The notes beneath the pieces are model-generated. The model saw nothing but the letters and a program-made list of their open reading frames with translations. It did not search any database and was not told the origin of the DNA. A stretch of DNA of 64,000 nt, from assembly GCA_013822015.1 (NCBI GenBank), contig PNJU01000003.1, forward strand, positions 99,454-163,453, read 5' to 3'. This stretch comes from Candidatus Puniceispirillum sp. (GTDB lineage Bacteria; Pseudomonadota; Alphaproteobacteria; Caedimonadales; UBA1908). The translations under genes were made by a program, and so were the position numbers. Shown here piece by piece: positions 1 to 64,000 of this stretch (its first letter is position 1; every line of letters begins with the position of its first letter).

Positions 1-1
1 T

Positions 2-283
2 ATTTTAAGTGCACGGGTGGACCAAACTTTCTCAGATGAGGACTTTAACAAGATTCTCCCCTTCACCCACCTCATCGAGATTAACGGCGAAAAGCCGTAT
101 GTCATCGACAACACCCCCATTGGACTTGAGCAAGCCCAGAAAGCACAGAATATGGGTTGGCTGAGTTTTCATCTAACCTATGAAAATGCTCGCGCCTTTA
201 CTCATTTATATTCAAGTTTTGTTCTGCGCTTTTCGTGCCCCCCTCAAATCATACCTATTTTGGACCGCGCTCTTCCTTCGTAA
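2..283 (+). CDS. 3' end of an unknown protein, cut by the window edge
   Basis: The reading frame is open from the first complete codon at base 2 to a stop at 281-283, giving about 93 residues. A GTG lies at 17, but the frame continues upstream of it without a stop and no ribosome binding site can be judged, so this is best read as the C-terminal part of a longer gene beginning outside the window. The visible part is a soluble mixed sequence (TFSDEDFNKILPFTHLIEI, then a PIGLEQAQKA segment) with no membrane segment or motif I recognise. It ends about 70 bp before acs on the same strand. Function unknown. Confidence 0.5.
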   Translation: MLSARVDQTFSDEDFNKILPFTHLIEINGEKPYVIDNTPIGLEQAQKAQNMGWLSFHLTYENARAFTHLYSSFVLRFSCPPQIIPILDRALPS

Positions 284-351
284 AGAGAACTTGTGAGACG
301 CCCACCCTGTAATGTATTCTTTAAGAATCATTGCATTTTGTGGAGCCAACC

Positions 352-2319
352 ATGCAAGAAAACGTGCACAGCTTTGCACCTACCCCCGATCAAATTGAAG
401 ACGCAAAGATTTCCGCCCTCAAGTACTTGGCTTGGCATGAGGAATCCCTGAATGATCCGGCAGCTTTTTGGGCCAAGCGCGCCCACGAGTATGTCACCTG
501 GGAAGAGCCCTTTACCAAGGTCAAGGAAACATCCTTTCATTTGGAGAATCATCACATTCGCTGGTTTGAGGACGGCCGTCTCAACGTCAGCGTGAATTGC
601 CTCGACCGCCATCTCGAGACGCGCGGCGATAAAACAGCCATCATCTGGGAAGGCGACACCCCTGGGCATACACGTCTTGTAACCTACCGGGAGCTGCACG
701 AGGAAGTGTGTCGCTGTGCCAATGTCTTAAAGGGCTTAGGCCTCACGCGGGGTGAACGCGTCACGATCTACTTACCTATGATTGTGGAGGCAGCCGTCTT
801 TATGTTGGCTTGTACGCGCCTTGGGCTTGTACACTCCGTGGTTTTTGGGGGCTTTTCCGCCGAGGCCTTAGCCGGGCGTATCGAGGACTGTGAATCACGT
901 GTCGTCATTACAGCTGACGAGGGGCGGCGCGGTGGCAAGACAGTGCCCCTGAAGGCCAATGTGGACGGCGCCATTGCCCTTCTTGATACCCCCATTGTCG
1001 AAAAAGTGATTGTTGTGGCCAACACGGGCGCGGACGTTCCCCTTGTGGAGGGACGAGACCTGGCATACGGGCTGCTGCGTGACGCGGCAAGCACAACCTG
1101 TGCGCCTGAGTCCATGAACGCCGAAGATCCCCTCTTTATTCTTTACACTTCCGGGTCGACAGGCAAGCCCAAGGGGATGCTGCACACAACGGGCGGGTAC
1201 CTCGTTTACGCCGCCATGACCCACGACCTCATCTTTGACGTGCGCGAAGACGATATTTATTGGTGCACGGCAGACGTAGGGTGGGTCACAGGACACAGCT
1301 ACGTTCTCTATGGTCCCCTCTGTAATGGTGCCACCACACTCATGTTTGAAGGCGTTCCAAGCTATCCAGACTTCTCACGCTTTTGGCAAGTTATTGACCA
1401 ACACCAGGTGACAACCTTCTATACCGCGCCCACGGCCATTCGCGCCCTCATGCGCGAGGGGGACGCCTATGTCACACGCACGAAGCGCACCAGTTTGCGC
1501 ATTTTGGGATCTGTGGGCGAGCCCATCAACAGCGAGGCCTGGTTGTGGTATCACAACGTTGTGGGGCGCGGAAAATGTCAGATCATGGACACGTGGTGGC
1601 AGACGGAGACGGGCGGCATTCTTATCACGCCGTTGCCGGGATGTCTTCCCCTCAAGCCTGGATGCGCGACCCGTCCCTTCTTTGGCGTTCAACCAGCCAT
1701 CTTGCACCAAAACGGCCGCGAGGTTATCGGCGTGGGCGAAGGGAGCCTCGTCATCACCGATTCCTGGCCAGGGCAGGCCCGCACCATCTACAAAGACCAC
1801 GAGCGATTCCTGAAAACCTATTTTCATCCTTTTCCAGGGTTTTACACCTCCGGGGACGGCGCCCACCGAGACCACGACGGCGACATCTGGATCACGGGGC
1901 GCATGGACGATGTGATCAATGTATCCGGCCACAGGCTTAGCACAGCCGAGATTGAGACGGCACTTGGTACACACCACGCGGTGGCGGAAAGCGCCGTTGT
2001 GGGCGTTCCCCACGATATCAAGGGCCAGGGTGTTTACGCCTTTGTGACCCTTGCGGAAGGCCAAACACCCTCCCCCGCCCTTGCCAAGGAACTGGAGGCC
2101 GCCGTGCGTGAAAAGATTGGCGCCTTTGCAAAACCTGACTACATCCAGTGGGCCGGAGGACTTCCCAAAACGCGCTCCGGCAAAATCATGCGCCGCATCC
2201 TGCGCAAAATCGCCAGCGGTGAAAGTGAGCATCTGGGGGATATTTCGACGCTCGCCGACCCAGGTGTCGTCGCCGTTCTCATTGAGGGACAAAAGCAGAT
2301 CATCCCCCATGGTGTTTAA
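352..2319 (+). CDS. acs: Acetyl-CoA synthetase (AMP-forming)
   Basis: Cytoplasmic enzyme that activates acetate with ATP to acetyl-AMP and then acetyl-CoA. The 655-residue length is typical of the family. Visible motifs are the adenylation P-loop [10 protein letters not shown], the acetate-pocket motif [10 protein letters not shown], the hinge region [20 protein letters not shown], and the C-terminal [11 protein letters not shown], whose lysine is the catalytic and acetylatable residue in Acs. A TTG at 331 would add seven residues, but the ATG at 352 is preferred because TGGAG at 341-345 lies at the right distance. The stop overlaps the start of the downstream phosphotransferase-like gene by 11 bp, indicating translational coupling. 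In a host-associated bacterium this would let host acetate be used as carbon. The family assignment is very secure. Confidence 0.97.
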
Positions 2320-3268
2320 GCACGGCTGGGAGCACGAAAGCCAGCACGCCTTTCTTGTGGGTGATAAAGAGCTTAGGTCCTTGCTCTCCCACGCCTTTCC
2401 CGGCGAGGATCATTTATCCTGGGCGCCGCTGGGCGAGGCAGGCAGCCGCCACCTCCACTATAAAGTCACGAGCGGCGACGGAACAATCCACGTGCTACGT
2501 GTTGCGGCGCGGGCGAAGGCGCAAATGGAGAAAGAGCGCGCCCTTGGCTTGCGCATGCCGGCGCGCCTTGACACGGGGCTTCCTTCGCGCACGGGTCATG
2601 TGGAGAGCATCAGCTATAGCGTTGCCCCCTTTTGCCAAGGCGCTCCCCTCTCCCACGTGCTTTTAAGGGAAGGAGCCGCCTCCTGGCAAGACGCTGTGCG
2701 TGCATGCGGGGAAGCGCTTGCAACCTTTCGAGAGCTCACCTTCACGTCCCCTGGTTTTCTGGACGGTGAGCTCATCCCTTTTCAAGATCCTGACTTTTCA
2801 AGTCCCCAAGAGCATGCGCTCAAAATCCTGCAAAGACCCTTTGTGCGCACCTTGTTGGGCGAAACGTGCACGAAGGAGCTTGCGCAGCTGCTTGAAGCAC
2901 CCCTCCCCCTTGGGACGGCGTCAAATCTAGTGCACGGGGACTTTAACCCCGCCAACGTGTTGGTTGTGAAGCAGGGTAAAGAGTGGCACTTAAGTGCCAT
3001 CCTTGATTGGGAGTTCGCTTTTTCTGGAAACAGCCTCTGGGACGTGGCCAACTGGCTGCGGGAGGCTGCGTCACTGGATGCTTGTTATACGAATGCCTTT
3101 CTTGACGGACTTGCCTCAAAAGGCTACGTGCTCCCCTCTGGGTGGCAAGAAACAACAAAGGTTCTCAACGTGATGGCGTGCCTTGATATGCTGGGACGCA
3201 AAGGGGCAGACACGCGCCCCACCATGTGTTTGGATCTTAAAAACCTTCTTACCCGATGGAGTGAATGA
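2309..3268 (+). CDS. Aminoglycoside/choline phosphotransferase (APH) family protein
   Basis: A 319-residue small-molecule kinase of the APH fold. The catalytic loop [12 protein letters not shown] (HGD at about 209-211) and the metal-binding ILDWEFAF segment (Asp about 233) are both present, followed by a WDVANWL helix as in choline and aminoglycoside kinases. The N-lobe is less conserved and the nucleotide-binding lysine is not obvious. The ATG at 2309 lies inside the end of acs (11-bp overlap); the frame is open further upstream, but only through acs coding sequence. The 3' end overlaps the convergent DUF2474-like gene by 20 bp. The substrate cannot be read from sequence; options include choline, ethanolamine, a sugar or an aminoglycoside. 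Resistance should not be assumed. Confidence 0.85.
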
Positions 3269-3401
3269 GCCACTTGATAGGATAAGCCATGGCCGTAATC
3301 GTTGCCAGTCCACCGCACCAAAGACCCACAAACCAAAGCCATTGCTTACACTTTGGGTGCGCCTCAAGCCAGGCCCGCGTTGATTTAGTATCCATGCTCA
3401 T
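3249..3401 (-). CDS. DUF2474-like single-span subunit of cytochrome bd oxidase
   Basis: A 50-residue frame starting at an ATG at 3401, 17 bp inside the end of cydB, and ending with TAA at 3249-3251. A charged N-terminus (MSMDTKSTRAWLEAHPKCKQ) is followed by one membrane helix of the type WLWFVGLWCGGLATITAMAY and a short [10 protein letters not shown] tail. Small proteins of this layout (the CydX/YbgT and DUF2474 groups) are commonly encoded just after cydB and stabilise the oxidase. The W-WF--LW pattern points to DUF2474 rather than CydX. An internal ATG at 3395 is a second possible start. It overlaps the convergent phosphotransferase gene by 20 bp. The position and the helix are seen directly; the family is a recognition from pattern. 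Confidence 0.72.
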   Translation of the reverse strand: MSMDTKSTRAWLEAHPKCKQWLWFVGLWCGGLATITAMAYPIKWLIHSIG

Positions 3402-4407
3402 GGCTCGCTTTCCCCCTAAAGACCCAGTAACAATAGGCCGTATACCCTAGAATAATGGGCAACATAGGAAGCGCCCCCACAAGCAAAAGGGAAAGCCCAG
3501 GGCCTGACGCTGCCGCGTCCCAAATGGTATACTTAAAGGGGATGAGCCAAGGAAATAAACTCACACCCAACCCCACATATCCCATGATAAACAGAAGTAT
3601 GCTCAAAATAAAGGGTCTGTACTCGGCTTGCTTGCGAGAAAGATCCCGCCATAGCATGAAAAATAGGATGGCCGTGGTCACAGGAATGGGCAAAAGATAG
3701 AAAAAGTTGGGTGTCGAGAACCAAAGCGCTTCAATACGCGCATCCACAAAGGGCATGCACACACTGACAAGGAACATGGCGAGCCCCACAAAGATCAGGA
3801 CGTAAAAGGCCGCACGCCTGGCCCAGGCCTGGGTTTGCCCTTCCATCTTCATGATGATCCAAGTCGCCCCCAAAAGGGCGTACCCAAAGACCATGGCAAT
3901 CCCCACCATCATGCTAAAACCCGTTGCCCAATCGAAGGGTCCTCCTGCAAAATTGCGCCCCTCCACATGGATGCCTTCCACAAAAGAGCCAAGGATAATC
4001 CCTTGGCAAAAGGCGGCGATGAGAGACCCAAAGTGAAACACATTGTCCCACACGGGGCGGGTCCGCTCACTGGACTTAAAGCGAAATTCAAAGGCAACCC
4101 CGCGCATAATCAGCCCCATGAGCATCAGGATGATGGGCATGTAAAAGGCTGGCATCAAAATAGCGTAAGCCAAAGGAAAGGCTGCGAAAAGGCCACCACC
4201 GCCCAGGATTAACCAGGTTTCATTGCCGTCCCAAAACGGCGCAATGGAGTTCATCATGGTGCTGCGCGCTTGATGGCTGGGCGCGAAGGGGAAAAGAATC
4301 CCCACCCCCAAATCAAAACCGTCAAGAAGGACGTACATGAGCACGGCCGTTGCAATTAAAAGCCCCCAGATCAGGGGCAAATCAATCATGTGCGAGAAAT
4401 CAAACAT
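3385..4407 (-). CDS. cydB: Cytochrome bd-type quinol oxidase subunit II
   Basis: Membrane subunit II of a bd-type terminal oxidase, which reduces O2 with quinol electrons. The 340 residues hold about eight to nine hydrophobic segments. The N-terminal LLIATAVLMYVLLDGFDLGVG is characteristic of CydB/CioB, as is WDGNETWLILGGGGLFAAFP. The similarity is to the cyanide-insensitive (CioB) branch, the usual form in alphaproteobacteria. It lies 11 bp after cydA and overlaps the small DUF2474-like gene by 17 bp, so the three form one transcription unit on the minus strand. High oxygen affinity would suit a microaerobic or intracellular niche (inference). Confidence 0.95.
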   Translation of the reverse strand: MFDFSHMIDLPLIWGLLIATAVLMYVLLDGFDLGVGILFPFAPSHQARSTMMNSIAPFWDGNETWLILGGGGLFAAFPLAYAILMPAFYMPIILMLMGLIMRGVAFEFRFKSSERTRPVWDNVFHFGSLIAAFCQGIILGSFVEGIHVEGRNFAGGPFDWATGFSMMVGIAMVFGYALLGATWIIMKMEGQTQAWARRAAFYVLIFVGLAMFLVSVCMPFVDARIEALWFSTPNFFYLLPIPVTTAILFFMLWRDLSRKQAEYRPFILSILLFIMGYVGLGVSLFPWLIPFKYTIWDAAASGPGLSLLLVGALPMLPIILGYTAYCYWVFRGKASHEHGY

Positions 4408-4418
4408 AGCCGCCCCTC

Positions 4419-5825
4419 CTAGTGAACCGTTTTCTGTGTGTGACCAGCCGGGTCATTAAAGGCAACGCTTTCGATGCCATGGCGATAGAACCCCTCTGGG
4501 TCCTGGAGATCGCTCAGTCCTTTGCGCACGAGCTTCACCATGTAGTACATCCCCGCACCAAAGACGCCGCTATACATGACCACAAAGGCCAGGAGTGACC
4601 ACGCAACCTGTGGACCTAAAATGGCAGGTGACACAGACTCGGCCGTGCGCACCAGACCATAGGCCGTCCAAGGCTGGCGCCCCACTTCTGTCACGAACCA
4701 GCCTGCCAACAGCGCCACAAACCCGGAAGGAATCATAAGCATCCAAAGGCGGCGTAAGATGCGCGTATCGAAAAGTCGCCCACGCCAGTAAGCAAAAGCG
4801 CTCAAAATCCCAAGACCAATCATCAACACACCAATACCAACCATCACGCGAAAAGACCAAAACACAACGGCCACGGGTGGACGGTCCTCTTTGGGAACAG
4901 ACTTTAAGTGGGGAACACGACCAGCCCGGTCTCCCGTCAAGATCCAACTTGCCCCTTCAGGAATGGTGACGCCGTACTTTGTTTCTTCCTCTTCCTCGTC
5001 AGGCATACCGAAAAGATAAAGGGGCACATGGTCCGTCTTGTCCCAGTTCCCTTCCATGGCAGCAACCTTGATGGGTTGGTGCTCCATGGTGTTCTCGCCG
5101 TGTGCATGCCCCACAAGCATCTGTGTTGGCGCCACGATGAGTGCCATGAGCGTTGCCATACCCAGCATAATACGCGCCTGCGGCATATGGCGGGACTGGT
5201 GAAGATAATAGGCGCCCACGCCTCCCACAACAAAGGCTGTGCTCAAAAAGGCCGCGATCACCATATGGACGTACCGGTACGCGAAGGAAGGATTGAAAAT
5301 AATGGCGATCCAATCAAGGGGCATGACGCGTCCGTCGCCCGCCATTTCAAAGCCCTGAGGCGTTTGCATCCAGCTGTTGGCGGACAGAATCCAAAAGGCC
5401 GATACTAAGGTGCCCCCGGCCACAATACACGTTGAAACGAAATGCATACGCGGGCTCACCCGCCCCCAACCAAAAAGCATAACGCCCAAAAATGACGCCT
5501 CTAGGAAGAAGGCTGTCAAAACCTCATATCCCAAAAGCGGGCCCAGCACATTGGCCACGCGGTCCGAGAAAACGGACCAGTTGGTGCCGAATTGATAGGA
5601 CATCACAAGACCCGACACCACACCCATACCAAAGGCCACAGCAAAGATCTTAATCCAGAATTTATAGAGGTCCTGATAAAGGGGATTTTTTGTGGCAAGC
5701 CACCGCCATTCAATGACGGCGAGAAAGCTGGCTAACCCAATGGTAAAAGCTGGAAAGATAATGTGAAAACTCACTGTAAAAGCAAATTGAATGCGTGCAA
5801 GCAACACGGGATCAAAAAAATCCAT
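4419..5825 (-). CDS. cydA: Cytochrome bd-type quinol oxidase subunit I (CIO-like)
   Basis: Haem-bearing subunit I, 468 residues with about nine membrane segments. The N-terminal RIQFAFTVSFHIIFPAFTIG contains the haem b595/d ligand histidine (about His21), and the GRQPW motif follows later (VTEVGRQPWTAYG). The loop between helices 6 and 7 that binds quinol is short (roughly KVAAMEGNWDKTDHVP to VPKEDRPP), which is the short-Q-loop type of cyanide-insensitive oxidases. It is the first gene of the operon with cydB and the DUF2474-like gene. The ATG at 5825 is preceded by AAGGAG in the order AAGGAGACGCA-ATG. Gene names cioA/cioB would be equally valid. Confidence 0.95.
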   Translation of the reverse strand: MDFFDPVLLARIQFAFTVSFHIIFPAFTIGLASFLAVIEWRWLATKNPLYQDLYKFWIKIFAVAFGMGVVSGLVMSYQFGTNWSVFSDRVANVLGPLLGYEVLTAFFLEASFLGVMLFGWGRVSPRMHFVSTCIVAGGTLVSAFWILSANSWMQTPQGFEMAGDGRVMPLDWIAIIFNPSFAYRYVHMVIAAFLSTAFVVGGVGAYYLHQSRHMPQARIMLGMATLMALIVAPTQMLVGHAHGENTMEHQPIKVAAMEGNWDKTDHVPLYLFGMPDEEEEETKYGVTIPEGASWILTGDRAGRVPHLKSVPKEDRPPVAVVFWSFRVMVGIGVLMIGLGILSAFAYWRGRLFDTRILRRLWMLMIPSGFVALLAGWFVTEVGRQPWTAYGLVRTAESVSPAILGPQVAWSLLAFVVMYSGVFGAGMYYMVKLVRKGLSDLQDPEGFYRHGIESVAFNDPAGHTQKTVH

Positions 5826-5876
5826 TGCGTCTCCTTCAGACCATCATGGCTTTGTCTATTTTATGTGCAGATGATT

Positions 5877-5905
5877 TTATTAACATTTTATTAAAAAAGT
5901 GTCAA
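5877..5905 (-). promoter_or_regulatory. Candidate promoter of the cydAB operon
   Basis: On the minus strand a perfect TTGACA (5900-5905) is followed after 17 bases by TAATAA (5877-5882) in an AT-rich stretch about 50 bp before the cydA start. The -35 is exact and the -10 is weak, so this is a plausible sigma70-type promoter only. I see no clear FNR-type dyad. Confidence 0.35.
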
Positions 5906-5965
5906 TTTCTCGGTTATTTTCCGTAAAAGAGCGCCCTTTTTCGCCGTTACAATGGGCACATATTC

Positions 5966-5994
5966 TTGACAGATGGTGTGATTTTTTCTACATC
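5966..5994 (+). promoter_or_regulatory. Candidate promoter reading towards 6029
   Basis: An exact TTGACA at 5966-5971 is followed, after 17 bases, by TACATC at 5989-5994 on the plus strand. It is divergent from the cydA promoter candidate and sits about 35 bp before the start of the short secreted-protein frame at 6029. The -10 matches consensus at only three of six positions. Confidence 0.35.
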
Positions 5995-6028
5995 TGGCAG
6001 TCACGCGCCCACATATATGTAAACACAC

Positions 6029-6484
6029 GTGCTCTTTCTTTTCCCCATATCCCCAAAGTGGCAAGGCAGATACTTCAGAATATTTTTCTTTGCCTGCCTC
6101 TTGTCCTGCACGCCGCTTTTTCCCGCCAAGGGAAATAACACGTCTGTTGCGCTATCATTTTTTGAAGAAGTCACCTCTCCCGAGCCACAAGAAGCGTCGG
6201 CACTCCATATTGTCGATGATTTTAGCTTTCTTGAGAGCGAGGAAGAACGCACGGCTGCCAAAGGCGCCCTGCACATGCTTGCCGCTTCCTTAGACACCCA
6301 TGACTCCCTTTTATTCGCAACCCCAGTTTTTCACCAAGAAAGCCTCATCAACATACACACCTTTTCCTTTACTGCGCACATCGCACAGGTCGCTGCGCCC
6401 CATTATTGCGCCCAGACTCTGGCGGTTCTACCCACGGCCATGCCCGACAGCTACTTTGCCATCGCCCATTTGATCCGGGTGTGA
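6029..6484 (+). CDS. Small secreted or membrane-anchored protein, unknown
   Basis: A 151-residue frame that starts with GTG at 6029. The N-terminus has a basic stretch followed by a hydrophobic run (YFRIFFFACLLSCTPLF) ending before PAKGNN, consistent with a signal peptide; a Cys in the hydrophobic end is not in a clear lipobox. The rest is acidic in the middle (EEVTSPEPQEAS, FLESEEER) with no recognised domain. No convincing ribosome binding site precedes the GTG, so the start is uncertain, but no good internal start exists before residue 80. It ends about 50 bp before gltX. The coding assignment itself is only moderately supported. Confidence 0.45.
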   Translation: MLFLFPISPKWQGRYFRIFFFACLLSCTPLFPAKGNNTSVALSFFEEVTSPEPQEASALHIVDDFSFLESEEERTAAKGALHMLAASLDTHDSLLFATPVFHQESLINIHTFSFTAHIAQVAAPHYCAQTLAVLPTAMPDSYFAIAHLIRV

Positions 6485-6535
6485 TAGGATCGGCCTTAGC
6501 CGTATCCCCAAACCCAGAAATTCAGTGACGAAAAA

Positions 6536-7882
6536 ATGATCAAGCTACGCTTTGCCCCCTCCCCCACAGGACTCATGCATGTGGGAAATGCCAGAACAGC
6601 CCTTGTGAATTGGCTCTTTGCCAAAAAGCATGGTGGTCAATTTATCTTACGCTTTGATGACACGGACGTTGCGCGCTCCCGTGACGAATATGCGGAGGCG
6701 ATTTTACAGGACATGGCGTGGCTTGGCTGGACCCATGACGCCCTTTTCCACCAATCCAAACGCCTTGATCTTTATAGAAAAGCCTTTGAGACCCTGAAGA
6801 CCGCCGGGCGCCTTTATGCGTGCTATGAAACGCCCCAGGAGCTGGACTTTAAAAGAAAACGTCTTCTGTCCTTGGGGCAGCCTCCCGTTTATGACCGGAC
6901 GGCTCTCTCCTTAAGTGATGAAGACAAAGCGCGCCTTGAGGGTGAGGGCCGCAAACCCCACTGGCGCTTTCGCCTAGAGCACCGCGCGGTGACTTGGCAG
7001 GACTTGGCCCGCGGGCCTTTATCCTATGAGGGCGGCGCTTTGTCTGACCCCATTCTCGTGCGTGAGGACGGGACTTTTGTGTACACTTTCTGCTCCGTTG
7101 TGGACGACGTGGACATGGGCATCACCCACATCCTGCGTGGCAATGACCATATCAGCAACACAGCCGTTCAGATTCAGCTTCTTGAGGCCCTGGGGGCGGA
7201 CCCCAGCGCCATTGCCTTTGGGCACTTTCCCCTTCTTTTAGGTGAGAACGGCGAGAGCCTCTCCAAGCGTTTGGGCAGCCTTTCCCTGCAAGAGTTGCGC
7301 GGCCAAGGCCTTGAGCCCATGGCGGTCTCGAGCTATCTTGCGCACCTGGGCACCCGCGACGAAATTACGCCAGAGCTTTCCCTTGAGCCCCTCATCGCAC
7401 ATTTTGACCCAACGGCTTTTTCCGCCAACACACCGAAGTTCTCGCCAACGGATCTTGAGCGCCTAAGCAGCAAACTTGTTCACAAGATGCCGTTCACCCA
7501 GGTGAAAGAGCGCCTCGCGTCCCTGGGCCTTGCCCACATGGATGAGGCCTTTTGGCTGATCGCCCGGGAAAATCTGTCAAAGGTTGAAGACGTTCGTGAC
7601 CTCTGGGCGATTTGCTTTGGAGACCTTGCTGCGCATAAACGCGAGGCAGACGCTGCGTACCTGAGCCAGGCCCTTGGTTGCCTGCCAGACGGCACCTGGG
7701 ACGAGGAAACCTGGGGACAGTGGACAAGTACGCTCAAAGAGGCAACGGGACGCAAGGGGCGCGAGCTTTTCTTACCCCTGCGCTGGGCGCTCACCGCCCA
7801 AGAACACGGCCCCGAGATGAAAAAGCTCCTTCCCCTCATGGGGCGGGATCTTGTGATCAAACGCCTAGAAAGTGCCCTGTAG
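6536..7882 (+). CDS. gltX: Glutamyl-tRNA synthetase
   Basis: Class I aminoacyl-tRNA synthetase charging tRNA-Glu, and in many alphaproteobacteria also tRNA-Gln for later amidation. The 448 residues include FAPSPTGLMHVGNARTAL, where HVGN takes the place of HIGH, then RFDDTD for ATP and amino acid binding, and the KMSKS-equivalent SLSKRLGSLS. Length and motifs fit the short alphaproteobacterial GluRS; many of these bacteria carry two gltX copies of different specificity, so this could be either. It is followed 4 bp later by cysS, and the two are likely cotranscribed. Confidence 0.95.
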   Translation: MIKLRFAPSPTGLMHVGNARTALVNWLFAKKHGGQFILRFDDTDVARSRDEYAEAILQDMAWLGWTHDALFHQSKRLDLYRKAFETLKTAGRLYACYETPQELDFKRKRLLSLGQPPVYDRTALSLSDEDKARLEGEGRKPHWRFRLEHRAVTWQDLARGPLSYEGGALSDPILVREDGTFVYTFCSVVDDVDMGITHILRGNDHISNTAVQIQLLEALGADPSAIAFGHFPLLLGENGESLSKRLGSLSLQELRGQGLEPMAVSSYLAHLGTRDEITPELSLEPLIAHFDPTAFSANTPKFSPTDLERLSSKLVHKMPFTQVKERLASLGLAHMDEAFWLIARENLSKVEDVRDLWAICFGDLAAHKREADAAYLSQALGCLPDGTWDEETWGQWTSTLKEATGRKGRELFLPLRWALTAQEHGPEMKKLLPLMGRDLVIKRLESAL

Positions 7883-7886
7883 ACCC

Positions 7887-9239
7887 ATGCGATTTTATAA
7901 CTCAAAGTCAAAGCGTGTTGAGGACTTGAGCCCCCTTGTGCCGGGCGAGATTTCCATGTATGTGTGCGGCCCCACGGTTTATGACCGCGCCCACCTAGGC
8001 AATGCCAGACCCGTTGTGGTGTTTGACCTTTTGTACCGTCTCTTAAAAACACGCTACAGCGTCCGGTACGTGCGCAACATCACGGACATTGATGATAAAA
8101 TCATGAAGGCCGCTCGGGAAAAGAACGTGCCCATCGAGGTCATCACCCAGGAAACGACCCGCGTTTTCCACGAGGAAATGGCCCTCCTTGGCGCCCTTCC
8201 CCCCACCCATGAGCCCAGGGCCACAGCCCACGTGGACGACATGATTACGTTTATAGAAAAGCTTATCGCCAAGGGGCATGCCTACGAAGGGTCGGGACAT
8301 GTGCTCTACGACGTCGCGTCACTGCCCTCTTATGGGTCCCTGTCCCATGTATGCCAAGAGGATATGCTGGCTGGCGCCAGGGTGGAGGTTGCGCCTTACA
8401 AGAAAAACCCGTCGGACTTTGTACTGTGGAAGCCTTCAAGCGATGATCAACCGGGTTGGGACAGCCCCTGGGGACGCGGCCGGCCTGGCTGGCACATTGA
8501 GTGCTCGGCCATGAGTTTTGCGCTTCTTGGCGAGTCCTTTGACATCCACGGCGGCGGTCAGGATCTTCTCTTTCCCCACCACGAAAACGAGTGCGCCCAA
8601 AGTATTGGCCTTTTTGGCGAGGGCTCCTTTGCCCAGCGCTGGATGCACAACGGGATTTTGACCGTGAACGGCGAGAAAATGTCCAAGTCTTTGGGTAACT
8701 TCCTCACGGTGGAGGAGCTTCTTGCCAAGGCCGACGGTGAATGCTTGCGCTTGGCAATCCTGTCCACACACTACCGCCAATCCCTTGATTGGACCGAGGC
8801 GACCCTGGCCCAAGCCAAGGCGGTCACGCAAAAATTCTACACAGCCATTCGTGATTTTGAGGGTGACTTGGAAGGTGCTGTCCCAGACCCAGAGGTCCTT
8901 AACGCCCTCTATGATGACCTTAACACGCCCCTGGCCCTTGCGCGCCTGCACGCCCTGACGCACGCCGTCAACACGGCCAGTGATATAAGCGAAAAACGCG
9001 CGCACCAACGCACGCTCATTGCCAGCTCCCGCCTCATGGGCTTTTTGGAGCAAAGTGCCGCCCACTGGTTCCAAAAGGGCGATACTGACCCGTCGGACAT
9101 CGCGCGCCTCATTGAGGCGAGAACAGATGCCAAGCGCGCCAAGGACTTTGCCAAGGCCGACGCCATTCGCGCAAGTCTTCTGGAAAAAGGGATTGTTTTA
9201 GAGGACACCCCCCAAGGCACCACCTGGCGCCAAGGGTGA
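7887..9239 (+). CDS. cysS: Cysteinyl-tRNA synthetase
   Basis: Monomeric class I synthetase charging tRNA-Cys, 450 residues. It begins [17 protein letters not shown] and has the zinc-binding YVCGPTVYD, the HIGH-like HLGNARP, the HHENECAQS zinc/active-site segment and the KMSKS motif ([12 protein letters not shown]). The ATG at 7887 is preferred over an in-frame TTG at 7872, which lies inside gltX. It follows gltX by 4 bp and converges on the NTF2-like gene, whose stop is 15 bp away. Assignment secure. Confidence 0.96.
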
Positions 9240-9253
9240 GGCGTCCGGGTGCG

Positions 9254-9616
9254 CTAAGCGTCAAGTGCGCCGCGCAGAGCCGCAAAGGGTGTTGTGTCAT
9301 GGAAAAGCTCGATGCGCTTCATGAGGCCGTCTTCAAAGATGACGTGGGCGGCGGCCCGTGACACACCCACGGGTGGCAGACACGCAACGTCATACACCAG
9401 CATCACCTCATCCCCCTCGCCTAAAAGGGCACGAATGGTGAGGGCGGTGAACAACACGCTGAAACCCCGGGCGGCCCCAAGATAGGCTTCTTTCCCCTCA
9501 AGGCGCGCCAAGGGCGTGATCAAGGACACATCTGCGTGCAGATACCCGGCCATGGTCTCAAAATCCTTCTGGGCGAAGGCCTCGTAAAACTCTTTTGCAA
9601 TCTGCTTATGTGTCAT
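9254..9616 (-). CDS. SnoaL/NTF2-like domain protein
   Basis: A 120-residue soluble protein beginning MTHKQIAKEFYEAFAQKDFE. The pattern of a helix with FYEAFAQKDFETMAGYLH, a DV-L strand, EGKEAYLGAARGF and C-terminal beta strands with VIFEDGLMKRIELFHD is the SnoaL-like/NTF2 cone fold. Such proteins are small ligand-binding or isomerase-like proteins, and the substrate cannot be told from sequence. ATG 9616 is chosen because GGAGAT (9621-9626 on the complement) sits just upstream; an ATG at 9628 is the alternative. It ends two bases before... the stop of the preceding secreted-protein gene (9619) lies just upstream, so the two are probably one transcription unit. Confidence 0.7.
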   Translation of the reverse strand: MTHKQIAKEFYEAFAQKDFETMAGYLHADVSLITPLARLEGKEAYLGAARGFSVLFTALTIRALLGEGDEVMLVYDVACLPPVGVSRAAAHVIFEDGLMKRIELFHDTTPFAALRGALDA

Positions 9617-9618
9617 GG

Positions 9619-10590
9619 CTATCTCCACTGCGCCTCATGGGAACAGTAAGATCTAGAGCATACTGCTGAATCTTCTGTCAAGGGGGGCGCTTTTCCTAAG
9701 GCATTCAGGCGCTCTTCTTTTGGCAAAGCACTTACCCAGCGCAGTTCCTCTTGTGAAAGTCTCCGACATTCCTTTGCCACTGGCCAGCACGCCTCATGGG
9801 AGTCAAATCCCTGCAGCACGTCTTTCACCACAGGATAAAGGCAGGCATCAAGCTCAGCAAGATGCATCACGACGCTCGGGCGCTGCATAGGTTCAAAGCC
9901 GGCGTCCGCAATGGTATGGAGGCGTTCTGGGGTTAAAGAAATGCCTGCAAAGACCATTGCCCTACAAAGTCCCGGCCGCACAACGCCACTCAAAAGTGCG
10001 CACAGGGGCGTAAGCTTTTCAGGTGTCAGACTGGTGATGTGGCGCGCCAGTGCCACGCGCTGCGCGGGCGCTTCAAGGGCGCTTTCAATCTTGTGACACA
10101 TGTCAAGCATGGTGCACAGATGCTGGGCGGAGCATGGGGCCAAAAGGGCCATATGGCTTTGAAAATACTCACGAGTCCCATCTGAACCCATGGCGTGTTG
10201 GGCTAATCTGAGGGCTCCAATGAGGGGAATCCTTGACGCAATGGCCTTAGGGTCCTGGGACAAGATGGCGACCATCTCAAGGTGGTCGAATTGCTCATGT
10301 GCCAGATTTTCAAAAGTCTCAGGCGTATGGAAAGTTGTCTTATCAATTAAAAAATCTTGTTCTCGCGCACACCCTGTGCGACCAAGGAGCTCTTTGAGAG
10401 GGGCAAGGTACGCAGCTTCTACGTATCGCACGGGACGTGTTTGGGCTGGGGCGCGTCCTGGCGGCGCCTTATGACGTCTGGCAAGGCCATAACCTGGGCG
10501 CCACTCACTGTAACAAGTTGCACCAACGTTGACAGAAAAAGCCAATAGAAAAAACCATAGAAAAACACGCATCTTCTGTCCCATCATCAA
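9619..10590 (-). CDS. Secreted helical protein, unknown
   Basis: A 323-residue protein with a clear signal peptide: after MMMGQKMRV comes a hydrophobic run FLWFFLLAFSVNVGA with likely cleavage before TCYSEW. The mature part is basic near its start (RRHKAPPGRAPAQTRP) and then mainly helical, with about a dozen cysteines (for example APCSAQHLCTMLDMCH), and repeated segments of the type L-TPE-L--L (ITSLTPEKLTPLCALLSG; GISLTPERLHTIADAG). This suggests degenerate helical repeats. AGGAG lies 3-6 bases before the run of ATG codons. No recognised family. It is the first of several secreted unknowns in this stretch. Confidence 0.7.
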   Translation of the reverse strand: MMMGQKMRVFLWFFLLAFSVNVGATCYSEWRPGYGLARRHKAPPGRAPAQTRPVRYVEAAYLAPLKELLGRTGCAREQDFLIDKTTFHTPETFENLAHEQFDHLEMVAILSQDPKAIASRIPLIGALRLAQHAMGSDGTREYFQSHMALLAPCSAQHLCTMLDMCHKIESALEAPAQRVALARHITSLTPEKLTPLCALLSGVVRPGLCRAMVFAGISLTPERLHTIADAGFEPMQRPSVVMHLAELDACLYPVVKDVLQGFDSHEACWPVAKECRRLSQEELRWVSALPKEERLNALGKAPPLTEDSAVCSRSYCSHEAQWR

Positions 10591-10660
10591 CTCCTCTTGG
10601 GCCCCTCAACGGTGCATTAACATGAGCCTTACAAAAAGTCTAAAAAAATGCGCGGCCCCC

Positions 10661-10680
10661 TTGACCCTATGGTAACCATA
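10661..10680 (+). promoter_or_regulatory. Candidate MerR-type operator/promoter
   Basis: TTGACC (10661-10666) overlaps the start of a perfect palindrome TATGGTAACCATA (10668-10680, 6-bp arms around one base), about 30 bp before the start of the MerR-family gene at 10710. MerR regulators bind dyads between -35 and -10 of their own promoters. No good -10 is visible at a 19-base spacing, so the promoter part is uncertain while the dyad is exact. Confidence 0.45.
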
Positions 10681-10709
10681 TCCTTGAGAACAGACCTCAA
10701 GGAGGATGT

Positions 10710-11648
10710 ATGATGTCTTTTTGGACCATTGGAACTTTTGCGCACATGGGGGGTGTGTCGGTGCAAACCTTACACCACTGGGACCATATGGGGCTTTTGT
10801 CGCCGCGTATGCGCAGCCTGAAAGGCTACAGACATTACTGCGAAGCGGATTTGGCCAAGTTGCAGCAAATCGTTGCGCTCAAATTCTTTGGATGCGAGCT
10901 CAAGGAGATTAAGGCAATCATGGAGAAGAAGCGTTCTCTTTTAGAGCACTTATGCGCCCAGGAGCGTCTTCTTCAAGACAAAGTTGACGCCCTCACCCAC
11001 GCGCTTACCCTTTTAAGGCAAGCGCGTGTAAAGGAGGAGCAAGGCCAATCCATTGCGTGGGAAACCACACGTGAACTTATTGAGGTCTATCATATGACAC
11101 AGAATTTAGAACACCCTTGGGTAAAGGAGATCTTTAACCAGGAAGAGCTAAAGGAGTACGCCACTTTTCAAAAGGAGCTGCGCCAGGCGCCCGACAACGC
11201 AAAACGAGACGCGTTTATCAAAGACTGGCACGTTTTTGTGGCGGATCTAAACGCAGCACTTACAAAGATGCCGGAATGCGAGGACGGTGTGCAATTGGCC
11301 CATAGGTGCATGACCCTTATCAACGGGATCTATGGTCCAGAGCATGCGCACCTGCGCACAAAGAAATTTGAAACGGGCTTTGGAGAAGGCAAAGGGTTTG
11401 AGGAGACAGGCTTCACAAAAGAAAGTGTTGCCTGGCTTGAAAAAGCCATGAATGTCTACTGGAAAAGGCGCGTGGGAGCGCTTTTTCTTATAAACCCCAA
11501 CGAGCGCCTTCCTCTATGGGAAGCGCTTTTGACGGATATGTATGGTTATGACACATCGCGGCGGCAAGGCTTTGTCCGGGACCTTATGTCCCAGGATTTC
11601 CTAAATCCCGAAGAAAAAGCGTGGATCCAGGAGGTGTGCGTGGGCTAA
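10710..11648 (+). CDS. MerR-family regulator with TipAS-like C-terminal domain
   Basis: A 312-residue transcriptional regulator. Residues 5-75 form a MerR winged helix: TIGTFAHMGGVSVQTLHHWD, then GLLSPRMRSLKGYRHY and the helix LKFFGCELKEIKAIM. A dimerisation coiled coil with RLLQDKVDALTHALTLL follows, and the remainder resembles the TipAS antibiotic-recognition domain (FNQEELKEYATFQKEL, AHRCMTLINGIYGPEH). TipA-type proteins sense small drug-like ligands and activate efflux or resistance genes. ATG 10710 has AGGAGG at 10700-10705. A palindromic operator candidate is just upstream, suggesting autoregulation. Target genes are not evident nearby. Confidence 0.85.
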   Translation: MMSFWTIGTFAHMGGVSVQTLHHWDHMGLLSPRMRSLKGYRHYCEADLAKLQQIVALKFFGCELKEIKAIMEKKRSLLEHLCAQERLLQDKVDALTHALTLLRQARVKEEQGQSIAWETTRELIEVYHMTQNLEHPWVKEIFNQEELKEYATFQKELRQAPDNAKRDAFIKDWHVFVADLNAALTKMPECEDGVQLAHRCMTLINGIYGPEHAHLRTKKFETGFGEGKGFEETGFTKESVAWLEKAMNVYWKRRVGALFLINPNERLPLWEALLTDMYGYDTSRRQGFVRDLMSQDFLNPEEKAWIQEVCVG

Positions 11649-11669
11649 GAAAAACGCCATCAGCAAGCA

Positions 11670-11693
11670 AAGGGGAAGATGCGTCTTCCCCTT
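11670..11693 (+). terminator. Hairpin after the MerR gene
   Basis: AAGGGGAAGA (11670-11679) and TCTTCCCCTT (11684-11693) form a perfect 10-bp stem with a TGCG loop, 22 bp after the MerR stop. The following CTACATA is not a real U-tract, so this may be a weak terminator or RNA-stabilising hairpin. Confidence 0.5.
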
Positions 11694-11758
11694 CTACATA
11701 CCCTTGCTTTGTGATCTTCCCGTGCCTAAGCTAATGAAAACACACAAGGAGGAAACCC

Positions 11759-12730
11759 ATGAAAAGAACCTTTGCCCTATGGGCCTTTTGCCTTACCATG
11801 GCACCAGAGTTGACCTATGCCAGCGCGAAAGACGACATGCTGCCAGAAACGGAACGCTATGACGCAAGCAAAAGCGGCCTTGACCAAGCGCCAACACACG
11901 CCCTTGTGGAGACCCTTGTTGATGATCACGTGAAGGCGGCGCTTGCTGTCACACACGCTAGCGAGTCAATTGCCGCCACCGCTGACGCCGCCGCCGCGCG
12001 CCTTGAAACAGAAGGGCGCCTCATTTACGTGGGTGCCGGCACCTCTGGCCGCCTTGGGGTTCTGGACGCCGTGGAGCTGTGGCCCACCTTTGGTTGGCTA
12101 AGCGAGCGGGTAGATTTTCTCATGGCTGGGGGAGAGCGTGCGCTCATTCACGCCGTGGAAGGCGCTGAAGATGATGAGGGCGCAGCTGTGAAGGCCTTTG
12201 AGAAATGCTGTGCCGAGGAACATGACGTCTTTATCCTTTTGTCCGCAAGTGGTGGGGCGCCTTATGTGAACAAAATTGCTGAGCTTGCAGGCAAAGCCGG
12301 TGCCCTCACCATTGGCATATCAAGCGTTAAAGACTCGCCACTTCTTGCAAACGTCGCGCACCCCATTTACGTGGCCACAGGCGCTGAGTCCCTACAAGGC
12401 TCCACGCGCTTGAAAGCCGGAACCGCTCAAAAGATTGTGCTCTCCACCCTTTCCACTGCCGTCATGATGAGGCTTGGCTATGTCTTTGAAGGGCTTATGA
12501 TCAATGTGCAGGCCACCAACGCAAAGCTTGTGAAAAGGCGCCTGCGCATCACCTGTGAGCTAACAAAACTTGAGGAAAAAGAGGCCCAGGATCTTCTCAT
12601 CCGCGCGCAAGGCGACAACCGCATCGCCCTTCTCATGCACCGTAAACACCTCTCCTATGAGGACGCGAAAGTGCGCCTTGACGCGCATTTTGGCAACGTG
12701 CGCAAGGCCCTGGACTCACTTCCTTACTAA
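11759..12730 (+). CDS. murQ: MurQ-family N-acetylmuramic acid 6-phosphate etherase with a signal peptide
   Basis: MurQ hydrolyses the lactyl ether of MurNAc-6-phosphate during cell-wall recycling. The SIS-domain signature LIYVGAGTSGRLGVLDAVE (catalytic Glu about 106) and HAVEGAEDDEG (second Glu about 137) are intact, as are SASGGAPYV and the KAGTAQK helix. What is odd is the N-terminus: family members start near residue 27 here (MLPETERYDASKSG), but the frame begins 26 residues earlier with MKRTFALWAFCLTMAPELTY-ASA, a good signal peptide. The upstream ATG at 11759 has AGGAGG at the ideal distance, while ATG 11837 has no ribosome binding site. The sequence therefore supports an exported enzyme, which is unusual for a cytoplasmic family. 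No murNAc kinase or PTS gene is nearby. Confidence 0.88.
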   Translation: MKRTFALWAFCLTMAPELTYASAKDDMLPETERYDASKSGLDQAPTHALVETLVDDHVKAALAVTHASESIAATADAAAARLETEGRLIYVGAGTSGRLGVLDAVELWPTFGWLSERVDFLMAGGERALIHAVEGAEDDEGAAVKAFEKCCAEEHDVFILLSASGGAPYVNKIAELAGKAGALTIGISSVKDSPLLANVAHPIYVATGAESLQGSTRLKAGTAQKIVLSTLSTAVMMRLGYVFEGLMINVQATNAKLVKRRLRITCELTKLEEKEAQDLLIRAQGDNRIALLMHRKHLSYEDAKVRLDAHFGNVRKALDSLPY

Positions 12731-12737
12731 CACCCGC

Positions 12738-12760
12738 GCCCCCAAGTCACCCTTGGGGGC
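12738..12760. terminator. Hairpin between convergent genes
   Basis: GCCCCCAAG (12738-12746) pairs perfectly with CTTGGGGGC (12752-12760) across a 5-base loop, exactly in the 30-bp gap between murQ and the convergent secreted-protein gene. It lacks a run of T on either side, so termination strength is doubtful, but its position fits a shared terminator. Confidence 0.5.
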
Positions 12761-13294
12761 CTACTCTATGCGAGCAGGACCTGACTCATCATCGGACTGA
12801 AAAACCCAAAGAAAACCATGACAAAACTTCAGCCACATGTGTGCTTGCAGGTGCCAGTGCGAAAGCTCATCGTAAAAAAACTGGTGATTTTTCTCCCAAG
12901 AGGCAGGGCAGGATAAATGGCGCGTGCGCGCCTCCACCAGATCCTTGACACTTGGGCGCTCCAACCATTCGAAGGCTGCGCACACAACAGGCGCGTAGGT
13001 GGGCGCGTGGGTGAGAAGCTCGTGCTTTTTGTCTGGGGAAAGACTTAGTACACGTCCCAAAGTCTGGGCAAGATGATCTGTCTCGAGGGTCGTCCCCACA
13101 AGCCTCATAAGACCCGCGCATTCTTGGGGAGACAGAACGCCAAGCTTTTTTTGCTCCTCTATAGAAAGCTTATCCAACACCCCTTGGAAGACGTGGGTGC
13201 CAAAGAGACCCTTCTCCAGATCAATCTCCTCGCTGGCCCAAAGATGGGCCACCATGAGCGTGGCAAGAAGCAGCCTCGCACCTGCCTTCAACAT
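12761..13294 (-). CDS. Secreted protein, unknown
   Basis: A 177-residue protein starting at ATG 13294, where GGGGGAGGGGGC gives a strong ribosome binding site; a longer frame upstream lies inside the preceding gene. MLKAGARLLLATLMVAHLWA-SEE is a typical signal peptide. The mature part is helical with LSIEEQKKLGVLSPQECAGL and LSLSPDKKHELLTHAP, and has five or so cysteines. It follows the 13306-14001 gene by 11 bp, so the two are cotranscribed. No recognised domain. The alternating L-S/P-E/D-K helical style resembles the other secreted proteins of this stretch. Confidence 0.68.
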   Translation of the reverse strand: MLKAGARLLLATLMVAHLWASEEIDLEKGLFGTHVFQGVLDKLSIEEQKKLGVLSPQECAGLMRLVGTTLETDHLAQTLGRVLSLSPDKKHELLTHAPTYAPVVCAAFEWLERPSVKDLVEARTRHLSCPASWEKNHQFFYDELSHWHLQAHMWLKFCHGFLWVFQSDDESGPARIE

Positions 13295-13305
13295 GCCCCC
13301 TCCCC

Positions 13306-14001
13306 CTAAAAACCGCAGTAGGTCGCAAACATCGCGATCAAGAGAAAGAAAAACGCCTGGCGAATGAGCTTCCATAATTTCCAATCCTCGTGGGCCTCGC
13401 GCAAGCTTGCACAAAACCTTGCCACGTCATCAGCCTCAAGCACATCAGTTTTTGGCACGATGGGGCGCAATTTTTCCACAGGCACGTTCATTACAAAATG
13501 AGGCTGTTGCAAAAGGATTGGTCGAAACAAGGCGCTTTGATCAAGGGACAGGCCCGCCTTTAAGGCACCCATCTCAAACAGGAGACGCGCCAAAGTACGG
13601 GGCGCGGCGGGACCATATACCTGACAGAATTGCTGATCAAAGAGCTTTGGATTGCGTGCCATACATGTCACAAGGCGCGCGTCTTGACGGGTGCTGCGAA
13701 AATAAGCGGCCAACTGGGGAAGTGCTGCGCCTTCAAGACGTTCAACAAGAAACCCAGGATGATTGGCCCGATCAAGGAGCACTTCCTCAATTTCAGGCAC
13801 CGCTGCAATGAGGTCTTTTACCTTATCAAACTCAGCCTCGAACGGCCCAAAGGCCTCCACCAGCGCTTGGGGATACTGCTGCTGGTGCATATGCTGGGGA
13901 AAATCAATCTCCTCAAAAAAAGAAGCGGCAACCCAGGAAGGCGCCAATGCGCACACGGCGCTTATCAAAACCTTCGCCATAAATCCGTATGTTCTTGCCA
14001 T
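13306..14001 (-). CDS. Secreted protein with C-terminal hydrophobic tail, unknown
   Basis: A 231-residue protein. The N-terminus MARTYGFMAKVLISAVCALAPSWVAA is a signal peptide with cleavage before SFFEEID. The middle is helical, with a LVTCMARNPKLFDQQFC segment, and the last 20 residues (AFFFLLIAMFATYCGF) are hydrophobic enough to anchor the protein in the inner membrane. A run of G residues sits just before the ATG as ribosome binding site. It is the first gene of a two-gene unit with the 12761-13294 gene. I recognise no family. Confidence 0.68.
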   Translation of the reverse strand: MARTYGFMAKVLISAVCALAPSWVAASFFEEIDFPQHMHQQQYPQALVEAFGPFEAEFDKVKDLIAAVPEIEEVLLDRANHPGFLVERLEGAALPQLAAYFRSTRQDARLVTCMARNPKLFDQQFCQVYGPAAPRTLARLLFEMGALKAGLSLDQSALFRPILLQQPHFVMNVPVEKLRPIVPKTDVLEADDVARFCASLREAHEDWKLWKLIRQAFFFLLIAMFATYCGF

Positions 14002-14136
14002 CTCGCCCCCCTGCTTCTCGCTTATAAGTGAACTATAAACGCGCTTGATAGCGTCGTCCAGGCACCATGCGCTTGGACAGTTGACATTTCCCTAGCGCCC
14101 ACTTGTAATAAACAATCCATAGCAATAAGGGCTGCC

Positions 14137-15183
14137 ATGGGTGCGATTTTTTCCTTTGTTCTCTTTTGCTTCCTTGCCGAAGGAGCGCTTTCTAGCACCC
14201 ATGAAGACGGCGCTCTTTTCTCAACACCTTCTTGGCTCAAACCCATCGCACCCGTATGCGTTATGTCCTTTGATTATACCCAGCTGACACAGGCAAACAG
14301 GCGAAAGCTAGCCGATGCATGCGCCGCAGCACGTGCCAGACACATTGCCGCCATTGAGGAGGAAGACGCGCACCTCCTTCACGAGATCCCTAACCGCGAC
14401 GCACTTTTAAAGGCGATCGACCCGCGCTTTGCCGCCACCCATGGCATTTGTGCCCAGGCAAGTGAGGCCTTTACCGTGCAAGTGGGACGCATGCCATTTA
14501 ACCAGGCCGTCATAACATGCATGCTTCGGGCCTGCACGCCGTGGCACGCAAGGGGGCCAATCACACCATCTTATTTTGAAGCACCAGAGTCACTTACAAA
14601 CACTGATGATGCAACCCTGACAGCACTTTTAAACGCCCTTTACCATATCGACGAAGCATCTCTTATCTTAGACAGCGCCTCGTGCGTGTCGCGCGTTGAC
14701 TTTTTAAAGCACTACCTCACCTCACAGGACCTCAACGCCACAGCAAATGATCTTTTGCGCCAAAAAACGCCCCACACCCTTGAGCCAATCCTGTCACGTC
14801 TTCCTTTGTCCGTAAGAGTGAGTCTGCTTAACCTGTCCATGAAACCAAATGACCTTGCGGCCCTTGTTAAAAAGCTTGAACCCCTTGAGGAAGAGCGTGC
14901 AGTGACGTGTGTCACCTTTTTTGCCCGCACTGTTTTCACAACCCGTGAGGTGACAACGATCTTCTGGCAAGTCCAAGGAAAAGTTTCCTTAAGCACCTTG
15001 GCTTGGTTGCCTCGACTGTGCTTAGAAACGCGCGAGCGGTATCACAAAAGGCCCCTGAGAATAGCACCGCTCATGGATGAACAGGCTTGCAAAGTGTATT
15101 TTAATGCTGACCCAAAAGAACGCGTCACATTTTTGAAAAAGCAAAGCTCGCGCAAGACGCGCGAGCAAGGCGCTGGGGCGTGA
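14137..15183 (+). CDS. Secreted helical protein, unknown
   Basis: A 348-residue protein with the signal peptide MGAIFSFVLFCFLAEGALS; AAGGG lies 5 bases before ATG 14137. The mature part is helical and Leu-rich, with repeated LTALLNALYHID- and LEPILSRLPLSVRVSLLNL-type helices and scattered cysteines (ITCMLRACTPW), similar in style to the 9619-10590 protein. It is divergent from the 13306-14001 gene (135-bp gap) and ends 46 bp before murJ on the same strand. No recognised domain. Confidence 0.68.
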   Translation: MGAIFSFVLFCFLAEGALSSTHEDGALFSTPSWLKPIAPVCVMSFDYTQLTQANRRKLADACAAARARHIAAIEEEDAHLLHEIPNRDALLKAIDPRFAATHGICAQASEAFTVQVGRMPFNQAVITCMLRACTPWHARGPITPSYFEAPESLTNTDDATLTALLNALYHIDEASLILDSASCVSRVDFLKHYLTSQDLNATANDLLRQKTPHTLEPILSRLPLSVRVSLLNLSMKPNDLAALVKKLEPLEEERAVTCVTFFARTVFTTREVTTIFWQVQGKVSLSTLAWLPRLCLETRERYHKRPLRIAPLMDEQACKVYFNADPKERVTFLKKQSSRKTREQGAGA

Positions 15184-15229
15184 CGCAGGCACTTGTGATG
15201 TCCGTCAAGAGTCTATACACTCGGGTCTC

Positions 15230-16780
15230 ATGAAACTTGTACGTCACGCTTTTACGGTAGGGGGACTCACGGGTGTCAGCCGCGTGTCTGGGCTTTTGCG
15301 CGACATGCTGCTTGCGGCGGTACTTGGGGCGGGTCCTCTCTCGGACGCGTTTCTTGTGGCCTTCAAGCTCCCCAATTTTTTCCGGCGCCTCTTCGCGGAA
15401 GGTGCGTTCAACGCTGCCTTTGTCCCCTATTTTGCCAGACTCCATGAGGGTGAGGGCACAAATGCTGCCCTGCGCGAGGCCGAACATGTGTTCATGGCCC
15501 TTCTCTTGGCGCTCCTTGCCCTTGTTATCGGCGTTGAGCTGTGTCTTCCCTGGCTCATGTATGTCATTGCCCCCGGTTTTAGCAATTCACCCGCGCTGTT
15601 TGAGGAAACCCTCGCCCTGACGCGCATTATGTTTCCCTATATCTTGCTCATTTCCCTGGGCGCATTTTACGGGGGACTTCTCAATACGGTTGGCCAGTTC
15701 TGGGCGGCGGCGGCAAGCCCTGTGCTGCTTAACCTTCTCATGATTGTGGCGCTCCTGGCGGCGCAGCTGAGCGGCTGGCAAGGTGCCTCTTATCTTGCGT
15801 GGGCTGTCCTTCTGGCAGGAGCCGCACAGATGCTGTGGCTCATGCTCAGCGCCCGGCGTCACGGCCTTGCCATAGACCTTGTGCGTCCGCGCCTGAGCGT
15901 TGGAGTCAAGCACGTCCTCAAGGCCATGGGGCCTGGGGCCCTGGGGGCGGGCGTGATGCAGGCTAATATGCTTGTGGACGTGGCCCTGGCCTCTTTTTTG
16001 GGATCAGGCGCCATATCTTATCTTTTCTACGCAGACCGCTTTAGCCAGCTGCCCCTAGGCATTGTAGGGATTGCCCTGTCCACCGCCCTTTTGCCTCTTT
16101 TGTCACGCCACATCCAAAAGGGCGAGATGGTGGCGGCCCAAGACGCTCAAAACCGGGCGCTCGAATTCGCCCTTCTGTTGATTATGCCCGCAACATTGGC
16201 CCTCATTATTCTAGCTCCCTCCATTATTGGCGTGCTCTTTGGGCACAGAAAATTCGGCCCCCACGAGGTCACCGCCACCGCCCAAGTGCTTGCAGCCTTC
16301 GCCACAGGCCTGCCCGCCTACGTGTGCGTCAAAATTTTCGCGACCTCCTTTTTCGCACGCCTTGACACCAAAACCCCCGTCAAGATTGCCCTGGTGTGCG
16401 TGGTCACCAATGTTGTCCTTAATCTTTTACTCATGATTCCCTTTTCCTATGTGGGCATTGCCATGGCTACCTCCCTCTCCTCCTGGCTCAATTTTACCCT
16501 CCTTGGCTATACCCTCCACAAACAAGGCGCCTTTGAAGTAGACAACCGCCTGAAGAGCCGGTTTTTACGCATCATGAGCGCGTGCGCATGCCTTTTTATT
16601 GTCTTGTCCATCTGGCGCGCACTTCTGCCAGTTCAGCATACGGGCGCCTCATGGGGACACGCCCTGTGGCTTGTGGGGGCAATCACCCTTGGTTTTGTCG
16701 TATATATGGCGGCCGCGGTCTGGTTTGGTGCCTTGAACCTTGGGGAGCTCAAACGCTTTAAAAAGGAGGCGCGCGCATGA
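15230..16780 (+). CDS. murJ: Lipid II flippase MurJ, copy 1
   Basis: MurJ (MviN) carries lipid II across the inner membrane for peptidoglycan synthesis. The 516-residue protein has about 14 membrane helices of the MOP superfamily. It starts MKLVRHAFTVGGLTGVSRVS and has the family segments RDMLLAAVLGAGPLSDAFLV and KLPNFFRRLFAEGAFNAAFV, which hold the essential cavity arginines. A second homologous gene follows 66 bp downstream. The two proteins differ throughout, so they are old paralogues, not a recent duplicate. Which one is the main flippase cannot be told from sequence. Confidence 0.93.
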   Translation: MKLVRHAFTVGGLTGVSRVSGLLRDMLLAAVLGAGPLSDAFLVAFKLPNFFRRLFAEGAFNAAFVPYFARLHEGEGTNAALREAEHVFMALLLALLALVIGVELCLPWLMYVIAPGFSNSPALFEETLALTRIMFPYILLISLGAFYGGLLNTVGQFWAAAASPVLLNLLMIVALLAAQLSGWQGASYLAWAVLLAGAAQMLWLMLSARRHGLAIDLVRPRLSVGVKHVLKAMGPGALGAGVMQANMLVDVALASFLGSGAISYLFYADRFSQLPLGIVGIALSTALLPLLSRHIQKGEMVAAQDAQNRALEFALLLIMPATLALIILAPSIIGVLFGHRKFGPHEVTATAQVLAAFATGLPAYVCVKIFATSFFARLDTKTPVKIALVCVVTNVVLNLLLMIPFSYVGIAMATSLSSWLNFTLLGYTLHKQGAFEVDNRLKSRFLRIMSACACLFIVLSIWRALLPVQHTGASWGHALWLVGAITLGFVVYMAAAVWFGALNLGELKRFKKEARA

Positions 16781-16846
16781 TTTCCTTGTCAAAACCTGTC
16801 AAGTTGTGCTTAAACATTTTTTTAAAAGCGGGAAAGTAACGCGCGC

Positions 16847-18400
16847 ATGAAACTGCTTCGCTCCATCGTCACAGTTGGCATCTATACCATGGGCAGCCGC
16901 ATCGTGGGCTTTTTGCGCACCACCCTCATGGCAAACTTTCTAGGCACAGGCGCCATGGCAGACGCCGCCGCCATTGCGGTGAAGATTCCCTCACTCCTGC
17001 GCCGCGTCTTTGCCGAGGGCGCCATGAACGCGGCTTTCGTGCCGACATTTTCACGTCTACTGGCGGCCAGTGGCAAGGAGGAGGCCCGTACCTACGCCGA
17101 GGAGATTCTGTCCATCCTGGTCCTTGTGCTGGCCGTTCTGACCATCATTGCCGAAATCTTCATGCCGTCCCTCATCAGCCTTTTTCTGCCTGGCTTTAAG
17201 GCAACACCTGAGCGTTTTGAGTACACGGTTATCTTCACACGGATCACCTTTCCCTTTATCTTGCTCATCTCCCTCACGGCCCTTTATGGCGGGGTTCTCA
17301 ATTCCCTTGAGCGCTTTGCCGCCGTTGCGGCCTCTCCCATGATGGGTAACATCACTATTTTGGCCGTGGCCTTTGCCCTTTTGCCCATGAGCGAGACAGC
17401 GGGACATGCCTTCTGCTGGGGGGCGCTTGCGTGCGGTGTTGTGCAGTGGTTTTGGGTTCTTGTGCCCACACACGGTGAGGGGATGCGTCTGCGCCTGCGC
17501 CGTCCGCGCATCACCCCAGGCGTGCGTAAGTTCTTTCTGCTTGTGGGACCGGCCGCCGCTGGATCCGGCGTTGTACAGATCAATATTTTCCTCGATATGT
17601 TCATTGCCTCATACCTGCCAACAGGCGGCATTTCATTCCTCAATTACGCCGAGCGCCTGAATCAGCTTCCCCTAAGTATGCTGGGCACCGCCGTGGGGAC
17701 AGCCCTTTTGCCCCTTTTGTCCAAGCAGTGGCGCCTGGGCCAAGAAAAAGAGGCCATGGAAAGCCAGAATCTGGCCCTCGAGTACGCCATTCTGTTCTCC
17801 GCCCCTGCCCTCATAGCGCTCATTGTTTTCGCTGAGCCTCTCGTGAAGGTGCTTTACGAGCACGGCAAATTCACGAGTGAGGATTCCCACCAAACGGCCC
17901 TCACCCTCATTGCTTTGGTCTCGGGTCTGCCGGCCTATATCATGGTCAAAATCTTCTCCACGAGTTTTTTTGCCCGGGAAGACACCAAGACACCGGTGGT
18001 AACAGCCGTGTGCGCTGTTGGCCTTAATCTTGTCCTCAACCTCGCCCTCATTGGCCCCCTGCAACATGTGGGACTGGCCCTGGCCACAAGCATTGCCGCG
18101 TGGTTTAACGCGTTTGTGCTGGGCGTTTTACTGTGGAGGCAAAAACTCTTCACCATGACCGAGCGCTTTCGCGCATTCTTACCACGCTCTCTTATGACAA
18201 CGGTGCTCACAACCGTCATCTTTTGGGCCTCTACCCCCCTTGTCATGCCCCTTGTGGCCCAAGGAAAAGCGCTCCAAATTGCGGGCATGAGCGTGGTTGT
18301 GATCTTAGGGATTATCGTTTTCGTGGGCTGCGCCGTTCTCACCCGCGCCTTGCGCTTCAGCGACATGCGCCTTAGCCTTAGGGGCGTGTCTGCCTCTTAA
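16847..18400 (+). CDS. murJ: Lipid II flippase MurJ, copy 2
   Basis: Second MurJ/MviN-family protein, 517 residues, about 14 membrane helices. It starts MKLLRSIVTVGIYTMGSRIV, followed by FLRTTLMANFLGTGAMADAA and KIPSLLRRVFAEGAMNAAFV, aligning along its length with copy 1. The family's arginines are present. GTAAC GCGCGC precedes the ATG with no strong ribosome binding site. The 66-bp gap to copy 1 makes cotranscription likely. It could be a second lipid II flippase, or have diverged to flip another lipid-linked precursor; no O-antigen or capsule genes lie next to it to favour that. Confidence 0.92.
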   Translation: MKLLRSIVTVGIYTMGSRIVGFLRTTLMANFLGTGAMADAAAIAVKIPSLLRRVFAEGAMNAAFVPTFSRLLAASGKEEARTYAEEILSILVLVLAVLTIIAEIFMPSLISLFLPGFKATPERFEYTVIFTRITFPFILLISLTALYGGVLNSLERFAAVAASPMMGNITILAVAFALLPMSETAGHAFCWGALACGVVQWFWVLVPTHGEGMRLRLRRPRITPGVRKFFLLVGPAAAGSGVVQINIFLDMFIASYLPTGGISFLNYAERLNQLPLSMLGTAVGTALLPLLSKQWRLGQEKEAMESQNLALEYAILFSAPALIALIVFAEPLVKVLYEHGKFTSEDSHQTALTLIALVSGLPAYIMVKIFSTSFFAREDTKTPVVTAVCAVGLNLVLNLALIGPLQHVGLALATSIAAWFNAFVLGVLLWRQKLFTMTERFRAFLPRSLMTTVLTTVIFWASTPLVMPLVAQGKALQIAGMSVVVILGIIVFVGCAVLTRALRFSDMRLSLRGVSAS

Positions 18401-18438
18401 AAACACGTACGCCGCAAGACAGGAGGCATCGTCACATG

Positions 18439-18549
18439 AATATAGCTAGAACAGTTTAATGTGATAACAGGATACGAGGAAAGCGACGTGTATAAGTATA
18501 CACGAGCGGCCAGACGCGCATTATCAAATGATAATGGTTCGGCTATATT
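18439..18549. repeat. MITE-like repeat, copy 1
   Basis: A 111-bp element with imperfect terminal inverted repeats (AATATAGCTAGAAC at 18439-18452 against the complement of GGTTCGGCTATATT at 18536-18549) and an internal perfect palindrome CGTGTATA-AG-TATACACG (18487-18504). A second copy lies at about 27327-27436, roughly 80% identical over 104 aligned bases by eye. It has no reading frame. It sits between murJ copy 2 and the next secreted-protein gene. Confidence 0.72.
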
Positions 18550-18609
18550 TGACAGTGCGTCCGTTGATACCCACATAAATCACAGATAAACGTGCACTCC
18601 CCATTTAAC

Positions 18610-19659
18610 ATGCTCAAACATCTTAGACTTGCTCTTCTCACCCTTTCCACCAGCGTGTCCCTCATGGCCAGTGCTTCTTCCATTGACGAAGCTGCACACG
18701 CAGGAAAAAGCGCGCACACAATCACGGTTCATAAAGAAGCCGCCCTTTACTCAGCCCAGCTTGAAGCCGACCTCTTTTTTGTGCTGGAGCGCCAAACCCC
18801 TGTCACCCGCCCGTTTTGGGAAGACTATGCCCAAAGACAACTCGCCTCTCGCAACCTGGGCGGAAAAGTCTTCAAAAAAGCGGGGGGCAGTGCGGCAGAG
18901 CCCTTTCAAAAATCCCTACTCCATACGGGCATAAGTGATATTTATGTCGCCTACGCATGCTACAGTCTACCTATCTTGGATGGAAAGCCTGCCCATGAGG
19001 ATACAAGAGACGGTCGGGCCAGAAAAAATATCGAGATGTCTTTTGCCGTCCTGACCGATAATGGATGCGCTCCGGCTGAAAAGTCCTCCCTGCCTTGGGT
19101 CACCCACATGGGGATTCAACGCTCCATGTTTGCCGTTGAGGCGGGCAAACCTCAACATAAAAACCTTGCCATGCGTCTGCATTCTTTTACGGCCGCCTGC
19201 ATGCTGTCCTTTTGTCCTGAGAAAGAGTACCTCATTACCAATCCACTCCAGGTCATGCGCAACCTCATGGCAAAGGCTATGCCCGAGGGCAGCGTATATC
19301 TGGGTAGCTCGCGCTTTCCCACCTGGCTTTATGAGCGCCAAGAAGCCTTGGAGGAAGATCGCACGGCGCGCGCCTCTTCAAAGGAATACGCCGCCCAGGT
19401 GCAAGAAATTGATGAACTGCTTGAGTACGTCAAAAATCAAGCCCCCGAAAGCCCTCTTACGATTGCTGAAACAGGTGGGGCCGCGCACCTCAGACTGGCA
19501 AATGGTGACATCTTTACAATTCCGCGATTTGGAAACTGGCTCTTTGGCGGGGGAACCTTTGAGGAAAGGAACGATTTGCCCTATGCCATCGCCGACTACC
19601 GCGCCCTTGCCAGTCTTCACTTTGAAGGCGCATCCTTTGAGAGCGTCACGCATGAGTGA
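18610..19659 (+). CDS. Secreted protein, unknown
   Basis: A 349-residue protein. MLKHLRLALLTLSTSVSLMASA with cleavage near SASSIDEA is a signal peptide; a GTG at 18592 would add six residues, and neither start has a clear ribosome binding site. The mature part has no recognised domain. Aromatic, charged segments (FFVLERQTPVTRPFWEDYA; YLGSSRFPTWLYERQEALEE) suggest a folded globular protein, and there are few cysteines. The MITE-like repeat copy ends about 60 bp upstream and may supply or disturb its promoter. It ends 124 bp before trpS. Confidence 0.66.
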   Translation: MLKHLRLALLTLSTSVSLMASASSIDEAAHAGKSAHTITVHKEAALYSAQLEADLFFVLERQTPVTRPFWEDYAQRQLASRNLGGKVFKKAGGSAAEPFQKSLLHTGISDIYVAYACYSLPILDGKPAHEDTRDGRARKNIEMSFAVLTDNGCAPAEKSSLPWVTHMGIQRSMFAVEAGKPQHKNLAMRLHSFTAACMLSFCPEKEYLITNPLQVMRNLMAKAMPEGSVYLGSSRFPTWLYERQEALEEDRTARASSKEYAAQVQEIDELLEYVKNQAPESPLTIAETGGAAHLRLANGDIFTIPRFGNWLFGGGTFEERNDLPYAIADYRALASLHFEGASFESVTHE

Positions 19660-19783
19660 AGCACGCGATCACTGATCACCGGCAGGACACAAGAGCGCCT
19701 CACACCTATGGTCACGCACTTTCATTTCTGTTATAGAAAGACCAGACAAGTTGAATAAAGCCAATCATTAAGAAGGGCGCAAC

Positions 19784-20782
19784 ATGAAACGTATTTTTTC
19801 GGGCGTGCAGCCCACCGGGACCCTCACCCTTGGCAACTATCTTGGGGCACTGCGACACTGGGTGCACCTGCAAGAGGACCACGACTGTCTTTACTGCATT
19901 GTGGACATGCACGCCATTACGGTGTTCCAGGACCCTGCCCTTTTTAAAGATCAGACGTTTGAGATTGCTGCGACGTACCTTGCCTGTGGCCTCGATCCCC
20001 AAAAAAGTATCCTCTTTGTCCAGTCCCATGTGCCTGCCCACGCCCAACTAGGGTGGATGTTGGGGTGCAAAACACCCATGGGCTGGCTTAACCGTATGAC
20101 GCAGTTCAAGGACAAGGCCGGAAAAGATAAGGAAAAGGCGTCCCTTGGGCTTTACGGATACCCATGTCTGCAAGCAGCAGATATTCTTCTTTATCAAACC
20201 CATTTGGTGCCCGTGGGCGAGGATCAAAAGCAGCATATTGAGCTGACCCGCGATATCGCGCAAAGCGTGAACAGCGCCTACAACGTAGACCTGTTTACCC
20301 TGCCAGATCCCCTCATTAACACCCACGCGGCCCGCATCATGAGCCTGCGCGATGGCACTAAGAAGATGGCGAAGTCTGACCCATCGGACTTCTCGCGCAT
20401 TCATTTGAGTGATGACGCAGATCTTATCGCACAAAAAATCCGCAAAGCGCGCACGGACGCCGATCCCCTGCCTGGGTCCTTTGACCAGCTTGAGGGACGC
20501 GCCGAGGCCAAAAATCTTGTCACCATTTATGCGGCTCTGGCGAATATGACTCAGGACGCGGTCTGTCAAGAATTTGAAGGCGCGCTTTTCTCTGCCTTTA
20601 AGCCACGTTTGAGTGATCTCATGGTTGCAACCATTACCCCCATTGGTGAGAAGATCGCCCTGTTGATGAATGATAAGCGTGAGCTTGAGCTGATCCTCTT
20701 AGACGGCGCCGCGCGTGCAAACGAACTGGCCACCACAACCCTTAAAGCCGCCGAGGAGACCTTTGGATTTTGGACACCCTAG
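19784..20782 (+). CDS. trpS: Tryptophanyl-tRNA synthetase
   Basis: Class I synthetase charging tRNA-Trp, 332 residues, the usual bacterial length. It shows GVQPTGTLTLGNYLGAL (the HIGH-type signature, here TLGN), CIVDMHAIT, and the KMSKS-equivalent KMAKSDPSDFSRI. GAAGGG lies 8 bases before the ATG. The stop overlaps the TTG start of the csaA-like gene by 13 bp, so translation of the two is probably coupled. Confidence 0.96.
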   Translation: MKRIFSGVQPTGTLTLGNYLGALRHWVHLQEDHDCLYCIVDMHAITVFQDPALFKDQTFEIAATYLACGLDPQKSILFVQSHVPAHAQLGWMLGCKTPMGWLNRMTQFKDKAGKDKEKASLGLYGYPCLQAADILLYQTHLVPVGEDQKQHIELTRDIAQSVNSAYNVDLFTLPDPLINTHAARIMSLRDGTKKMAKSDPSDFSRIHLSDDADLIAQKIRKARTDADPLPGSFDQLEGRAEAKNLVTIYAALANMTQDAVCQEFEGALFSAFKPRLSDLMVATITPIGEKIALLMNDKRELELILLDGAARANELATTTLKAAEETFGFWTP

Positions 20783-21117
20783 CCCCCCTTTCCTATGAAG
20801 ACTTCGCCAAGGTGGATATACGCCTGGGCAAAGTCGTGCGTGTGGAGGATTTCCCCCGGGCCAAAAAACCTGCCTACCGCGTGTGGGTGGACTTTGGCCC
20901 CTCTATTGGAGTCCTTCAAACCAGCGCGCAAGTCACAGTCAACGACACCCATGAAACACTTTTGGGAAAAAAAGTCTTAGGTTGCGTGAATTTAGGCGAA
21001 AAGAACATCGCGGGTTTTGTCTCCCAATTTTTGCTCCTTGGCGTGACAGACGAGAATGGCAACGTATGCCTTGCAACGGTTTCCCATGACGCACTCCTTG
21101 GTGCAAAACTCCACTGA
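20770..21117 (+). CDS. csaA: CsaA-like tRNA-binding domain protein
   Basis: A 115-residue protein made entirely of one tRNA-binding OB fold as in CsaA and the C-terminus of methionyl-tRNA synthetase. Visible features are SYEDFAKVDIRLGKVVRVED, the AKKPAYRVWVDFG strand pair, LLGKKVLGCVNLGEKNIAG and the late FLLLGV strand. CsaA proteins are described as secretion-related chaperones and bind tRNA. The start is TTG at 20770 inside trpS (13-bp overlap); coupling explains the lack of a good ribosome binding site. Association with trpS is a functional hint towards tRNA handling. Confidence 0.85.
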   Translation: MDTLAPLSYEDFAKVDIRLGKVVRVEDFPRAKKPAYRVWVDFGPSIGVLQTSAQVTVNDTHETLLGKKVLGCVNLGEKNIAGFVSQFLLLGVTDENGNVCLATVSHDALLGAKLH

Positions 21118-21222
21118 TCTTGCCGGGCTGGCTCATTTTAAAAAGCACCCTTGTTTTCTTTGAAAATCAAGCGCGAGTCGTGCTAGGGTGAGGCACGTTC
21201 CTCAAGCAGTAGATGAAAGCCC

Positions 21223-21729
21223 ATGCCCTCAAGATCATCCTTAGAAAAAGCGTCCTACCACCATAATCCCCTTGATGTCATTGAGGACTTTATCGCCGCG
21301 CAAGAGTGGCCCTGCCAACGTGTGTCCCATGATGAGCTGGTCATGGAGGCGCCCGGTCGCTGGTGCGACTACCAGATTTCCTTTTACTGGCAAGAGGACC
21401 TCAATGTGCTGCAGATCTACACAGCCCTTGATTTCAAGATCACCCAGGACCGTTTGGATGAGACCGTGCGTCTTCTGGATCTCGTCAACCAGCGTCTGGC
21501 CTTTGGTCACTTTGAGATGAGCGATGATAACGCAGCGCCCGCTTACCGCTACGCTCAACTCCTCACGGGCCAACCCCACCTGAAAAGCGTCTTCTTAGAA
21601 GAGCTTATGGAGTATGCGCTGAGCGAATGCGAGCGTTTCTACCCCGCTTTCCAATTCACAATCCTGGGCAGCAAGACCGCTGCTGAAGCCGTGGAAATCG
21701 CGCTCCTGGATACCCTAGGGGAGGCTTAA
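21223..21729 (+). CDS. YbjN-domain protein
   Basis: A 168-residue soluble protein of the YbjN (type III secretion chaperone-like) fold: NPLDVIEDFIAAQEWPCQRV, then ISFYWQEDLNVLQIYTALDF, VRLLDLVNQRLAFGHFEMSD and EELMEYALSECERFYPAFQF. This version is widespread in alphaproteobacteria as a conserved hypothetical. Members are thought to be chaperone- or regulator-like; no enzymatic role is known. It follows the csaA-like gene by about 105 bp and may have its own promoter. Confidence 0.82.
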   Translation: MPSRSSLEKASYHHNPLDVIEDFIAAQEWPCQRVSHDELVMEAPGRWCDYQISFYWQEDLNVLQIYTALDFKITQDRLDETVRLLDLVNQRLAFGHFEMSDDNAAPAYRYAQLLTGQPHLKSVFLEELMEYALSECERFYPAFQFTILGSKTAAEAVEIALLDTLGEA

Positions 21730-21852
21730 AGCGAAGGGGGTACTTTCCCCTCTTACGCGCACCACCCTTCAAGGGAAAACTTGCTTTTTTTTGAAGGGGC
21801 CCTTTTAATAGAAGAATAAGTATCATCTTCCCTTTCAATCAAAGGAAAATGG

Positions 21853-23073
21853 GTGGGCGACGTTCTTCCTTTTTTAAACCCTTTTGAAGCAAATGCCCTC
21901 ATTACTTTCGGTGTGTTGCTCCTAGGCGGTGTTCTTGCGGGCATGCTGGCCAACCGCTTCTCCTGGGTCCCAACGGTCACGGCCTTTATGGCTGTCGGGT
22001 TTATCCTGGGGCCCCACGGCACTGGCTTTTTGACGCCCACAATGCTAAGTGAGTCGAAAATCCTGATCGAAATTGCCCTAGGCCTTATTCTCTATGAGCT
22101 TGGCACACAGCTTCATCCTTATGAACTCCTAAAGTTTCATCTCCTGACGTGGACGGCTGTTCTGGAATCCCTTTTTTCCCTTGCTTGTGTGTCTGGTCTT
22201 ATGATCACCTTTGGCTATCCTGTTTCCATTTCCTTTCTTGTGGGGGCCATTGTGGTTTCCTCGTCGCCGGCTGTGCTCATCCACACGGCAGAGGAAATGC
22301 GCGCCGACGGCCCAGTCATGCGCAAGGCCAAAACCCTTATCGCTGCAAACAATATTTTTTCTTTTGTGATGGTGACAGTGATTTTGCCCTTTACCCTTGC
22401 TCAAGGCATCACGCCAACCTCCAAGAACCTGGTTTTACTCCCCCTTTATAACATGCTGATGGCGATCATTCTCGGCGTTGGCGTCGCGTGGGCCGCAACC
22501 CGTGTGGCGAGTTTGCTGCGTGCCCATGACGGACGTTACCGCTTTGCCATTGTCATTGGCGCCGTTATCTTGACCATAGGACTTGCGACAATGACCCAAT
22601 CCTCCACCCTGTTTGCAACATTGAGCCTAGGCGTTGCCACAAGATGGCTCGAAAAGCGTCACCAGCGGCTTTCAGACATTGGCGTTGGCGAAGGAGGAGA
22701 GCTTTTTCTGATCATCCTCTTCGTCATGGCCGGCGCAGAAATAAACCCGCAAGCCCTTGCCGTGGCCGGATTTATTCCCCTTGCCCTTGTGATCATGAGA
22801 TGTGCGGGCAAGTACATAGGCATCTTTGCCGTCAACACACTTTCGGGACGGGACTCAAGCGAAACCCAGGCGCTCACTTTGATGCTGACCCCCATGGCAG
22901 GTATGGCCATCGGCATCGCGTCCATGCTGAGCAGCCTTGCTCCCTCCATCGGCAGCCAAATCAGCACCCTTGTGGTGGCCATGGTCGCCATTTTTGAAAC
23001 ACTTGGTCCCTTTGCGGTTTCGCGCGCCATTCGCCTCACAGGCGAGGCTGGGAAAAACACACCTCAGCCATAA
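21853..23073 (+). CDS. Monovalent cation:proton antiporter (CPA2-like)
   Basis: A 406-residue membrane protein with about 11-12 hydrophobic segments, beginning VLLLGGVLAGMLANRFSWVP. SEISLGLILYELG-type sequence (here IALGLILYELGTQLHPYELL) and the ion-site region VGAIVVSSSPAVLIHTAEEM are those of KefB/NhaA-related Na+/H+ or K+/H+ antiporters. It lacks the C-terminal NAD-binding (TrkA-N) domain of Kef proteins. GTG 21853 is the start, with AAAGGA just upstream. The transported ion is not readable. It precedes proC on the same strand by about 60 bp. Confidence 0.85.
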   Translation: MGDVLPFLNPFEANALITFGVLLLGGVLAGMLANRFSWVPTVTAFMAVGFILGPHGTGFLTPTMLSESKILIEIALGLILYELGTQLHPYELLKFHLLTWTAVLESLFSLACVSGLMITFGYPVSISFLVGAIVVSSSPAVLIHTAEEMRADGPVMRKAKTLIAANNIFSFVMVTVILPFTLAQGITPTSKNLVLLPLYNMLMAIILGVGVAWAATRVASLLRAHDGRYRFAIVIGAVILTIGLATMTQSSTLFATLSLGVATRWLEKRHQRLSDIGVGEGGELFLIILFVMAGAEINPQALAVAGFIPLALVIMRCAGKYIGIFAVNTLSGRDSSETQALTLMLTPMAGMAIGIASMLSSLAPSIGSQISTLVVAMVAIFETLGPFAVSRAIRLTGEAGKNTPQP

Positions 23074-23133
23074 CTGGATAGGCTCACCATGTCTATGTTA
23101 TGGTGGGAACAACACTGTTTTTGGATCTTTCAA

Positions 23134-23958
23134 ATGATGACAACGGACGTGCTGCTCATTGGATGTGGTGCCATGGGGGGCGCGCTCTTAAAGGGTTGGC
23201 TTATGAACCCCGACCTTCAAGGGCCCTTTTATGTGGCGACCCCTCGGCGCGAGAGCGCCGCACCTTTCTTGAGTGACACACGCGTCCGCTTTGTGGAGGA
23301 TCCAGCCAACCTCACCACCCAACCTCGCATCATCGTGTGTGCCGTCAAACCCAGCATGGTCGCAACCGTCCTGCCCACCTACGTGCGTCTTATGAACGGG
23401 GACACCCTTTTGGTGAGCGTGGCCGCCGGCTTGCCATTGTCCTTTTATGCTCGGTTCTTGCCTCCACACGCCGCCGCCGTGCGTGTGATGCCCAATCTTG
23501 CCAGTGCGGTTGGTGCAGGGATCAGCCTCATGTGCGCCTCGCGTGTCCTTGGCCCCGAAGACCAAGAGATCTTGCATCATCTCTTGGCCGCAACCGGGCG
23601 CGTTGTTCCCTTAGAAAGCGACGATGCCCTCGAGGCCCTCACACCCTTAACTGGATGCGGCCCCGCCTTCCTCTTTCGCTTTATGGAGGCCCTCACACGC
23701 GCGACCCAAGCTTTAGGCGTGGACGAGGAGGTTGCGGCGGACCTCACACGGGCGCTCATTGTGGGGTGTGGCCCTTTTCTTGAAAAGTCCCCCCTGCCCG
23801 TTGAGACGCTGCGCCAGCAAGTGACAAGCCCACAGGGCATGACCTGGGCAGGTCTTGAGGTCTTTAACGAAAACGCCCGCCTTGATACACTGGTGACGCA
23901 AGTGCTACGTGCAAGCCACGCGCGTGCTAAGGAGATGAAAGATGCCTATGGATCGTGA
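23134..23958 (+). CDS. proC: Pyrroline-5-carboxylate reductase
   Basis: Reduces pyrroline-5-carboxylate to proline with NAD(P)H. The 274-residue protein opens with the Rossmann motif VLLIGCGAMGGALLKGW and has VCAVKPSMVATVLPT, VRVMPNLASAVGAGIS and the C-terminal signature around VTSPQGMTWAGLEVFNE. ATG 23134 (or the next ATG, 23137) is chosen because the family starts immediately before the Rossmann strand; the frame continues to 23089 without family similarity. Its end overlaps the TetR-like gene by 17 bp. A lone proline-biosynthesis gene here; proA/proB are not in the window. Confidence 0.93.
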   Translation: MMTTDVLLIGCGAMGGALLKGWLMNPDLQGPFYVATPRRESAAPFLSDTRVRFVEDPANLTTQPRIIVCAVKPSMVATVLPTYVRLMNGDTLLVSVAAGLPLSFYARFLPPHAAAVRVMPNLASAVGAGISLMCASRVLGPEDQEILHHLLAATGRVVPLESDDALEALTPLTGCGPAFLFRFMEALTRATQALGVDEEVAADLTRALIVGCGPFLEKSPLPVETLRQQVTSPQGMTWAGLEVFNENARLDTLVTQVLRASHARAKEMKDAYGS

Positions 23959-24496
23959 CGCCCTTGTGACACTTGCTTTTGAGCGCATTGCCGATTCTGG
24001 GTGGGACACCTTCTCCTTGAGCGATCTGCGCCGCAAAGAGATCTCACTCCAGGATATCGCGCGTGCTTTTACCCATAAAGAGGATATCTTGGAGGCGTTT
24101 TGCCAGATGATGGGGCGCGCGCTTGAGGCGTCACCCTTTACCTTTACGGACGCGGACACGCCCGTTGATCGTCTTTTTGAGGTTGTCATGGCGCGCTTGG
24201 ATTTACTGGCCCCTTATAAAGACGCATGCACCTCTATCTTTGCGCATTTTGAACACGCCCCCCTTGAGGGCGCCGTCTTTTTTCATGGCCTACGCACCCA
24301 GGCCGAGCGTATGACGCGCTTGGCCAGTCTAACGCCCCCGCCCCTTTTTTTCGCATCTGCCTTTGGCGCCTTTTACGGCGCACTCCTCATGACATGGGCC
24401 AAAGACCGGGATCCAAACCTTGAGGAAACCATGGCCTTTTGCCACAAGGGTCTGGGCAAACTCTGCGATTTTTTTCAACCATCCATTGCGGCGTAG
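23942..24496 (+). CDS. TetR/COQ9-like helix-turn-helix protein
   Basis: A 184-residue, all-helical protein. Residues 5-60 resemble a TetR N-terminal DNA-binding domain (VTLAFERIADSGWDTFSLSD, ISLQDIARAFTHKEDILEAF), followed by a helical ligand domain without a recognisable pocket. In alphaproteobacteria such proteins are annotated either as TetR-family regulators or as COQ9-like. It overlaps proC by 17 bp and is followed at once by a strong terminator. I cannot decide between DNA binding and a COQ9-like lipid role. Confidence 0.65.
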   Translation: MPMDRDALVTLAFERIADSGWDTFSLSDLRRKEISLQDIARAFTHKEDILEAFCQMMGRALEASPFTFTDADTPVDRLFEVVMARLDLLAPYKDACTSIFAHFEHAPLEGAVFFHGLRTQAERMTRLASLTPPPLFFASAFGAFYGALLMTWAKDRDPNLEETMAFCHKGLGKLCDFFQPSIAA

Positions 24497-24503
24497 GGCA
24501 CAA

Positions 24504-24530
24504 AAAAAGGAGGCTTAAAGCCTCCTTTTT
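24504..24530. terminator. Bidirectional intrinsic terminator
   Basis: GGAGGC (24509-24514) pairs with GCCTCC (24520-24525) over a TTAAA loop, flanked by A5 before and T5 after (24504-24530). It ends the proC/TetR-like unit on the plus strand and, read the other way, the convergent Cys-rich gene. Confidence 0.88.
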
Positions 24531-24544
24531 CATTTGAAGCCAGA

Positions 24545-24976
24545 TCAACCCGCGCAGGCAGCAGACAAAGCATCCTTAATTTTTTGATCAGGTGCCATGC
24601 TACTGACCTTACACATAAGGGTCTTGATAATGGCTGGCGCGCTACTCATCTGCGCTTTCAAAACATCTAGAGGCGTCTTGCCGTTAAGAGCCGCACGGCC
24701 CTTGGTATCACAACCTGAGTTCGCGAAATCGCTGACAGCCTGCGGACAGACAGCTTGTGTAAACGCTGCAATACGTGGATCTGTGCACAAACGTCCTTCA
24801 AAGGAGCGCAGCGTGACTGTGCCTCCAAAAATGTTTGCTTTCTTACAAGCATACGCAGGACCTTGTTTTACCAAGGAATCCACAACACTTTTCACATCTG
24901 CTAGCATGTCAGCCTTCGCGGATGGTGCACCCATTGCTGCCACCCCAATCACACCTGCCATTAACATTTTACGCAT
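24545..24976 (-). CDS. Small secreted six-cysteine protein
   Basis: A 143-residue exported protein. GGGAG lies six bases before ATG 24976, preferred over ATG 24982, which abuts that site. MRKMLMAGVIGVAAMGAPSAKA is a signal peptide with cleavage before DMLADV. The mature part is small, helical, with six cysteines (YACKK, RLCTDPR, QAVCPQA, SGCDTKG, LMCKV, AACAG), enough for three disulfides. The pattern suggests a stable periplasmic or secreted protein. No family recognised. It converges on the TetR-like gene with a shared terminator. Confidence 0.72.
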   Translation of the reverse strand: MRKMLMAGVIGVAAMGAPSAKADMLADVKSVVDSLVKQGPAYACKKANIFGGTVTLRSFEGRLCTDPRIAAFTQAVCPQAVSDFANSGCDTKGRAALNGKTPLDVLKAQMSSAPAIIKTLMCKVSSMAPDQKIKDALSAACAG

Positions 24977-25160
24977 AAGCATCTCCCTATTGTTTTACTA
25001 TTTTTACAAAGCGTGACGCACCACGCTGCCGGCTTTTCTTATGAGCCATTCTTTGATGCTAACAAAGAAAACAAACAAATAAAAGGGGATAGTATGCTTT
25101 TCCTTTTTCGCAGGAATCTTGGCAAAGCATCAAAAAAGAGCTTAAAAAAATACATTTTTT

Positions 25161-25187
25161 CTCAAAAATAGCAAAGGGATTTTTGAG
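25161..25187. repeat. Short perfect inverted repeat
   Basis: CTCAAAAAT (25161-25169) and ATTTTTGAG (25179-25187) are perfect 9-bp arms around a 9-base loop in the AT-rich region before the exported hydrolase gene. It could be an operator or a weak hairpin in the leader. The rest of the 24977-25240 gap holds A-rich sequence and no gene that I can support. Confidence 0.5.
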
Positions 25188-25240
25188 GGCCATGTGCTAT
25201 GTTTGGCACGCATATGACCCTAATTTGAGGGATGAAAGAG

Positions 25241-26197
25241 ATGACATTTTTCAAAATAATAAGTGTGAGGATTTTCATGGGCGCATTTATGACCACAGTG
25301 ACCTACGCAAGCGATTTTCAACCTACATATGAAGAGCTTGCGCGCACCAAGATGGTCCACACGCTCACACAAGAACAGCTTCAAAAAAAATTCCTTGAGA
25401 CCTCCGCTGGCACCATTGCCTACTACGAAACCTCAGGGACCGGGGAGACGCTTTTCCTCATCCATGGCAACTCAACCTCTAAGGAATATATGCTGAGGCA
25501 ACTCGACGCCCTTGGCACGACCTATAAAATGATCGCCGTTGACTTGCCTGGGCACGGGGAAAGCGAAAATGCCCGCGATCCTGACGCCGCCTATACCCTT
25601 GGGGGGTACGCACGCGTGTGCGGGGAGTTTATTGAGAAGTTGAACCTTCCCCCCGTTATTGTTGTGGGTTGGTCCCTTGGTGGACATATTGCCATTGAGA
25701 TGATGGCCCAAAATCCTGGTTTACTGCGCGGCACCCTCATCGCCTGCGCCCCCCCTTTTACCCCTTCTGAAGAAGGCCTCAAAGAAGCCTACCTGCCAAC
25801 CTATTCAACGCCGCTCAGCATGAAGATGGAGCCATTTACCCTTGAGGACGTAAAATCCTACATCACCCAAGGTTTCATGGACTTTGAGGCGCATCCTCTT
25901 CTTGCCCAGGCGGCCATGCGCGCCCACGGCCTTGCGCGCCACACCATGTGCACAGCGGTGCTGGAGGGCAAAGGTGTTGACGAGCGTGAAGTGGTCAAAA
26001 CCTCGACCGTGCCCCTTGGTATTCTCATGGCCAAAGGTGAGCACGCCATCAACAACGCTTATACGGCCTCTTTAAACTACGCCAACTGCGTGATGATGGA
26101 GACCATCGACGGTCCCCATGATTGCCAATGGACGCATCCAGATGCTTTTAATGAAGCTATTGTGACATTTGTTAAGGGGTTATCAAGAAAATCTTGA
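25241..26197 (+). CDS. Exported alpha/beta hydrolase
   Basis: A 318-residue alpha/beta-hydrolase-fold protein with a signal peptide (MTFFKIISVRIFMGAFMTTV, cleavage near TYAS-DFQ). Fold landmarks: oxyanion region FLIHGNSTSKEY, DLPGHGES after the third strand, nucleophile elbow VVGWSLGGHIAIEM and the late histidine in IDGPHDCQW. The acid is not certain. Substrate unknown: lipase, esterase and peptidase-type members share this layout. ATG 25241 is favoured because GAGGG (25227-25231) lies 9 bases away; ATG 25232 abuts it. About 60 bp separate it from the pentapeptide-repeat gene. Confidence 0.83.
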   Translation: MTFFKIISVRIFMGAFMTTVTYASDFQPTYEELARTKMVHTLTQEQLQKKFLETSAGTIAYYETSGTGETLFLIHGNSTSKEYMLRQLDALGTTYKMIAVDLPGHGESENARDPDAAYTLGGYARVCGEFIEKLNLPPVIVVGWSLGGHIAIEMMAQNPGLLRGTLIACAPPFTPSEEGLKEAYLPTYSTPLSMKMEPFTLEDVKSYITQGFMDFEAHPLLAQAAMRAHGLARHTMCTAVLEGKGVDEREVVKTSTVPLGILMAKGEHAINNAYTASLNYANCVMMETIDGPHDCQWTHPDAFNEAIVTFVKGLSRKS

Positions 26198-26256
26198 GAA
26201 TATATGAGGCGATTGCTATACTGAACACGAGAAAATAAAAAACAGGGAAATGATGA

Positions 26257-26934
26257 ATGACTAAAGTAAAAACTTCTCTCCAGCTGGCGACTCTTTTAGG
26301 ACTTTGCATGGCGACACCTTTGATACATGCCAACGAACCTTCCTCCTCTCAAGCACCACAACCCGGAAAAGAAATACTCCTCAAACGACTTGTGGCAGGC
26401 AGCATAGATCTCACAAAGGAATCTTTAGAAGGCGCTCAGTTAGAAGAAGCAGACCTGGAGCGTGTCAAACTGGCAGGGGCAAACCTTGCAAGCGCGAACC
26501 TGACAAACGCGAATTTGAGCTCAGCTGATCTTGCAAAAGCGAAGCTCAACAAAGCAAATTTGACAAAAGCAATTTTGGAAGAGGCAGATTTGGCCAATGT
26601 CGATCTGACGGATGCAAATCTGAGTGAGGCGAACTTGCACAAAGCAGATCTAAACGCCGCAAAGCTTAATAATGCAAATCTGACAAAAGTGTTTGCATTC
26701 CAAGCAAAGCTGTCGAACGCGAACCTGACAAACGCGAATTTGCGTAAGGCGAATCTGGGAAAAGCGGATCTTTCGGGCGCTAACCTTACGGGTGCTAACG
26801 TAGAGGGCGCAGATTTCACTGGCGCCAACACAACCGGTGTCATTGGCCTCGACACTGCAAAAAACATTGACAAAGCCATTGGCCTTGCCCCAGTGCCTCA
26901 AAGCGCAGCACATCTCACCCAGGCCCCTGCATAA
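26257..26934 (+). CDS. Exported pentapeptide-repeat protein
   Basis: A 225-residue protein. Signal peptide MTKVKTSLQLATLLGLCMAT with cleavage near IHA-NEP; then a short linker (SSSQAPQPGKEILL) and about 27 contiguous A(D/N)LxxA pentapeptides from about residue 50 to 190, such as ADLERVKLAGANLASANLTN, predicting a right-handed quadrilateral beta-helix rod. A tail with GVIGLDTAKNIDKAIGL follows. Cytoplasmic members such as Qnr mimic DNA; this one is exported, so a surface, envelope or host-directed role is more likely (inference). A broken relative sharing the KNxDxAIGL tail lies at 27435-27679. Confidence 0.88.
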   Translation: MTKVKTSLQLATLLGLCMATPLIHANEPSSSQAPQPGKEILLKRLVAGSIDLTKESLEGAQLEEADLERVKLAGANLASANLTNANLSSADLAKAKLNKANLTKAILEEADLANVDLTDANLSEANLHKADLNAAKLNNANLTKVFAFQAKLSNANLTNANLRKANLGKADLSGANLTGANVEGADFTGANTTGVIGLDTAKNIDKAIGLAPVPQSAAHLTQAPA

Positions 26935-27326
26935 GATGGATCGCACCGTCTGCCTTGAGCAAACGGTGAAGATTTTTGTCACTGTAACACGTAAGGCCAC
27001 TCTTTAGTCTGGCAAAGTTTATTGGATTTGGAGTGGCCCGCCTGCTGGGACATGCAACGTCCCTGCCCCCTTCCCATGGCCAAGAACTTCCTTGGGCAGA
27101 CAGGGCCATACCCCCTAAGGCCCATGTCTCTCATTTTACAATCCACGCCTAGACAAATGCCCCGCGTTGGCCATGCGCGCCTCCCCTTGCCATCAAGTGG
27201 GGTCTACGTTGTCACATCTTGCCGCACCGTGCGCGCACCTGGGATGCGCCACTTTCCACCTACCACACCCCATGCAAATAATGGAGATCACACAAAACCA
27301 TCTTGTGGCGCGTCAAAATGAAGGCT
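26935..27326. other. Non-coding gap
   Basis: About 390 bp between the pentapeptide-repeat gene and the MITE-like element. An open frame at 27022-27321 exists but has no start site support, biased proline-rich composition and no family resemblance, so I do not call it. I see no tRNA, terminator with U-tract or repeat; it could be decayed coding sequence. Confidence 0.45.
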
Positions 27327-27436
27327 GTAGAGCTAGAGCAGTTTAATTCGGTGACAGGATTTGATGCAAGCGACGTGTATAGGGATACATGAGCGACGAG
27401 TGACGCATGATCAAATGATAAGGCTTCGGCTATAAC
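27327..27436. repeat. MITE-like repeat, copy 2
   Basis: Second copy of the 18439-18549 element, in the same orientation. Shared blocks include GCAGTTTAAT-like left end, AAGCGACGTGTATA (27368-27381) and ATCAAATGATAA (27410-27421), ending in CTTCGGCTATAA. The internal palindrome is degraded here (GTGTAT-AGGG-ATACAT). Its right end abuts a truncated pentapeptide-repeat pseudogene. Confidence 0.7.
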
Positions 27437-27679
27437 GGGGACAGACCTGACAGACGCGCAGCTCTAACGGGGGCGGACCTGGCAGGCGCAAACTTTAAAC
27501 GGGCAGATTTGACAGACGCAAGCCTTACAAAGATGAGTGGCCAAGGTGCTGTCAAAAACCTTGATAACGCCATTGGTCTTAACCCCGCGCACCTAGGATT
27601 TGCATGCCTGTGCCTCCCAAAGCAAACAGCTCTTCGCACAATAATAAACCCACCAACGCGCCCAAGACCCAGCCCATAG
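27435..27679 (+). pseudogene. Truncated, frameshifted pentapeptide-repeat gene
   Basis: From 27435 the frame reads TGTDLTDAQL then stops; from 27461 another frame reads ALTGADLAGANFKRADLTDA and ends in AVKNLDNAIGLNP, closely matching the tail of the intact pentapeptide gene at 26257-26934. The break is a CTCT at 27461-27464 where a single CT would keep the A(D/N)LxxA pattern, that is, a two-base slip. No start codon or signal peptide precedes it, because the MITE-like repeat begins there. It is a 3' remnant of a second pentapeptide gene. Its frame closes at 27679. Confidence 0.75.
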
Positions 27680-27708
27680 GCGGACAGGATCTTGGGTCTT
27701 TCTCTTTA
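27664..27708 (+). terminator. Possible terminator after the pentapeptide remnant
   Basis: AAGACCCA (27664-27671) and TGGGTCTT (27693-27700) are perfect 8-bp arms with a 21-base loop, followed by TCTCTTT. The T-rich side is on the plus strand, which would fit termination of the former pentapeptide gene. The long loop makes it weak. Confidence 0.35.
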
Positions 27709-29292
27709 AGATGATGTGGACGCGCCAGACTGTAACGACTCCACATACGTTTTAACGGCCTCAAAGGCGCCCAGCACATAAAACATGTCAAGATTTTCAA
27801 CGCCCGGTGTCATACCTGGCGTACCCGTATCCGCGCACGCAATATCTGCGTGGGCAAATTGAGTTGTCTCACTGGCGTGGACGCGCAAAAACGCGTCGGC
27901 GCGCGCGGAGTCACCATTGAGCTCTGTACATGTTACCATGTCCGCACGTTTGCTGGCTTTTTTTAGCTCATCCAAAAAGCGCGCATCGATCCCGTGGTGC
28001 ACCATGGGGTCTTTCGCCGTGCGCATGCCTTTTTTCAGGTGCTTTGTGAAGGGGTCCGATTTCCTGGCGTGGAAAAGACCGGCGTTTTTGCCAGTTGCCA
28101 CAAGCTGTGCCCAGGTCAGGGTTGCCGCCGTCATGGTCACCTGCGCTGGGTTATTTTGCCGGAGGTAATTCAAAATGGAGGCCAACACCAGACGCCCCTC
28201 TGCGTCCGTATCGGCGTTTTCAACTTGCCCCGCAAGAGTTTTGTAGATATCCGACTGCATCTGTGCGTCACGCCCCGGCACATTCACAACCCAACCGTTT
28301 GCAACACGGACCTTGACGGGCAGATTTGCCTCCATGATGAGGGTTGCCAGCATTAGCTGCGCCAGCGCCCCGCCCTTATCGGCAAACATGGTTGCGGCAC
28401 TTTCTGACGGTGTCTTAAGGTTATGCCCGCCTGTGTCAAAGCACACTCCCTTGCCCACTAAATCCAGGGTCAAGACGGGCTCTTGGTCTTGGGGCGCCCA
28501 CGTCATGATAGCAACATTGGGGCGGCTCGCCGAGCCCTTGCCCACCTCCCAGGCCATCCGGAAATGGGTGTGAAGATCGTGCTCCACAAAGGTCTCAAGA
28601 CTTGCGCCATATTTGTTGGCCAGATCCTGGGTCAAATGAGCGCCATCAATGGGCATAAACTGATTCAGGGATGTAGCGATCAAATCGCGGTAGTTTGTGA
28701 TGGCACGCACGCGGCTGATCACACTTGCAAACCTGTCTTCTGCCAGATTTGGCACGTAAAGCTCTGGAAAGGTTTTGTCTTTTTTTGACGTGGAGAAATT
28801 ACGCTGGTACTGACCCGCGCCCCAGGCGAGTAAATCCGTCTCGTCATAGGCGCCAACTAAATTGAAGCCCATGTGCGCGGGCAGATTTTGCCGCAACAGG
28901 CCAAAAAGGGGAGACGGCACAGGCACGTCCGTGGGCGTGACAGGTGGGCGCACAGCGTAAAAATTCCCGTCCATCTGCGCATATCCCAGTTTTTTGCGGG
29001 CATGATTGAGATCCTCTGCGTCTCCCCTCTGGTTAGTCAGGACGCGCCAGGTTTGCTTATTTTCAAGAATATACAAATCACGGTTTTTGGGGTCTTGCAG
29101 GAGACTCAGGCCAAAATCACATGCCGCATTTTTGGCAACGCGCGCGCGCAAAGCCTCGATACGAGCATCGTCCTCGCATAGCCCACGACATTCGGGCGCA
29201 CAGGGATCCGTGGCCGATGCATAAAGGGGCAGTGACGTGAATACCAGGGCGCCTTGCAGCATCAAACAAGAGATGAGATGTCGTTTTATCAT
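27706..29292 (-). CDS. Exported M17 leucyl-aminopeptidase-like protein, copy 1
   Basis: A 528-residue protein with a signal peptide (MIKRHLISCLMLQGALVF, cleavage near YASA-TDP). Mature N-terminus is Cys-rich (DPCAPECRGLCEDD) and the N-terminal domain is unlike PepA. The C-terminal half is a M17 catalytic domain: LVGKGVCFDTGGHNLK, FADKGGALAQLMLA and DTDAEGRLVLASIL hold the usual Lys, Asp and Glu metal ligands. M17 enzymes release N-terminal residues from peptides in the cytosol; an exported version is unusual. ATG 29292 has AAGGA eight bases upstream. A paralogue lies immediately upstream (29452-31077). Host or periplasmic peptide breakdown is a reasonable inference. Confidence 0.85.
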   Translation of the reverse strand: MIKRHLISCLMLQGALVFTSLPLYASATDPCAPECRGLCEDDARIEALRARVAKNAACDFGLSLLQDPKNRDLYILENKQTWRVLTNQRGDAEDLNHARKKLGYAQMDGNFYAVRPPVTPTDVPVPSPLFGLLRQNLPAHMGFNLVGAYDETDLLAWGAGQYQRNFSTSKKDKTFPELYVPNLAEDRFASVISRVRAITNYRDLIATSLNQFMPIDGAHLTQDLANKYGASLETFVEHDLHTHFRMAWEVGKGSASRPNVAIMTWAPQDQEPVLTLDLVGKGVCFDTGGHNLKTPSESAATMFADKGGALAQLMLATLIMEANLPVKVRVANGWVVNVPGRDAQMQSDIYKTLAGQVENADTDAEGRLVLASILNYLRQNNPAQVTMTAATLTWAQLVATGKNAGLFHARKSDPFTKHLKKGMRTAKDPMVHHGIDARFLDELKKASKRADMVTCTELNGDSARADAFLRVHASETTQFAHADIACADTGTPGMTPGVENLDMFYVLGAFEAVKTYVESLQSGASTSS

Positions 29293-29396
29293 GAAAAAAT
29301 CCTTGTTAAGAGGTTGTATTAGGGGAAGAACCCACACATTTTTTTTATTTTTTTGAGGACCCTAGCCCTTTTTAAGCTTTGGGTCAAAGGCAAAAG

Positions 29397-29430
29397 AAAA
29401 GCCTCCCAAGACACTTCTTGGAAGGCTTTT
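29397..29430 (-). terminator. Intrinsic terminator of aminopeptidase copy 2
   Basis: On the minus strand, AAAAGCCTTCCAAGAA pairs with TTGGGAGGCTTTT around a short loop (29397-29430), about 20 bp after the stop of the 29452-31077 gene, ending in a T-run. It separates the two aminopeptidase genes, so copy 1 likely has its own promoter between 29292 and 29397. Confidence 0.8.
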
Positions 29431-29451
29431 AAAAACGCACGCGCTTAAGAT

Positions 29452-31077
29452 TTATGAAGAGCTTGACGCAAGAGCGGGAAACTTCTCCAGGTAATTCTTC
29501 AATCCTTCAAAGGCGCCACGAACAGCAAACATATCCATGTCCTTCACACCAGGCGTGAGGCCTGTCGATCCAGCGCCAGCACAAGCGATATCATAGTGAA
29601 CAAACTGCGTCACGGGTGTGTCCTTGGGCTCTGTCTTGATAGGCGCCGTTGCAATCCAACGCAAGAACGCATCGGCTGTGCTTGATCCGCCATAAGACCC
29701 GCCTGTGGTGCGCACATCTGCGCGTGTTGTTCCCGCCTTCAAGAGTTCAAGGTTACGTGGATCAATACCCAAATGACGTACGGGATCATGGACACGCTTT
29801 GTGCCGTCTACCAAAAACGGTGTAACGGGATCGCTTCCCTTGGCATGGATAATACCCGTATTTTGTCCCACGGCGACCAGGGCAGCGCCCGTGAGTGTGG
29901 CCATGGTGATGGTCACATCAAAGGGCTTACTTTCCCTTGCGCTATTAAGGATTGCACCCATCACAAGACGGCCTTCCGCGTCCGTATTACCGTTTTCAGC
30001 CGTACCAACAAAGAGCTCATAAATGTCCGATTGCATTTGAGCTTGTGGGCCCGGCGTATTGACAACCCATCCGTTAGACACCGTCAGAGCAATGGGTAAA
30101 TTAGCCTCCATAATCATGCGTGCGAGCATGATTTGGGCGAGAGCCCCTCCCTTATCACCATACATAGTCGCTTGAGAACTTGGCTCATGTTTAATGTTGT
30201 GGCCACCCGTATCAAAGCACACGCCCTTACCCACAAGGTGCAGCGACATCCGTGGTTCTACGCCGTCCCTTGGTGTCCACTCAAGGGTCGTCACATTTGG
30301 CAAAAGATCCGATCCACGCCCCACTTCCCACAACATTTGGAAGCGGTCATGTAGGATCCTTTTATCATCAACAGTCTTCACACTTGCACCGAACCTACTT
30401 CCTAAATCTCCCATGAGCGCAGCACCATCACGGGGCGTGAACTGATTCAGGGACGTTCCAATAAGATCTCGGTACATATTGGTCATACGCCCCAGACGAC
30501 GCGCTTCTTCTACCCGTGTTGCATTTTCTTCACCCACCACAAGATTTGGGAATACTTTATCTGGAACACTGCTTGAAAAATTACGTTGGTATCCCCCAGC
30601 AGCCCAAGACATAAGGTCGAGCACATTGAGCCCTTGTGACAGTACATAGGTGTTGTGGGGCGGCAGATTTTGGCGCAATTTACCCATAAAATCCGATGGG
30701 ATAGGTACGTCCGTTGGCACATAAGACGGCTTGATCGCATAGAAAGAATCTGCGTCCTGAACGTAACCACGTGTCCTCATCTCAAAACGTGCGTCATCGG
30801 GATTGGGGTGATTTAGCAATTTCGCATCCCACGCTTCATCATCCATCAGGATGAGCGGCTTCCCGCTAAAGCAATCAAATATAAGCCCCATAGAACTATC
30901 TTCCCACTTATGAAGGCGTTTTTGAATACGTGCAAAGCGTTCGCCATCACAGGTGTCCGCACAGTATCCGCTGCATAAAGGCGTGCTTCGCTCTGAAGAC
31001 GACGCACGGCTTTCATGTATGGGAGAAAGGGCAAGGGACCCGAGCAGAAGCGATAACACAAACGTCGTTTTATTCAT
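29452..31077 (-). CDS. Exported M17 leucyl-aminopeptidase-like protein, copy 2
   Basis: A 541-residue paralogue of the 27706-29292 protein. Signal peptide MNKTTFVLSLLLGSLALSPI, then LCSGYCADTCDGERFARIQ (Cys-rich N-terminus shared with copy 1). Catalytic motifs: LVGKGVCFDTGGHNIKHEPS, YGDKGGALAQIMLARMIMEA and NTDAEGRLVMGAILNSA, all metal ligands kept. Shared blocks outside the catalytic motifs, such as SLNQFTPRDGA / SLNQFMPIDGA and PLxQRNFSxS, show a tandem duplication that has since diverged. TTTTTCCTCCG-type sequence gives AGGA just upstream of the ATG. Followed by a clear terminator. Confidence 0.86.
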   Translation of the reverse strand: MNKTTFVLSLLLGSLALSPIHESRASSSERSTPLCSGYCADTCDGERFARIQKRLHKWEDSSMGLIFDCFSGKPLILMDDEAWDAKLLNHPNPDDARFEMRTRGYVQDADSFYAIKPSYVPTDVPIPSDFMGKLRQNLPPHNTYVLSQGLNVLDLMSWAAGGYQRNFSSSVPDKVFPNLVVGEENATRVEEARRLGRMTNMYRDLIGTSLNQFTPRDGAALMGDLGSRFGASVKTVDDKRILHDRFQMLWEVGRGSDLLPNVTTLEWTPRDGVEPRMSLHLVGKGVCFDTGGHNIKHEPSSQATMYGDKGGALAQIMLARMIMEANLPIALTVSNGWVVNTPGPQAQMQSDIYELFVGTAENGNTDAEGRLVMGAILNSARESKPFDVTITMATLTGAALVAVGQNTGIIHAKGSDPVTPFLVDGTKRVHDPVRHLGIDPRNLELLKAGTTRADVRTTGGSYGGSSTADAFLRWIATAPIKTEPKDTPVTQFVHYDIACAGAGSTGLTPGVKDMDMFAVRGAFEGLKNYLEKFPALASSSS

Positions 31078-31255
31078 GGATTTTTCCTCCGTTAAGTGAC
31101 CAGATCAGGCGCGCCGAGTCAGTAGGTGTACAACAGCACGCAGAAAGAAATACTGCCAATGGGACACAAAATAATCCTTTCTTGGCAAGATGTTATGACG
31201 CAAGAAGCTCTTAAGTAAAGAAAAAAGAAAAAGTGTGTGCCCACCCCAAGGTCCC

Positions 31256-31284
31256 TTGCGAAGGCGAGCAAGATTGTGTACAAA
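31256..31284 (+). promoter_or_regulatory. Candidate promoter of the atp operon
   Basis: TTGCGA (31256-31261) and TACAAA (31279-31284) are separated by 17 bases, about 70 bp before the atpH start. Each hexamer matches consensus at four of six positions. The 31078-31352 gap holds nothing else that I recognise; it also must contain the divergent promoter of aminopeptidase copy 2. Confidence 0.35.
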
Positions 31285-31352
31285 TCACTATGGTCAAAGT
31301 AAGAGAACGCCCGGGGACGTTCCAGGTAGAGAACCATCACAAGGAGTGGCAT

Positions 31353-31892
31353 GTGAGCGTTGTTGTGCGCCGTTATACCAGAGCCCTCTATGAGCTTGGC
31401 GACACCCAAGGGGTAGCCGAGCGCATTTGGGAAGATCTGCGTCAGTTCGGAAATATATTTGTTGAGACGAGTGATTTGCTTGAGCTTGCCAAAAACCCCC
31501 TCATCCCCCGTGAGGAGGCTTGCACCGCCCTGGAGACTCTTTGCCTTCACGGTGATTTTCACCCGCTCACCACCTCTTTTATTAAGCTTCTTGCCATGAA
31601 GCGACGCCTTAAACTTATCCCAGAAATTCTGCGCGACTTTGAAAGGCGCATTGATAAGCGATTGGGCCTGATTCGCGGCGACCTCGAAACTGCCCACTTT
31701 ATGGGACGCGCGCAAGTGGCGCAACTTGAAGAGACTTTATCTGAAAGGCTGGCCGGGCGCGTACAGCTGCGTGCCAGCGTCAACCACCACCTCTTGGGAG
31801 GAATGGTGCTGCGCGTTGGCGCATACTTAATGGATGCGTCTTTGGAAACACAACTGATGATGATGCAAAAGAAATTGAAGGGGTTGAAATAA
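31353..31892 (+). CDS. atpH: ATP synthase F1 subunit delta
   Basis: Peripheral-stalk subunit linking F1 to F0. The 179-residue protein starts with GTG 31353 ([20 protein letters not shown]), chosen because AAGGAG (31341-31346) lies six bases upstream and because the YTRALYELG helix is the family's N-terminus; the frame is open further upstream without similarity. The C-terminal [20 protein letters not shown] is the OSCP/delta signature. First gene of atpHAGDC; atpA begins one base after its stop. Confidence 0.93.
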
Positions 31893-31893
31893 A

Positions 31894-33423
31894 ATGGAAT
31901 TACGTGCGGCAGAAATCTCTTCTATTCTTAAAGAGCAAATCGCAAATTTTAATACCCAGACTGAGTTTGCAGAAGTCGGACAAATCCTAGAGGTTGGCGA
32001 TGGTATCGCGCGCATTTATGGCTTAGACCGTGTGCAGGCGGGTGAGCTTCTCTCCTTCCCAGGCGACATTGCTGGCATGGCCCTGAACCTCGAGGAAGAC
32101 AATGTGGGCGCCGTTATTTTCGGTAGCGACACCCAAATCCGCGAAGGTGATATGGTCAAGCGCACGGGACGCATTGTAGACGTGCCTCGTGGCAAAGGTC
32201 TTTTGGGGCGCGTTGTGGATGCCCTTGGCAACCCCATTGATGGAAAGGGCCCCATTGAAGAGACTGACCGCGCCCGTATTGAGGTGAAAGCTCCCGGCAT
32301 TATCCCGCGCCAGTCCGTGTGTGAGCCCATGCAAACAGGCATTAAAGCCATTGACGCCCTTGTGCCCATTGGACGCGGGCAGCGTGAGCTGATCATTGGC
32401 GACCGCCAAACAGGCAAAACAACCATTGCCCTTGATACCATTTTGAATCAGAAGAAAATCAACCAGTCCTCTGACGAATCTAAAAAGCTTTACTGTATCT
32501 ATGTGGCGGTTGGGCAAAAGCGCTCCTCCGTCGCCCGCCTTGTAAAAACACTCGAGGATCACGGTGCCATGGCTTACACAACTGTTGTGTGCGCCACCGC
32601 CTCTGATCCGGCGCCCCTACAGTTCCTGGCGCCTTATACGGGGTGCACCATTGGCGAATATTTCCGTGATAACGGCATGCACGCCCTCATTATTTACGAT
32701 GATCTGTCCAAGCATGCGGTGGCCTATCGTCAGATGTCCCTTTTGCTGCGCCGTCCTCCAGGACGCGAGGCCTATCCCGGTGACGTTTTCTATCTCCACT
32801 CTCGCCTTTTAGAGCGCGCGGCGAAAATGTCCGATGCCCACGGCGGCGGGTCTCTCACGGCCTTACCTATCATTGAAACCCAAGCTGGCGACGTGGCGGC
32901 CTACATCCCCACGAACGTGATTTCCATCACGGACGGTCAGATTTTCCTTGAAACGGATCTCTTCTATAAGGGGGTACGCCCCGCCATTAACGTTGGTTTG
33001 TCCGTCAGCCGTGTGGGAAGTGCGGCGCAGCCCAAAGCCATGAAGCAAGTGGCGGGTAAGATCAAGCTTGAGCTGGCCCAGTACCGCGAAATGGCCTCTT
33101 TTGCTCAATTCGCCTCGGACCTTGACGCCTCAACCCAGCGCCTCCTGGCGCGCGGTGAGCGCCTCACAGAGCTTTTAAAGCAGCCCCAGTTTTCACCCGT
33201 TGAAGTCGCCAAGCAGGTCGTCTTGATTTTTGCGGGCGTGCGTGGGTATCTCGACAAAATAGAAACCTCTCAAATTGGACGCTTTGGTGATGAGTGTGTG
33301 GCGGCCCTCGAGAAAGAGCGCCCGACTGTCTTAAAGTCTTTGCGCGAGAAAGAGGCCCTCACGGACTCGCTCGAGAAAGAGCTGGCAGAGTTCTTGACCG
33401 GGTTTGTGGGTGTGTTTGCTTAA
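31894..33423 (+). CDS. atpA: ATP synthase F1 subunit alpha
   Basis: Regulatory nucleotide-binding subunit of F1, 509 residues. Walker [15 protein letters not shown], the [17 protein letters not shown] Walker B region and [17 protein letters not shown] are textbook. N-terminal [18 protein letters not shown] is the stator-binding helix. Begins one base after atpH and is followed 17 bp later by atpG, so it lies in the middle of a tight operon. Confidence 0.98.
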
Positions 33424-33440
33424 AGTAGGAAGAGGGCACC

Positions 33441-34331
33441 ATGCCAAACTTAAGAGACTTACGCGCCCGTAAAAAAACCGTACAGGCCACGCGCAAGATT
33501 ACCGCCGCCATGAAGATGATTGCGGCGGCGAAGCTGCGTAAGGCGCAAAAGCGCGCCCAAGATGCGCGCCCCTATGCCCAGCACATGTCTGCCATGATTG
33601 AAGATCTACGCGCGGCCCATGCGGCTGGACGCGAGCGCTCCCTCTTAACGGGTGTGACGGGGGGGACGACCCATCTGGTCATTGTGACAGCCTCCAACCG
33701 TGGCCTTTGCGGCGGCTTTAACGCACAAATCGTGCGCGAAGCACGTAAGCTTCTGCGTCAAGAAATCAAGGAAGGCGTCAGAGTCAAAATCATCTGTGTT
33801 GGCAAGCGCGCCCGTGATCAGCTCAAGGGAGAGTTTGGAGAGCTTATCCTCGAGACCTTTGACGCAAAGGACACACCCGCCTTCTATGACGCAGCACGTA
33901 TCTCTGCACAAGTTGTGTCTCTCTTTGCAGAAGGCGCCTTTGATAAGTGTACCCTTTTCTATAACAAGTTTATCTCAGCCCTTGTGTTTGAGCCGCGTCA
34001 CATCAGTCTCATTCCTTTTTCCCATATGGAAGAGACCTCATCTGACGCCCATGCAAAAGTAAAGCACTCAAATGATTCTCTTTACGAGTATGAGCCCTCC
34101 CAGGAGGCCGTTCTCGAGGAGCTTCTTCCAAGAAACCTGAGCGTTCAGCTATACCGCGCATTCCTGGAAAACGCGGCCAGCGAACAAGGGGCGCGCATGA
34201 CCGCCATGGACGGCGCAACCCGTAACGCAGGTGACATGATTCACAGCCTTGACCTTGTGATTAACCGCACAAGGCAGGCCCACATTACAAGAGAATTGGT
34301 TGAAATTATTGCCGGTGCTGAAGCCATCTAA
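33441..34331 (+). CDS. atpG: ATP synthase F1 subunit gamma
   Basis: Central rotor shaft of F1, 296 residues. N-terminal MPNLRDLRARKKTVQATRKI and helix TAAMKMIAAAKLRKAQ, the SNRGLCGGFN motif in the middle and the C-terminal MIHSLDLVINRTRQAHITRE are the family hallmarks. AGGAAGAGGGCACC precedes the ATG. Fourth-position spacing to atpD is 28 bp. Confidence 0.97.
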   Translation: MPNLRDLRARKKTVQATRKITAAMKMIAAAKLRKAQKRAQDARPYAQHMSAMIEDLRAAHAAGRERSLLTGVTGGTTHLVIVTASNRGLCGGFNAQIVREARKLLRQEIKEGVRVKIICVGKRARDQLKGEFGELILETFDAKDTPAFYDAARISAQVVSLFAEGAFDKCTLFYNKFISALVFEPRHISLIPFSHMEETSSDAHAKVKHSNDSLYEYEPSQEAVLEELLPRNLSVQLYRAFLENAASEQGARMTAMDGATRNAGDMIHSLDLVINRTRQAHITRELVEIIAGAEAI

Positions 34332-34347
34332 TGCGCAAAATATGTGA

Positions 34348-35787
<1,440 letters not shown>

Positions 35788-35802
35788 ATAAGGAGAATAC
35801 CC

Positions 35803-36219
35803 ATGTCCACCGCACACATCGCCTTTGAGCTGGTCTCACCCGAATCCCTTGTCCTGTCAGAGCAAGTGGAAATGGTTGTGATCCCAGGCATTGAGGGAGA
35901 CATGGGTATCTTGCCAAAGCACGCTGCAACGGTCACGACCTTGCGCCCTGGCCTTGTGGATATCTATAAGGGCGGCAAGATCGACAGACGCATCTTCGTC
36001 TCAAGCGGCTTTGCCAACGTCCACGAAGACGGCTGCACTGTTCTGGCAGAAGAGTGTGTTTTTCTCAAAGACCTCGACCTTGAGACCCTCGATCAACAGA
36101 TCAGCAATGCCCGGGACGAGCTTCTCATCGCGCGCACCGTTGATGAAAAAGAGACCCTGCAAAAAGATCTTGAATTAGCACTCATTAAACGTGATCTCTA
36201 CAAGCGTTTGTTGCGCTAG
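35803..36219 (+). CDS. atpC: ATP synthase F1 subunit epsilon
   Basis: Rotor and regulatory subunit, 138 residues. The N-terminal beta-sandwich is typical (AFELVSPESLVLSEQVEMVV, PGIEGDMGILPKHAATVTTL), and the C-terminal helical hairpin is present from about residue 90. AAGGAG precedes the ATG by 8 bases. Last F1 gene; F0 genes (atpB, E, F) are not in the window, as is normal for alphaproteobacteria where they form a separate locus. ldcA follows by 6 bp. Confidence 0.95.
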   Translation: MSTAHIAFELVSPESLVLSEQVEMVVIPGIEGDMGILPKHAATVTTLRPGLVDIYKGGKIDRRIFVSSGFANVHEDGCTVLAEECVFLKDLDLETLDQQISNARDELLIARTVDEKETLQKDLELALIKRDLYKRLLR

Positions 36220-36225
36220 CCTGCC

Positions 36226-37128
36226 ATGGACTTTCTGGCGCCGGGCGATCTTGTGGACATTGTGGCCACAAGTTCCCAAAAAAATCCCACAGGCGCGGCG
36301 CTGGCCGCAAACTTTCTTGAGAGCTGGGGCCTCCGCGCGCGCGTTCCTGAAACCCTTTTTGGTGAACATCCCCTGTACGCGAACACTGATGAGATGCGTC
36401 TTGAGCATTTAGCGCGCGCGCTAACGGCTCCCGACAGCAAAGCTGTGTGGTGCCTGCGCGGTGGGTCGGGGGCCACAAGACTTTTACCAGGACTTGGATC
36501 GCTTACGCCACAAAAAGAGAAGCTCCTCATTGGATTTAGTGATGTGACGGCTTTCCATCTTTTTCTGCCAAAAGCCTGGGGGTGGCGCACGGTTCATGGC
36601 CCCAACCTTGGACAGATGTCAAAGGGCGAGTGTGACGCGCTGACGGTTAAGACCGTAAAGGAACTTCTCTTTGGGCGCCTACCCCATATTGACGTGCCAG
36701 ATCTCATCCCTCTCAACACCCACGCGCAAAATGCACAGCGTCTTACTGGCACGCTCATGGGCGGGAACTTCTCCCTGATGCAGTACAGTGTGGGCACGCC
36801 CTGGCAACTGGACGCCACGGACAAGATCATTTTTCTTGAAGATGTGGATGAGCTGCCCTACCGCACGGCGGAGCGTCTTGAGCACCTTTTGCAGGCGGGC
36901 ATCTGGCAAAGCGCACGTGCCATTGTCTTTTTTGACTTTTCCCATAATAAGCCCATTGAGGACGCACACCACGCGCTCCAGCCGTTTGTGCTGGAGGAAT
37001 TTGCAAGCCGCGTAGAGATCCCGGTTTTTAAGGGACAAGGCGTAGGGCATTCCAGCCCCAACATACCTCTCATTTGCGGCGCCTCTGCTACCATTGAGAG
37101 TGGCGTCTTGCGCTCTTACGCAGGTTGA
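36226..37128 (+). CDS. ldcA: LD-carboxypeptidase (peptidase family S66)
   Basis: Cytoplasmic murein-recycling enzyme that removes the terminal D-Ala from tetrapeptides. The 300-residue protein shows the S66 triad: Ser about 105 in LLIGFSDVTAFHLF, Glu about 205 in IIFLEDVDELPYRT, and His about 275 in GQGVGHSSPNIPL, plus WCLRGGSGATRLLP. No signal peptide, as expected. It lies 6 bp behind atpC with no terminator between, so it is probably cotranscribed with the ATP synthase genes, an unusual partner. The last 13 bp overlap the convergent MFS gene. Confidence 0.92.
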   Translation: MDFLAPGDLVDIVATSSQKNPTGAALAANFLESWGLRARVPETLFGEHPLYANTDEMRLEHLARALTAPDSKAVWCLRGGSGATRLLPGLGSLTPQKEKLLIGFSDVTAFHLFLPKAWGWRTVHGPNLGQMSKGECDALTVKTVKELLFGRLPHIDVPDLIPLNTHAQNAQRLTGTLMGGNFSLMQYSVGTPWQLDATDKIIFLEDVDELPYRTAERLEHLLQAGIWQSARAIVFFDFSHNKPIEDAHHALQPFVLEEFASRVEIPVFKGQGVGHSSPNIPLICGASATIESGVLRSYAG

Positions 37129-38441
37129 GGTGAGATGTCCCCGGTGGGGCAGATCTTTTGTCTCTCGGGGTGGGTTTCCTTAATCACAAAGGTCAGGAGA
37201 AACGCGCCGCCAAGGCCCAAAACAACCGGTGTGAAGGCCCAGCGAAAGGCTTCCACAGAAAACATGGCACCGTCGACACCCGGTACCCCGTCCCAAAACA
37301 GATCGAGAAGCTTACCCACAAGAGGTTGAAAGAGGACACCGCTGGTCATAATCACCATGTTGGTAAATCCCACAGCCACACCACTCGCCCAAAGGGGTAG
37401 GCTTTCCGTCACGGCCGTAAAGCACAGCAACTGCCCCCCAAAGGAAAAACCTGCAACGATCAAAAGAGCTCCCATGAGAGGCGCTGGAACAGGCACAAGA
37501 ATGATAATGCCGTAGCAAATCACCGAGACAAAAGCACCCAGACGCATGAGGGGGAGTCTACGTTTTATGCGGTCCGACATGGCTGAAAAAGCCATTCCTC
37601 CCACGGCAATACCCCAGGGAAGTGCGCTTAAGTAAGCGCCTGTTTGTACGCTGTCCATATGATAAAGGCGCGTGAGGAACGGCACGCCCCACAGATCTGT
37701 GAAGACCGCCACCGGCACATACATCAAACAGCCAAAGAAGGCCAAGTACCACACCTGCGGTGTCTTCGCCACGCGCTTGAGCCCTTCAAGAAGAGGTTTC
37801 TCATGCCCCTCCTCTTCCACTTTACTCACGTGTGTGCCAGCCTCCTCAGGACCGTTTTCCCTAGGCTTCATGACAAACCACGCAAACAGCGCAAGGGCCG
37901 CCCCAATCCAAGATAGAAGGACCATGGACTCACGCCAGCCAATGCTTTTGAAGTACATGGGAAGCACCGTCACACCCAAGGTCGCACCAACGGTGCCAAT
38001 GGTCATGGTAAAGCCCACCATGCGCGCCACAAGCTGTCTTGGAAACCAAAGGGTGATGAGCTTAATACTGCCGATAAAAGCGCACGCACTTCCCATGCCC
38101 ATCAAAAGACGCGCCACACATGCTGCTGGCACGCTTTGCGCACTTGCAAACACCGCGCATCCAGCTGCACATAAAAGAATTGAGACACTCACAAGCTTGC
38201 GTGTGCCAAGCCTATCAAGGGCGAGCCCTACTGGCACCTGCAAACACGCGTAGGCATTATAGTACCACGCAGCCAAAATACCCAGCGCGCACCCTTGCAC
38301 GCTAAAATCGCGGGCAAGTTCATCGGTCAAACCACCGGGGCTGACCCTGAGCACATACTGATATCCATAAAAGAGGGCTGCACATGCCCATACGGCGAGG
38401 GCACGCATTGTCCATGAAGGCGTCTTTGAAGGGGCGTTCAC
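37116..38441 (-). CDS. MFS transporter
   Basis: A 441-residue major facilitator with 12 hydrophobic segments and a central loop of about 45 charged residues (KPRENGPEEAGTHVSKVEEE). The first half has YGYQYVLRVSPGGLTDELAR, the loop 2-3 motif LALDRLGTRKLVSVSI, and VARLLMGMGSACAFIGSIKL. The style is that of organic-anion/hexuronate or amino-acid MFS proteins common in intracellular bacteria; substrate cannot be read. GTG 38441 is used; ATG 38408 is an alternative start. Convergent with ldcA (13-bp overlap). Confidence 0.85.
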   Translation of the reverse strand: MNAPSKTPSWTMRALAVWACAALFYGYQYVLRVSPGGLTDELARDFSVQGCALGILAAWYYNAYACLQVPVGLALDRLGTRKLVSVSILLCAAGCAVFASAQSVPAACVARLLMGMGSACAFIGSIKLITLWFPRQLVARMVGFTMTIGTVGATLGVTVLPMYFKSIGWRESMVLLSWIGAALALFAWFVMKPRENGPEEAGTHVSKVEEEGHEKPLLEGLKRVAKTPQVWYLAFFGCLMYVPVAVFTDLWGVPFLTRLYHMDSVQTGAYLSALPWGIAVGGMAFSAMSDRIKRRLPLMRLGAFVSVICYGIIILVPVPAPLMGALLIVAGFSFGGQLLCFTAVTESLPLWASGVAVGFTNMVIMTSGVLFQPLVGKLLDLFWDGVPGVDGAMFSVEAFRWAFTPVVLGLGGAFLLTFVIKETHPERQKICPTGDISPQPA

Positions 38442-38577
38442 ACGTCTATCCTAATACTGTGGTCGGCAAGAATTTTGCCAAAGTGACCCATGATCCATGG
38501 AGCATCATCCTATAGGGAAGATGCCTTGCACGCAAACAGAAAAATAACTTTCTTCATATTCGCGCGCGCAAAGCATG

Positions 38578-39621
38578 TCATTTTGTCACAAAGCGCATGC
38601 GCCACCGGGGCGCCGGCATATAAGGCAAGCTCAGCGTCAGGAGAAACACAAAAAAGCCAAGGGGAGTTGAGAAAAGCGCACCCATGGATTTGAAAGATAC
38701 GGACAAAACTGCGCGCGCCTGGATGATAGGTCCTGGGACATCAAATTGGGCTGTGGTAAAAGGAACCCACCTATGGGTGCTACGCAGGAGATCGCCGGCA
38801 ACACCTTCCCCCGCACAGACCCAGGTGCTTTTCGCACCAACATATATCATGCCTTGTCCCGCGTTTGACGCAACCTGGCCAAAGGGCACAGCGTCTCCAA
38901 TGCGCGCCCCCTGCCCCTCAAGGGCCAAAGACCATGTGATGGGGTGCATAACCAGATCATCAGAAATACTGGGCATTATGATTGGTGCTTGCCCCAGTTG
39001 GATCTCAAAAATTGGTGTGAAGGCAGCAACAGGCGCCTGTAAGGCTTCTAAGAGCTTGTGGCTAAAGGTCGTTGCTGGCGTGGCGGACCTCAAAGCGGGC
39101 TCTGCCGCGTCGCAGGCAACCGAGCTGGGCCCCTCAAAAGGCCCACCTGCGCCCTGTGAAGAGTCAATCAGTTGCGGCGCGTCGGGCGGCGTCGCGTCAA
39201 AGGGTGTGGGGAGATCTTGATGGTCGTCTTCGTGAAGCTCTTCCATGTCAGCCCCCCCACGCTCCATCAGCGCAGGGCGCATGGATGCAAGGCGCGTCAT
39301 GGGCGTACTTGGTGTGACCATATCCCCCACAGCAAAGAGAAAATCCCCCACATAGCCTGTCACTGGCGCCGACATCGTGATGTACATTTTCATGGCCTCG
39401 ATTGTCACAAGGGGTTGTCCCCGCTCCACGAACGCACCAGGTGCAACGTGTATTTCTTGCACACGGCTTGGCAAAGGTGGATGGAGCACGAAATCAGCTT
39501 CCATCTCTGTAGCCAAAAGAGCTGACGTCAAAAGAGAGGATATAAGAAAAGTGTGACAAAAAGAATGAACCACAACAAAGGTCTCACGCAACTCACATGG
39601 AATACACCCTATCACACTCAC
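38578..39621 (-). CDS. Protein with biotinyl/lipoyl attachment domain and membrane segments
   Basis: A 347-residue protein of odd composition. Residues about 18-40 (VVVHSFCHTFLISSLLTSAL) look like a signal peptide or anchor; a GTG near residue 17 could be the true start. Residues about 42-110 are a biotinyl-domain: SRVQEIHVAPGAFVERGQPL followed by TIEAMKMYITMSAPVTGYV, with the classical EAMKM motif (Lys about 78) that biotin ligase modifies. Next comes an acidic Pro/Ala-rich linker (SSQGAGGPFEGPSS), then a globular region unlike any domain I know, and a C-terminal hydrophobic helix (PLGFFVFLLTLSLPYMP). No carboxylase gene is nearby. An HlyD-type adaptor would not carry EAMKM. Function unknown. 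Confidence 0.68.
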   Translation of the reverse strand: MSVIGCIPCELRETFVVVHSFCHTFLISSLLTSALLATEMEADFVLHPPLPSRVQEIHVAPGAFVERGQPLVTIEAMKMYITMSAPVTGYVGDFLFAVGDMVTPSTPMTRLASMRPALMERGGADMEELHEDDHQDLPTPFDATPPDAPQLIDSSQGAGGPFEGPSSVACDAAEPALRSATPATTFSHKLLEALQAPVAAFTPIFEIQLGQAPIIMPSISDDLVMHPITWSLALEGQGARIGDAVPFGQVASNAGQGMIYVGAKSTWVCAGEGVAGDLLRSTHRWVPFTTAQFDVPGPIIQARAVLSVSFKSMGALFSTPLGFFVFLLTLSLPYMPAPRWRMRFVTK

Positions 39622-39625
39622 AAAA

Positions 39626-39655
39626 AAAGGGCGACGCCAAAAATGACGCCGCCCT
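39626..39655 (-). terminator. Intrinsic terminator of the 39679 gene
   Basis: Read on the minus strand, GGGCGGCGTC and GGCGTCGCCC form a 10-bp stem (two G-U pairs in RNA) around a T-rich loop, followed by seven T. It lies about 25 bp after the stop of the 39679-40413 gene, just before the start of the biotinyl-domain gene, separating the two transcriptionally. Confidence 0.85.
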
Positions 39656-39678
39656 TGCCCACAAAGATAATAAGCGCG

Positions 39679-40413
39679 CTACTGAGAATCGGATGATGTG
39701 TCCACATATCCATGATGCGCGCCGTATTGCTTTAAAAGAAGGTCAACTGCCTTTCGCACGCCCATAGACTGAACCATTTCGGCACAGCTATTTAAAAGCT
39801 CAAGCCTTTTCATATGTTGCTCAAAAGCTGGCGCATGAGAAGTGTCAGGGGACATGTTGCGTAAAAGGAAATGTAGTACTATCTGCCTATATGGAAACGC
39901 GTCCTGCTCCTCAAGGAGCGTCATGGGCAGACGCACAACAGCCTGCAAAAGTGCCATTATGCCATCAAAATCATATGCCCCTATCACAAAAAGCGCTTGC
40001 GTGAGGGTCAAAGCGCTCATGCGATCTCCCCCAACCGCAGACTGATCCAAAATTCTTTCAAAAGACGCAACGGACGTATGTGTACCAATGCGCCCAAGGC
40101 GCGCGTCTTCATAGGCAGCTTCTTGAAGAAAACTTACAAAGGGGTTCTCCATCAACTCCCCCTTCATAACCAATGCGCGTGCGTCAGTTGTGAGTTGTGC
40201 AATGTCAATGGCACGCGCTTGCCCTCGCGCCGCAGCCTCAAGTGCATCGTTATACATACATAGATTTGCAAACAAAGGAACCGTGGGTGAAAAAATAAAG
40301 ATATCATCGGCCTCTTGTGTTGTTTGGCCCATATGCACAGTGGCAACAGAGTGATTTGTGCACAAAAGTATTGCGAGGATGAAAGTGTAGAGGATTTGAG
40401 ATGCAAATGTCAT
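39679..40413 (-). CDS. Secreted helical protein, paralogue A
   Basis: A 244-residue protein from ATG 40413 (AAAAGG about 8 bases upstream; a TTG at 40434 is weaker). MTFASQILYTFILAILLCTN with cleavage near SVA-TVH is the signal peptide. The core matches its neighbour at 40574-41374: FLQEAAYEDARLGRIGTHTS here against FQQEAAYQEVRLLGQAPHSC there, then GGDRMSALTLTQALFVIGAY and FDGIMALLQAVVRLPM. These helices look like a conserved unit of about 90 residues. No known family. Cotranscription with the upstream paralogue is unlikely because a terminator lies between them. Confidence 0.72.
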   Translation of the reverse strand: MTFASQILYTFILAILLCTNHSVATVHMGQTTQEADDIFIFSPTVPLFANLCMYNDALEAAARGQARAIDIAQLTTDARALVMKGELMENPFVSFLQEAAYEDARLGRIGTHTSVASFERILDQSAVGGDRMSALTLTQALFVIGAYDFDGIMALLQAVVRLPMTLLEEQDAFPYRQIVLHFLLRNMSPDTSHAPAFEQHMKRLELLNSCAEMVQSMGVRKAVDLLLKQYGAHHGYVDTSSDSQ

Positions 40414-40513
40414 TTTGAGACCTTTTCTTAGCAAAGGCTCAATTATTTAGATTTTTTTGTCAAAATTGTCAATGTTTGTATTATGTCTAATTTCAATAAC
40501 TTAATATTTTTAC

Positions 40514-40560
40514 GCACATAAAAAAAGCGGCATCAATAAAGAGCCGCTTTTTTTATGTGC
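40514..40560. terminator. Bidirectional terminator with 18-bp perfect arms
   Basis: GCACATAAAAAAAGCGGC (40514-40531) and GCCGCTTTTTTTATGTGC (40543-40560) are exact inverted repeats of 18 bp around an 11-base loop. The GC-rich stem plus T7 is a strong terminator for the 40574-41374 gene on the minus strand. The 40414-40513 sequence next to it is AT-rich and probably holds the promoter of the 39679 gene. Confidence 0.88.
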
Positions 40561-40573
40561 CGATATAATCAAC

Positions 40574-41374
40574 TTAGAGTGTCTGTGGCTCTGCTTCCTT
40601 CTCACCCAATGTCGTATCTGTGACAGATGAGGAAACTGGTGCACTGGATTGGCTGGGCAAGGCACGTTGTTGCTGAAACTGCCTAAACAAGCTCAACCCT
40701 GTGTCCACGCCAAGGTCTATTTGCATTTTGCTTGAGATACCGCGCAGTATTTCAGCGCGTAACAAGTACTGCTTGTAAATATCTAGAGAAACTGAAGCAG
40801 AGGGAAGATTTTTCAAAAATCCTTGTATGACAAAAGGACGAAAGGGCATTGGCTCGTCTCCAATCATCAAGGGAATACCTATGACACTTTGCAAGAGGAC
40901 CAGCATCCCCTTGAAGTCAATGGCTTCGGGTATTGCCAGCGCCAGTGCATAGGTAATTGCTGTATCACGGTCGGCTCCCAAGTTTGTCTGTGACACGATT
41001 GCCTCCAAAGTTGAAACACAACTGTGGGGCGCTTGTCCAAGTAAACGCACTTCTTGATAAGCGGCCTCTTGCTGGAACACAGCGAATGCCCCTGGAAGAA
41101 CAGTGCCCTGCCCTACTTTCTGACGCGCATAGTGGACAAGCGGTCCAAAGGGAAACTTTCTTTCTTTCTCTGCTTCTGCAGAGTCTAACGCCGCAAGATA
41201 AATAGGATCCTCAAGGCTATGAATCTGAACAGTTGGCGTACTTGAACTGGAAGAGCATGACGCGTGATGCGTGTCAACGATTTCTTTTTCTTCGCCGTCA
41301 CTTGCCAGAAGCTGACCCGCGCACATAAGAGCAGCAAAGCTCAGACCATAAATATTTTTCAGAGAAGTTTTCAT
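40574..41374 (-). CDS. Secreted helical protein, paralogue B
   Basis: A 266-residue exported protein; AAGGA lies 8 bases before ATG 41374. Signal peptide MKTSLKNIYGLSFAALMCAG with cleavage near LLA-SDG. A Ser-run (HASCSSSSSTPT) precedes the core, which aligns with the 39679-40413 protein (FQQEAAYQEV, LGADRDTAITYALALAIPEA, FKGMLVLLQSVIGIPL). C-terminus is Gln/Ser-rich. The pair arose by duplication and has diverged to perhaps a third identity across the core. Function unknown; a secreted, helical, possibly host-directed family is the best description. Confidence 0.73.
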   Translation of the reverse strand: MKTSLKNIYGLSFAALMCAGQLLASDGEEKEIVDTHHASCSSSSSTPTVQIHSLEDPIYLAALDSAEAEKERKFPFGPLVHYARQKVGQGTVLPGAFAVFQQEAAYQEVRLLGQAPHSCVSTLEAIVSQTNLGADRDTAITYALALAIPEAIDFKGMLVLLQSVIGIPLMIGDEPMPFRPFVIQGFLKNLPSASVSLDIYKQYLLRAEILRGISSKMQIDLGVDTGLSLFRQFQQQRALPSQSSAPVSSSVTDTTLGEKEAEPQTL

Positions 41375-41438
41375 GATAATTTCCTTTCTCAAATGAGGAT
41401 TAATTGTTTACCAGTGCACGCGCGTGTTTTCAATATAT

Positions 41439-42494
41439 TTATTGCAAATAGCTCTTCCAGATACTCAAGCCCGCCTTAAGGGGGAATCCCGTGCTTTGGT
41501 TTGCCAGGATAGCGGCACCCATGCGTCCGTCCCGGGTCATACCAACAAAGGCTGTGGCGCCGTTAATGGAGCCTGAGTGAAAAATAAGATCAGCGTCAGG
41601 CCTCGCCTTCAAGCGAAGCCTGCGCCAACCCAGGGCGTATGATGAGATAATATCTTGATCTTTAAAGGGGATCCTGTGCCAGTGAAACACGTCCCCTGCC
41701 CTTGCGCGCGGGGAAAAGAGAGTGTCAAGCGTGGCGCGCGATACAAGATCTGGGTTCTTTCCCATGGCAATGTGGAGGAACTGGGTCATGGTATCAAGGG
41801 ACGCGAAGACACCTCCGGACGCCGCCACATTTTCCTGATACAAAGAAGGAAAGGGTAGAGGCTTTTTTTCCCTAGAGTGGGGAAGCGCAATGTTTGTGCT
41901 GGAGAGCGGCAGTGTCTCAAAGCCAACGCCCAGAACACCCAGGAGCGCCTTCAGGGTATAGCCCTTTGAGGCCGCGTATTCCTCGCTCAGGCTATAAACA
42001 AGATTGCTGTAAAAGTAGGGCTGCTCGCCATTCCTGAGGATACGCTTACTCTTTTTGAGAAAACCTAAAAGGGCCACTCGGGAGAGTCCCTTTTCAATTT
42101 CCGTATCACCGCGTATGGGATACCCCGATGTATGGGACAGAACTTGGATCAAGGGGATCTTGATGCCTTGATAAGTCACTGTATCCTCAAAAGATGCTTT
42201 CTTCTGTTGAACCTGCACAGCCAAGGCCGTGGCCACAATGGGCTTTGAGACAGACGCAAGACCAAAAAGGGTGCGCGCGTCAAAAGGTGTGCCGTCCTTT
42301 TGGCGCCCAAAGACTTTCTTGTAAACAACGTTATTGTCTTTGATGATGACAATGGCCGCACCGGTTAGGTCCTGGGCCTCTGCTTCAATCTCCTGGATAA
42401 GGCGCGCAAAATCTTCGTCACTTTGTGCCTTGCAGGAAACCGCCAAAAGCACTCCCAACACAAGCACGAAGAGCCTTGATACAAGCTTTTTCAT
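41439..42494 (-). CDS. Beta-lactamase/DD-peptidase-fold lipoprotein
   Basis: A 351-residue serine hydrolase of the class C beta-lactamase/penicillin-binding fold. MKKLVSRLFVLVLGVLLAVS-C is a lipoprotein signal with lipobox LAVSC (Cys about 21). Active-site motifs: SxxK in GLASVSKPIVATAL, YxN in FYSNLVYSLSEEY, and HxG in LIFHSGSINGATAF. Family members include DD-peptidases, esterases and PBP4-like proteins; true beta-lactamase action is unlikely to be inferable. ATG 42494 is chosen over GTG 42503. Stop of the upstream GT-B-like gene lies 12 bp before, so both belong to one unit. Confidence 0.86.
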   Translation of the reverse strand: MKKLVSRLFVLVLGVLLAVSCKAQSDEDFARLIQEIEAEAQDLTGAAIVIIKDNNVVYKKVFGRQKDGTPFDARTLFGLASVSKPIVATALAVQVQQKKASFEDTVTYQGIKIPLIQVLSHTSGYPIRGDTEIEKGLSRVALLGFLKKSKRILRNGEQPYFYSNLVYSLSEEYAASKGYTLKALLGVLGVGFETLPLSSTNIALPHSREKKPLPFPSLYQENVAASGGVFASLDTMTQFLHIAMGKNPDLVSRATLDTLFSPRARAGDVFHWHRIPFKDQDIISSYALGWRRLRLKARPDADLIFHSGSINGATAFVGMTRDGRMGAAILANQSTGFPLKAGLSIWKSYLQ

Positions 42495-42505
42495 TGCCCG
42501 CACAC

Positions 42506-43693
42506 CTAAGACCCAAGACCGTCTTCAATCAGACGCACAATTTCTGCGCTTGCCTTTTCCTTTGGTAAACCTAGTGGCGCTAAGGACACAGGAGGCTGAT
42601 CCTCCTGAAGAAGCGCTTCCAAGCGCTCCCGCAAATCCTGCTTGGTGCCTACAATGTGCGCGAGCCCCTTTTCAAGCACAAGATTCGTGTAGTCCTTGGG
42701 GTCTGCTACGTACAGCATGGGAAGCCCTTGGGAAATCGCTTGGGGCCCCAAGGAAGACTTGTGGCACATGAAAACAGAGGCCAGGGTTGCAAGCTTGTTG
42801 GTGGCCACGCCTCCTTTATCTTCCGATTCAATCACGCGGATATGGGGTGAGGCAGCTTCTTGCACCAAACGCCTTTCAAGGACGCCGCCCCCTTTGGGGT
42901 GGTAGGTGATGAGGACCTCTAAATTTTGCGCGTCCACCATGTCTTTCATGGTATCCACAAAAAGGGTGAAAAACGGTGCGTAAGTCGTGTCATACCCGCC
43001 TGCAAACACGATCACGCGCCGATCTGGCGCAATGCCCAGCTGCGCGCGCAAGGCGCGCCTGTCCGTTGTCGCAAAAAGCGTGTCCCACTCCTCCAATACA
43101 GGCTGCCCGACGGTGAGTCTTTCTTTGCCTTTTGTGCGCGGGTCATTGTCAAAACTTGCCCCAGTCGCATCACTGGGCACGAGATACGTGAAGGGCGCCT
43201 CATCATGGGTGGTTTGATCCAAAAAAGCTTGGATATATTCTTTTCCATTCCCAGCGGCGTCAACAATGGGATCAAAGTTGTCATAGAAGGCAAAGGCCTT
43301 ATGCGAGGCTGATCCTAAAAGCTGAGCCTGGAGGGCGCTGGCCATGCCGGTGACCACAACCTTGGGCCCGAGCGCATTCACCTGGTCAAGATCTGCCTGG
43401 GATAAAAGACGCTCCCGCGGCCAGGCACTGACCTCCCCTGCCCCCACATCAGTCAAAACAAGGCGAGGATCATCCATCATTTTTGCGCGCGCCTGCCCAA
43501 AGGCTAGGAAGCAAGGTGCGGGTCTTTCTGGACGAAATGCCCCCGCCACGGCCTTCAGGGCATTCAGGTCCGCCATGTCGTAAGTCACAAAAAGCACGTC
43601 GCACTTTTGGGGCGTGTGCGCAGACGACCACAAGGCACTTGCACTGAGAAGACACGCAAGAATCAAAGCGCCACTTGGCTTGAAGATCCTCAT
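42506..43693 (-). CDS. Exported GT-B-like protein (UDP-GlcNAc 2-epimerase/glycosyltransferase fold)
   Basis: A 395-residue protein with a signal peptide (MRIFKPSGALILACLLSASA, cleavage near SSA-HTP). The remainder looks like two Rossmann domains: CDVLFVTYDMADLNALKAVA at the start, VVVTGMASALQAQLLG and YLVPSDATG in the middle, then VIVFAGGYDTTYAPFFTLFV, LEVLITYHPKGGG and a C-terminal CHKSSLGPQAISQGLPMLYV, the spot where GT-B enzymes bind nucleotide sugars. Such enzymes are normally cytoplasmic. The upstream grpE gene ends 15 bp before, and the lipoprotein gene follows 12 bp later. The fold is inferred from pattern only. Confidence 0.66.
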   Translation of the reverse strand: MRIFKPSGALILACLLSASALWSSAHTPQKCDVLFVTYDMADLNALKAVAGAFRPERPAPCFLAFGQARAKMMDDPRLVLTDVGAGEVSAWPRERLLSQADLDQVNALGPKVVVTGMASALQAQLLGSASHKAFAFYDNFDPIVDAAGNGKEYIQAFLDQTTHDEAPFTYLVPSDATGASFDNDPRTKGKERLTVGQPVLEEWDTLFATTDRRALRAQLGIAPDRRVIVFAGGYDTTYAPFFTLFVDTMKDMVDAQNLEVLITYHPKGGGVLERRLVQEAASPHIRVIESEDKGGVATNKLATLASVFMCHKSSLGPQAISQGLPMLYVADPKDYTNLVLEKGLAHIVGTKQDLRERLEALLQEDQPPVSLAPLGLPKEKASAEIVRLIEDGLGS

Positions 43694-43707
43694 TCTTTAT
43701 CCTCCCT

Positions 43708-44262
43708 TTACGCGTCTAGAGCTTTGGCAACCCCCACCATGGCGGGGCGCAGGAGCCTATCGTGGATCACGTAACCGGGTTGCAAGACTTGCACAACGGT
43801 GCCGGGCGCGTGATCGTTTGTGGGCACCTCGAACATGGCCTGGTGGAGATTATGATCAAAGGCCTGACCTTGGGGATCGATCTTTTGGATCTTATAACGC
43901 TCAAAGGTTGCAATAAGGGCCTGTCTTGTCAGCTTCACACCTTCCAAAAAAGTCTGGGCGGAAGCGCTCAGGGTCTCTTGATCTCCCTCATAACTCTCCA
44001 CGGCGCGCGAAAGGTTATCGGCGACCTCCAAAAGATCACGGGCGAATTTTGTCACGGCGTATTTATTCGCCTCTTCCCGCTCGCGCTCAGCGCGCTTGCG
44101 CACATTCTCGGTTTCCGCCATCTGCCGCAACAGCTGATCCTTCAGGCCCGCAATGACCTCGTCGGGCGCGGGCGCACTTGGGGCTTCTTGGGGCGCCTCT
44201 TGGGTTTGCGCCGCGGTTGCCTCTCCCTCAGGTGTTTGATTCTCTTGTGTGCCCTCGAACAT
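43708..44262 (-). CDS. grpE: Heat-shock nucleotide exchange factor GrpE
   Basis: Cochaperone that releases ADP from DnaK. The 184-residue protein starts at ATG 44262, nine bases after AAGGAG; a GTG at 44283 overlaps the hrcA end and is less likely. After an acidic, Gln/Ala-rich N-terminus (about 35 residues) come the long coiled-coil helix (LKDQLLRQMAETENVRKRAE, EREREEANKYAVTKFARDLL) and the C-terminal beta domain (HQAMFEVPTNDHAPGTVVQV, GYVIHDRLLRPAMVGVA). It lies 17 bp after hrcA, the usual heat-shock pair; dnaK is not in the window. Confidence 0.95.
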   Translation of the reverse strand: MFEGTQENQTPEGEATAAQTQEAPQEAPSAPAPDEVIAGLKDQLLRQMAETENVRKRAEREREEANKYAVTKFARDLLEVADNLSRAVESYEGDQETLSASAQTFLEGVKLTRQALIATFERYKIQKIDPQGQAFDHNLHQAMFEVPTNDHAPGTVVQVLQPGYVIHDRLLRPAMVGVAKALDA

Positions 44263-44279
44263 ATTCTCTTTCTCCTTCT

Positions 44280-45314
44280 TCACAACGTTTCCATCAGTCG
44301 TGTCATCATTTTTGCGGTGTAGTCCACTATGGGGACAATGCGCGCGTAATTCAAGTGCCGGGGACCGATCACCCCGATGGCTCCCACAATGCGCGCGTCC
44401 CTGTTCCCATAGGGCGCCGCCACAAGGGCGCAGCCGGCTTGCTGAAAAAGCGCGCTGTCCGCCCCCATGTAAATCTGAACGCCCTCGGCTTCAAGGGAGG
44501 CGTCCAGAAGCTTCATCAAAGTCTTGCGCGACTCGAGTTCTTCGAACAGAAGGCGCATACGCTCAAGATCCTCCATGTGCTGGATGGTGCCAAGCAGATT
44601 TGCCTGACCTCTGAATATAAAGGTTTCGTGGTCTGCCGGCCCACTCCACTGCCCCAGACCCGCCTCAATAAGGCCCTGGGACAGGGTGTCCAGCTGATCT
44701 TTCTTGTGCTGGGTTTCTTCAAAGATCATACGTTTTGCCTCACGCAAGGAGAGCCCTCCAAAGCGTGTATTGAGGTAATTGCTGGCCTCGGTCAAACACG
44801 AGGCAGGCAGCCCCGCCGGCAGATTTAAAACCCGGTTCTCCACGTTTCCCGAGGAGAACACCAGGACCACAAGGGCCTGGGTCTGGCTGATGCGCACAAA
44901 CTCCACATGTTTGAGGGGAGCTTCTTCCTTGGGGGACACAACGAGCCCCACGCATCCTGTCAGGCCCGAGAGCACCTGGGTTGCTTCCTCCAAAAGGCGC
45001 GCGGCCATGGGCTCGTGACGCTGAAGTTCAAGTTGAGCGCGCTCTTCAAGGGACAGCTCCCCCACCTGCAAAAGCCCGTCCACAAACAGACGCAGCCCTT
45101 TTTCCGTGGGCAGGCGCCCGGCAGACGTATGGGGGGAGAAAAGAAGACCCAGATCTTCCAGATTCGCCATGATGGAGCGAATGGTGGCCGGGGACAGGCG
45201 CGCTTCTAAGCGCTGGGAAAGAAGGCGCGAGCCCACGGGCTCCCCCGAGGCGCAGTATGCGTCCACAAGGTGGCGAAACACTTCAATGGTGCGTGCGTTG
45301 AGATCTTTAAGCAT
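44280..45314 (-). CDS. hrcA: Heat-inducible transcription repressor HrcA
   Basis: Repressor that binds the CIRCE element. The 344-residue protein begins MLKDLNARTIEVFRHLVDAY with a winged helix (GEPVGSRLLSQRLEARLSPA, TIRSIMANLEDLGLLFSPHT, SAGRLPTEKGLRLFVD) and continues with the GAF-like and dimerisation parts. ATG 45314 is fixed by GAAGGAAATGGAACA just upstream; the frame extends to 45494 without similarity. I see no CIRCE dyad in the 72 bp between hrcA and the divergent rph. Order hrcA-grpE with rph divergent is the conserved alphaproteobacterial arrangement. Confidence 0.95.
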   Translation of the reverse strand: MLKDLNARTIEVFRHLVDAYCASGEPVGSRLLSQRLEARLSPATIRSIMANLEDLGLLFSPHTSAGRLPTEKGLRLFVDGLLQVGELSLEERAQLELQRHEPMAARLLEEATQVLSGLTGCVGLVVSPKEEAPLKHVEFVRISQTQALVVLVFSSGNVENRVLNLPAGLPASCLTEASNYLNTRFGGLSLREAKRMIFEETQHKKDQLDTLSQGLIEAGLGQWSGPADHETFIFRGQANLLGTIQHMEDLERMRLLFEELESRKTLMKLLDASLEAEGVQIYMGADSALFQQAGCALVAAPYGNRDARIVGAIGVIGPRHLNYARIVPIVDYTAKMMTRLMETL

Positions 45315-45386
45315 TGTTCCATTTCCTTCCGTCGAGAAATGTAGTAGTGGAAAGGGTAGCACGTCAATTGTCAGGAGACACAAAAA

Positions 45387-46103
45387 ATGCGCCCATCCGG
45401 AAGAACCCCCCTTGAACTGCGTCCTTTGTCCATTGAAGTTGGATACGCCAAACACGCGGAAGGCTCGGCCTTTATCCGTCTGGGCGACACCCATGTGTTG
45501 TGCACCGTCTCCGTTGAGGAGCGCGTGCCACCCTTCTTAAAAGGCACGGGCAAGGGATGGGTGACGGCCGAATACGGTATGCTTCCACGCTCCACCCACA
45601 ACCGCATGGACCGCGAAGCCGCACGTGGCAAGCAATCCGGACGCACCAATGAAATTCAACGCCTCATTGGCAGATCCTTACGCGCCGTTGTGGATCTTGA
45701 AGCCCTAGGTGAGCGTCAATTGCGCGTTGACTGTGACGTCATCCAAGCCGATGGCGGCACACGCACTGCCGCCATCACCGGTAGCTACGTTGCCCTTCAC
45801 AGCGCCCTTGGCAAAATGGTGGAGGCAGGCGTTCTGGCAAAGCTTCCCTTGCACGACCAAGTGGCAGCCGTGTCCTGTGGCCTTTACAAGGGCACGCCCG
45901 TTTTGGATCTGGACTATCTGGAGGACAGTGACGCCCAAGCAGACGCAAATTTCGTCCTGACGGCCAAGGGCGGCATTGTTGAGATCCAAGCAACGGCCGA
46001 GGAATCACCCTACACCCAGGACGAGCTCATGGCCCTTTTGGATCTGGCGCGAAAGGGCGTGGACGCCCTGATCCTTGAGCAGCGTCGCGTGTTGGGGCTC
46101 TAG
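45387..46103 (+). CDS. rph: Ribonuclease PH
   Basis: Phosphorolytic 3' exoribonuclease that trims tRNA ends. The 238-residue protein is a single RNase PH domain: [80 protein letters not shown] and [19 protein letters not shown], with the phosphate-binding arginines. First gene of rph-rdgB-hemW, where the genes are separated by 3 bp and then overlap by 4 bp. Confidence 0.97.
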
Positions 46104-46106
46104 CCC

Positions 46107-46700
46107 ATGCGCCGCTTTCAAGAACCTCTCTTACTTCTGGCCACAACCAATGCGGGCAAGCGCGCCCTCATTGCTGACCAGCTGGACCGTCTGGGCGTTT
46201 CTTACGCAACGCCCGACACCCACCCCATTCCCGATGTGGAGGAAACGGGCGCCACCTTCTTTGACAACGCGCTTTTGAAGGCAAAGGCCTGTGCCACGGC
46301 CACGGGTCTTGTGGCCCTGGCCGATGACTCCGGTCTTGAGATTCCTTCCCTGGGTGGAATCCCGGGTGTCCATACGGGCCGCTTTGCCCGTGACGCGGGC
46401 GGGTATGACGCGTGCTTTGTGAAGCTTGAGAACATGCTAGAAGGCAAAGACACGACCGCCATTTTTACCTCACATCTTGTGATTGCTTGGCCTGACGGGC
46501 ACTTTGAGCACGCCAAGGGTACCATTGAAGGGCGCCTAGTCTTTCCCCCAAGACCTGGGCGGGGCTTTGGGTATTTTCCCATCTTTGCGCCCAAAGGATC
46601 TGACAAGACGTTCTCCCAGATGGAAGATGACGAGATCCTAGCCTACAACCACCGTTACCTGGCCTTCCAAGGACTTCGTGAGGTCTTCACAGCGCCATGA
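46107..46700 (+). CDS. rdgB: Non-canonical purine NTP pyrophosphatase (RdgB/HAM1)
   Basis: House-cleaning enzyme that hydrolyses ITP, dITP and XTP to monophosphates. The 197-residue protein shows LLLATTNAGKRALIADQL, the DVEETGATFFDNALLKA segment, ALADDSGLEIPSLGGIPGVH (catalytic Asp in ADDSG) and GRGFGYFPIFAPKGSDKTFS. Its start follows rph by 3 bp and its TGA overlaps the hemW ATG (ATGA, 46697-46700). Confidence 0.96.
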   Translation: MRRFQEPLLLLATTNAGKRALIADQLDRLGVSYATPDTHPIPDVEETGATFFDNALLKAKACATATGLVALADDSGLEIPSLGGIPGVHTGRFARDAGGYDACFVKLENMLEGKDTTAIFTSHLVIAWPDGHFEHAKGTIEGRLVFPPRPGRGFGYFPIFAPKGSDKTFSQMEDDEILAYNHRYLAFQGLREVFTAP

Positions 46701-47851
46701 CCCGTGAGCTAGGGCTTTACATCCACTGGCCATTTTGTATCTCAAAGTGCCCTTACTGTGACTTTAACAGTCACGTGCGCGCCTCCATTGATGAGGATGC
46801 GTGGGAAAAAGCCCTCCTCATTGAGATGGATCACATGGCCAAGCTCACCAAGGGACGCACCCTTTCCACCGTCTTTTTTGGCGGTGGCACCCCGTCTCTC
46901 ATGCGCCCTAAGACGGTCGGCGCCCTTCTTGAGCGCCTGTCAGCGTATTGGCAGCTGACCCCAGACTTAGAGATCACCTTGGAGGCCAATCCTGGCACCG
47001 TGGATAAAGAGCGTTTTCAAGGATTCAAGGACGCAGGTGTGACGCGCCTGTCCATGGGCATTCAATCTCTTCACAATGATGCCCTTGCTTTTTTGGGGCG
47101 CAAACACTCGGCCGAAGAGGCGCTCGCCGCCCTCAAGCTTGCAGGCACCCTCTTTGAGCGCTTTTCCTTTGATCTCATTTATGCGCGCCCCGAGCAAACT
47201 CTATCCGCGTGGCACGAGGAACTTTCCCGCGCCCTGACACTGGCCGGCGGCCATCTTTCCCTTTATCAGCTGACCATGGAAAAGGGCACGTCCTTTTACA
47301 CCAGGCATCAACGGGGTGAGTTCACGCTGCCCGACGAGGAACTAGGCGCCGCCCTTTATGAAGTAACGGAAGAACTTACCGGGAAAGCAGGATACGCGTC
47401 CTATGAGGTCTCTAATTACGCGCGCCCAGGGCATGCGTGCCGCCATAACCTCATTTATTGGCGCTCCCACGACTTCATGGGGATCGGACCCGGCGCACAT
47501 GGGCGCGTCACAACGCCTGAGGGGCGCCTTGAGATGCGTGTAACAAAGGCCCCAGAGACCTGGCTGACGCGCGTACACGCACATGGCCATGGTCTGGATG
47601 AAGAAGTTCTTCTGTCCCCAGACCAGTCCTTTGAGGAAGCCCTTCTCATGGGGCTTCGCCTGTTAGAAGGGGTCAGCCTTGAAACGCTCAAGAACACGTC
47701 TCGCGAAGGCTTTGAAGCGCTTTTAAAGTCACCCAAACTTGAAACCCTCATTGCAGAAGGACTGCTCCTCCCCCCAACACAAACCCATCTCATGGCAACG
47801 CCCGAGGGACGCCTTAAGCTTAACGCACTCCTTGCCTATCTCATAGACTAG
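46697..47851 (+). CDS. hemW: Haem chaperone HemW (radical SAM)
   Basis: Coproporphyrinogen oxidase-like radical SAM protein that inserts haem into respiratory enzymes, formerly annotated as HemN. The 384-residue protein has the CxxxCxxC cluster as FCISKCPYCDFNSH (Cys 14, 18, 21), STVFFGGGTPSLM for SAM binding, LEANPGTVDKERFQGFKD and RLSMGIQSLHNDALAFLGR. The extra HemN-specific N-terminal cysteine is absent, in line with HemW. Conserved partner of rph and rdgB in alphaproteobacteria. Haem delivery is relevant to the cytochrome bd in this genome. Confidence 0.95.
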   Translation: MTRELGLYIHWPFCISKCPYCDFNSHVRASIDEDAWEKALLIEMDHMAKLTKGRTLSTVFFGGGTPSLMRPKTVGALLERLSAYWQLTPDLEITLEANPGTVDKERFQGFKDAGVTRLSMGIQSLHNDALAFLGRKHSAEEALAALKLAGTLFERFSFDLIYARPEQTLSAWHEELSRALTLAGGHLSLYQLTMEKGTSFYTRHQRGEFTLPDEELGAALYEVTEELTGKAGYASYEVSNYARPGHACRHNLIYWRSHDFMGIGPGAHGRVTTPEGRLEMRVTKAPETWLTRVHAHGHGLDEEVLLSPDQSFEEALLMGLRLLEGVSLETLKNTSREGFEALLKSPKLETLIAEGLLLPPTQTHLMATPEGRLKLNALLAYLID

Positions 47852-47915
47852 AAAACCATAGACGGCGCAGTGTAAATAAGCCAAAATAATCAAAAATAAG
47901 TGAGGGAGATTTCTG

Positions 47916-48422
47916 GTGCGTTCTTATATCATGACATTTTTGAGTGTGATTTTTCTAACGGTTCCTCTTCAAAGCACGCTGGCCAGTGGTTTTGCAGAAA
48001 AGGGCCTTGCCCTTGAGAAATCCATCACCAATAAGGCCCCATGTCCCGTGATCACTACTCAGTCTCGCTTTTTTCAAGAGGGGCAAATGCTGGATACGGA
48101 CTCAGGGGTCACGGTCTCCCTCAATGACGTACTCTATAAAGTGGTCCCAAACCACGACAAAGCACCCTTTCCCACCACCAAAGATCCAATCTACATTGTC
48201 TCAAACTTTACTGTGGGTGCGTGCCGTTACAGCTACCGCGTCACAAAAAAAGCCCTGACCACGCTGCATGCAAAAGGACTTCTTGACGCCATGCACGACA
48301 AAAAGCAAGCTAGTAAAGATGCCTTTGGGATCTCTGGTAAAAGCGCAAAGGACACCAACAAAGAGGTATGGACGGGCACCTTTGTCCTTGAACCTGTCAC
48401 AAGCACGCAGCCGCAGCATTAG
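47916..48422 (+). CDS. Small secreted protein before the prepilin genes, unknown
   Basis: A 168-residue protein. GTG 47916 has GGGAG seven bases upstream. MRSYIMTFLSVIFLTVPLQS with cleavage near LAS-GFA is a signal peptide. The mature part has VSLNDVLYKVVPNHDKAPFP and a Cys-containing VGACRYSYRVTKKALTTLHA helix. No family recognised. It ends 11 bp before the first prepilin-like gene and has the same orientation, so a link to pilus or secretion assembly is possible from position alone. Confidence 0.65.
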   Translation: MRSYIMTFLSVIFLTVPLQSTLASGFAEKGLALEKSITNKAPCPVITTQSRFFQEGQMLDTDSGVTVSLNDVLYKVVPNHDKAPFPTTKDPIYIVSNFTVGACRYSYRVTKKALTTLHAKGLLDAMHDKKQASKDAFGISGKSAKDTNKEVWTGTFVLEPVTSTQPQH

Positions 48423-48433
48423 GAGCCTTAACG

Positions 48434-49135
48434 GTGCAACGTCTTACACGCTTTTTGAAGGAGACAGGCGCCTACAGCCTTGTGGAGCTCTCCATTGCCT
48501 TACTTATCATTGGCTTGATTGTGGGCGGGGTCCTCAAGGGGCAAGAGCTTCTTGAGAGTGCGCGCCTTAAATCCGTGCTGGCTCAAGTCAACGAGTTTCG
48601 CCTGGCAACAGGCATTTTCATGGATAAGTTCGGCGCACTGCCCGGTGACTTTGACCACGCCAGCGAGGCCATCGCCTCAAACCTTCAAGATGGCAACAAC
48701 AATGGGATCATTGAGGGACCAGGCCTTGCGGCGAGTGGCGCAGGGCATGAGGCCACATCATACTGGCAGCATTTGTCGGCAGCAGGCCTTTTGCCCCTGG
48801 CGAGCCAAGCGGGAACTGTAAGCGGCGCCATTACCTTTGGCAACGGCGCACCCAAGGCTAAAATTGGAGGCGGGTTCACCATTCAGTACAGCCCCTTTGG
48901 GGATGGCAAACACTGGTTTTTGCTAGGTGCACAAAACGGGGATCGCGGAAACGGGGCGCTTCTGACCCCTGCCCAGGCCATGATGCTGGACAAGCAGGCG
49001 GACTCCGGTAACCCCCGGGAGGGCCACATCCGCGCGGCCGAAGGTGTTGGCGGGCATGGCCGGTGCTTAACCCCCCAAGGCGCCTATAACCTGACCAACA
49101 AGGAAAAAGCGTGCATTCTTTACTTCCAGATGTAG
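48434..49135 (+). CDS. Prepilin-type protein 1
   Basis: A 233-residue protein. Residues 1-12 are a short leader, then the prepilin peptidase motif TGAYSLVELSIALLIIGLIV, with Glu at +5 and a long hydrophobic helix. The C-terminal domain contains AGSGHEATSYWQHLSAAGLL, Gly-rich stretches and a calcium-like DGNNNGIIEG loop, as in pseudopilins/type IV pilins and DUF-type prepilins. GTG 48434 with AGGAG upstream. The next gene overlaps its end by 25 bp. No pilus motor or secretin gene is in the window. Confidence 0.82.
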   Translation: MQRLTRFLKETGAYSLVELSIALLIIGLIVGGVLKGQELLESARLKSVLAQVNEFRLATGIFMDKFGALPGDFDHASEAIASNLQDGNNNGIIEGPGLAASGAGHEATSYWQHLSAAGLLPLASQAGTVSGAITFGNGAPKAKIGGGFTIQYSPFGDGKHWFLLGAQNGDRGNGALLTPAQAMMLDKQADSGNPREGHIRAAEGVGGHGRCLTPQGAYNLTNKEKACILYFQM

Positions 49136-49956
49136 ATCAAACGCTGCCGGAAGAGCTTGAGGGAGATCCTGAAGCTGGGTTTTCCCTACTTGAACTTTCT
49201 CTCGTATTGGCCGTGATGGGGGTGGTTGCGGCCTCAGGCCTGTCCCTGATGACAAACCGCATGGCCCAAGCCAAAGAACGCGTGACCCGTGACCATCAAG
49301 AGCTTCTCTTCAAGACACTCGCCAATTATGCGCTCAGCCATAATCATCTCCCCTGCCCCAGTGCCACCTTAACGGGCATTGCCAGAGACAGCTGTGGCTC
49401 GCCCCATGAGGCAACGGGCTATCTTCCCTTTCAGACTTTAGGGATTTCGTCCAAAAGCGCCAAGGATGGATGGGGTCGGCTTATGCACTACGCCGTGCAC
49501 CCAGATATGGCCCGCACCCCTGATGAAGGGGACGCTTTGGATCAGCTTGAGGTCTTGTGCGCACAAAAAGACGCACGTTTTTCCATCTCAAGCCCTGAAG
49601 GTGATGAGCGCACAACCGCCCGTGATCCCGTTGCCGTTGTGCTCTACAGCCAAGGCTCAGCCTTTGGACAAACGCCCTCAATCACAGAGCAAATCAATAG
49701 CGCACCCACTTTATCATTTGTGGACAGCCCCTTAAGCGAGAATACGTCAGCGCCCCATCGTCACCTTTTAACATCGCTCAGGCGCGACACGCTCTTGAGT
49801 CACCACGGGCAGTTTTCTTGCCCCGGCTTTGTGGCGAACCGGCGCAGGTTAAGACAAGAGATGAATATACGTGGAGAAGATGGCAGAGCCCCAGCGCCCG
49901 CCCATCACCCCCAAGAAGTGCGCGAAGCGCACCCTTGGGGCGGGGGTGATGACTAA
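49111..49956 (+). CDS. Prepilin-type protein 2 with unusual tail
   Basis: A 281-residue protein starting with GTG 49111 (AAGGA upstream; 25-bp overlap with the previous gene). After a 21-residue leader comes the prepilin motif EAGFSLLELSLVLAVMGVVA, then a GspH-like domain (LANYALSHNHLPCPSA, GYLPFQTLGISSKSAKDGW). The last 70 residues differ in style: HRHLLTSLRRDTLLSHHG, FSCPGF and a charged, Pro-rich end to WGGGDD. That tail is repeated at 51732-51941. It converges on the first LRR gene, 16 bp away. Confidence 0.78.
   Translation: MHSLLPDVDQTLPEELEGDPEAGFSLLELSLVLAVMGVVAASGLSLMTNRMAQAKERVTRDHQELLFKTLANYALSHNHLPCPSATLTGIARDSCGSPHEATGYLPFQTLGISSKSAKDGWGRLMHYAVHPDMARTPDEGDALDQLEVLCAQKDARFSISSPEGDERTTARDPVAVVLYSQGSAFGQTPSITEQINSAPTLSFVDSPLSENTSAPHRHLLTSLRRDTLLSHHGQFSCPGFVANRRRLRQEMNIRGEDGRAPAPAHHPQEVREAHPWGGGDD
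49751..49833. repeat. Repeat A, shared with 51732-51811
   Basis: About 80 bp inside the 3' end of prepilin gene 2, roughly 80% identical to 51732-51811. Most differences fall on third codon positions (GAC/GAT, TTG/CTG, AGT/AGC, TTT/TTC), so the peptide RDTLLSHH-xFSCP is kept. This shows the shared block was coding on the plus strand in both places. Confidence 0.6.
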
Positions 49957-49971
49957 CATCAAGAAGGAGGC

Positions 49972-51498
49972 TTAGTTCATCGCGAGACGACGCTGAGCAG
50001 CAATTCTTTCGTGACCGCTCTCGTCGAGTGCGTTCAGCAGCCTATGCACAAGGGATTTCCTGCCAATAATGTGACTCATGTGCGCGTAAAAATCCTCATT
50101 TTCAAGACTTTTGTCGTATTCAAAATTAACTTTTGAAACGCAAGGCATATGGTTTGCGATGAAACTGAGCGCTGTGGGCAACATCCGTGTGGGAAGCGTC
50201 AGATCAAGCTCAACATCTCTCTCAAAGGTTTTCATGCAATCCATAAAGGTGTTTAATGACGGGATATCCACCCTCGCGTTCGGTGTTACGTTTAGGGTCA
50301 CACGCGCGAAAGGAGACGTCGCAAACACCTCCGTGACGCGCTGCATCTCACGACCAGCGAAGATCTCATCAAAATTCAAAATCAAGTGACGCACCAGTCT
50401 ATTTTGCGCAACAAACGCCAAACCATTGATGTCAGCGTCCATGGTCGATGAGATACGAAGTGAACTGGCGGGAGTCCTTTGTCCCAGATGCGCGTCACCC
50501 AAGGTCCTTGACAGATCTACACGAAAGTTTGGAGCCTCAATGAACAGCTTCTCTAATGAAGGGTGTGTGTGGAGCACATCTCTAAAGTGAGATACCAAAA
50601 GAGGATCATCTTTCTCAAAAACAGCACGCTCCTCACTTTGCTCGATACATACACTCACACGGGCCAAGGCATTGCTCTTCTTCATTTCATCAAAGAAAAT
50701 GTATCCTACTTCTTTATTCTGTTCACTGTCTTCATACATCGCACTGACATATTCTGATTGGAGCTTGAACTTTTTTAAAAGGGGGGACACACCCATGAGA
50801 ATGGCAAAGCGCTCTAATTGATGGCGTGTCATTGGTAAATTTAATGTCACATTTGTGAGCCGTGGAAAGGACATATCCCTCGTGATGGCATCCATTTCAA
50901 GCTCTTCATCTGCTAGGATTTCTATACGCGAGACCACAGACGTACGGTTGGCGAGCAGATCCTCAATGTGTCTTGTTGCATTCTCATGTGCGTGCATGGT
51001 GTCATCATCTCCTTCAAAACCACTGAGGTTCTCAAAAAAATCAGCGTTATAGAAAACGGTTTTAAGGGTTGGGTGGGCATGCGTAAGATTTAAGAGTTTC
51101 TCAAGGACATATCCACCAATGGGATTTTGACGCACATCAAGCTCGCGTAGCGTCGTGTTTACTTTCAGTGCCTTGATCAGCAAGATCGCAGATGCATCAC
51201 CAATTAAACAATTGTTCAGATCTAGCTTCGTGACGGATGTGTTGTCCCTAAGAGCATTAGCAAGGGCGCCTATCATTATAGAATCTGTCTGAAAGTCTGA
51301 CATGTTTACGTGCGCGGGCGCGGCGCCACTGGCCACAAGTTGTGTCCATGTCATAAAGGTTTCTGGTTCAGCGCTGGCCGCAACGCCGCAAGGCTCGAGC
51401 GCCTCCACGTCATCTTGAACCAAAGTGGTCGCACACACATCAGACATGCATCCAAAAACCGTTGATAGAATACTGAGTGTATAGAGTTTCTTTTTCAT
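49972..51498 (-). CDS. Secreted leucine-rich-repeat protein 1
   Basis: A 508-residue exported protein. MKKKLYTLSILSTVFGCMSD with cleavage near VCA-TTL is the signal peptide, almost identical to that of LRR protein 2. After a linker come ribonuclease-inhibitor-type LRRs (NTSVTKLDLNNCLIGDASAI, LLIKALKVNTTLRELDVRQN), then a long second half whose strands and helices appear to be degenerate LRRs, ending in GRKSLVHRLLNALDE. ATG 51498 has AAGGGA upstream; the frame extends to 51543. It is the first of three tandem paralogues. LRR proteins of this kind in intracellular bacteria are often host-interacting, but no secretion signal other than Sec is visible. Confidence 0.83.
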   Translation of the reverse strand: MKKKLYTLSILSTVFGCMSDVCATTLVQDDVEALEPCGVAASAEPETFMTWTQLVASGAAPAHVNMSDFQTDSIMIGALANALRDNTSVTKLDLNNCLIGDASAILLIKALKVNTTLRELDVRQNPIGGYVLEKLLNLTHAHPTLKTVFYNADFFENLSGFEGDDDTMHAHENATRHIEDLLANRTSVVSRIEILADEELEMDAITRDMSFPRLTNVTLNLPMTRHQLERFAILMGVSPLLKKFKLQSEYVSAMYEDSEQNKEVGYIFFDEMKKSNALARVSVCIEQSEERAVFEKDDPLLVSHFRDVLHTHPSLEKLFIEAPNFRVDLSRTLGDAHLGQRTPASSLRISSTMDADINGLAFVAQNRLVRHLILNFDEIFAGREMQRVTEVFATSPFARVTLNVTPNARVDIPSLNTFMDCMKTFERDVELDLTLPTRMLPTALSFIANHMPCVSKVNFEYDKSLENEDFYAHMSHIIGRKSLVHRLLNALDESGHERIAAQRRLAMN

Positions 51499-51641
51499 TG
51501 AGCCGATCCCTTTTTCTGAAATAATAAATCGTATAAATTGCATATAAGTATGATGTGTAATGATTCAATAATAATATTTTTAGTAATAGAAAAGATGAAA
51601 TAGCACTTTCTAGTCAACGTGTTAGTCAACAGATTCTTGGA

Positions 51642-51941
51642 TTGCGCGCGTGTTGGGAGGTAAAAAGTGCACGGACACCACGCGCCTGCCACTCCTTTTT
51701 TGCCAACAACCCCTTGAGGGTGAATCCCCAAGCGCCCCATCGGCATTTCTTAAGCTCGCTTAGCCGAGATACGCTCCTGAGCCACCACGCCCATTTCTCT
51801 TGTCCGTCTTTCCTGACAGGACGGCACGACGGACGGCAGGGAATGCAAACACCAGAAAAGCATAGTTCCTTGCCTGAGCCGACAAGGAACAACACCCCAA
51901 GCTTCACACCCCACGCATGGGGCGGAAGCGAAGATGATTAG
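51642..51941 (+). pseudogene. Remnant of a prepilin 3' end
   Basis: The frame encodes PHRHFLSSLSRDTLLSHHAH, FSCPSF and, at the end, HAWGGSEDD, which parallels the C-terminus of prepilin protein 2. The prepilin motif and the core domain are missing, and the first 30 residues have no counterpart. It sits between LRR genes 1 and 2, in the same position relative to LRR 2 as prepilin gene 2 has relative to LRR 1. This is best read as a fragment carried along by a tandem duplication. No ribosome binding site precedes it, so expression is doubtful. The remaining 51499-51641 sequence is AT-rich and likely holds the LRR 1 promoter. Confidence 0.5.
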
Positions 51942-51943
51942 CC

Positions 51944-53461
51944 TTAGAGAACGCGGCGCTGGGCTGCAAGCCTTGCACCTTGCCCTTCATCAAGCGCACC
52001 TAGCAGTCTTTCAACAAGTGATTTTCTTCCAGTAATATGGCGTACCATCTCATGAAACTCTGGATTATCAAGGCTTTCGTGGTAGTTATAGCTGACATTC
52101 AACACGCGAGGCACAAAAGACCCGATAAATTCTACAGCCTTAGGCAGCATAGCTGGAGGCATCTTGAAACCAAGCTCAAAATCCGTTGGATACCTTTTCA
52201 AAGCATGCATAAAAAGATTGAGTGAACCGGCATCCACGCGCTCTTTTTTTGGCACTTCAACTGTCAAACGTGCGACTGGATGCTGAGCAAGGAAGCGAAG
52301 CATAGAAGGCATATCACGCTCAATACCTGCATTGTGGAAATTAAACGCCAGGCCGTTCACGAGCCTATTTTCTAAGGCAAAACTCATGTCCCGCATCCCT
52401 TGAGCATCTACACGAGAAAAATAAAAAGCATTATCCGCGGCAACATGCGGGTCTTTGGAGAGGTGCCTTACAAAGCGCAAATTAAAGGCGGGCACATGGA
52501 TGTCAAGAGACTCCAAGGATGGGTGCGTGTGCAACACCTGTCTGAGTTTTTGGATAAAAACTGGATCTGTTCCATCAAAGAGTGTCTTATCTCCATCAGT
52601 GTTCGCTCTCAGCTTGACGCTTTTTAAGGCATGATTATTTCCAACGAGATCAAGAAACTCATAGCCGACTCTTTTATTTTGTTCATTGTCCTCACTCAGA
52701 CCTCTTAGATCAGCGCTTTTAAGGCTAAATTTCTCTAAGCGAGGAGACATCCCCATCAACATCACAAAACCCTCAAACGGCCTTAGATCCATAGGAAAGT
52801 CCACGTTTACATTCGTAAGCCTAGGAAAAGCCATATCGTCTTCAATCTGATCAAGGTCTAACCTGTCGTCAGACTTCAAGGTTATGGCCTGTACCGTCTT
52901 CTGGCGGTTGGCTAATAGATCTTCGAAGCGGCTTTTGGCCAGCTTTCGAGCTAAATCAACGCCCTCATATCCCTCCATGCATCCGTCTACTATTTCATGG
53001 AACATGCTCCCATATTTGATGGTTTTTAAGGTAGGATGTGTGTCGGCAACCTCTTGAAGCTTGCCAAGAAAATAACCCTCAATGGGATTTTGGCGCAAAT
53101 CTAGTTTCTCAAGCGTATTATTTTCATGTAACGTATTGATGAGAATCAAGGCAGACTCGCTCCCAATAAGACAATTTCGCAAATCCAGCTCTGTTACAGT
53201 CGTGTTTGTGGCAAGGGCGTTGGCAAGATCTTGTATCATTGTAGGATTTGTTTGAAAACGCGACATATTAGTCTTGGCGGACGCTGTATTATTTCTCACC
53301 TCCATTATCCAATTGGCAAACATTGAAGGCTGACTACTTGCCGCGACGGCTTGGGGGGCATTGGCCTCCACGTCGTCTTGAACGACAGCCGTGGCATACG
53401 CATGTGACATACATCCAAAAACCGTTGAGAGGATACTGAGTGTATAGAGCTTTTTTTTCAT
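51944..53461 (-). CDS. Secreted leucine-rich-repeat protein 2
   Basis: A 505-residue paralogue of LRR protein 1. Signal peptide MKKKLYTLSILSTVFGCMSH with cleavage near AYA-TAV; then NTTVTELDLRNCLIGSESAL and ENNTLEKLDLRQNPIEGYFL repeats, a middle section with FPRLTNVNVDFPMDLRPF, and the shared C-terminal GRKSLVERLLGALDEGQ. AAGGTG lies eight bases before ATG 53461. N-terminal near-identity with LRR 1 contrasts with strong divergence in the second half, as if the 5' end was recently duplicated or converted while the rest was under diversifying change. Confidence 0.84.
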   Translation of the reverse strand: MKKKLYTLSILSTVFGCMSHAYATAVVQDDVEANAPQAVAASSQPSMFANWIMEVRNNTASAKTNMSRFQTNPTMIQDLANALATNTTVTELDLRNCLIGSESALILINTLHENNTLEKLDLRQNPIEGYFLGKLQEVADTHPTLKTIKYGSMFHEIVDGCMEGYEGVDLARKLAKSRFEDLLANRQKTVQAITLKSDDRLDLDQIEDDMAFPRLTNVNVDFPMDLRPFEGFVMLMGMSPRLEKFSLKSADLRGLSEDNEQNKRVGYEFLDLVGNNHALKSVKLRANTDGDKTLFDGTDPVFIQKLRQVLHTHPSLESLDIHVPAFNLRFVRHLSKDPHVAADNAFYFSRVDAQGMRDMSFALENRLVNGLAFNFHNAGIERDMPSMLRFLAQHPVARLTVEVPKKERVDAGSLNLFMHALKRYPTDFELGFKMPPAMLPKAVEFIGSFVPRVLNVSYNYHESLDNPEFHEMVRHITGRKSLVERLLGALDEGQGARLAAQRRVL

Positions 53462-53559
53462 TTTGTGTTCACCTTATCTGATCAAACAATGCTTATAAGA
53501 TGCATATGGTTCTCATAGCCCACTCCGTCAAGAATTAATTCTTTCCCCTGAACCCAAAG

Positions 53560-53605
53560 GTGCACCGTCCTGCACACATCATGCATGTGCAAGACGGTAC
53601 TGCAC
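53560..53605. repeat. Long imperfect hairpin
   Basis: GTGCACCGTCCTGCACA (53560-53576) and TGTGCAAGACGGTACTGCAC (about 53586-53605) form a long imperfect inverted repeat in the 198-bp gap between LRR genes 2 and 3. It has no T-run and is not an obvious terminator. A GGGGCGGGGATTATT at about 53637 resembles the end of the prepilin tail repeat and may be a third, nearly erased remnant. Otherwise the gap holds nothing I can name. Confidence 0.45.
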
Positions 53606-53659
53606 AGAAAGCATCGCGCGCTCTAGCAGTGCTGCTGGGGCGGGGATTATTTTATGGAC

Positions 53660-55177
53660 TTAATGCATCCTGATGTGGGGCTGTGCTCTCGTTTGCGCAA
53701 CTGTATCTAACGTGCTCAGCAAGCGCAATGTCAGGGACTCTCTCAGATTCAAGCGACTGATCAGAGCGTCAAAATTGCCTTTCCTGAGATCTTCGTGGTC
53801 CTGAAAAGTCACTTTTTTGACGCAAGGAACCGGATCTTCCCAAAGAAGTGTCTGCGCAATGTGTGGCAGAAGAGCTCTGGGAAGCTTTAAGTGCAACTCA
53901 ACATTCCATATGCGGGTTTTCAAAAAGTCCAGAAAGCTGGTGAGTGCTGGCATATCCACCCTTTCTCTGGTAGCAGACGCCGTCAGACTCACCTGTTCAA
54001 AGGGAAAGCGTGAAAAGACCTCGCTCACGCGCCCTATGTCTCGGTTTGAATATGCGGTATCCAAATCCAAAGACAGACGGCGCACAAGTTTTTTTTCAGC
54101 AACAAAACGCAACCCATTGATATCAGCGTCACTTGTGTGCGTGATGCTCAATGCGCTTACGGGGACATCTCCCCCCTCCCCATCAAAGTGCCATGGTTTT
54201 GAAATGTCCACTTTAAAGTTGGGAACTTGAATGACCAAATCATTTAAAGTACGCAGTGACTGTGTCATGCCATCGACAAACAGTGGATCCTCTTGATCAA
54301 AAACTGAACTGCCCTCGGGGTGATCAATCCTCAAACATGCACGCCGCAATTGAGGGCTCCCATTGACGGCGTCAAAGAAAGCGTATCCCAGCGCTCTATG
54401 ATCTTTCCTGCTCGCAGGAAGATCATTAGGAGCAGGACACTTTGCTTTAAGCGTGAAAGACACTAAACGCGGTGACACACGCATCATAGTCAAAAAATTT
54501 TCTATTTCACAAAATCTCATTGGTAATGCATAAAATGCACTTCTAAGAAGCGGAAAGTGCATATCACTTTGAAAATCATCCATTGTAAGAAGATGTTGTG
54601 CCTGTATTGAAATTGTTTCGACCGATGCCGTACCATTGACCAAAAGATTTGCGATCTTATGTGACGCCTGTCGGTGCGCAATTTCTCTGCCTTCCTCTTG
54701 CAATTGACGCAAGTCGATATGAAAGTTGCAATCATACAGGACAGTTTTTAAGGTTGGGTGTGTCTTTGTGCACTCTAACAGTTCGCCCAGAAAGAAGCCG
54801 CCAATGAATGTATCGCGCACGTCAAGTTTTCGAAGGGTTTTATTTGTTTTCAGCGCCTCAATAAGTCTTTTTGCAAACATATCACCCAGCAAGGACTCCT
54901 TCAAATCAAGCTTAACAATGGATGTGTTTGTTGCAAGAGCCGCGGCAAAGGCACGTGTCTCGCAATCACTCATATAATAACCGGACATGTCCAGTTTGGC
55001 TGGCGCAGTATTATTTGCAACAATTTCTATCCAGTCAGACATTGAATCTGGTTCGCTACTTGCAGCAATGGCTTGAGGTGGCATAACGTCTTCATCATCT
55101 TGAGCTGTACCATAGAGATGCGTTAAAGAAAGCAAGACACTCCACAAAACACTTATTGTATAAAATTGTTTTTTCAT
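53660..55177 (-). CDS. Secreted leucine-rich-repeat protein 3
   Basis: A 505-residue paralogue, more distant than LRR 1 and 2 are from each other. ATG 55177 starts MKKQFYTISVLWSVLLSLTH with cleavage near YGTA-QDD; the frame is open to 55294 without a leader-like sequence. LRR units NTSIVKLDLKESLLGDMFAK and KTNKTLRKLDVRDTFIGGFF, and the linker PPQAIAASSEPDSMSDWIEI matches PQAVAASSQPSMFANWI in LRR 2. The C-terminal GRKSL motif is altered to LRESLTLRLLSTLD. The order of divergence suggests an older duplication followed by a newer one that gave LRR 1/2. Confidence 0.83.
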   Translation of the reverse strand: MKKQFYTISVLWSVLLSLTHLYGTAQDDEDVMPPQAIAASSEPDSMSDWIEIVANNTAPAKLDMSGYYMSDCETRAFAAALATNTSIVKLDLKESLLGDMFAKRLIEALKTNKTLRKLDVRDTFIGGFFLGELLECTKTHPTLKTVLYDCNFHIDLRQLQEEGREIAHRQASHKIANLLVNGTASVETISIQAQHLLTMDDFQSDMHFPLLRSAFYALPMRFCEIENFLTMMRVSPRLVSFTLKAKCPAPNDLPASRKDHRALGYAFFDAVNGSPQLRRACLRIDHPEGSSVFDQEDPLFVDGMTQSLRTLNDLVIQVPNFKVDISKPWHFDGEGGDVPVSALSITHTSDADINGLRFVAEKKLVRRLSLDLDTAYSNRDIGRVSEVFSRFPFEQVSLTASATRERVDMPALTSFLDFLKTRIWNVELHLKLPRALLPHIAQTLLWEDPVPCVKKVTFQDHEDLRKGNFDALISRLNLRESLTLRLLSTLDTVAQTRAQPHIRMH

Positions 55178-55407
55178 TGCGTATTTATTTTCTATATCTG
55201 ATTTCTGATCTGATTCCATATGCACAAATTTAAATCTTGTCAACAATAGAGACGACTTGTTTGTCAAAACTGGATTAAGGTTTTTTCTGCTCATGACGCG
55301 CGCCCGTATTAAGATTTTCGATGCCTCATCACGACGACTTCATTGCGGGGAGACACTATATCGTGACTGGCATCTTTAATGGGACAGCGTCAAAAAGAAC
55401 GCTTACG

Positions 55408-55438
55408 CCCCCCGCGCAAAGCATGAGCGCGAGGGGGG
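55408..55438. terminator. GC-rich hairpin after the arn operon
   Basis: CCCCCCGCGC (55408-55417) pairs with GCGCGAGGGGGG (55427-55438) with one bulged A. It follows the last arn gene (stop at 55463) on the minus strand and may end its transcript, although no T-run follows in that direction. The rest of 55178-55462 holds no gene that I can support. Confidence 0.45.
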
Positions 55439-55462
55439 ATTGGTTAAAAAAATGAAAGAGGT

Positions 55463-56515
55463 TTAGGCCGCTTGGGTATCACACATCTGGTCTTGCCCAG
55501 GTCCCTCGAGATAATAGTCAAGGGTCAAGCGCAGGGCTTGTTCCATATCATACTTAGGCTCCCACCCAAGATGGGTTTTGGCGTTTTCAATGGAGGGAAT
55601 GCGAAAGCCAAGATCCTGGTAGCCCGCACCGTAGTGCTTTTGTGAATCCACGGAAATGATCTTCACTTGCTGGGCGCGCTCTTGATAGCGCGGGTAGGTC
55701 TTGGCCAAGTCCACAAGTTTTGTGGCGAGCTCGCCAATGGAATAATCGTTCTTGGGGTTACCGATGTTGAAAATGCGCCGGCTTGCAGCCCCATTTTTAT
55801 TCTCAATAATACGCATCAAGGCTTCAATACCGTCATCGATATAGGTGAACGCGCGGCGCTGGGCCCCTCCGTCCACCAGGCGAATTTCCCCATGGTAAAG
55901 GATATTACTGATGAACTGGGTCACAACGCGTGAGCTGCCTTCTTTTTGGGCGTTCAAGCGATCAAGCTTTGGACCCAGCCAATTGAAGGGACGGAAGAGT
56001 GTGTAATCAAGGCCTTCCTCGCCGTAGGCGTAAATCACGCGGTCCATCATTTGCTTGGCGCAGGAATAAATCCAGCGCTGCTTATGGATGGGCCCCAGAA
56101 CGAGGGACGTGGTCTCCTCGTTAAATTCGCTCTCCTGGCTCATGCCATAAACCTCTGACGTGGATGGGAAAATCACACGCTTCTTGTAACGCACACACTG
56201 GCGCACGATTTCAAGGTTCGCCTCAAAGTCGAGCTCAAAAACGCGAAGGGGTTCCTTCACATACAAAGCCGGATTGGCAATGGCCACCAGCGGCAGCACC
56301 ACGTCACACTTTTTCACATGGTACGCCACCCACTCTTTATTGATGGTGATATCCCCTTCCACGAAGTGAAATCGCTTATGCTCAAGGCACGTACCCAGTT
56401 TATCTGTGGACATATCCATGCCGTACACTTCCCAAGAAGTATCTTTCAGGATGCGTTCAACAAGGCTGCTACCGATAAAGCCGTTCACACCAAGGATCAG
56501 GATTTTGAGGGACAT
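55463..56515 (-). CDS. arnA: UDP-glucuronate C4'' decarboxylase (ArnA dehydrogenase domain only)
   Basis: Converts UDP-glucuronic acid to UDP-4-keto-arabinose with NAD+. In enterobacteria this is the C-terminal half of the ArnA fusion; here it stands alone at 350 residues and no formyltransferase half is present. It opens with VNGFIGSSLVERIL (Rossmann), followed by FVEGDITINKEWVAYHVKKC and LPLVAIANPALYVKEPLRVF. The active site PSTSEVYGM with YSCAKQ (Tyr and Lys), and GYQDLGFRIPSI (Arg), matches ArnA. It starts 3 bp behind arnC in a tight operon. Assignment to the Ara4N pathway is supported by arnB, arnC, arnE and arnT next to it. Confidence 0.92.
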   Translation of the reverse strand: MSLKILILGVNGFIGSSLVERILKDTSWEVYGMDMSTDKLGTCLEHKRFHFVEGDITINKEWVAYHVKKCDVVLPLVAIANPALYVKEPLRVFELDFEANLEIVRQCVRYKKRVIFPSTSEVYGMSQESEFNEETTSLVLGPIHKQRWIYSCAKQMMDRVIYAYGEEGLDYTLFRPFNWLGPKLDRLNAQKEGSSRVVTQFISNILYHGEIRLVDGGAQRRAFTYIDDGIEALMRIIENKNGAASRRIFNIGNPKNDYSIGELATKLVDLAKTYPRYQERAQQVKIISVDSQKHYGAGYQDLGFRIPSIENAKTHLGWEPKYDMEQALRLTLDYYLEGPGQDQMCDTQAA

Positions 56516-56518
56516 AGT

Positions 56519-57526
56519 TTAAGACTCCACTTTCGTCGTTTTTTTGCGTTTTGGGGCGGCAGGCACTTGGGCTTCAGGCGCCTCTTCTAAGATTTCGCGA
56601 ATTAAAAAGCGTGGGCGGTGACGCACCACTTCATAGATGCGCCCCACGTACTCACCCACAATACCAATACCTGTGATGGCCACGCTCACAAGGAAGAAGA
56701 GGATGGCAAAGAGGGTAAAAAGACCTTGCGCCTCAGGCCCAATGATAAGGCGGCGCAGGAGCATGTATCCTACAAGGCAACCGCTGAGCGCTGATACGAG
56801 GAAACCAAAGACCGTAAAGACGTGAAGCGGCGCCATGGAAAAGCCCGTGAACAAATCAAAGGTCACGCGCACGAGGCGGTAGAGATCGTACTTGGACTCG
56901 CCTTCCGCCCGTGCCACATGTTCCACACCGATTTCCGTTGGGTTGGCGGCGAACTTGTATCCAAGGGCAGTCACGAAAGTAGACGATTCCTCGCTCTGGG
57001 TAATCAGATCCACAACCCGGCGTCCATACGCGCGGAACATGCAACCCTGGTCTTTAATATGAATATCTGTCACGGCGCCACGGATCTTATTCAAAATCTT
57101 GGACGGAAGGCTGCGCAGAAAGTACGAGTCATCACGCTCCTTGCGGTATGAGCCCACATAGTCGTGCCCCTTTTCATACTCCGCCAAAAGCTTTGGAATC
57201 TCTTCAGGCGGGTTCTGCATGTCCGCGTCCATGTTGACGATGACCTCTCCGCGCACGCGCTCAAAGGCCGCCATAATGGCCATGTGCTGACCAAAGTTAC
57301 CATTGAACTCAATGACGCGAATTTGTCCTGGGCGACGCTTGTGAAAATCCGCTAAAATCTCGCTGGAGCGGTCCCGGCTCCCATCATTGGTGAAAAGAAT
57401 CTCATAGGACTTGCCCAGCTTGTCACACACGGCCGTCAAGCGTGTGTATAAGGACTCAAGGCAGTCTTCCTCGTTATAAACAGGGACCACAACGGACAGA
57501 TAAACACTTTGGGGTTCTTTGATCAT
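56519..57526 (-). CDS. arnC: Undecaprenyl-phosphate Ara4N transferase
   Basis: GT2 enzyme moving the aminoarabinose unit from UDP to undecaprenyl phosphate at the inner membrane. The 335-residue protein has VYLSVVVPVYNEEDCLESLY, LFTNDGSRDRSSEILADFHK, NFGQHMAIMAAFERVRGEVI and VNMDADMQNPPEEIPKLL, and two C-terminal membrane helices (VFTVFGFLVSALSGCLVGYM, LFAILFFLVSVAITGIGIVG). In E. coli ArnC uses formylated Ara4N; which form is used here is open because no formyltransferase is seen. Start overlaps arnB by 4 bp. The basic tail APKRKKTTKVES is unusual. Confidence 0.92.
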   Translation of the reverse strand: MIKEPQSVYLSVVVPVYNEEDCLESLYTRLTAVCDKLGKSYEILFTNDGSRDRSSEILADFHKRRPGQIRVIEFNGNFGQHMAIMAAFERVRGEVIVNMDADMQNPPEEIPKLLAEYEKGHDYVGSYRKERDDSYFLRSLPSKILNKIRGAVTDIHIKDQGCMFRAYGRRVVDLITQSEESSTFVTALGYKFAANPTEIGVEHVARAEGESKYDLYRLVRVTFDLFTGFSMAPLHVFTVFGFLVSALSGCLVGYMLLRRLIIGPEAQGLFTLFAILFFLVSVAITGIGIVGEYVGRIYEVVRHRPRFLIREILEEAPEAQVPAAPKRKKTTKVES

Positions 57527-58686
57527 CGACGATTCTCTTTCAGGATTGACGTGATAGCCTCAACCACACGGTCTTGGGCGTCTGGTGTCATGGAGGCCCA
57601 CAAAGGCAAGCTCATGATGCGCGCGCCCACATCCTCGGCTATGGGGAAGGATCCTTCACCCCAGCCGTAGTTTGTGCGGTAATAGGAATACAAGTGCACG
57701 GGCGTATAGTGCACACCCACGCCAATGTTGTACTCCTTCATCTTGGCCACAAAGGCGTCCCTTGTCAGGTTCACCTTATCGAGATTCAAAAGAGGTGTGT
57801 AGATGTGCCATGCGTTGAGGCATGTGTAATCTGGCGCCGTTGGCAGGGTCAGCCCCCCCTCGCAGGACAAAAGACTGTTGTACCGGGCAACATGGGTTTG
57901 CCTTGCCTCATTCATGGCATCGAGCTTGTCGATCTGGTGAATGCCAAGGGAAGCCTGCAAATCTGACATGTTGCATTTGTATCCAGCCTCCACCACGTCA
58001 AGTGTTTGGCTGCCTTCTTTGCTGTAGCGGTTCCAAGCGTCACGGTCAAGACCATGGAGGCGCAGCTGTGTCACCTTCTTGGCAACGTCCGCGTCGCGGG
58101 TGACAAGACAGCCCCCTTCGGCGGTGGTCATGTTCTTGCACGGGTGAAAGCTAAAAACCTGAATATCGCCAAAGCTGCCTATGCGCTTACCTTTGTACTG
58201 GGCGCCAATGGCATGGGCTGCGTCCTCAATGACGCGCAGGCCCTTGGCCTTAGCAAAGGCATAGAGCGCGTCGCAGTCCACGGGCAGCCCCGCAAAGTGC
58301 ACAGGCATGATGGCCTTGGTACGCGGGGTCACGGCCTTTTCTAAAAGCCCTATATCCATGTTAAAGGTTTTGGGATCAATATCCACGAGGACAGGTGTGG
58401 CACCCGTGTGCACAATAGTGTTGAGGGTCGCCACAAAGGTCATGGGCGTTGTAATGACCTCGTCGCCAGGTCCCACGCCAACGGCTTTGAGGGCTAGGTG
58501 AAGGCCGGCGGTGGCACTCGATAGGGTGAGGGCATGGGGCGCCCCAAGATACGCGCGAAACTTTTCCTCAAGGAGTTGCACGCGCGGACCCGTTGCGATC
58601 CAGCCGGAGCGCAAGCACGCCACGACTTCGGCAATTTCTTCTTCACCCACATCGGGACGCGTAAAGGGTAAAAATTCCTGGGACAT
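57523..58686 (-). CDS. arnB: UDP-4-keto-arabinose aminotransferase
   Basis: PLP-dependent DegT/DnrJ/EryC1-family enzyme making UDP-Ara4N from UDP-4-keto-arabinose and glutamate. The 387-residue protein has MSQEFLPFTRPDVGEEEIAE, GDEVITTPMTFVATLNTIVH, VIEDAAHAIGAQYKGKRIG and the PLP-lysine motif FSFHPCKNMTTAEGG (Lys about 184), as in ArnB. ATG 58686 fits the family start; the frame extends to 58725 (TTG) overlapping arnE. The end overlaps arnC by 4 bp. Generic sugar aminotransferases look similar, but the surrounding arn genes settle the role. Confidence 0.93.
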   Translation of the reverse strand: MSQEFLPFTRPDVGEEEIAEVVACLRSGWIATGPRVQLLEEKFRAYLGAPHALTLSSATAGLHLALKAVGVGPGDEVITTPMTFVATLNTIVHTGATPVLVDIDPKTFNMDIGLLEKAVTPRTKAIMPVHFAGLPVDCDALYAFAKAKGLRVIEDAAHAIGAQYKGKRIGSFGDIQVFSFHPCKNMTTAEGGCLVTRDADVAKKVTQLRLHGLDRDAWNRYSKEGSQTLDVVEAGYKCNMSDLQASLGIHQIDKLDAMNEARQTHVARYNSLLSCEGGLTLPTAPDYTCLNAWHIYTPLLNLDKVNLTRDAFVAKMKEYNIGVGVHYTPVHLYSYYRTNYGWGEGSFPIAEDVGARIMSLPLWASMTPDAQDRVVEAITSILKENRR

Positions 58687-58708
58687 GTTTGTTGCTTTCT
58701 GACATTCT

Positions 58709-59086
58709 TTAACTACGTGAGACAAGATAAACCCCCACTAAAATCACACCAATACCAACCCAGCGCACGGGCGTTATCATCTCCCCCAAAATCCATGAGC
58801 CGCACAGTGCCGTCAGCACATACCCCAGGCTCGACAAGGGATAGGCAACGCTCACCTCGACCTTGGACAAGACGAATAGCCATAAAGCCACGCTCATCAC
58901 ATAAAGTCCAAGTCCGCCAATAATGGCAGGATTCATGCACAAGCGCCACGCAAGGTTTGGCAGGCCCTGGAGCGCAAAGCACATCTCGCCCACACCGCGC
59001 ACCCCAAGTTTTAAAAGAATCTGCGCGCCCGTATTGAGAAATACGCACAGCAAAATCAGGGGCAGTGTCGTCAGTGTTTGGGTCAT
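58709..59086 (-). CDS. arnE: ArnE/ArnF-like small flippase subunit
   Basis: A 125-residue protein with four hydrophobic helices of the EamA/SMR type: PLILLCVFLNTGAQILLKLG, PAIIGGLGLYVMSVALWLFV, SKVEVSVAYPLSSLGYVLTA and WVGIGVILVGVYLVSRS. In enterobacteria ArnE and ArnF together flip undecaprenyl-phosphate-Ara4N to the periplasm; only one such gene is present here, so it may act as a homodimer or pair with a gene elsewhere. The start overlaps arnT by 4 bp (ATGA). 22 bp separate it from arnB. Confidence 0.86.
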   Translation of the reverse strand: MTQTLTTLPLILLCVFLNTGAQILLKLGVRGVGEMCFALQGLPNLAWRLCMNPAIIGGLGLYVMSVALWLFVLSKVEVSVAYPLSSLGYVLTALCGSWILGEMITPVRWVGIGVILVGVYLVSRS

Positions 59087-60747
59087 GGACGCGGTCCGCT
59101 GGTTAACAAAATCTCTTTCTTTGTGCGCGCAACTTCTTGAAGTTTTTCACCCAAAAGGGCCTCCAGGCGCGCCACAAAATCAACGCTGGTTATTATATAG
59201 AACACCCCGCCGCCTCTGTACACCTTTAAAAAATGTTGCCTCGACATCATCCACGCACCTGTGTCTTCTACGCCCATGCCAAAGGCAAGCTCGCCTTGCC
59301 AGTTCACAACGGTGATGGTTTGCCCCAAATAAGGCGGCAGATCCTGATAGTAGCGCTCGAAGGCCACAAGCCGCGCGCCGTCCTTGCGTCCCGCTTCAAT
59401 GAGGGGCACAAAGGATTTAACGGAGCGCGTATCAAGGTGGGGCCAAGCGGCGTTGAGTAGAAACAAGAACCCAAGCCCCGTCACAAGGGTTTGGACACGC
59501 AGGCGCTGCCACGATGTTGTTGTCAAGAAAAGCGCGCCCATGACGCCCAAGAAAGCAACAAGGGCGAGCCACACCGGCGCAAACGCCCCCTCCCCCAATA
59601 TATCCTGGGCAAAAAGCGCGATGGGAACTGCTACGGCCAAAACCCACAAAACCGCTGCCACGGTGCGCCCTATGCGTCTTATCTCGACACCTGGCACACT
59701 GTCCCTTGCAAGAAAGACGCCGGTCATCACCGCTAAGGGGTGAAAGATGCACAGGATGTAAGGGATAAGCTTGGATTTCGAGGCCGAGAAAAAGCCAAAC
59801 ATAAAGATGCTCCAGATCATAAGAAGCATGAAGGCTGCGTCGGGAGCCGACGCGTCTTTATTCCTGAAGGCGTTTTTCACGCGCTGCCAAGGCTCTTTGA
59901 GGGAACCCACCACAAAGGGCGTCCAAGGCAGGAGCCCCACAAGCAGCACGGGCACGAAAAACCACAGGGGCTGAAAGCGCCCGTGGACGGTGGTCAGATA
60001 CCGCTCAAAATGCTCATGGATGAAGTAGAACTGGGCAAACTCAGGGTTTTTTAAGGACGCTAGGATATGCCAAGGTGCGGCAATCAAGAAGAAGAGCGCA
60101 ATACCCCAAGGCGTGAAGGCAAGGCGAACGGGGCGCAGGCTCCCAAGACAAGCCGCCCACACGAGGATCGCGCATCCTGGCAAAACCGCGCCGATAAGTC
60201 CCTTGGTCAAGACCGCCAGGGCCATGGAGGCGAAAAATCCCCCCAGAAGCACGCGACGTCTTCTTGGCGCCTCTTCGGCATATGCCGCTCCAAAGGACAG
60301 AAGCGCCAACGCCATCCACGTGCACACGGCCATGTCTAAAATGAGAAGCCTCGCCAGGGCAAAGTACAAAGTACTTGTGGCAAGAAGGGTGCCGGCCCAT
60401 AGACCGGCTGCGCGCCCAAAAAAGCGCCGACCAAAAGCGTACACGCCCAAGACCCCAAATAGGGCCATGAGCGCCGGAACAAGGCGCATGGCCCACTCCT
60501 GGATACCAAAGACCTTTTGGGTCAGAGCCGTCATCCAATACACAAACGGCGGCTTTTCGAAATACTTCACGCCGTTCAGGCGAGGCGTGACAAAATCATG
60601 GGTTGCCAGCATTTCCCGGGCAATTTCGGTGTAGCGCCCCTCATCGGGTGCGGATAGAGGCCGCCCCCCCGCCATAAAGGTAAACACAAACCCCGCAAAC
60701 AGGGTCAGCAGCAATAGATCAAGGAAAAAGGTCTGTCTTTTGGTCAC
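59083..60747 (-). CDS. arnT: Lipid A aminoarabinose transferase ArnT (GT83)
   Basis: Periplasm-facing glycosyltransferase adding Ara4N to lipid A phosphates, which gives resistance to cationic peptides. The 554-residue protein has about 12-13 membrane helices and the signatures PLSAPDEGRYTEIAREMLAT and FEKPPFVYWMTALTQKVFGI of the GT83/PMT family. GTG 60747 is used; a TTG at 60765 would add six residues. First gene of the operon in transcription order. Other GT83 enzymes add mannose or galactosamine, but the neighbouring arnA/B/C point to aminoarabinose. Confidence 0.9.
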   Translation of the reverse strand: MTKRQTFFLDLLLLTLFAGFVFTFMAGGRPLSAPDEGRYTEIAREMLATHDFVTPRLNGVKYFEKPPFVYWMTALTQKVFGIQEWAMRLVPALMALFGVLGVYAFGRRFFGRAAGLWAGTLLATSTLYFALARLLILDMAVCTWMALALLSFGAAYAEEAPRRRRVLLGGFFASMALAVLTKGLIGAVLPGCAILVWAACLGSLRPVRLAFTPWGIALFFLIAAPWHILASLKNPEFAQFYFIHEHFERYLTTVHGRFQPLWFFVPVLLVGLLPWTPFVVGSLKEPWQRVKNAFRNKDASAPDAAFMLLMIWSIFMFGFFSASKSKLIPYILCIFHPLAVMTGVFLARDSVPGVEIRRIGRTVAAVLWVLAVAVPIALFAQDILGEGAFAPVWLALVAFLGVMGALFLTTTSWQRLRVQTLVTGLGFLFLLNAAWPHLDTRSVKSFVPLIEAGRKDGARLVAFERYYQDLPPYLGQTITVVNWQGELAFGMGVEDTGAWMMSRQHFLKVYRGGGVFYIITSVDFVARLEALLGEKLQEVARTKKEILLTSGPRP

Positions 60748-60814
60748 GTGGGCGTCTCTTATCAACTGTCTTGGCAGCTTACGTTCACCACGTCAAATGT
60801 CAATGGGAGAGGCA

Positions 60815-60845
60815 AAAAAAAGCCCCCGTTGCCGGGGGCTTTTTC
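60815..60845. terminator. Bidirectional intrinsic terminator
   Basis: AGCCCCCG (60821-60828) and CGGGGGCT (60833-60840) form a perfect 8-bp stem with a TTGC loop, flanked by A-run and T5. It ends the giant P/S/T-rich gene on the minus strand directly before the arnT start region, so the arn operon needs its own promoter in 60748-60815. Confidence 0.88.
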
Positions 60846-60847
60846 TC

Positions 60848-63800
60848 TTAGAGGGATTGGCCGTCATCGCCTGGTCGAAAGCTCGAGCTTCCTCGTATGA
60901 CTCCTGGGACAGAAGGAGCCCCACTCTGTGCCGTTAAAGCGTCCCCCTGACTTGCCTGGCGACTACCGAGTCCCATGCTTGAGGCAAGGGAGCGCAAACC
61001 ACCCAAGAAACGCCCACCAAATGAGGTTGTTCCACCATCGGTTTGGCCTTCTCCACTGGAGCGTTGCGCAGTGGTTACAACCAGAGGTTGGGTGTTGTCA
61101 GAAGGAGGGGCCGCAGGAGCTGTGGTTGTGCGCGCATCAAGCATGTCTGAGCCTGCACCCAGGTCTGCCCCATTCCCCTCATCACTTGGCATAAAACGAG
61201 AAGTGCTCGATGATGGTTGAGTCAGGTTGCCATATGGAGTCCCCATCCCATAGGAGGCTCTTGATCGTGGAAAGAGCGTAATTGGCAGCAACCCACCATG
61301 GCCTGGAAAGTAAACACTCCTTGATAGAAATGGCTGTCGGTCCACCGATGGAGGCTGTGTACCACCAGGCGTTGAAACACGGCTCTTGTAACCAGTAAAT
61401 GTTTCAGCGCTTGACGACAGGACTTGCAACAAGGCGGATCCTGGCGCAGCTGGGGCTTCGCTCACCGGCACAGATGTATCCCCCCCGTCAACTGGGCTCG
61501 TGGAAAAAGCCGCTGAAGGCAAAACAGAAGGCTGCGGCGCGTGCCCGCTGGAAGAGCTTGACGCACTTGGCGCCGGGTCCGCCGACGGCACTTGGTTAGA
61601 CGAACCAGCACTCGTGTCTGTGCCAGGCGTCCTTGAAGAGGACGACCTCGGGGGCGCTGGGCGAATGACTAACTTTGGTGTGGGATCAACCTCTTCCTTG
61701 AGCGCATTATAGGCAGCTTCCACACGCTCCTTGTCTTGTGTCGACAGCGCTGGCCTTTGCAAGTAGTTAGAAACTTCTTTCAAAACATCTCTTTGTTTCT
61801 CAATTGGCTGTCCTTTAGCAGCACTCATTTTCTCAAGCATACTCTCAGGTGTCACTTTTTTAATCACAATGCCTGGTCGCGCAGGTGCCGTGCTTGTGCC
61901 AGGCTGGGAAAGTGGCAGGCCCGGTGTACCGCCATGTCGGCCGGGCAAGAGCAGAGATTTGGACATGTCTGTTGTCGTGGTGGACGACGAAGGAGCGTCC
62001 GCGCGACGCTTAAGGGCGGCTTCGAGCTCACTGGGATTAACGCTTTTGGATGGGTCTCCAGATAACGTTTGCGCCTGCTGTGCGCTTCTCAGTGGAACCT
62101 TGGATGGATCAAAGGGTGGCATGACCATTGGACCGACAGGGCGCTGTGTTGAGGAAGAGGAAGATGATGAGGAGCCAGGCCTTGGAGCCCTTGGACCAGC
62201 TGTCGGATTGAGGGCTTTTTGCATTCCCACAAGCTCTGCACGCTCAGAATCGCTCGCCGTGCTTAACAAGGTTCTCACCTCTTTCTTCAGGGCCTCTTTC
62301 CCCTCGGGAGCAAGGGTTCCTAGCTCGCCCATGCGCTCGCGGACTTTTGCGATGCGCTGTGCGCGCGCGGCCGCCCTTTGTGCGTCACGATCGTGGGTAC
62401 TGGAAAGCTCCTTGCCACCCTCAATCTCCTGGAGCAACGAGGTCTTAGGTGCTGGAACCGGTGCCGATGTGGAAGCCTCGTTTAAAGCGCTTGAGTTAGT
62501 GTTTGAGTCAGTGGTAGTGGACGGATGGACTTCCTCATAGGCCGAGAGCTTGTCCTTCACGGCTGCCAAACGTGAAAGTTGGCCTGATGACAGTGACGAA
62601 GTGACTTTTTCCACATTTGCCACGCTTTCGCGCACTTGGCGCACCTCCTCCTGGGATGGTGCTTGCGAAGTCGCCCCAGCTTGATCCGCACCAGGCAGAA
62701 CATTGGCAAGGGATTCGAGGGCAGTGACCTGCCCCTCATACTGAGCAGCGCGTTTCTCTTCTAGTGTACTTTGTGTTGCGCGCCTTCCTTCCCTTGTGGG
62801 TAGGCGGCGAGCGCCTGCTTTTGGGGCGGGCCTATCTTTCAAGACATCTAAGCTGCCTTGAAGTCCTGTGGCTCTGGTTCCTTGCGGCAAATCACCTAAC
62901 GACTGAGTAGGCCTCGTGCTCCCAGGTGTTGGCGTTGGCAAATCAGTCTCGCTTTGCGTGTGCGTTGGTGTTGAAGGCTCAGGTGTACCACCCACAGGCT
63001 GGGAGGATGAAGGCGCTGTGCTCGCAGATCCATGGCTGGTCGTGCCTGCTGGGTCACCCGCTACTGGTGCCACCGTCTCAGCAGATGCATGCGGCTCCGC
63101 TGGCAGTGTGGGCTCAGGTGAAACCGCAGGCGCAGTTGTTGTGCTTGATGTGGATGTGGTAGACATAGGTGTTGGCTCAGGTGACGGCTGTGTGCTTGGT
63201 GAGGAGGAAGCCGTGTGCGCAGACGACGGAGCTCCCAAAACACGCGCCAAGAGATCTGTCGTCTCCCGCTCATGCACTACGTCTTTCATATCATCAAAAT
63301 ACTCGCGCGCTTGCGCAAGGTGCTTCCTGTCTTGTGCAGACAAGGAAGATAGCCGCGACTCAAGCGCTAAATAGTCATTCAAGACACCGCGCAATCTCGC
63401 TTCTCGCACTGTTTGGGACACGTTGCTTCCAATCACCCGGAGGGCACGTTGACTCACACCCTCAGGCGATTTTTCTTCAATTGTGCGACGCGTGTCTTTC
63501 TGGGAGGCTTTTTTCTCCTCTGCAACCCCTAAGGCCGCGAGCTTTGCCTTTACAGCGCGCTCATTGGACTCAAGAATCTGAAGCTCAGAAGAGTTCAGCT
63601 GGTTGCTGCCCCTCCACCACGTAAAGCTAGCCAACGCATTCTCTAAACTTGATTTTGAGATAGACCCGCTCGAGAGCTGATCTGCGAAGCGCTGGTTTGT
63701 CACCAATGCTTTATGGAGCACACCCTTCGGGGTGGTCAGCGCAGTTGTTGTGGCTGAGGGCAAAGTGCGCGGAGCCTGCGAGGAATGAGACGACGCTGTC

Positions 63801-64000
63801 TCAGGAGCGGCCGTGGGGGACGCAGGCGCTGTTGTTGAAGACGGCGCTGCAGGTGTCGCGGACGTATCAACAGGCGCTGGTGTTGTTGCACGAGGCGGCG
63901 TGGGGGACGCAGGCGGTGTTGTTGAGGACGGCGCTGCAGGTGTCGCGGACGTATCAATAGGCGCTGGTGTTGTCGCACGAGGTGTCGTGGGGGACGCAGA
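60848..64000 (-). CDS. Giant Pro/Ser/Thr-rich repeat protein, 5' end outside window
   Basis: The frame runs open to the window edge, giving at least 1050 residues; a TTG at 63763 is not a true start because coding sequence with the same composition continues upstream. The visible N-terminal part is tandem 29-residue repeats (ATTPAPVDTSATPAAPSSTT). Then follow five helical modules, each with a motif of the form LS--D/E---L--A---L: LNSSELQILESNERAVKAKL, LSAQDRKHLAQAREYFDDM, LSSGQLSRLAAVKDKLSAYE, TASDSERAELVGMQKAL and LSTQDKERVEAAYNALKEE. They are separated by P/S/T/G-rich disordered linkers with Ser runs. No catalytic domain or membrane segment is seen. It could be a surface or injected protein; the start is needed to judge export. 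Confidence 0.75.
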   Translation of the reverse strand, partial: SASPTTPRATTPAPIDTSATPAAPSSTTPPASPTPPRATTPAPVDTSATPAAPSSTTAPASPTAAPETASSHSSQAPRTLPSATTTALTTPKGVLHKALVTNQRFADQLSSGSISKSSLENALASFTWWRGSNQLNSSELQILESNERAVKAKLAALGVAEEKKASQKDTRRTIEEKSPEGVSQRALRVIGSNVSQTVREARLRGVLNDYLALESRLSSLSAQDRKHLAQAREYFDDMKDVVHERETTDLLARVLGAPSSAHTASSSPSTQPSPEPTPMSTTSTSSTTTAPAVSPEPTLPAEPHASAETVAPVAGDPAGTTSHGSASTAPSSSQPVGGTPEPSTPTHTQSETDLPTPTPGSTRPTQSLGDLPQGTRATGLQGSLDVLKDRPAPKAGARRLPTREGRRATQSTLEEKRAAQYEGQVTALESLANVLPGADQAGATSQAPSQEEVRQVRESVANVEKVTSSLSSGQLSRLAAVKDKLSAYEEVHPSTTTDSNTNSSALNEASTSAPVPAPKTSLLQEIEGGKELSSTHDRDAQRAAARAQRIAKVRERMGELGTLAPEGKEALKKEVRTLLSTASDSERAELVGMQKALNPTAGPRAPRPGSSSSSSSSTQRPVGPMVMPPFDPSKVPLRSAQQAQTLSGDPSKSVNPSELEAALKRRADAPSSSTTTTDMSKSLLLPGRHGGTPGLPLSQPGTSTAPARPGIVIKKVTPESMLEKMSAAKGQPIEKQRDVLKEVSNYLQRPALSTQDKERVEAAYNALKEEVDPTPKLVIRPAPPRSSSSRTPGTDTSAGSSNQVPSADPAPSASSSSSGHAPQPSVLPSAAFSTSPVDGGDTSVPVSEAPAAPGSALLQVLSSSAETFTGYKSRVSTPGGTQPPSVDRQPFLSRSVYFPGHGGLLPITLFPRSRASYGMGTPYGNLTQPSSSTSRFMPSDEGNGADLGAGSDMLDARTTTAPAAPPSDNTQPLVVTTAQRSSGEGQTDGGTTSFGGRFLGGLRSLASSMGLGSRQASQGDALTAQSGAPSVPGVIRGSSSFRPGDDGQSL
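63815..64000. repeat. 87-bp in-frame tandem repeat
   Basis: GGGGGACGCAGG starts units at 63815, 63902 and (as GGGGGACGCAGA) 63989, spacing exactly 87 bp, so at least two complete units and the start of a third are visible and the array continues beyond the window. Each unit encodes 29 residues on the minus strand of the giant P/S/T-rich gene. Units are nearly identical, pointing to recent expansion and possible length variation. Confidence 0.85.

What the first reader, a model, noticed from the sequence alone, without database searches (positions are those of the whole stretch)
55463..60765. An aminoarabinose operon lacking the formylation steps
The operon has ArnT, one ArnE-like protein, ArnB, ArnC and only the decarboxylase half of ArnA. 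The formyltransferase half of ArnA and the deformylase ArnD are absent. In E. coli the formyl group is added to push the reaction forward and is removed after transfer to undecaprenyl phosphate. A five-gene operon with 4-bp overlaps suggests a complete, simplified route in which ArnC takes unformylated UDP-Ara4N. This would be a different form of the lipid A modification pathway.
Basis: partly seen in the sequence, partly recalled or inferred. Interest (0 to 1): 0.72.

Follow-up and report, generated by a model that had tools for sequence, protein, structure and literature searches.

The report
Aminoarabinose operon that skips formylation
This bacterium, and a number of its relatives, carry a shortened set of genes for attaching a protective positively charged sugar to the cell surface, without the two genes for the add-then-remove formyl step that textbooks call essential.

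Summary
Window 60765-55463 (minus strand) encodes ArnT, one ArnE/F-like flippase subunit, ArnB, ArnC and a stand-alone UDP-GlcA decarboxylase (PRK11908, 585 bits). The genome (99.7% complete) has one formyltransferase, Fmt in def-fmt-truA, and one NodB-type deacetylase, PdaB/PgdA-like, not ArnD. It lacks YdjC/NaxD-type deacetylase and has a UDP-glucose-dehydrogenase-like protein.

It does not look like decay. The usual unfused full operon runs T-E-B-C-F-U-D (F formyltransferase, U decarboxylase, D ArnD); the short one keeps that order without F and D. Whole-genome searches found both in 5 of 5 long-form genomes and neither in 28 of 28 short-form handles (27 genomes, some incomplete MAGs). The short form recurs across Alphaproteobacteria and in a few Gammaproteobacteria, including cultured Cysteiniphilum litorale.

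ArnC carries a matching mark. At window V221 (E. coli L220, GtrB F215), long-form ArnC is Leu in 61 of 61, short-form V/I/M/Y in 24 of 24; held-out cases agree 46 of 46, only one of them short-form. The groups are phylogenetically clustered (about three switches), so this is suggestive only.

Best reading: ArnC transfers unformylated UDP-Ara4N directly. No biochemistry was done; lipid A genes were not checked. A new variant of a known kind.

The parts
59083..60765 (-). ArnT-like lipid A aminoarabinosyltransferase (listed TTG start; an in-frame GTG at 60747 is also possible)
   Evidence: PRK13279 220 bits, cut-off 567; Arnt_C PF18583 33.8 bits over cut-off 26.5; RY and YFEKP motifs kept as R44-Y45 and Y68-P72; R255 and E492 are also conserved and probably match B. 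cenocepacia R254 and E493, whose sequence was not aligned here (PMC5377068 passages)
58709..59086 (-). single EamA/SMR-type flippase subunit, ArnE/ArnF-like
   Evidence: ArnF model 48.5 bits, ArnE model 38.4 bits, both under curated cut-off; EamA PF00892 over cut-off; 4-bp overlap with ArnT
57523..58725 (-). ArnB-like PLP aminotransferase
   Evidence: PRK11658 408 bits, cut-off 631; column of E. coli K188 is K197, Lys in 22/22 short-form and 56/56 other rows; that K188 is the PLP lysine is recalled
56519..57526 (-). ArnC-like undecaprenyl-phosphate sugar transferase with V221/T222 in the juxtamembrane segment where long-form ArnC has L/N
   Evidence: PRK10714 303.5 bits, cut-off 529; solved ArnC chains 9hwj, 9bhc, 8vxh at E about 1e-80; D100, D102, R128, D159, R206 conserved in both forms; V221 contrast
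55463..56515 (-). stand-alone UDP-GlcA oxidative decarboxylase (U4kpxs, equivalent of the ArnA C-terminal domain)
   Evidence: PRK11908 585 bits over cut-off 294; 56% identical to E. coli ArnA C-terminal domain; columns of ArnA S433, E434, Y463, K467, R619 are S120, E121, Y150, K154, R305 here (roles recalled)
56516..56518 (.). 3-bp gap where long-form operons usually carry the formyltransferase gene F (between C and U)
   Evidence: usual order T-E-B-C-F-U-D in long-form loci versus T-E-B-C-U here

Best explanation
This is a complete, functional, formyl-independent aminoarabinose (Ara4N) operon. Proposed route: a UDP-glucose dehydrogenase encoded elsewhere makes UDP-GlcA; the stand-alone decarboxylase makes the UDP-4-keto-pentose; ArnB transaminates it to UDP-Ara4N; ArnC transfers the unprotected Ara4N directly to undecaprenyl phosphate; the single ArnE/F-like subunit (perhaps as a homodimer) flips it; ArnT transfers it to lipid A. 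Shown by sequence: gene content, order, conserved catalytic residues, absence of the formyltransferase and of ArnD genome-wide, and recurrence across families. Inferred: that ArnC accepts UDP-Ara4N without formylation, that the pull normally credited to formylation is replaced by transfer and export, and that lipid A is the acceptor.
For: Operon and families. Genome-wide absence of F, D and YdjC-type deacetylase. The T-E-B-C-U order stands in 6 of the 8 U-bearing genomes among the 11 held for the order (own, G005, G006, G007, G008, G010); G001 keeps B-C-U, G009 is cut by a contig end. Four U-bearing genomes of the order (G001; G005, one contig, 96% complete; G008, 85%; G009, 89%) show no NodB-type deacetylase. 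F over cut-off in 5/5 long-form and 0/28 short-form handles; ArnD in the same 5/5 and 0/28 (15 of them, 13 within the 386-genome draw). The usual long-form order is the same plus F and D. Nucleotide-sugar dehydrogenase family in 21 of 22 short-form genomes (missing in G009); one of the two in the own genome scores best with UDP-glucose 6-dehydrogenase TuaD, 557 bits, under its cut-off of 700. Catalytic residues kept. ArnC contrast at V221: 61/61 L versus 24/24 non-L, held-out 45/45 and 1/1.
Against: E. coli knowledge, as put in PMC12748117 (passage read), is that only the N-formylated sugar is an ArnC substrate. The V221 contrast needs only about three switches on the ArnC tree (one on well-supported branches), and ordinary clades also show 1-3 fully different columns, so it is weak as independent evidence; only one held-out case is short-form. 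Four of the 28 short-form handles have more than one NF005414 match (G139, G120, G359, G394), in other contexts; G010 has another weak formyltransferase-like gene (57 bits). Presence of F does not always go with a nearby D: 14 of 70 F-bearing loci among the 80 named ones have no D in the stretch, several cut by contig ends, and two loci (L100, L144) have D without F. Lipid A genes and PIG-L-type amidases were not searched for in this genome. Of 24 short-form loci, 4 lack ArnT in the stretch (L038, L098, L099, L152) and 2 lack ArnB (L079, L150).
Confidence: 0.72

Rival explanations
1. The amine is still protected during transfer, but by a different group or by unrelated enzymes: for example another acyltransferase (GNAT), with a non-NodB, non-YdjC amidase removing the group later.
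For: Related lipid A amino-sugar pathways protect the amine by acylation (Francisella FlmF2/NaxD and Bordetella LgmA/LgmC, recalled). The own genome has one NodB-type deacetylase; PIG-L and other amidases were not searched for in it.
Against: No sixth gene for acylation or deacylation sits within the window operon. YdjC-type is absent from 11 of 11 order genomes. 4 of 8 U-bearing order genomes show no NodB-type enzyme. The NodB enzyme present is PdaB/PgdA-like and looks secreted, whereas deprotection is expected on the cytoplasmic side.
Confidence: 0.13
2. Fmt (methionyl-tRNA formyltransferase) moonlights as the UDP-Ara4N formyltransferase and peptide deformylase or another enzyme removes the formyl group.
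For: ArnA-N is a homologue of Fmt (the own Fmt scores 160 bits on the ArnA model); def and fmt are adjacent.
Against: All 5 long-form genomes checked have a dedicated F over the curated cut-off; 4 of these 5 also show a lower-scoring, Fmt-like match, so Fmt does not stand in for F there. The own Fmt is over the Fmt cut-off (298 versus 201.5 bits) in the usual def-fmt-truA cluster. F and D vanish together in the 28 handles.
Confidence: 0.04
3. The operon makes a different product: UDP-Ara4N or another 4-amino pentose is made, but the polyprenyl-linked sugar goes to another acceptor than lipid A.
For: ArnT, ArnC, ArnB and ArnE match their family models below the curated cut-offs. ArnC-like enzymes without formylation are known: GtrB (glucose; PMC4728340) and Rhizobium RgtE (GalA, recalled). 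Lipid A genes were not searched here; 4 of 24 short-form loci lack ArnT nearby.
Against: The ArnT C-terminal domain and the RY and YFEKP motifs are kept; the decarboxylase and ArnB keep catalytic residues; gene order equals the usual order of full Ara4N operons minus F and D.
Confidence: 0.08
4. Degraded remnant: an intact operon lost F and D by reductive evolution and no longer works.
For: Genomes in the order are small (1.1-2.0 Mb); some short-form loci lack ArnB or ArnT locally.
Against: All five window genes are open and tightly packed with conserved catalytic residues; ArnC is 82% identical to same-genus genomes; the form recurs in many families and in a 3.2 Mb cultured gammaproteobacterium.
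Confidence: 0.03

Closest known systems
E. coli/Salmonella arnBCADTEF (pmrHFIJKLM)
   Same: ArnT, ArnB, ArnC, ArnE/F-like flippase subunit and the UDP-GlcA decarboxylase, with conserved catalytic residues
   Different: no formyltransferase domain, no ArnD, one flippase subunit in the operon instead of two, decarboxylase a separate gene, order T-E-B-C-U
Unfused long-form arn operon T-E-B-C-F-U-D (e.g. L092, L113, L164; Proteobacteria, with variants in Verrucomicrobiota and Geobacteraceae)
   Same: same order of T, E, B, C and U in the usual case (exceptions such as L111 exist); stand-alone decarboxylase of the same family
   Different: carries F between C and U and D after U; ArnC has L instead of V/I/M/Y at the V221 column
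Ralstonia solanacearum U4kpxs (family PRK11908; enzyme recalled)
   Same: the last gene is an above-cut-off member of this NCBIfam family
GtrB (Synechocystis sll0501, PDB 5EKP/5EKE)
   Same: same polyisoprenyl-phosphate glycosyltransferase family; transfers a sugar without formylation; F215 aligns with V221
   Different: uses UDP-glucose; 197 bits in phmmer versus 274 for E. coli-type ArnC 9hwj

Membership tests
Ara4N lipid A modification pathway (arn) | UDP-GlcA oxidative decarboxylase with ArnA DH active-site residues | tested here: met
   PRK11908 585 bits; S433, E434, Y463, K467, R619 columns kept in the window protein (S433 is C in one of 24 short-form rows)
Ara4N lipid A modification pathway (arn) | ArnB aminotransferase with PLP lysine | tested here: met
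   PRK11658 408 bits, under cut-off 631; K188 column kept
Ara4N lipid A modification pathway (arn) | N-formyltransferase (ArnA N-terminal domain or stand-alone gene) | tested here: not met
   none over cut-off; only Fmt
Ara4N lipid A modification pathway (arn) | ArnD deformylase | tested here: not met
   NF011923 0 matches; the only PF01522 protein is PdaB/PgdA-like
Ara4N lipid A modification pathway (arn) | ArnC undecaprenyl-phosphate transferase | tested here: met
   PRK10714 303.5 bits (cut-off 529 not reached), PDB ArnC chains E about 1e-80, catalytic residues kept
Ara4N lipid A modification pathway (arn) | ArnT with RY and YFEKP motifs and C-terminal domain | tested here: met
   (PRK13279 cut-off not reached)
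Ara4N lipid A modification pathway (arn) | two-subunit flippase ArnE/ArnF | tested here: inconclusive
   one small EamA/SMR protein in the operon matching both models weakly; genome not searched for a second subunit
Ara4N lipid A modification pathway (arn) | Ara4N found on lipid A | not testable with these tools
N-acyl-protected amino-sugar lipid A pathways (Francisella NaxD, Bordetella LgmC type; recalled) | YdjC-family deacetylase | tested here: not met
   PF04794 0 of 11 order genomes

The most novel reading that the evidence does not exclude
Formylation/deformylation is a removable module of the Ara4N pathway. Lineages without it have an ArnC that transfers free UDP-Ara4N, and substrate selectivity is set in the juxtamembrane segment at the position of window V221 (E. 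coli L220, GtrB F215), where every ArnC examined from a formyl-using operon has leucine and none of the formyl-free ones does. In Alphaproteobacteria the formyl-free pathway is the commoner form (15 of 17 genomes with a strong decarboxylase hit in the 386-genome draw).
Probability: 0.4. Interest if true: 0.78.

Novelty: new variant of a known kind. Interest (0 to 1): 0.6.

Why it matters
The formyl cycle is described as needed because only N-formylated UDP-Ara4N is an ArnC substrate (PMC12748117, passage read). A recurring operon that lacks both formyl genes but is otherwise complete says the cycle is dispensable given a different ArnC, and opens a direct test of why E. coli needs it. It also means that annotation rules, and any inhibitor strategy aimed at the formyltransferase or at ArnD, would miss organisms using the short route. 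A cultured carrier (Cysteiniphilum litorale DSM 101832) makes lipid A analysis feasible.

Tried and rejected
Missing genes elsewhere in the genome: rejected. Assembly gap: unlikely, as the operon is contiguous, the genome is 99.7% complete, and all 28 short-form handles agree, one of them a single-contig genome (G005, 96% complete); but several handles are MAGs of unstated completeness, and one (G393, the Odyssella MAG) did not even show Fmt. Decay: rejected on intact reading frames and conservation. YdjC-type deacetylation: not found.

Extra formyltransferases in short-form genomes: G120 and G359 lie beside a NeuC-like UDP-GlcNAc 2-epimerase, with a PIG-L gene too in G120, which looks like nonulosonic acid synthesis; G139 sits beside a short-chain dehydrogenase/reductase-like gene; G394's second match is a formyltransferase domain fused to an AMP-binding domain (NRPS-like); G009's weak hit is a PurU fragment; G010's (57 bits) is unassigned. 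The window genome has none of these at E 0.001.

Statistical claim for V221: tempered. Short/long labels need 3 changes on the ArnC tree; independent pairs were 3 on the best tree and 1 on supported branches, and ordinary clades show 1-3 fully different columns. Of 92 ArnC sequences found, 85 were used; dropped: L129, L114, L163 (overlong reading), L039, L153, L158 (under 300 aa), L106 (same contig as L076). The first six went into the held-out check.

Correction made on re-reading: I had taken ArnC D159 as the counterpart of GtrB D157, but the alignment puts D157 opposite M163, so that equivalence is not claimed.

Searches giving little: one search was meant for Gammaproteobacteria but reached a 48-genome class of another kind. 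The phylum search scored only two candidates per genome, so G631 and G699 are undetermined. Paper searches listed no paper on an arn operon lacking both steps, as far as titles and opening lines show; the library leaves out most subscription papers, including the primary Raetz-lab work. No structure was predicted, since the tool returns no coordinates for measuring distance to the active site. L100 (alphaproteobacterial MAG) has U-D without local B, C, F: unresolved.
Full report
WHAT IS THERE. On the minus strand, ORFs at 60765-59083, 59086-58709, 58725-57523, 57526-56519 and 56515-55463 match ArnT, an ArnE/ArnF-like small flippase protein, ArnB, ArnC and a UDP-GlcA decarboxylase. The last is not half of a fused ArnA: it belongs to a stand-alone family (PRK11908, 585 bits, cut-off 294) and is 56% identical to the ArnA C-terminal domain. 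The other four match their NCBIfam models below the curated cut-offs, so they are divergent members. Junctions are tight: 4-bp overlap, 17-bp overlap with the listed TTG start, 4-bp overlap, 3-bp gap.

WHAT IS MISSING. The window lies in a 1.98 Mb, 18-contig, 99.7% complete genome. Its only Formyl_trans_N protein is Fmt, inside def-fmt-truA. The model for the stand-alone ArnA-type formyltransferase finds only that Fmt at 143 bits, cut-off 316. The only NodB-type deacetylase is PdaB/PgdA-like with a signal-peptide-like N-terminus by eye, and the ArnD model finds nothing. Controls work: E. coli ArnD is found by both PF01522 and NF011923. The deacetylase family YdjC, used by other amino-sugar lipid A systems (NaxD and LgmC, recalled), is absent from all 11 genomes of the order. 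Two nucleotide-sugar dehydrogenases are present, 463 and 409 bits; the first scores best with UDP-glucose 6-dehydrogenase TuaD (557 bits, cut-off 700), the second is UDP-ManNAc-dehydrogenase-like.

CONSERVATION. Eleven genomes of the order are held; 8 carry the decarboxylase and none a fused ArnA. The order T-E-B-C-U is intact in six of these eight (own, G005, G006, G007, G008, G010); G001 keeps B-C-U beside an Mrp-type P-loop NTPase gene and G009 is cut by a contig end. G001, G005 (single contig), G008 and G009 show no NodB-type deacetylase. Of 386 genomes drawn across the class, 17 had a strong decarboxylase hit (E 2e-118 or better): 15 had no formyltransferase beside it and 2 (G138, G245) had one. 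ArnD was found in those same two, plus a weaker 109-bit hit in G069, which had no strong decarboxylase hit. Of the 13 short-form class genomes outside the order, ten have T, B, C and U in one cluster, G187 lacks a local B, and G139 and G231 have U alone.

NAMED RELATIVES. The best is a Candidatus Odyssella MAG (Holosporales, Paracaedibacteraceae by NCBI taxonomy), 74% identical. Of the 80 loci, 70 carry F and 58 carry D in the stretch; 14 have F without D (several cut by contig ends), 2 have D without F (L100, L144), 8 have neither (L091, L094, L098, L099, L106, L150, L152, L161). Over 104 loci including the window and E. coli, 40 hold T, B, C, F, U and D and 19 hold T, B, C and U only, of which L106 duplicates L076. 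The usual full order is T-E-B-C-F-U-D with F and U unfused; exceptions such as L111 exist. Short form outside the Alphaproteobacteria: a gammaproteobacterial MAG (L094), a Coxiellaceae MAG (L150, no local ArnB) and the cultured gammaproteobacterium Cysteiniphilum litorale (L152, E-B-C-U, no ArnT in the stretch).

WHOLE-GENOME CHECK. Of 33 handles, formyltransferase is over cut-off in 5 of 5 long-form and 0 of 28 short-form. ArnD is in 5 of 5 and 0 of 28: 15 short-form were searched, and the other 13 belong to the class draw, whose tally names only G069, G138 and G245. Two of the 28 handles (G361, G397) are the same genome. Against: four short-form handles (G139, G120, G359, G394) have further sub-cut-off formyltransferase matches. 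These lie beside NeuC-like genes (G120, G359), beside a short-chain dehydrogenase/reductase-like gene (G139) or in an AMP-binding fusion (G394).

ARNC. By the alignment, GtrB D94/D96, R122 and R200 (Mg and acceptor-phosphate residues in PMC4728340 and PMC9927302, passages read) correspond to D100/D102, R128 and R206, kept in both forms. Comparing 24 short-form with 61 long-form ArnC sequences, one well-filled column separates the groups completely: window V221, E. coli L220, which is L in 61/61 long and V, I, Y or M in 24/24 short; two other disjoint columns are mostly gaps. The next residue is N in 60/61 long and T, A, G, S, N or Y in short. Cases not used to find this agree: 45 of 45 long-form genomes or loci have L, and the single held-out short-form (L039) has V (59 loci examined, 53 gave a residue, several from one genome). 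Four alphaproteobacterial long-form ArnCs (L086, L087, L113, L118) have L, so it is not merely a class marker. V221 aligns with GtrB F215: the 5EKE (F215A) and 5EKP chains differ there. The paper says F215A lies in a functionally relevant region and has compromised activity, and that mutation of A216, which aligns with T222, abolishes activity (PMC4728340, passages and section 10). Limits: the label changes about three times on the tree, once on well-supported branches, and clades in general show 1-3 fully different columns. It is a lead, not proof.

OTHER ENZYMES. ArnA residues S433, E434, Y463, K467 and R619 (roles recalled) correspond to S120, E121, Y150, K154, R305; S433 is C in one of 24 short-form rows, the rest are invariant. 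ArnB K188 corresponds to K197. In ArnT the RY and YFEKP motifs are kept (Y45, K71), and R255 and E492 are conserved and probably equal B. cenocepacia R254 and E493 (PMC5377068, passages read; that sequence was not aligned).

MECHANISM. The simplest account is that ArnC in this lineage takes UDP-Ara4N directly, so neither formylation nor deformylation is needed. The absence of two non-adjacent genes that make sense only together, with the rest of the gene order kept, argues for a working short route rather than decay or a gap. That only formylated UDP-Ara4N is an ArnC substrate is stated for the known pathway (PMC12748117, passage read). A recent study finds the two ArnA domains separate in most species and fused mainly in Gammaproteobacteria (PMC12650200, passages read), and the passages read do not describe operons without the formyl half. 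My paper searches listed none; the library lacks most subscription papers.

VERDICT. Observation confirmed. Interpretation supported on genomic grounds, biochemically untested. New variant of a known kind, interest 0.6.

Noticed in passing
window 51944-53461 and 53660-55294 (-): Two adjacent, similar-looking proteins with leucine-rich-repeat-like stretches and N-termini that look secreted (by eye), no Pfam match at E 0.001, next to the operon.
   Followed up: no
window 60848-63763 (-): A 971-aa Ser/Thr/Pro-rich low-complexity protein with no Pfam match, upstream of the operon; a GC-rich hairpin with a T run, seen by eye, separates it from ArnT.
   Followed up: no
L177 and L178 (genomes G120 and G359): NeuC-like UDP-GlcNAc 2-epimerase next to a stand-alone N-formyltransferase, with a PIG-L deacetylase in G120: looks like an N-formyl nonulosonic acid cassette.
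   Followed up: partly
L259 (genome G394, contig 78): Formyltransferase domain fused to an AMP-binding domain in a long open frame, NRPS-like.
   Followed up: partly
L079 and L150: Short-form loci with T-C-U but no ArnB nearby; whether ArnB is elsewhere or replaced was not checked.
   Followed up: no
L038 (G001): B-C-U kept but ArnT and ArnE absent from the cluster; the adjacent gene is an Mrp-type P-loop NTPase.
   Followed up: partly
L100 (alphaproteobacterial MAG): Decarboxylase and ArnD adjacent with no B, C, T or F in the 18.5-kb stretch: a possible exception to the joint presence of F and D, not resolved.
   Followed up: partly
G003 and G004: Formyltransferase-like domains in long open frames (1155 and 574 aa in G003, 658 aa in G004) in genomes of the same order that lack the strong decarboxylase hit.
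   Followed up: no
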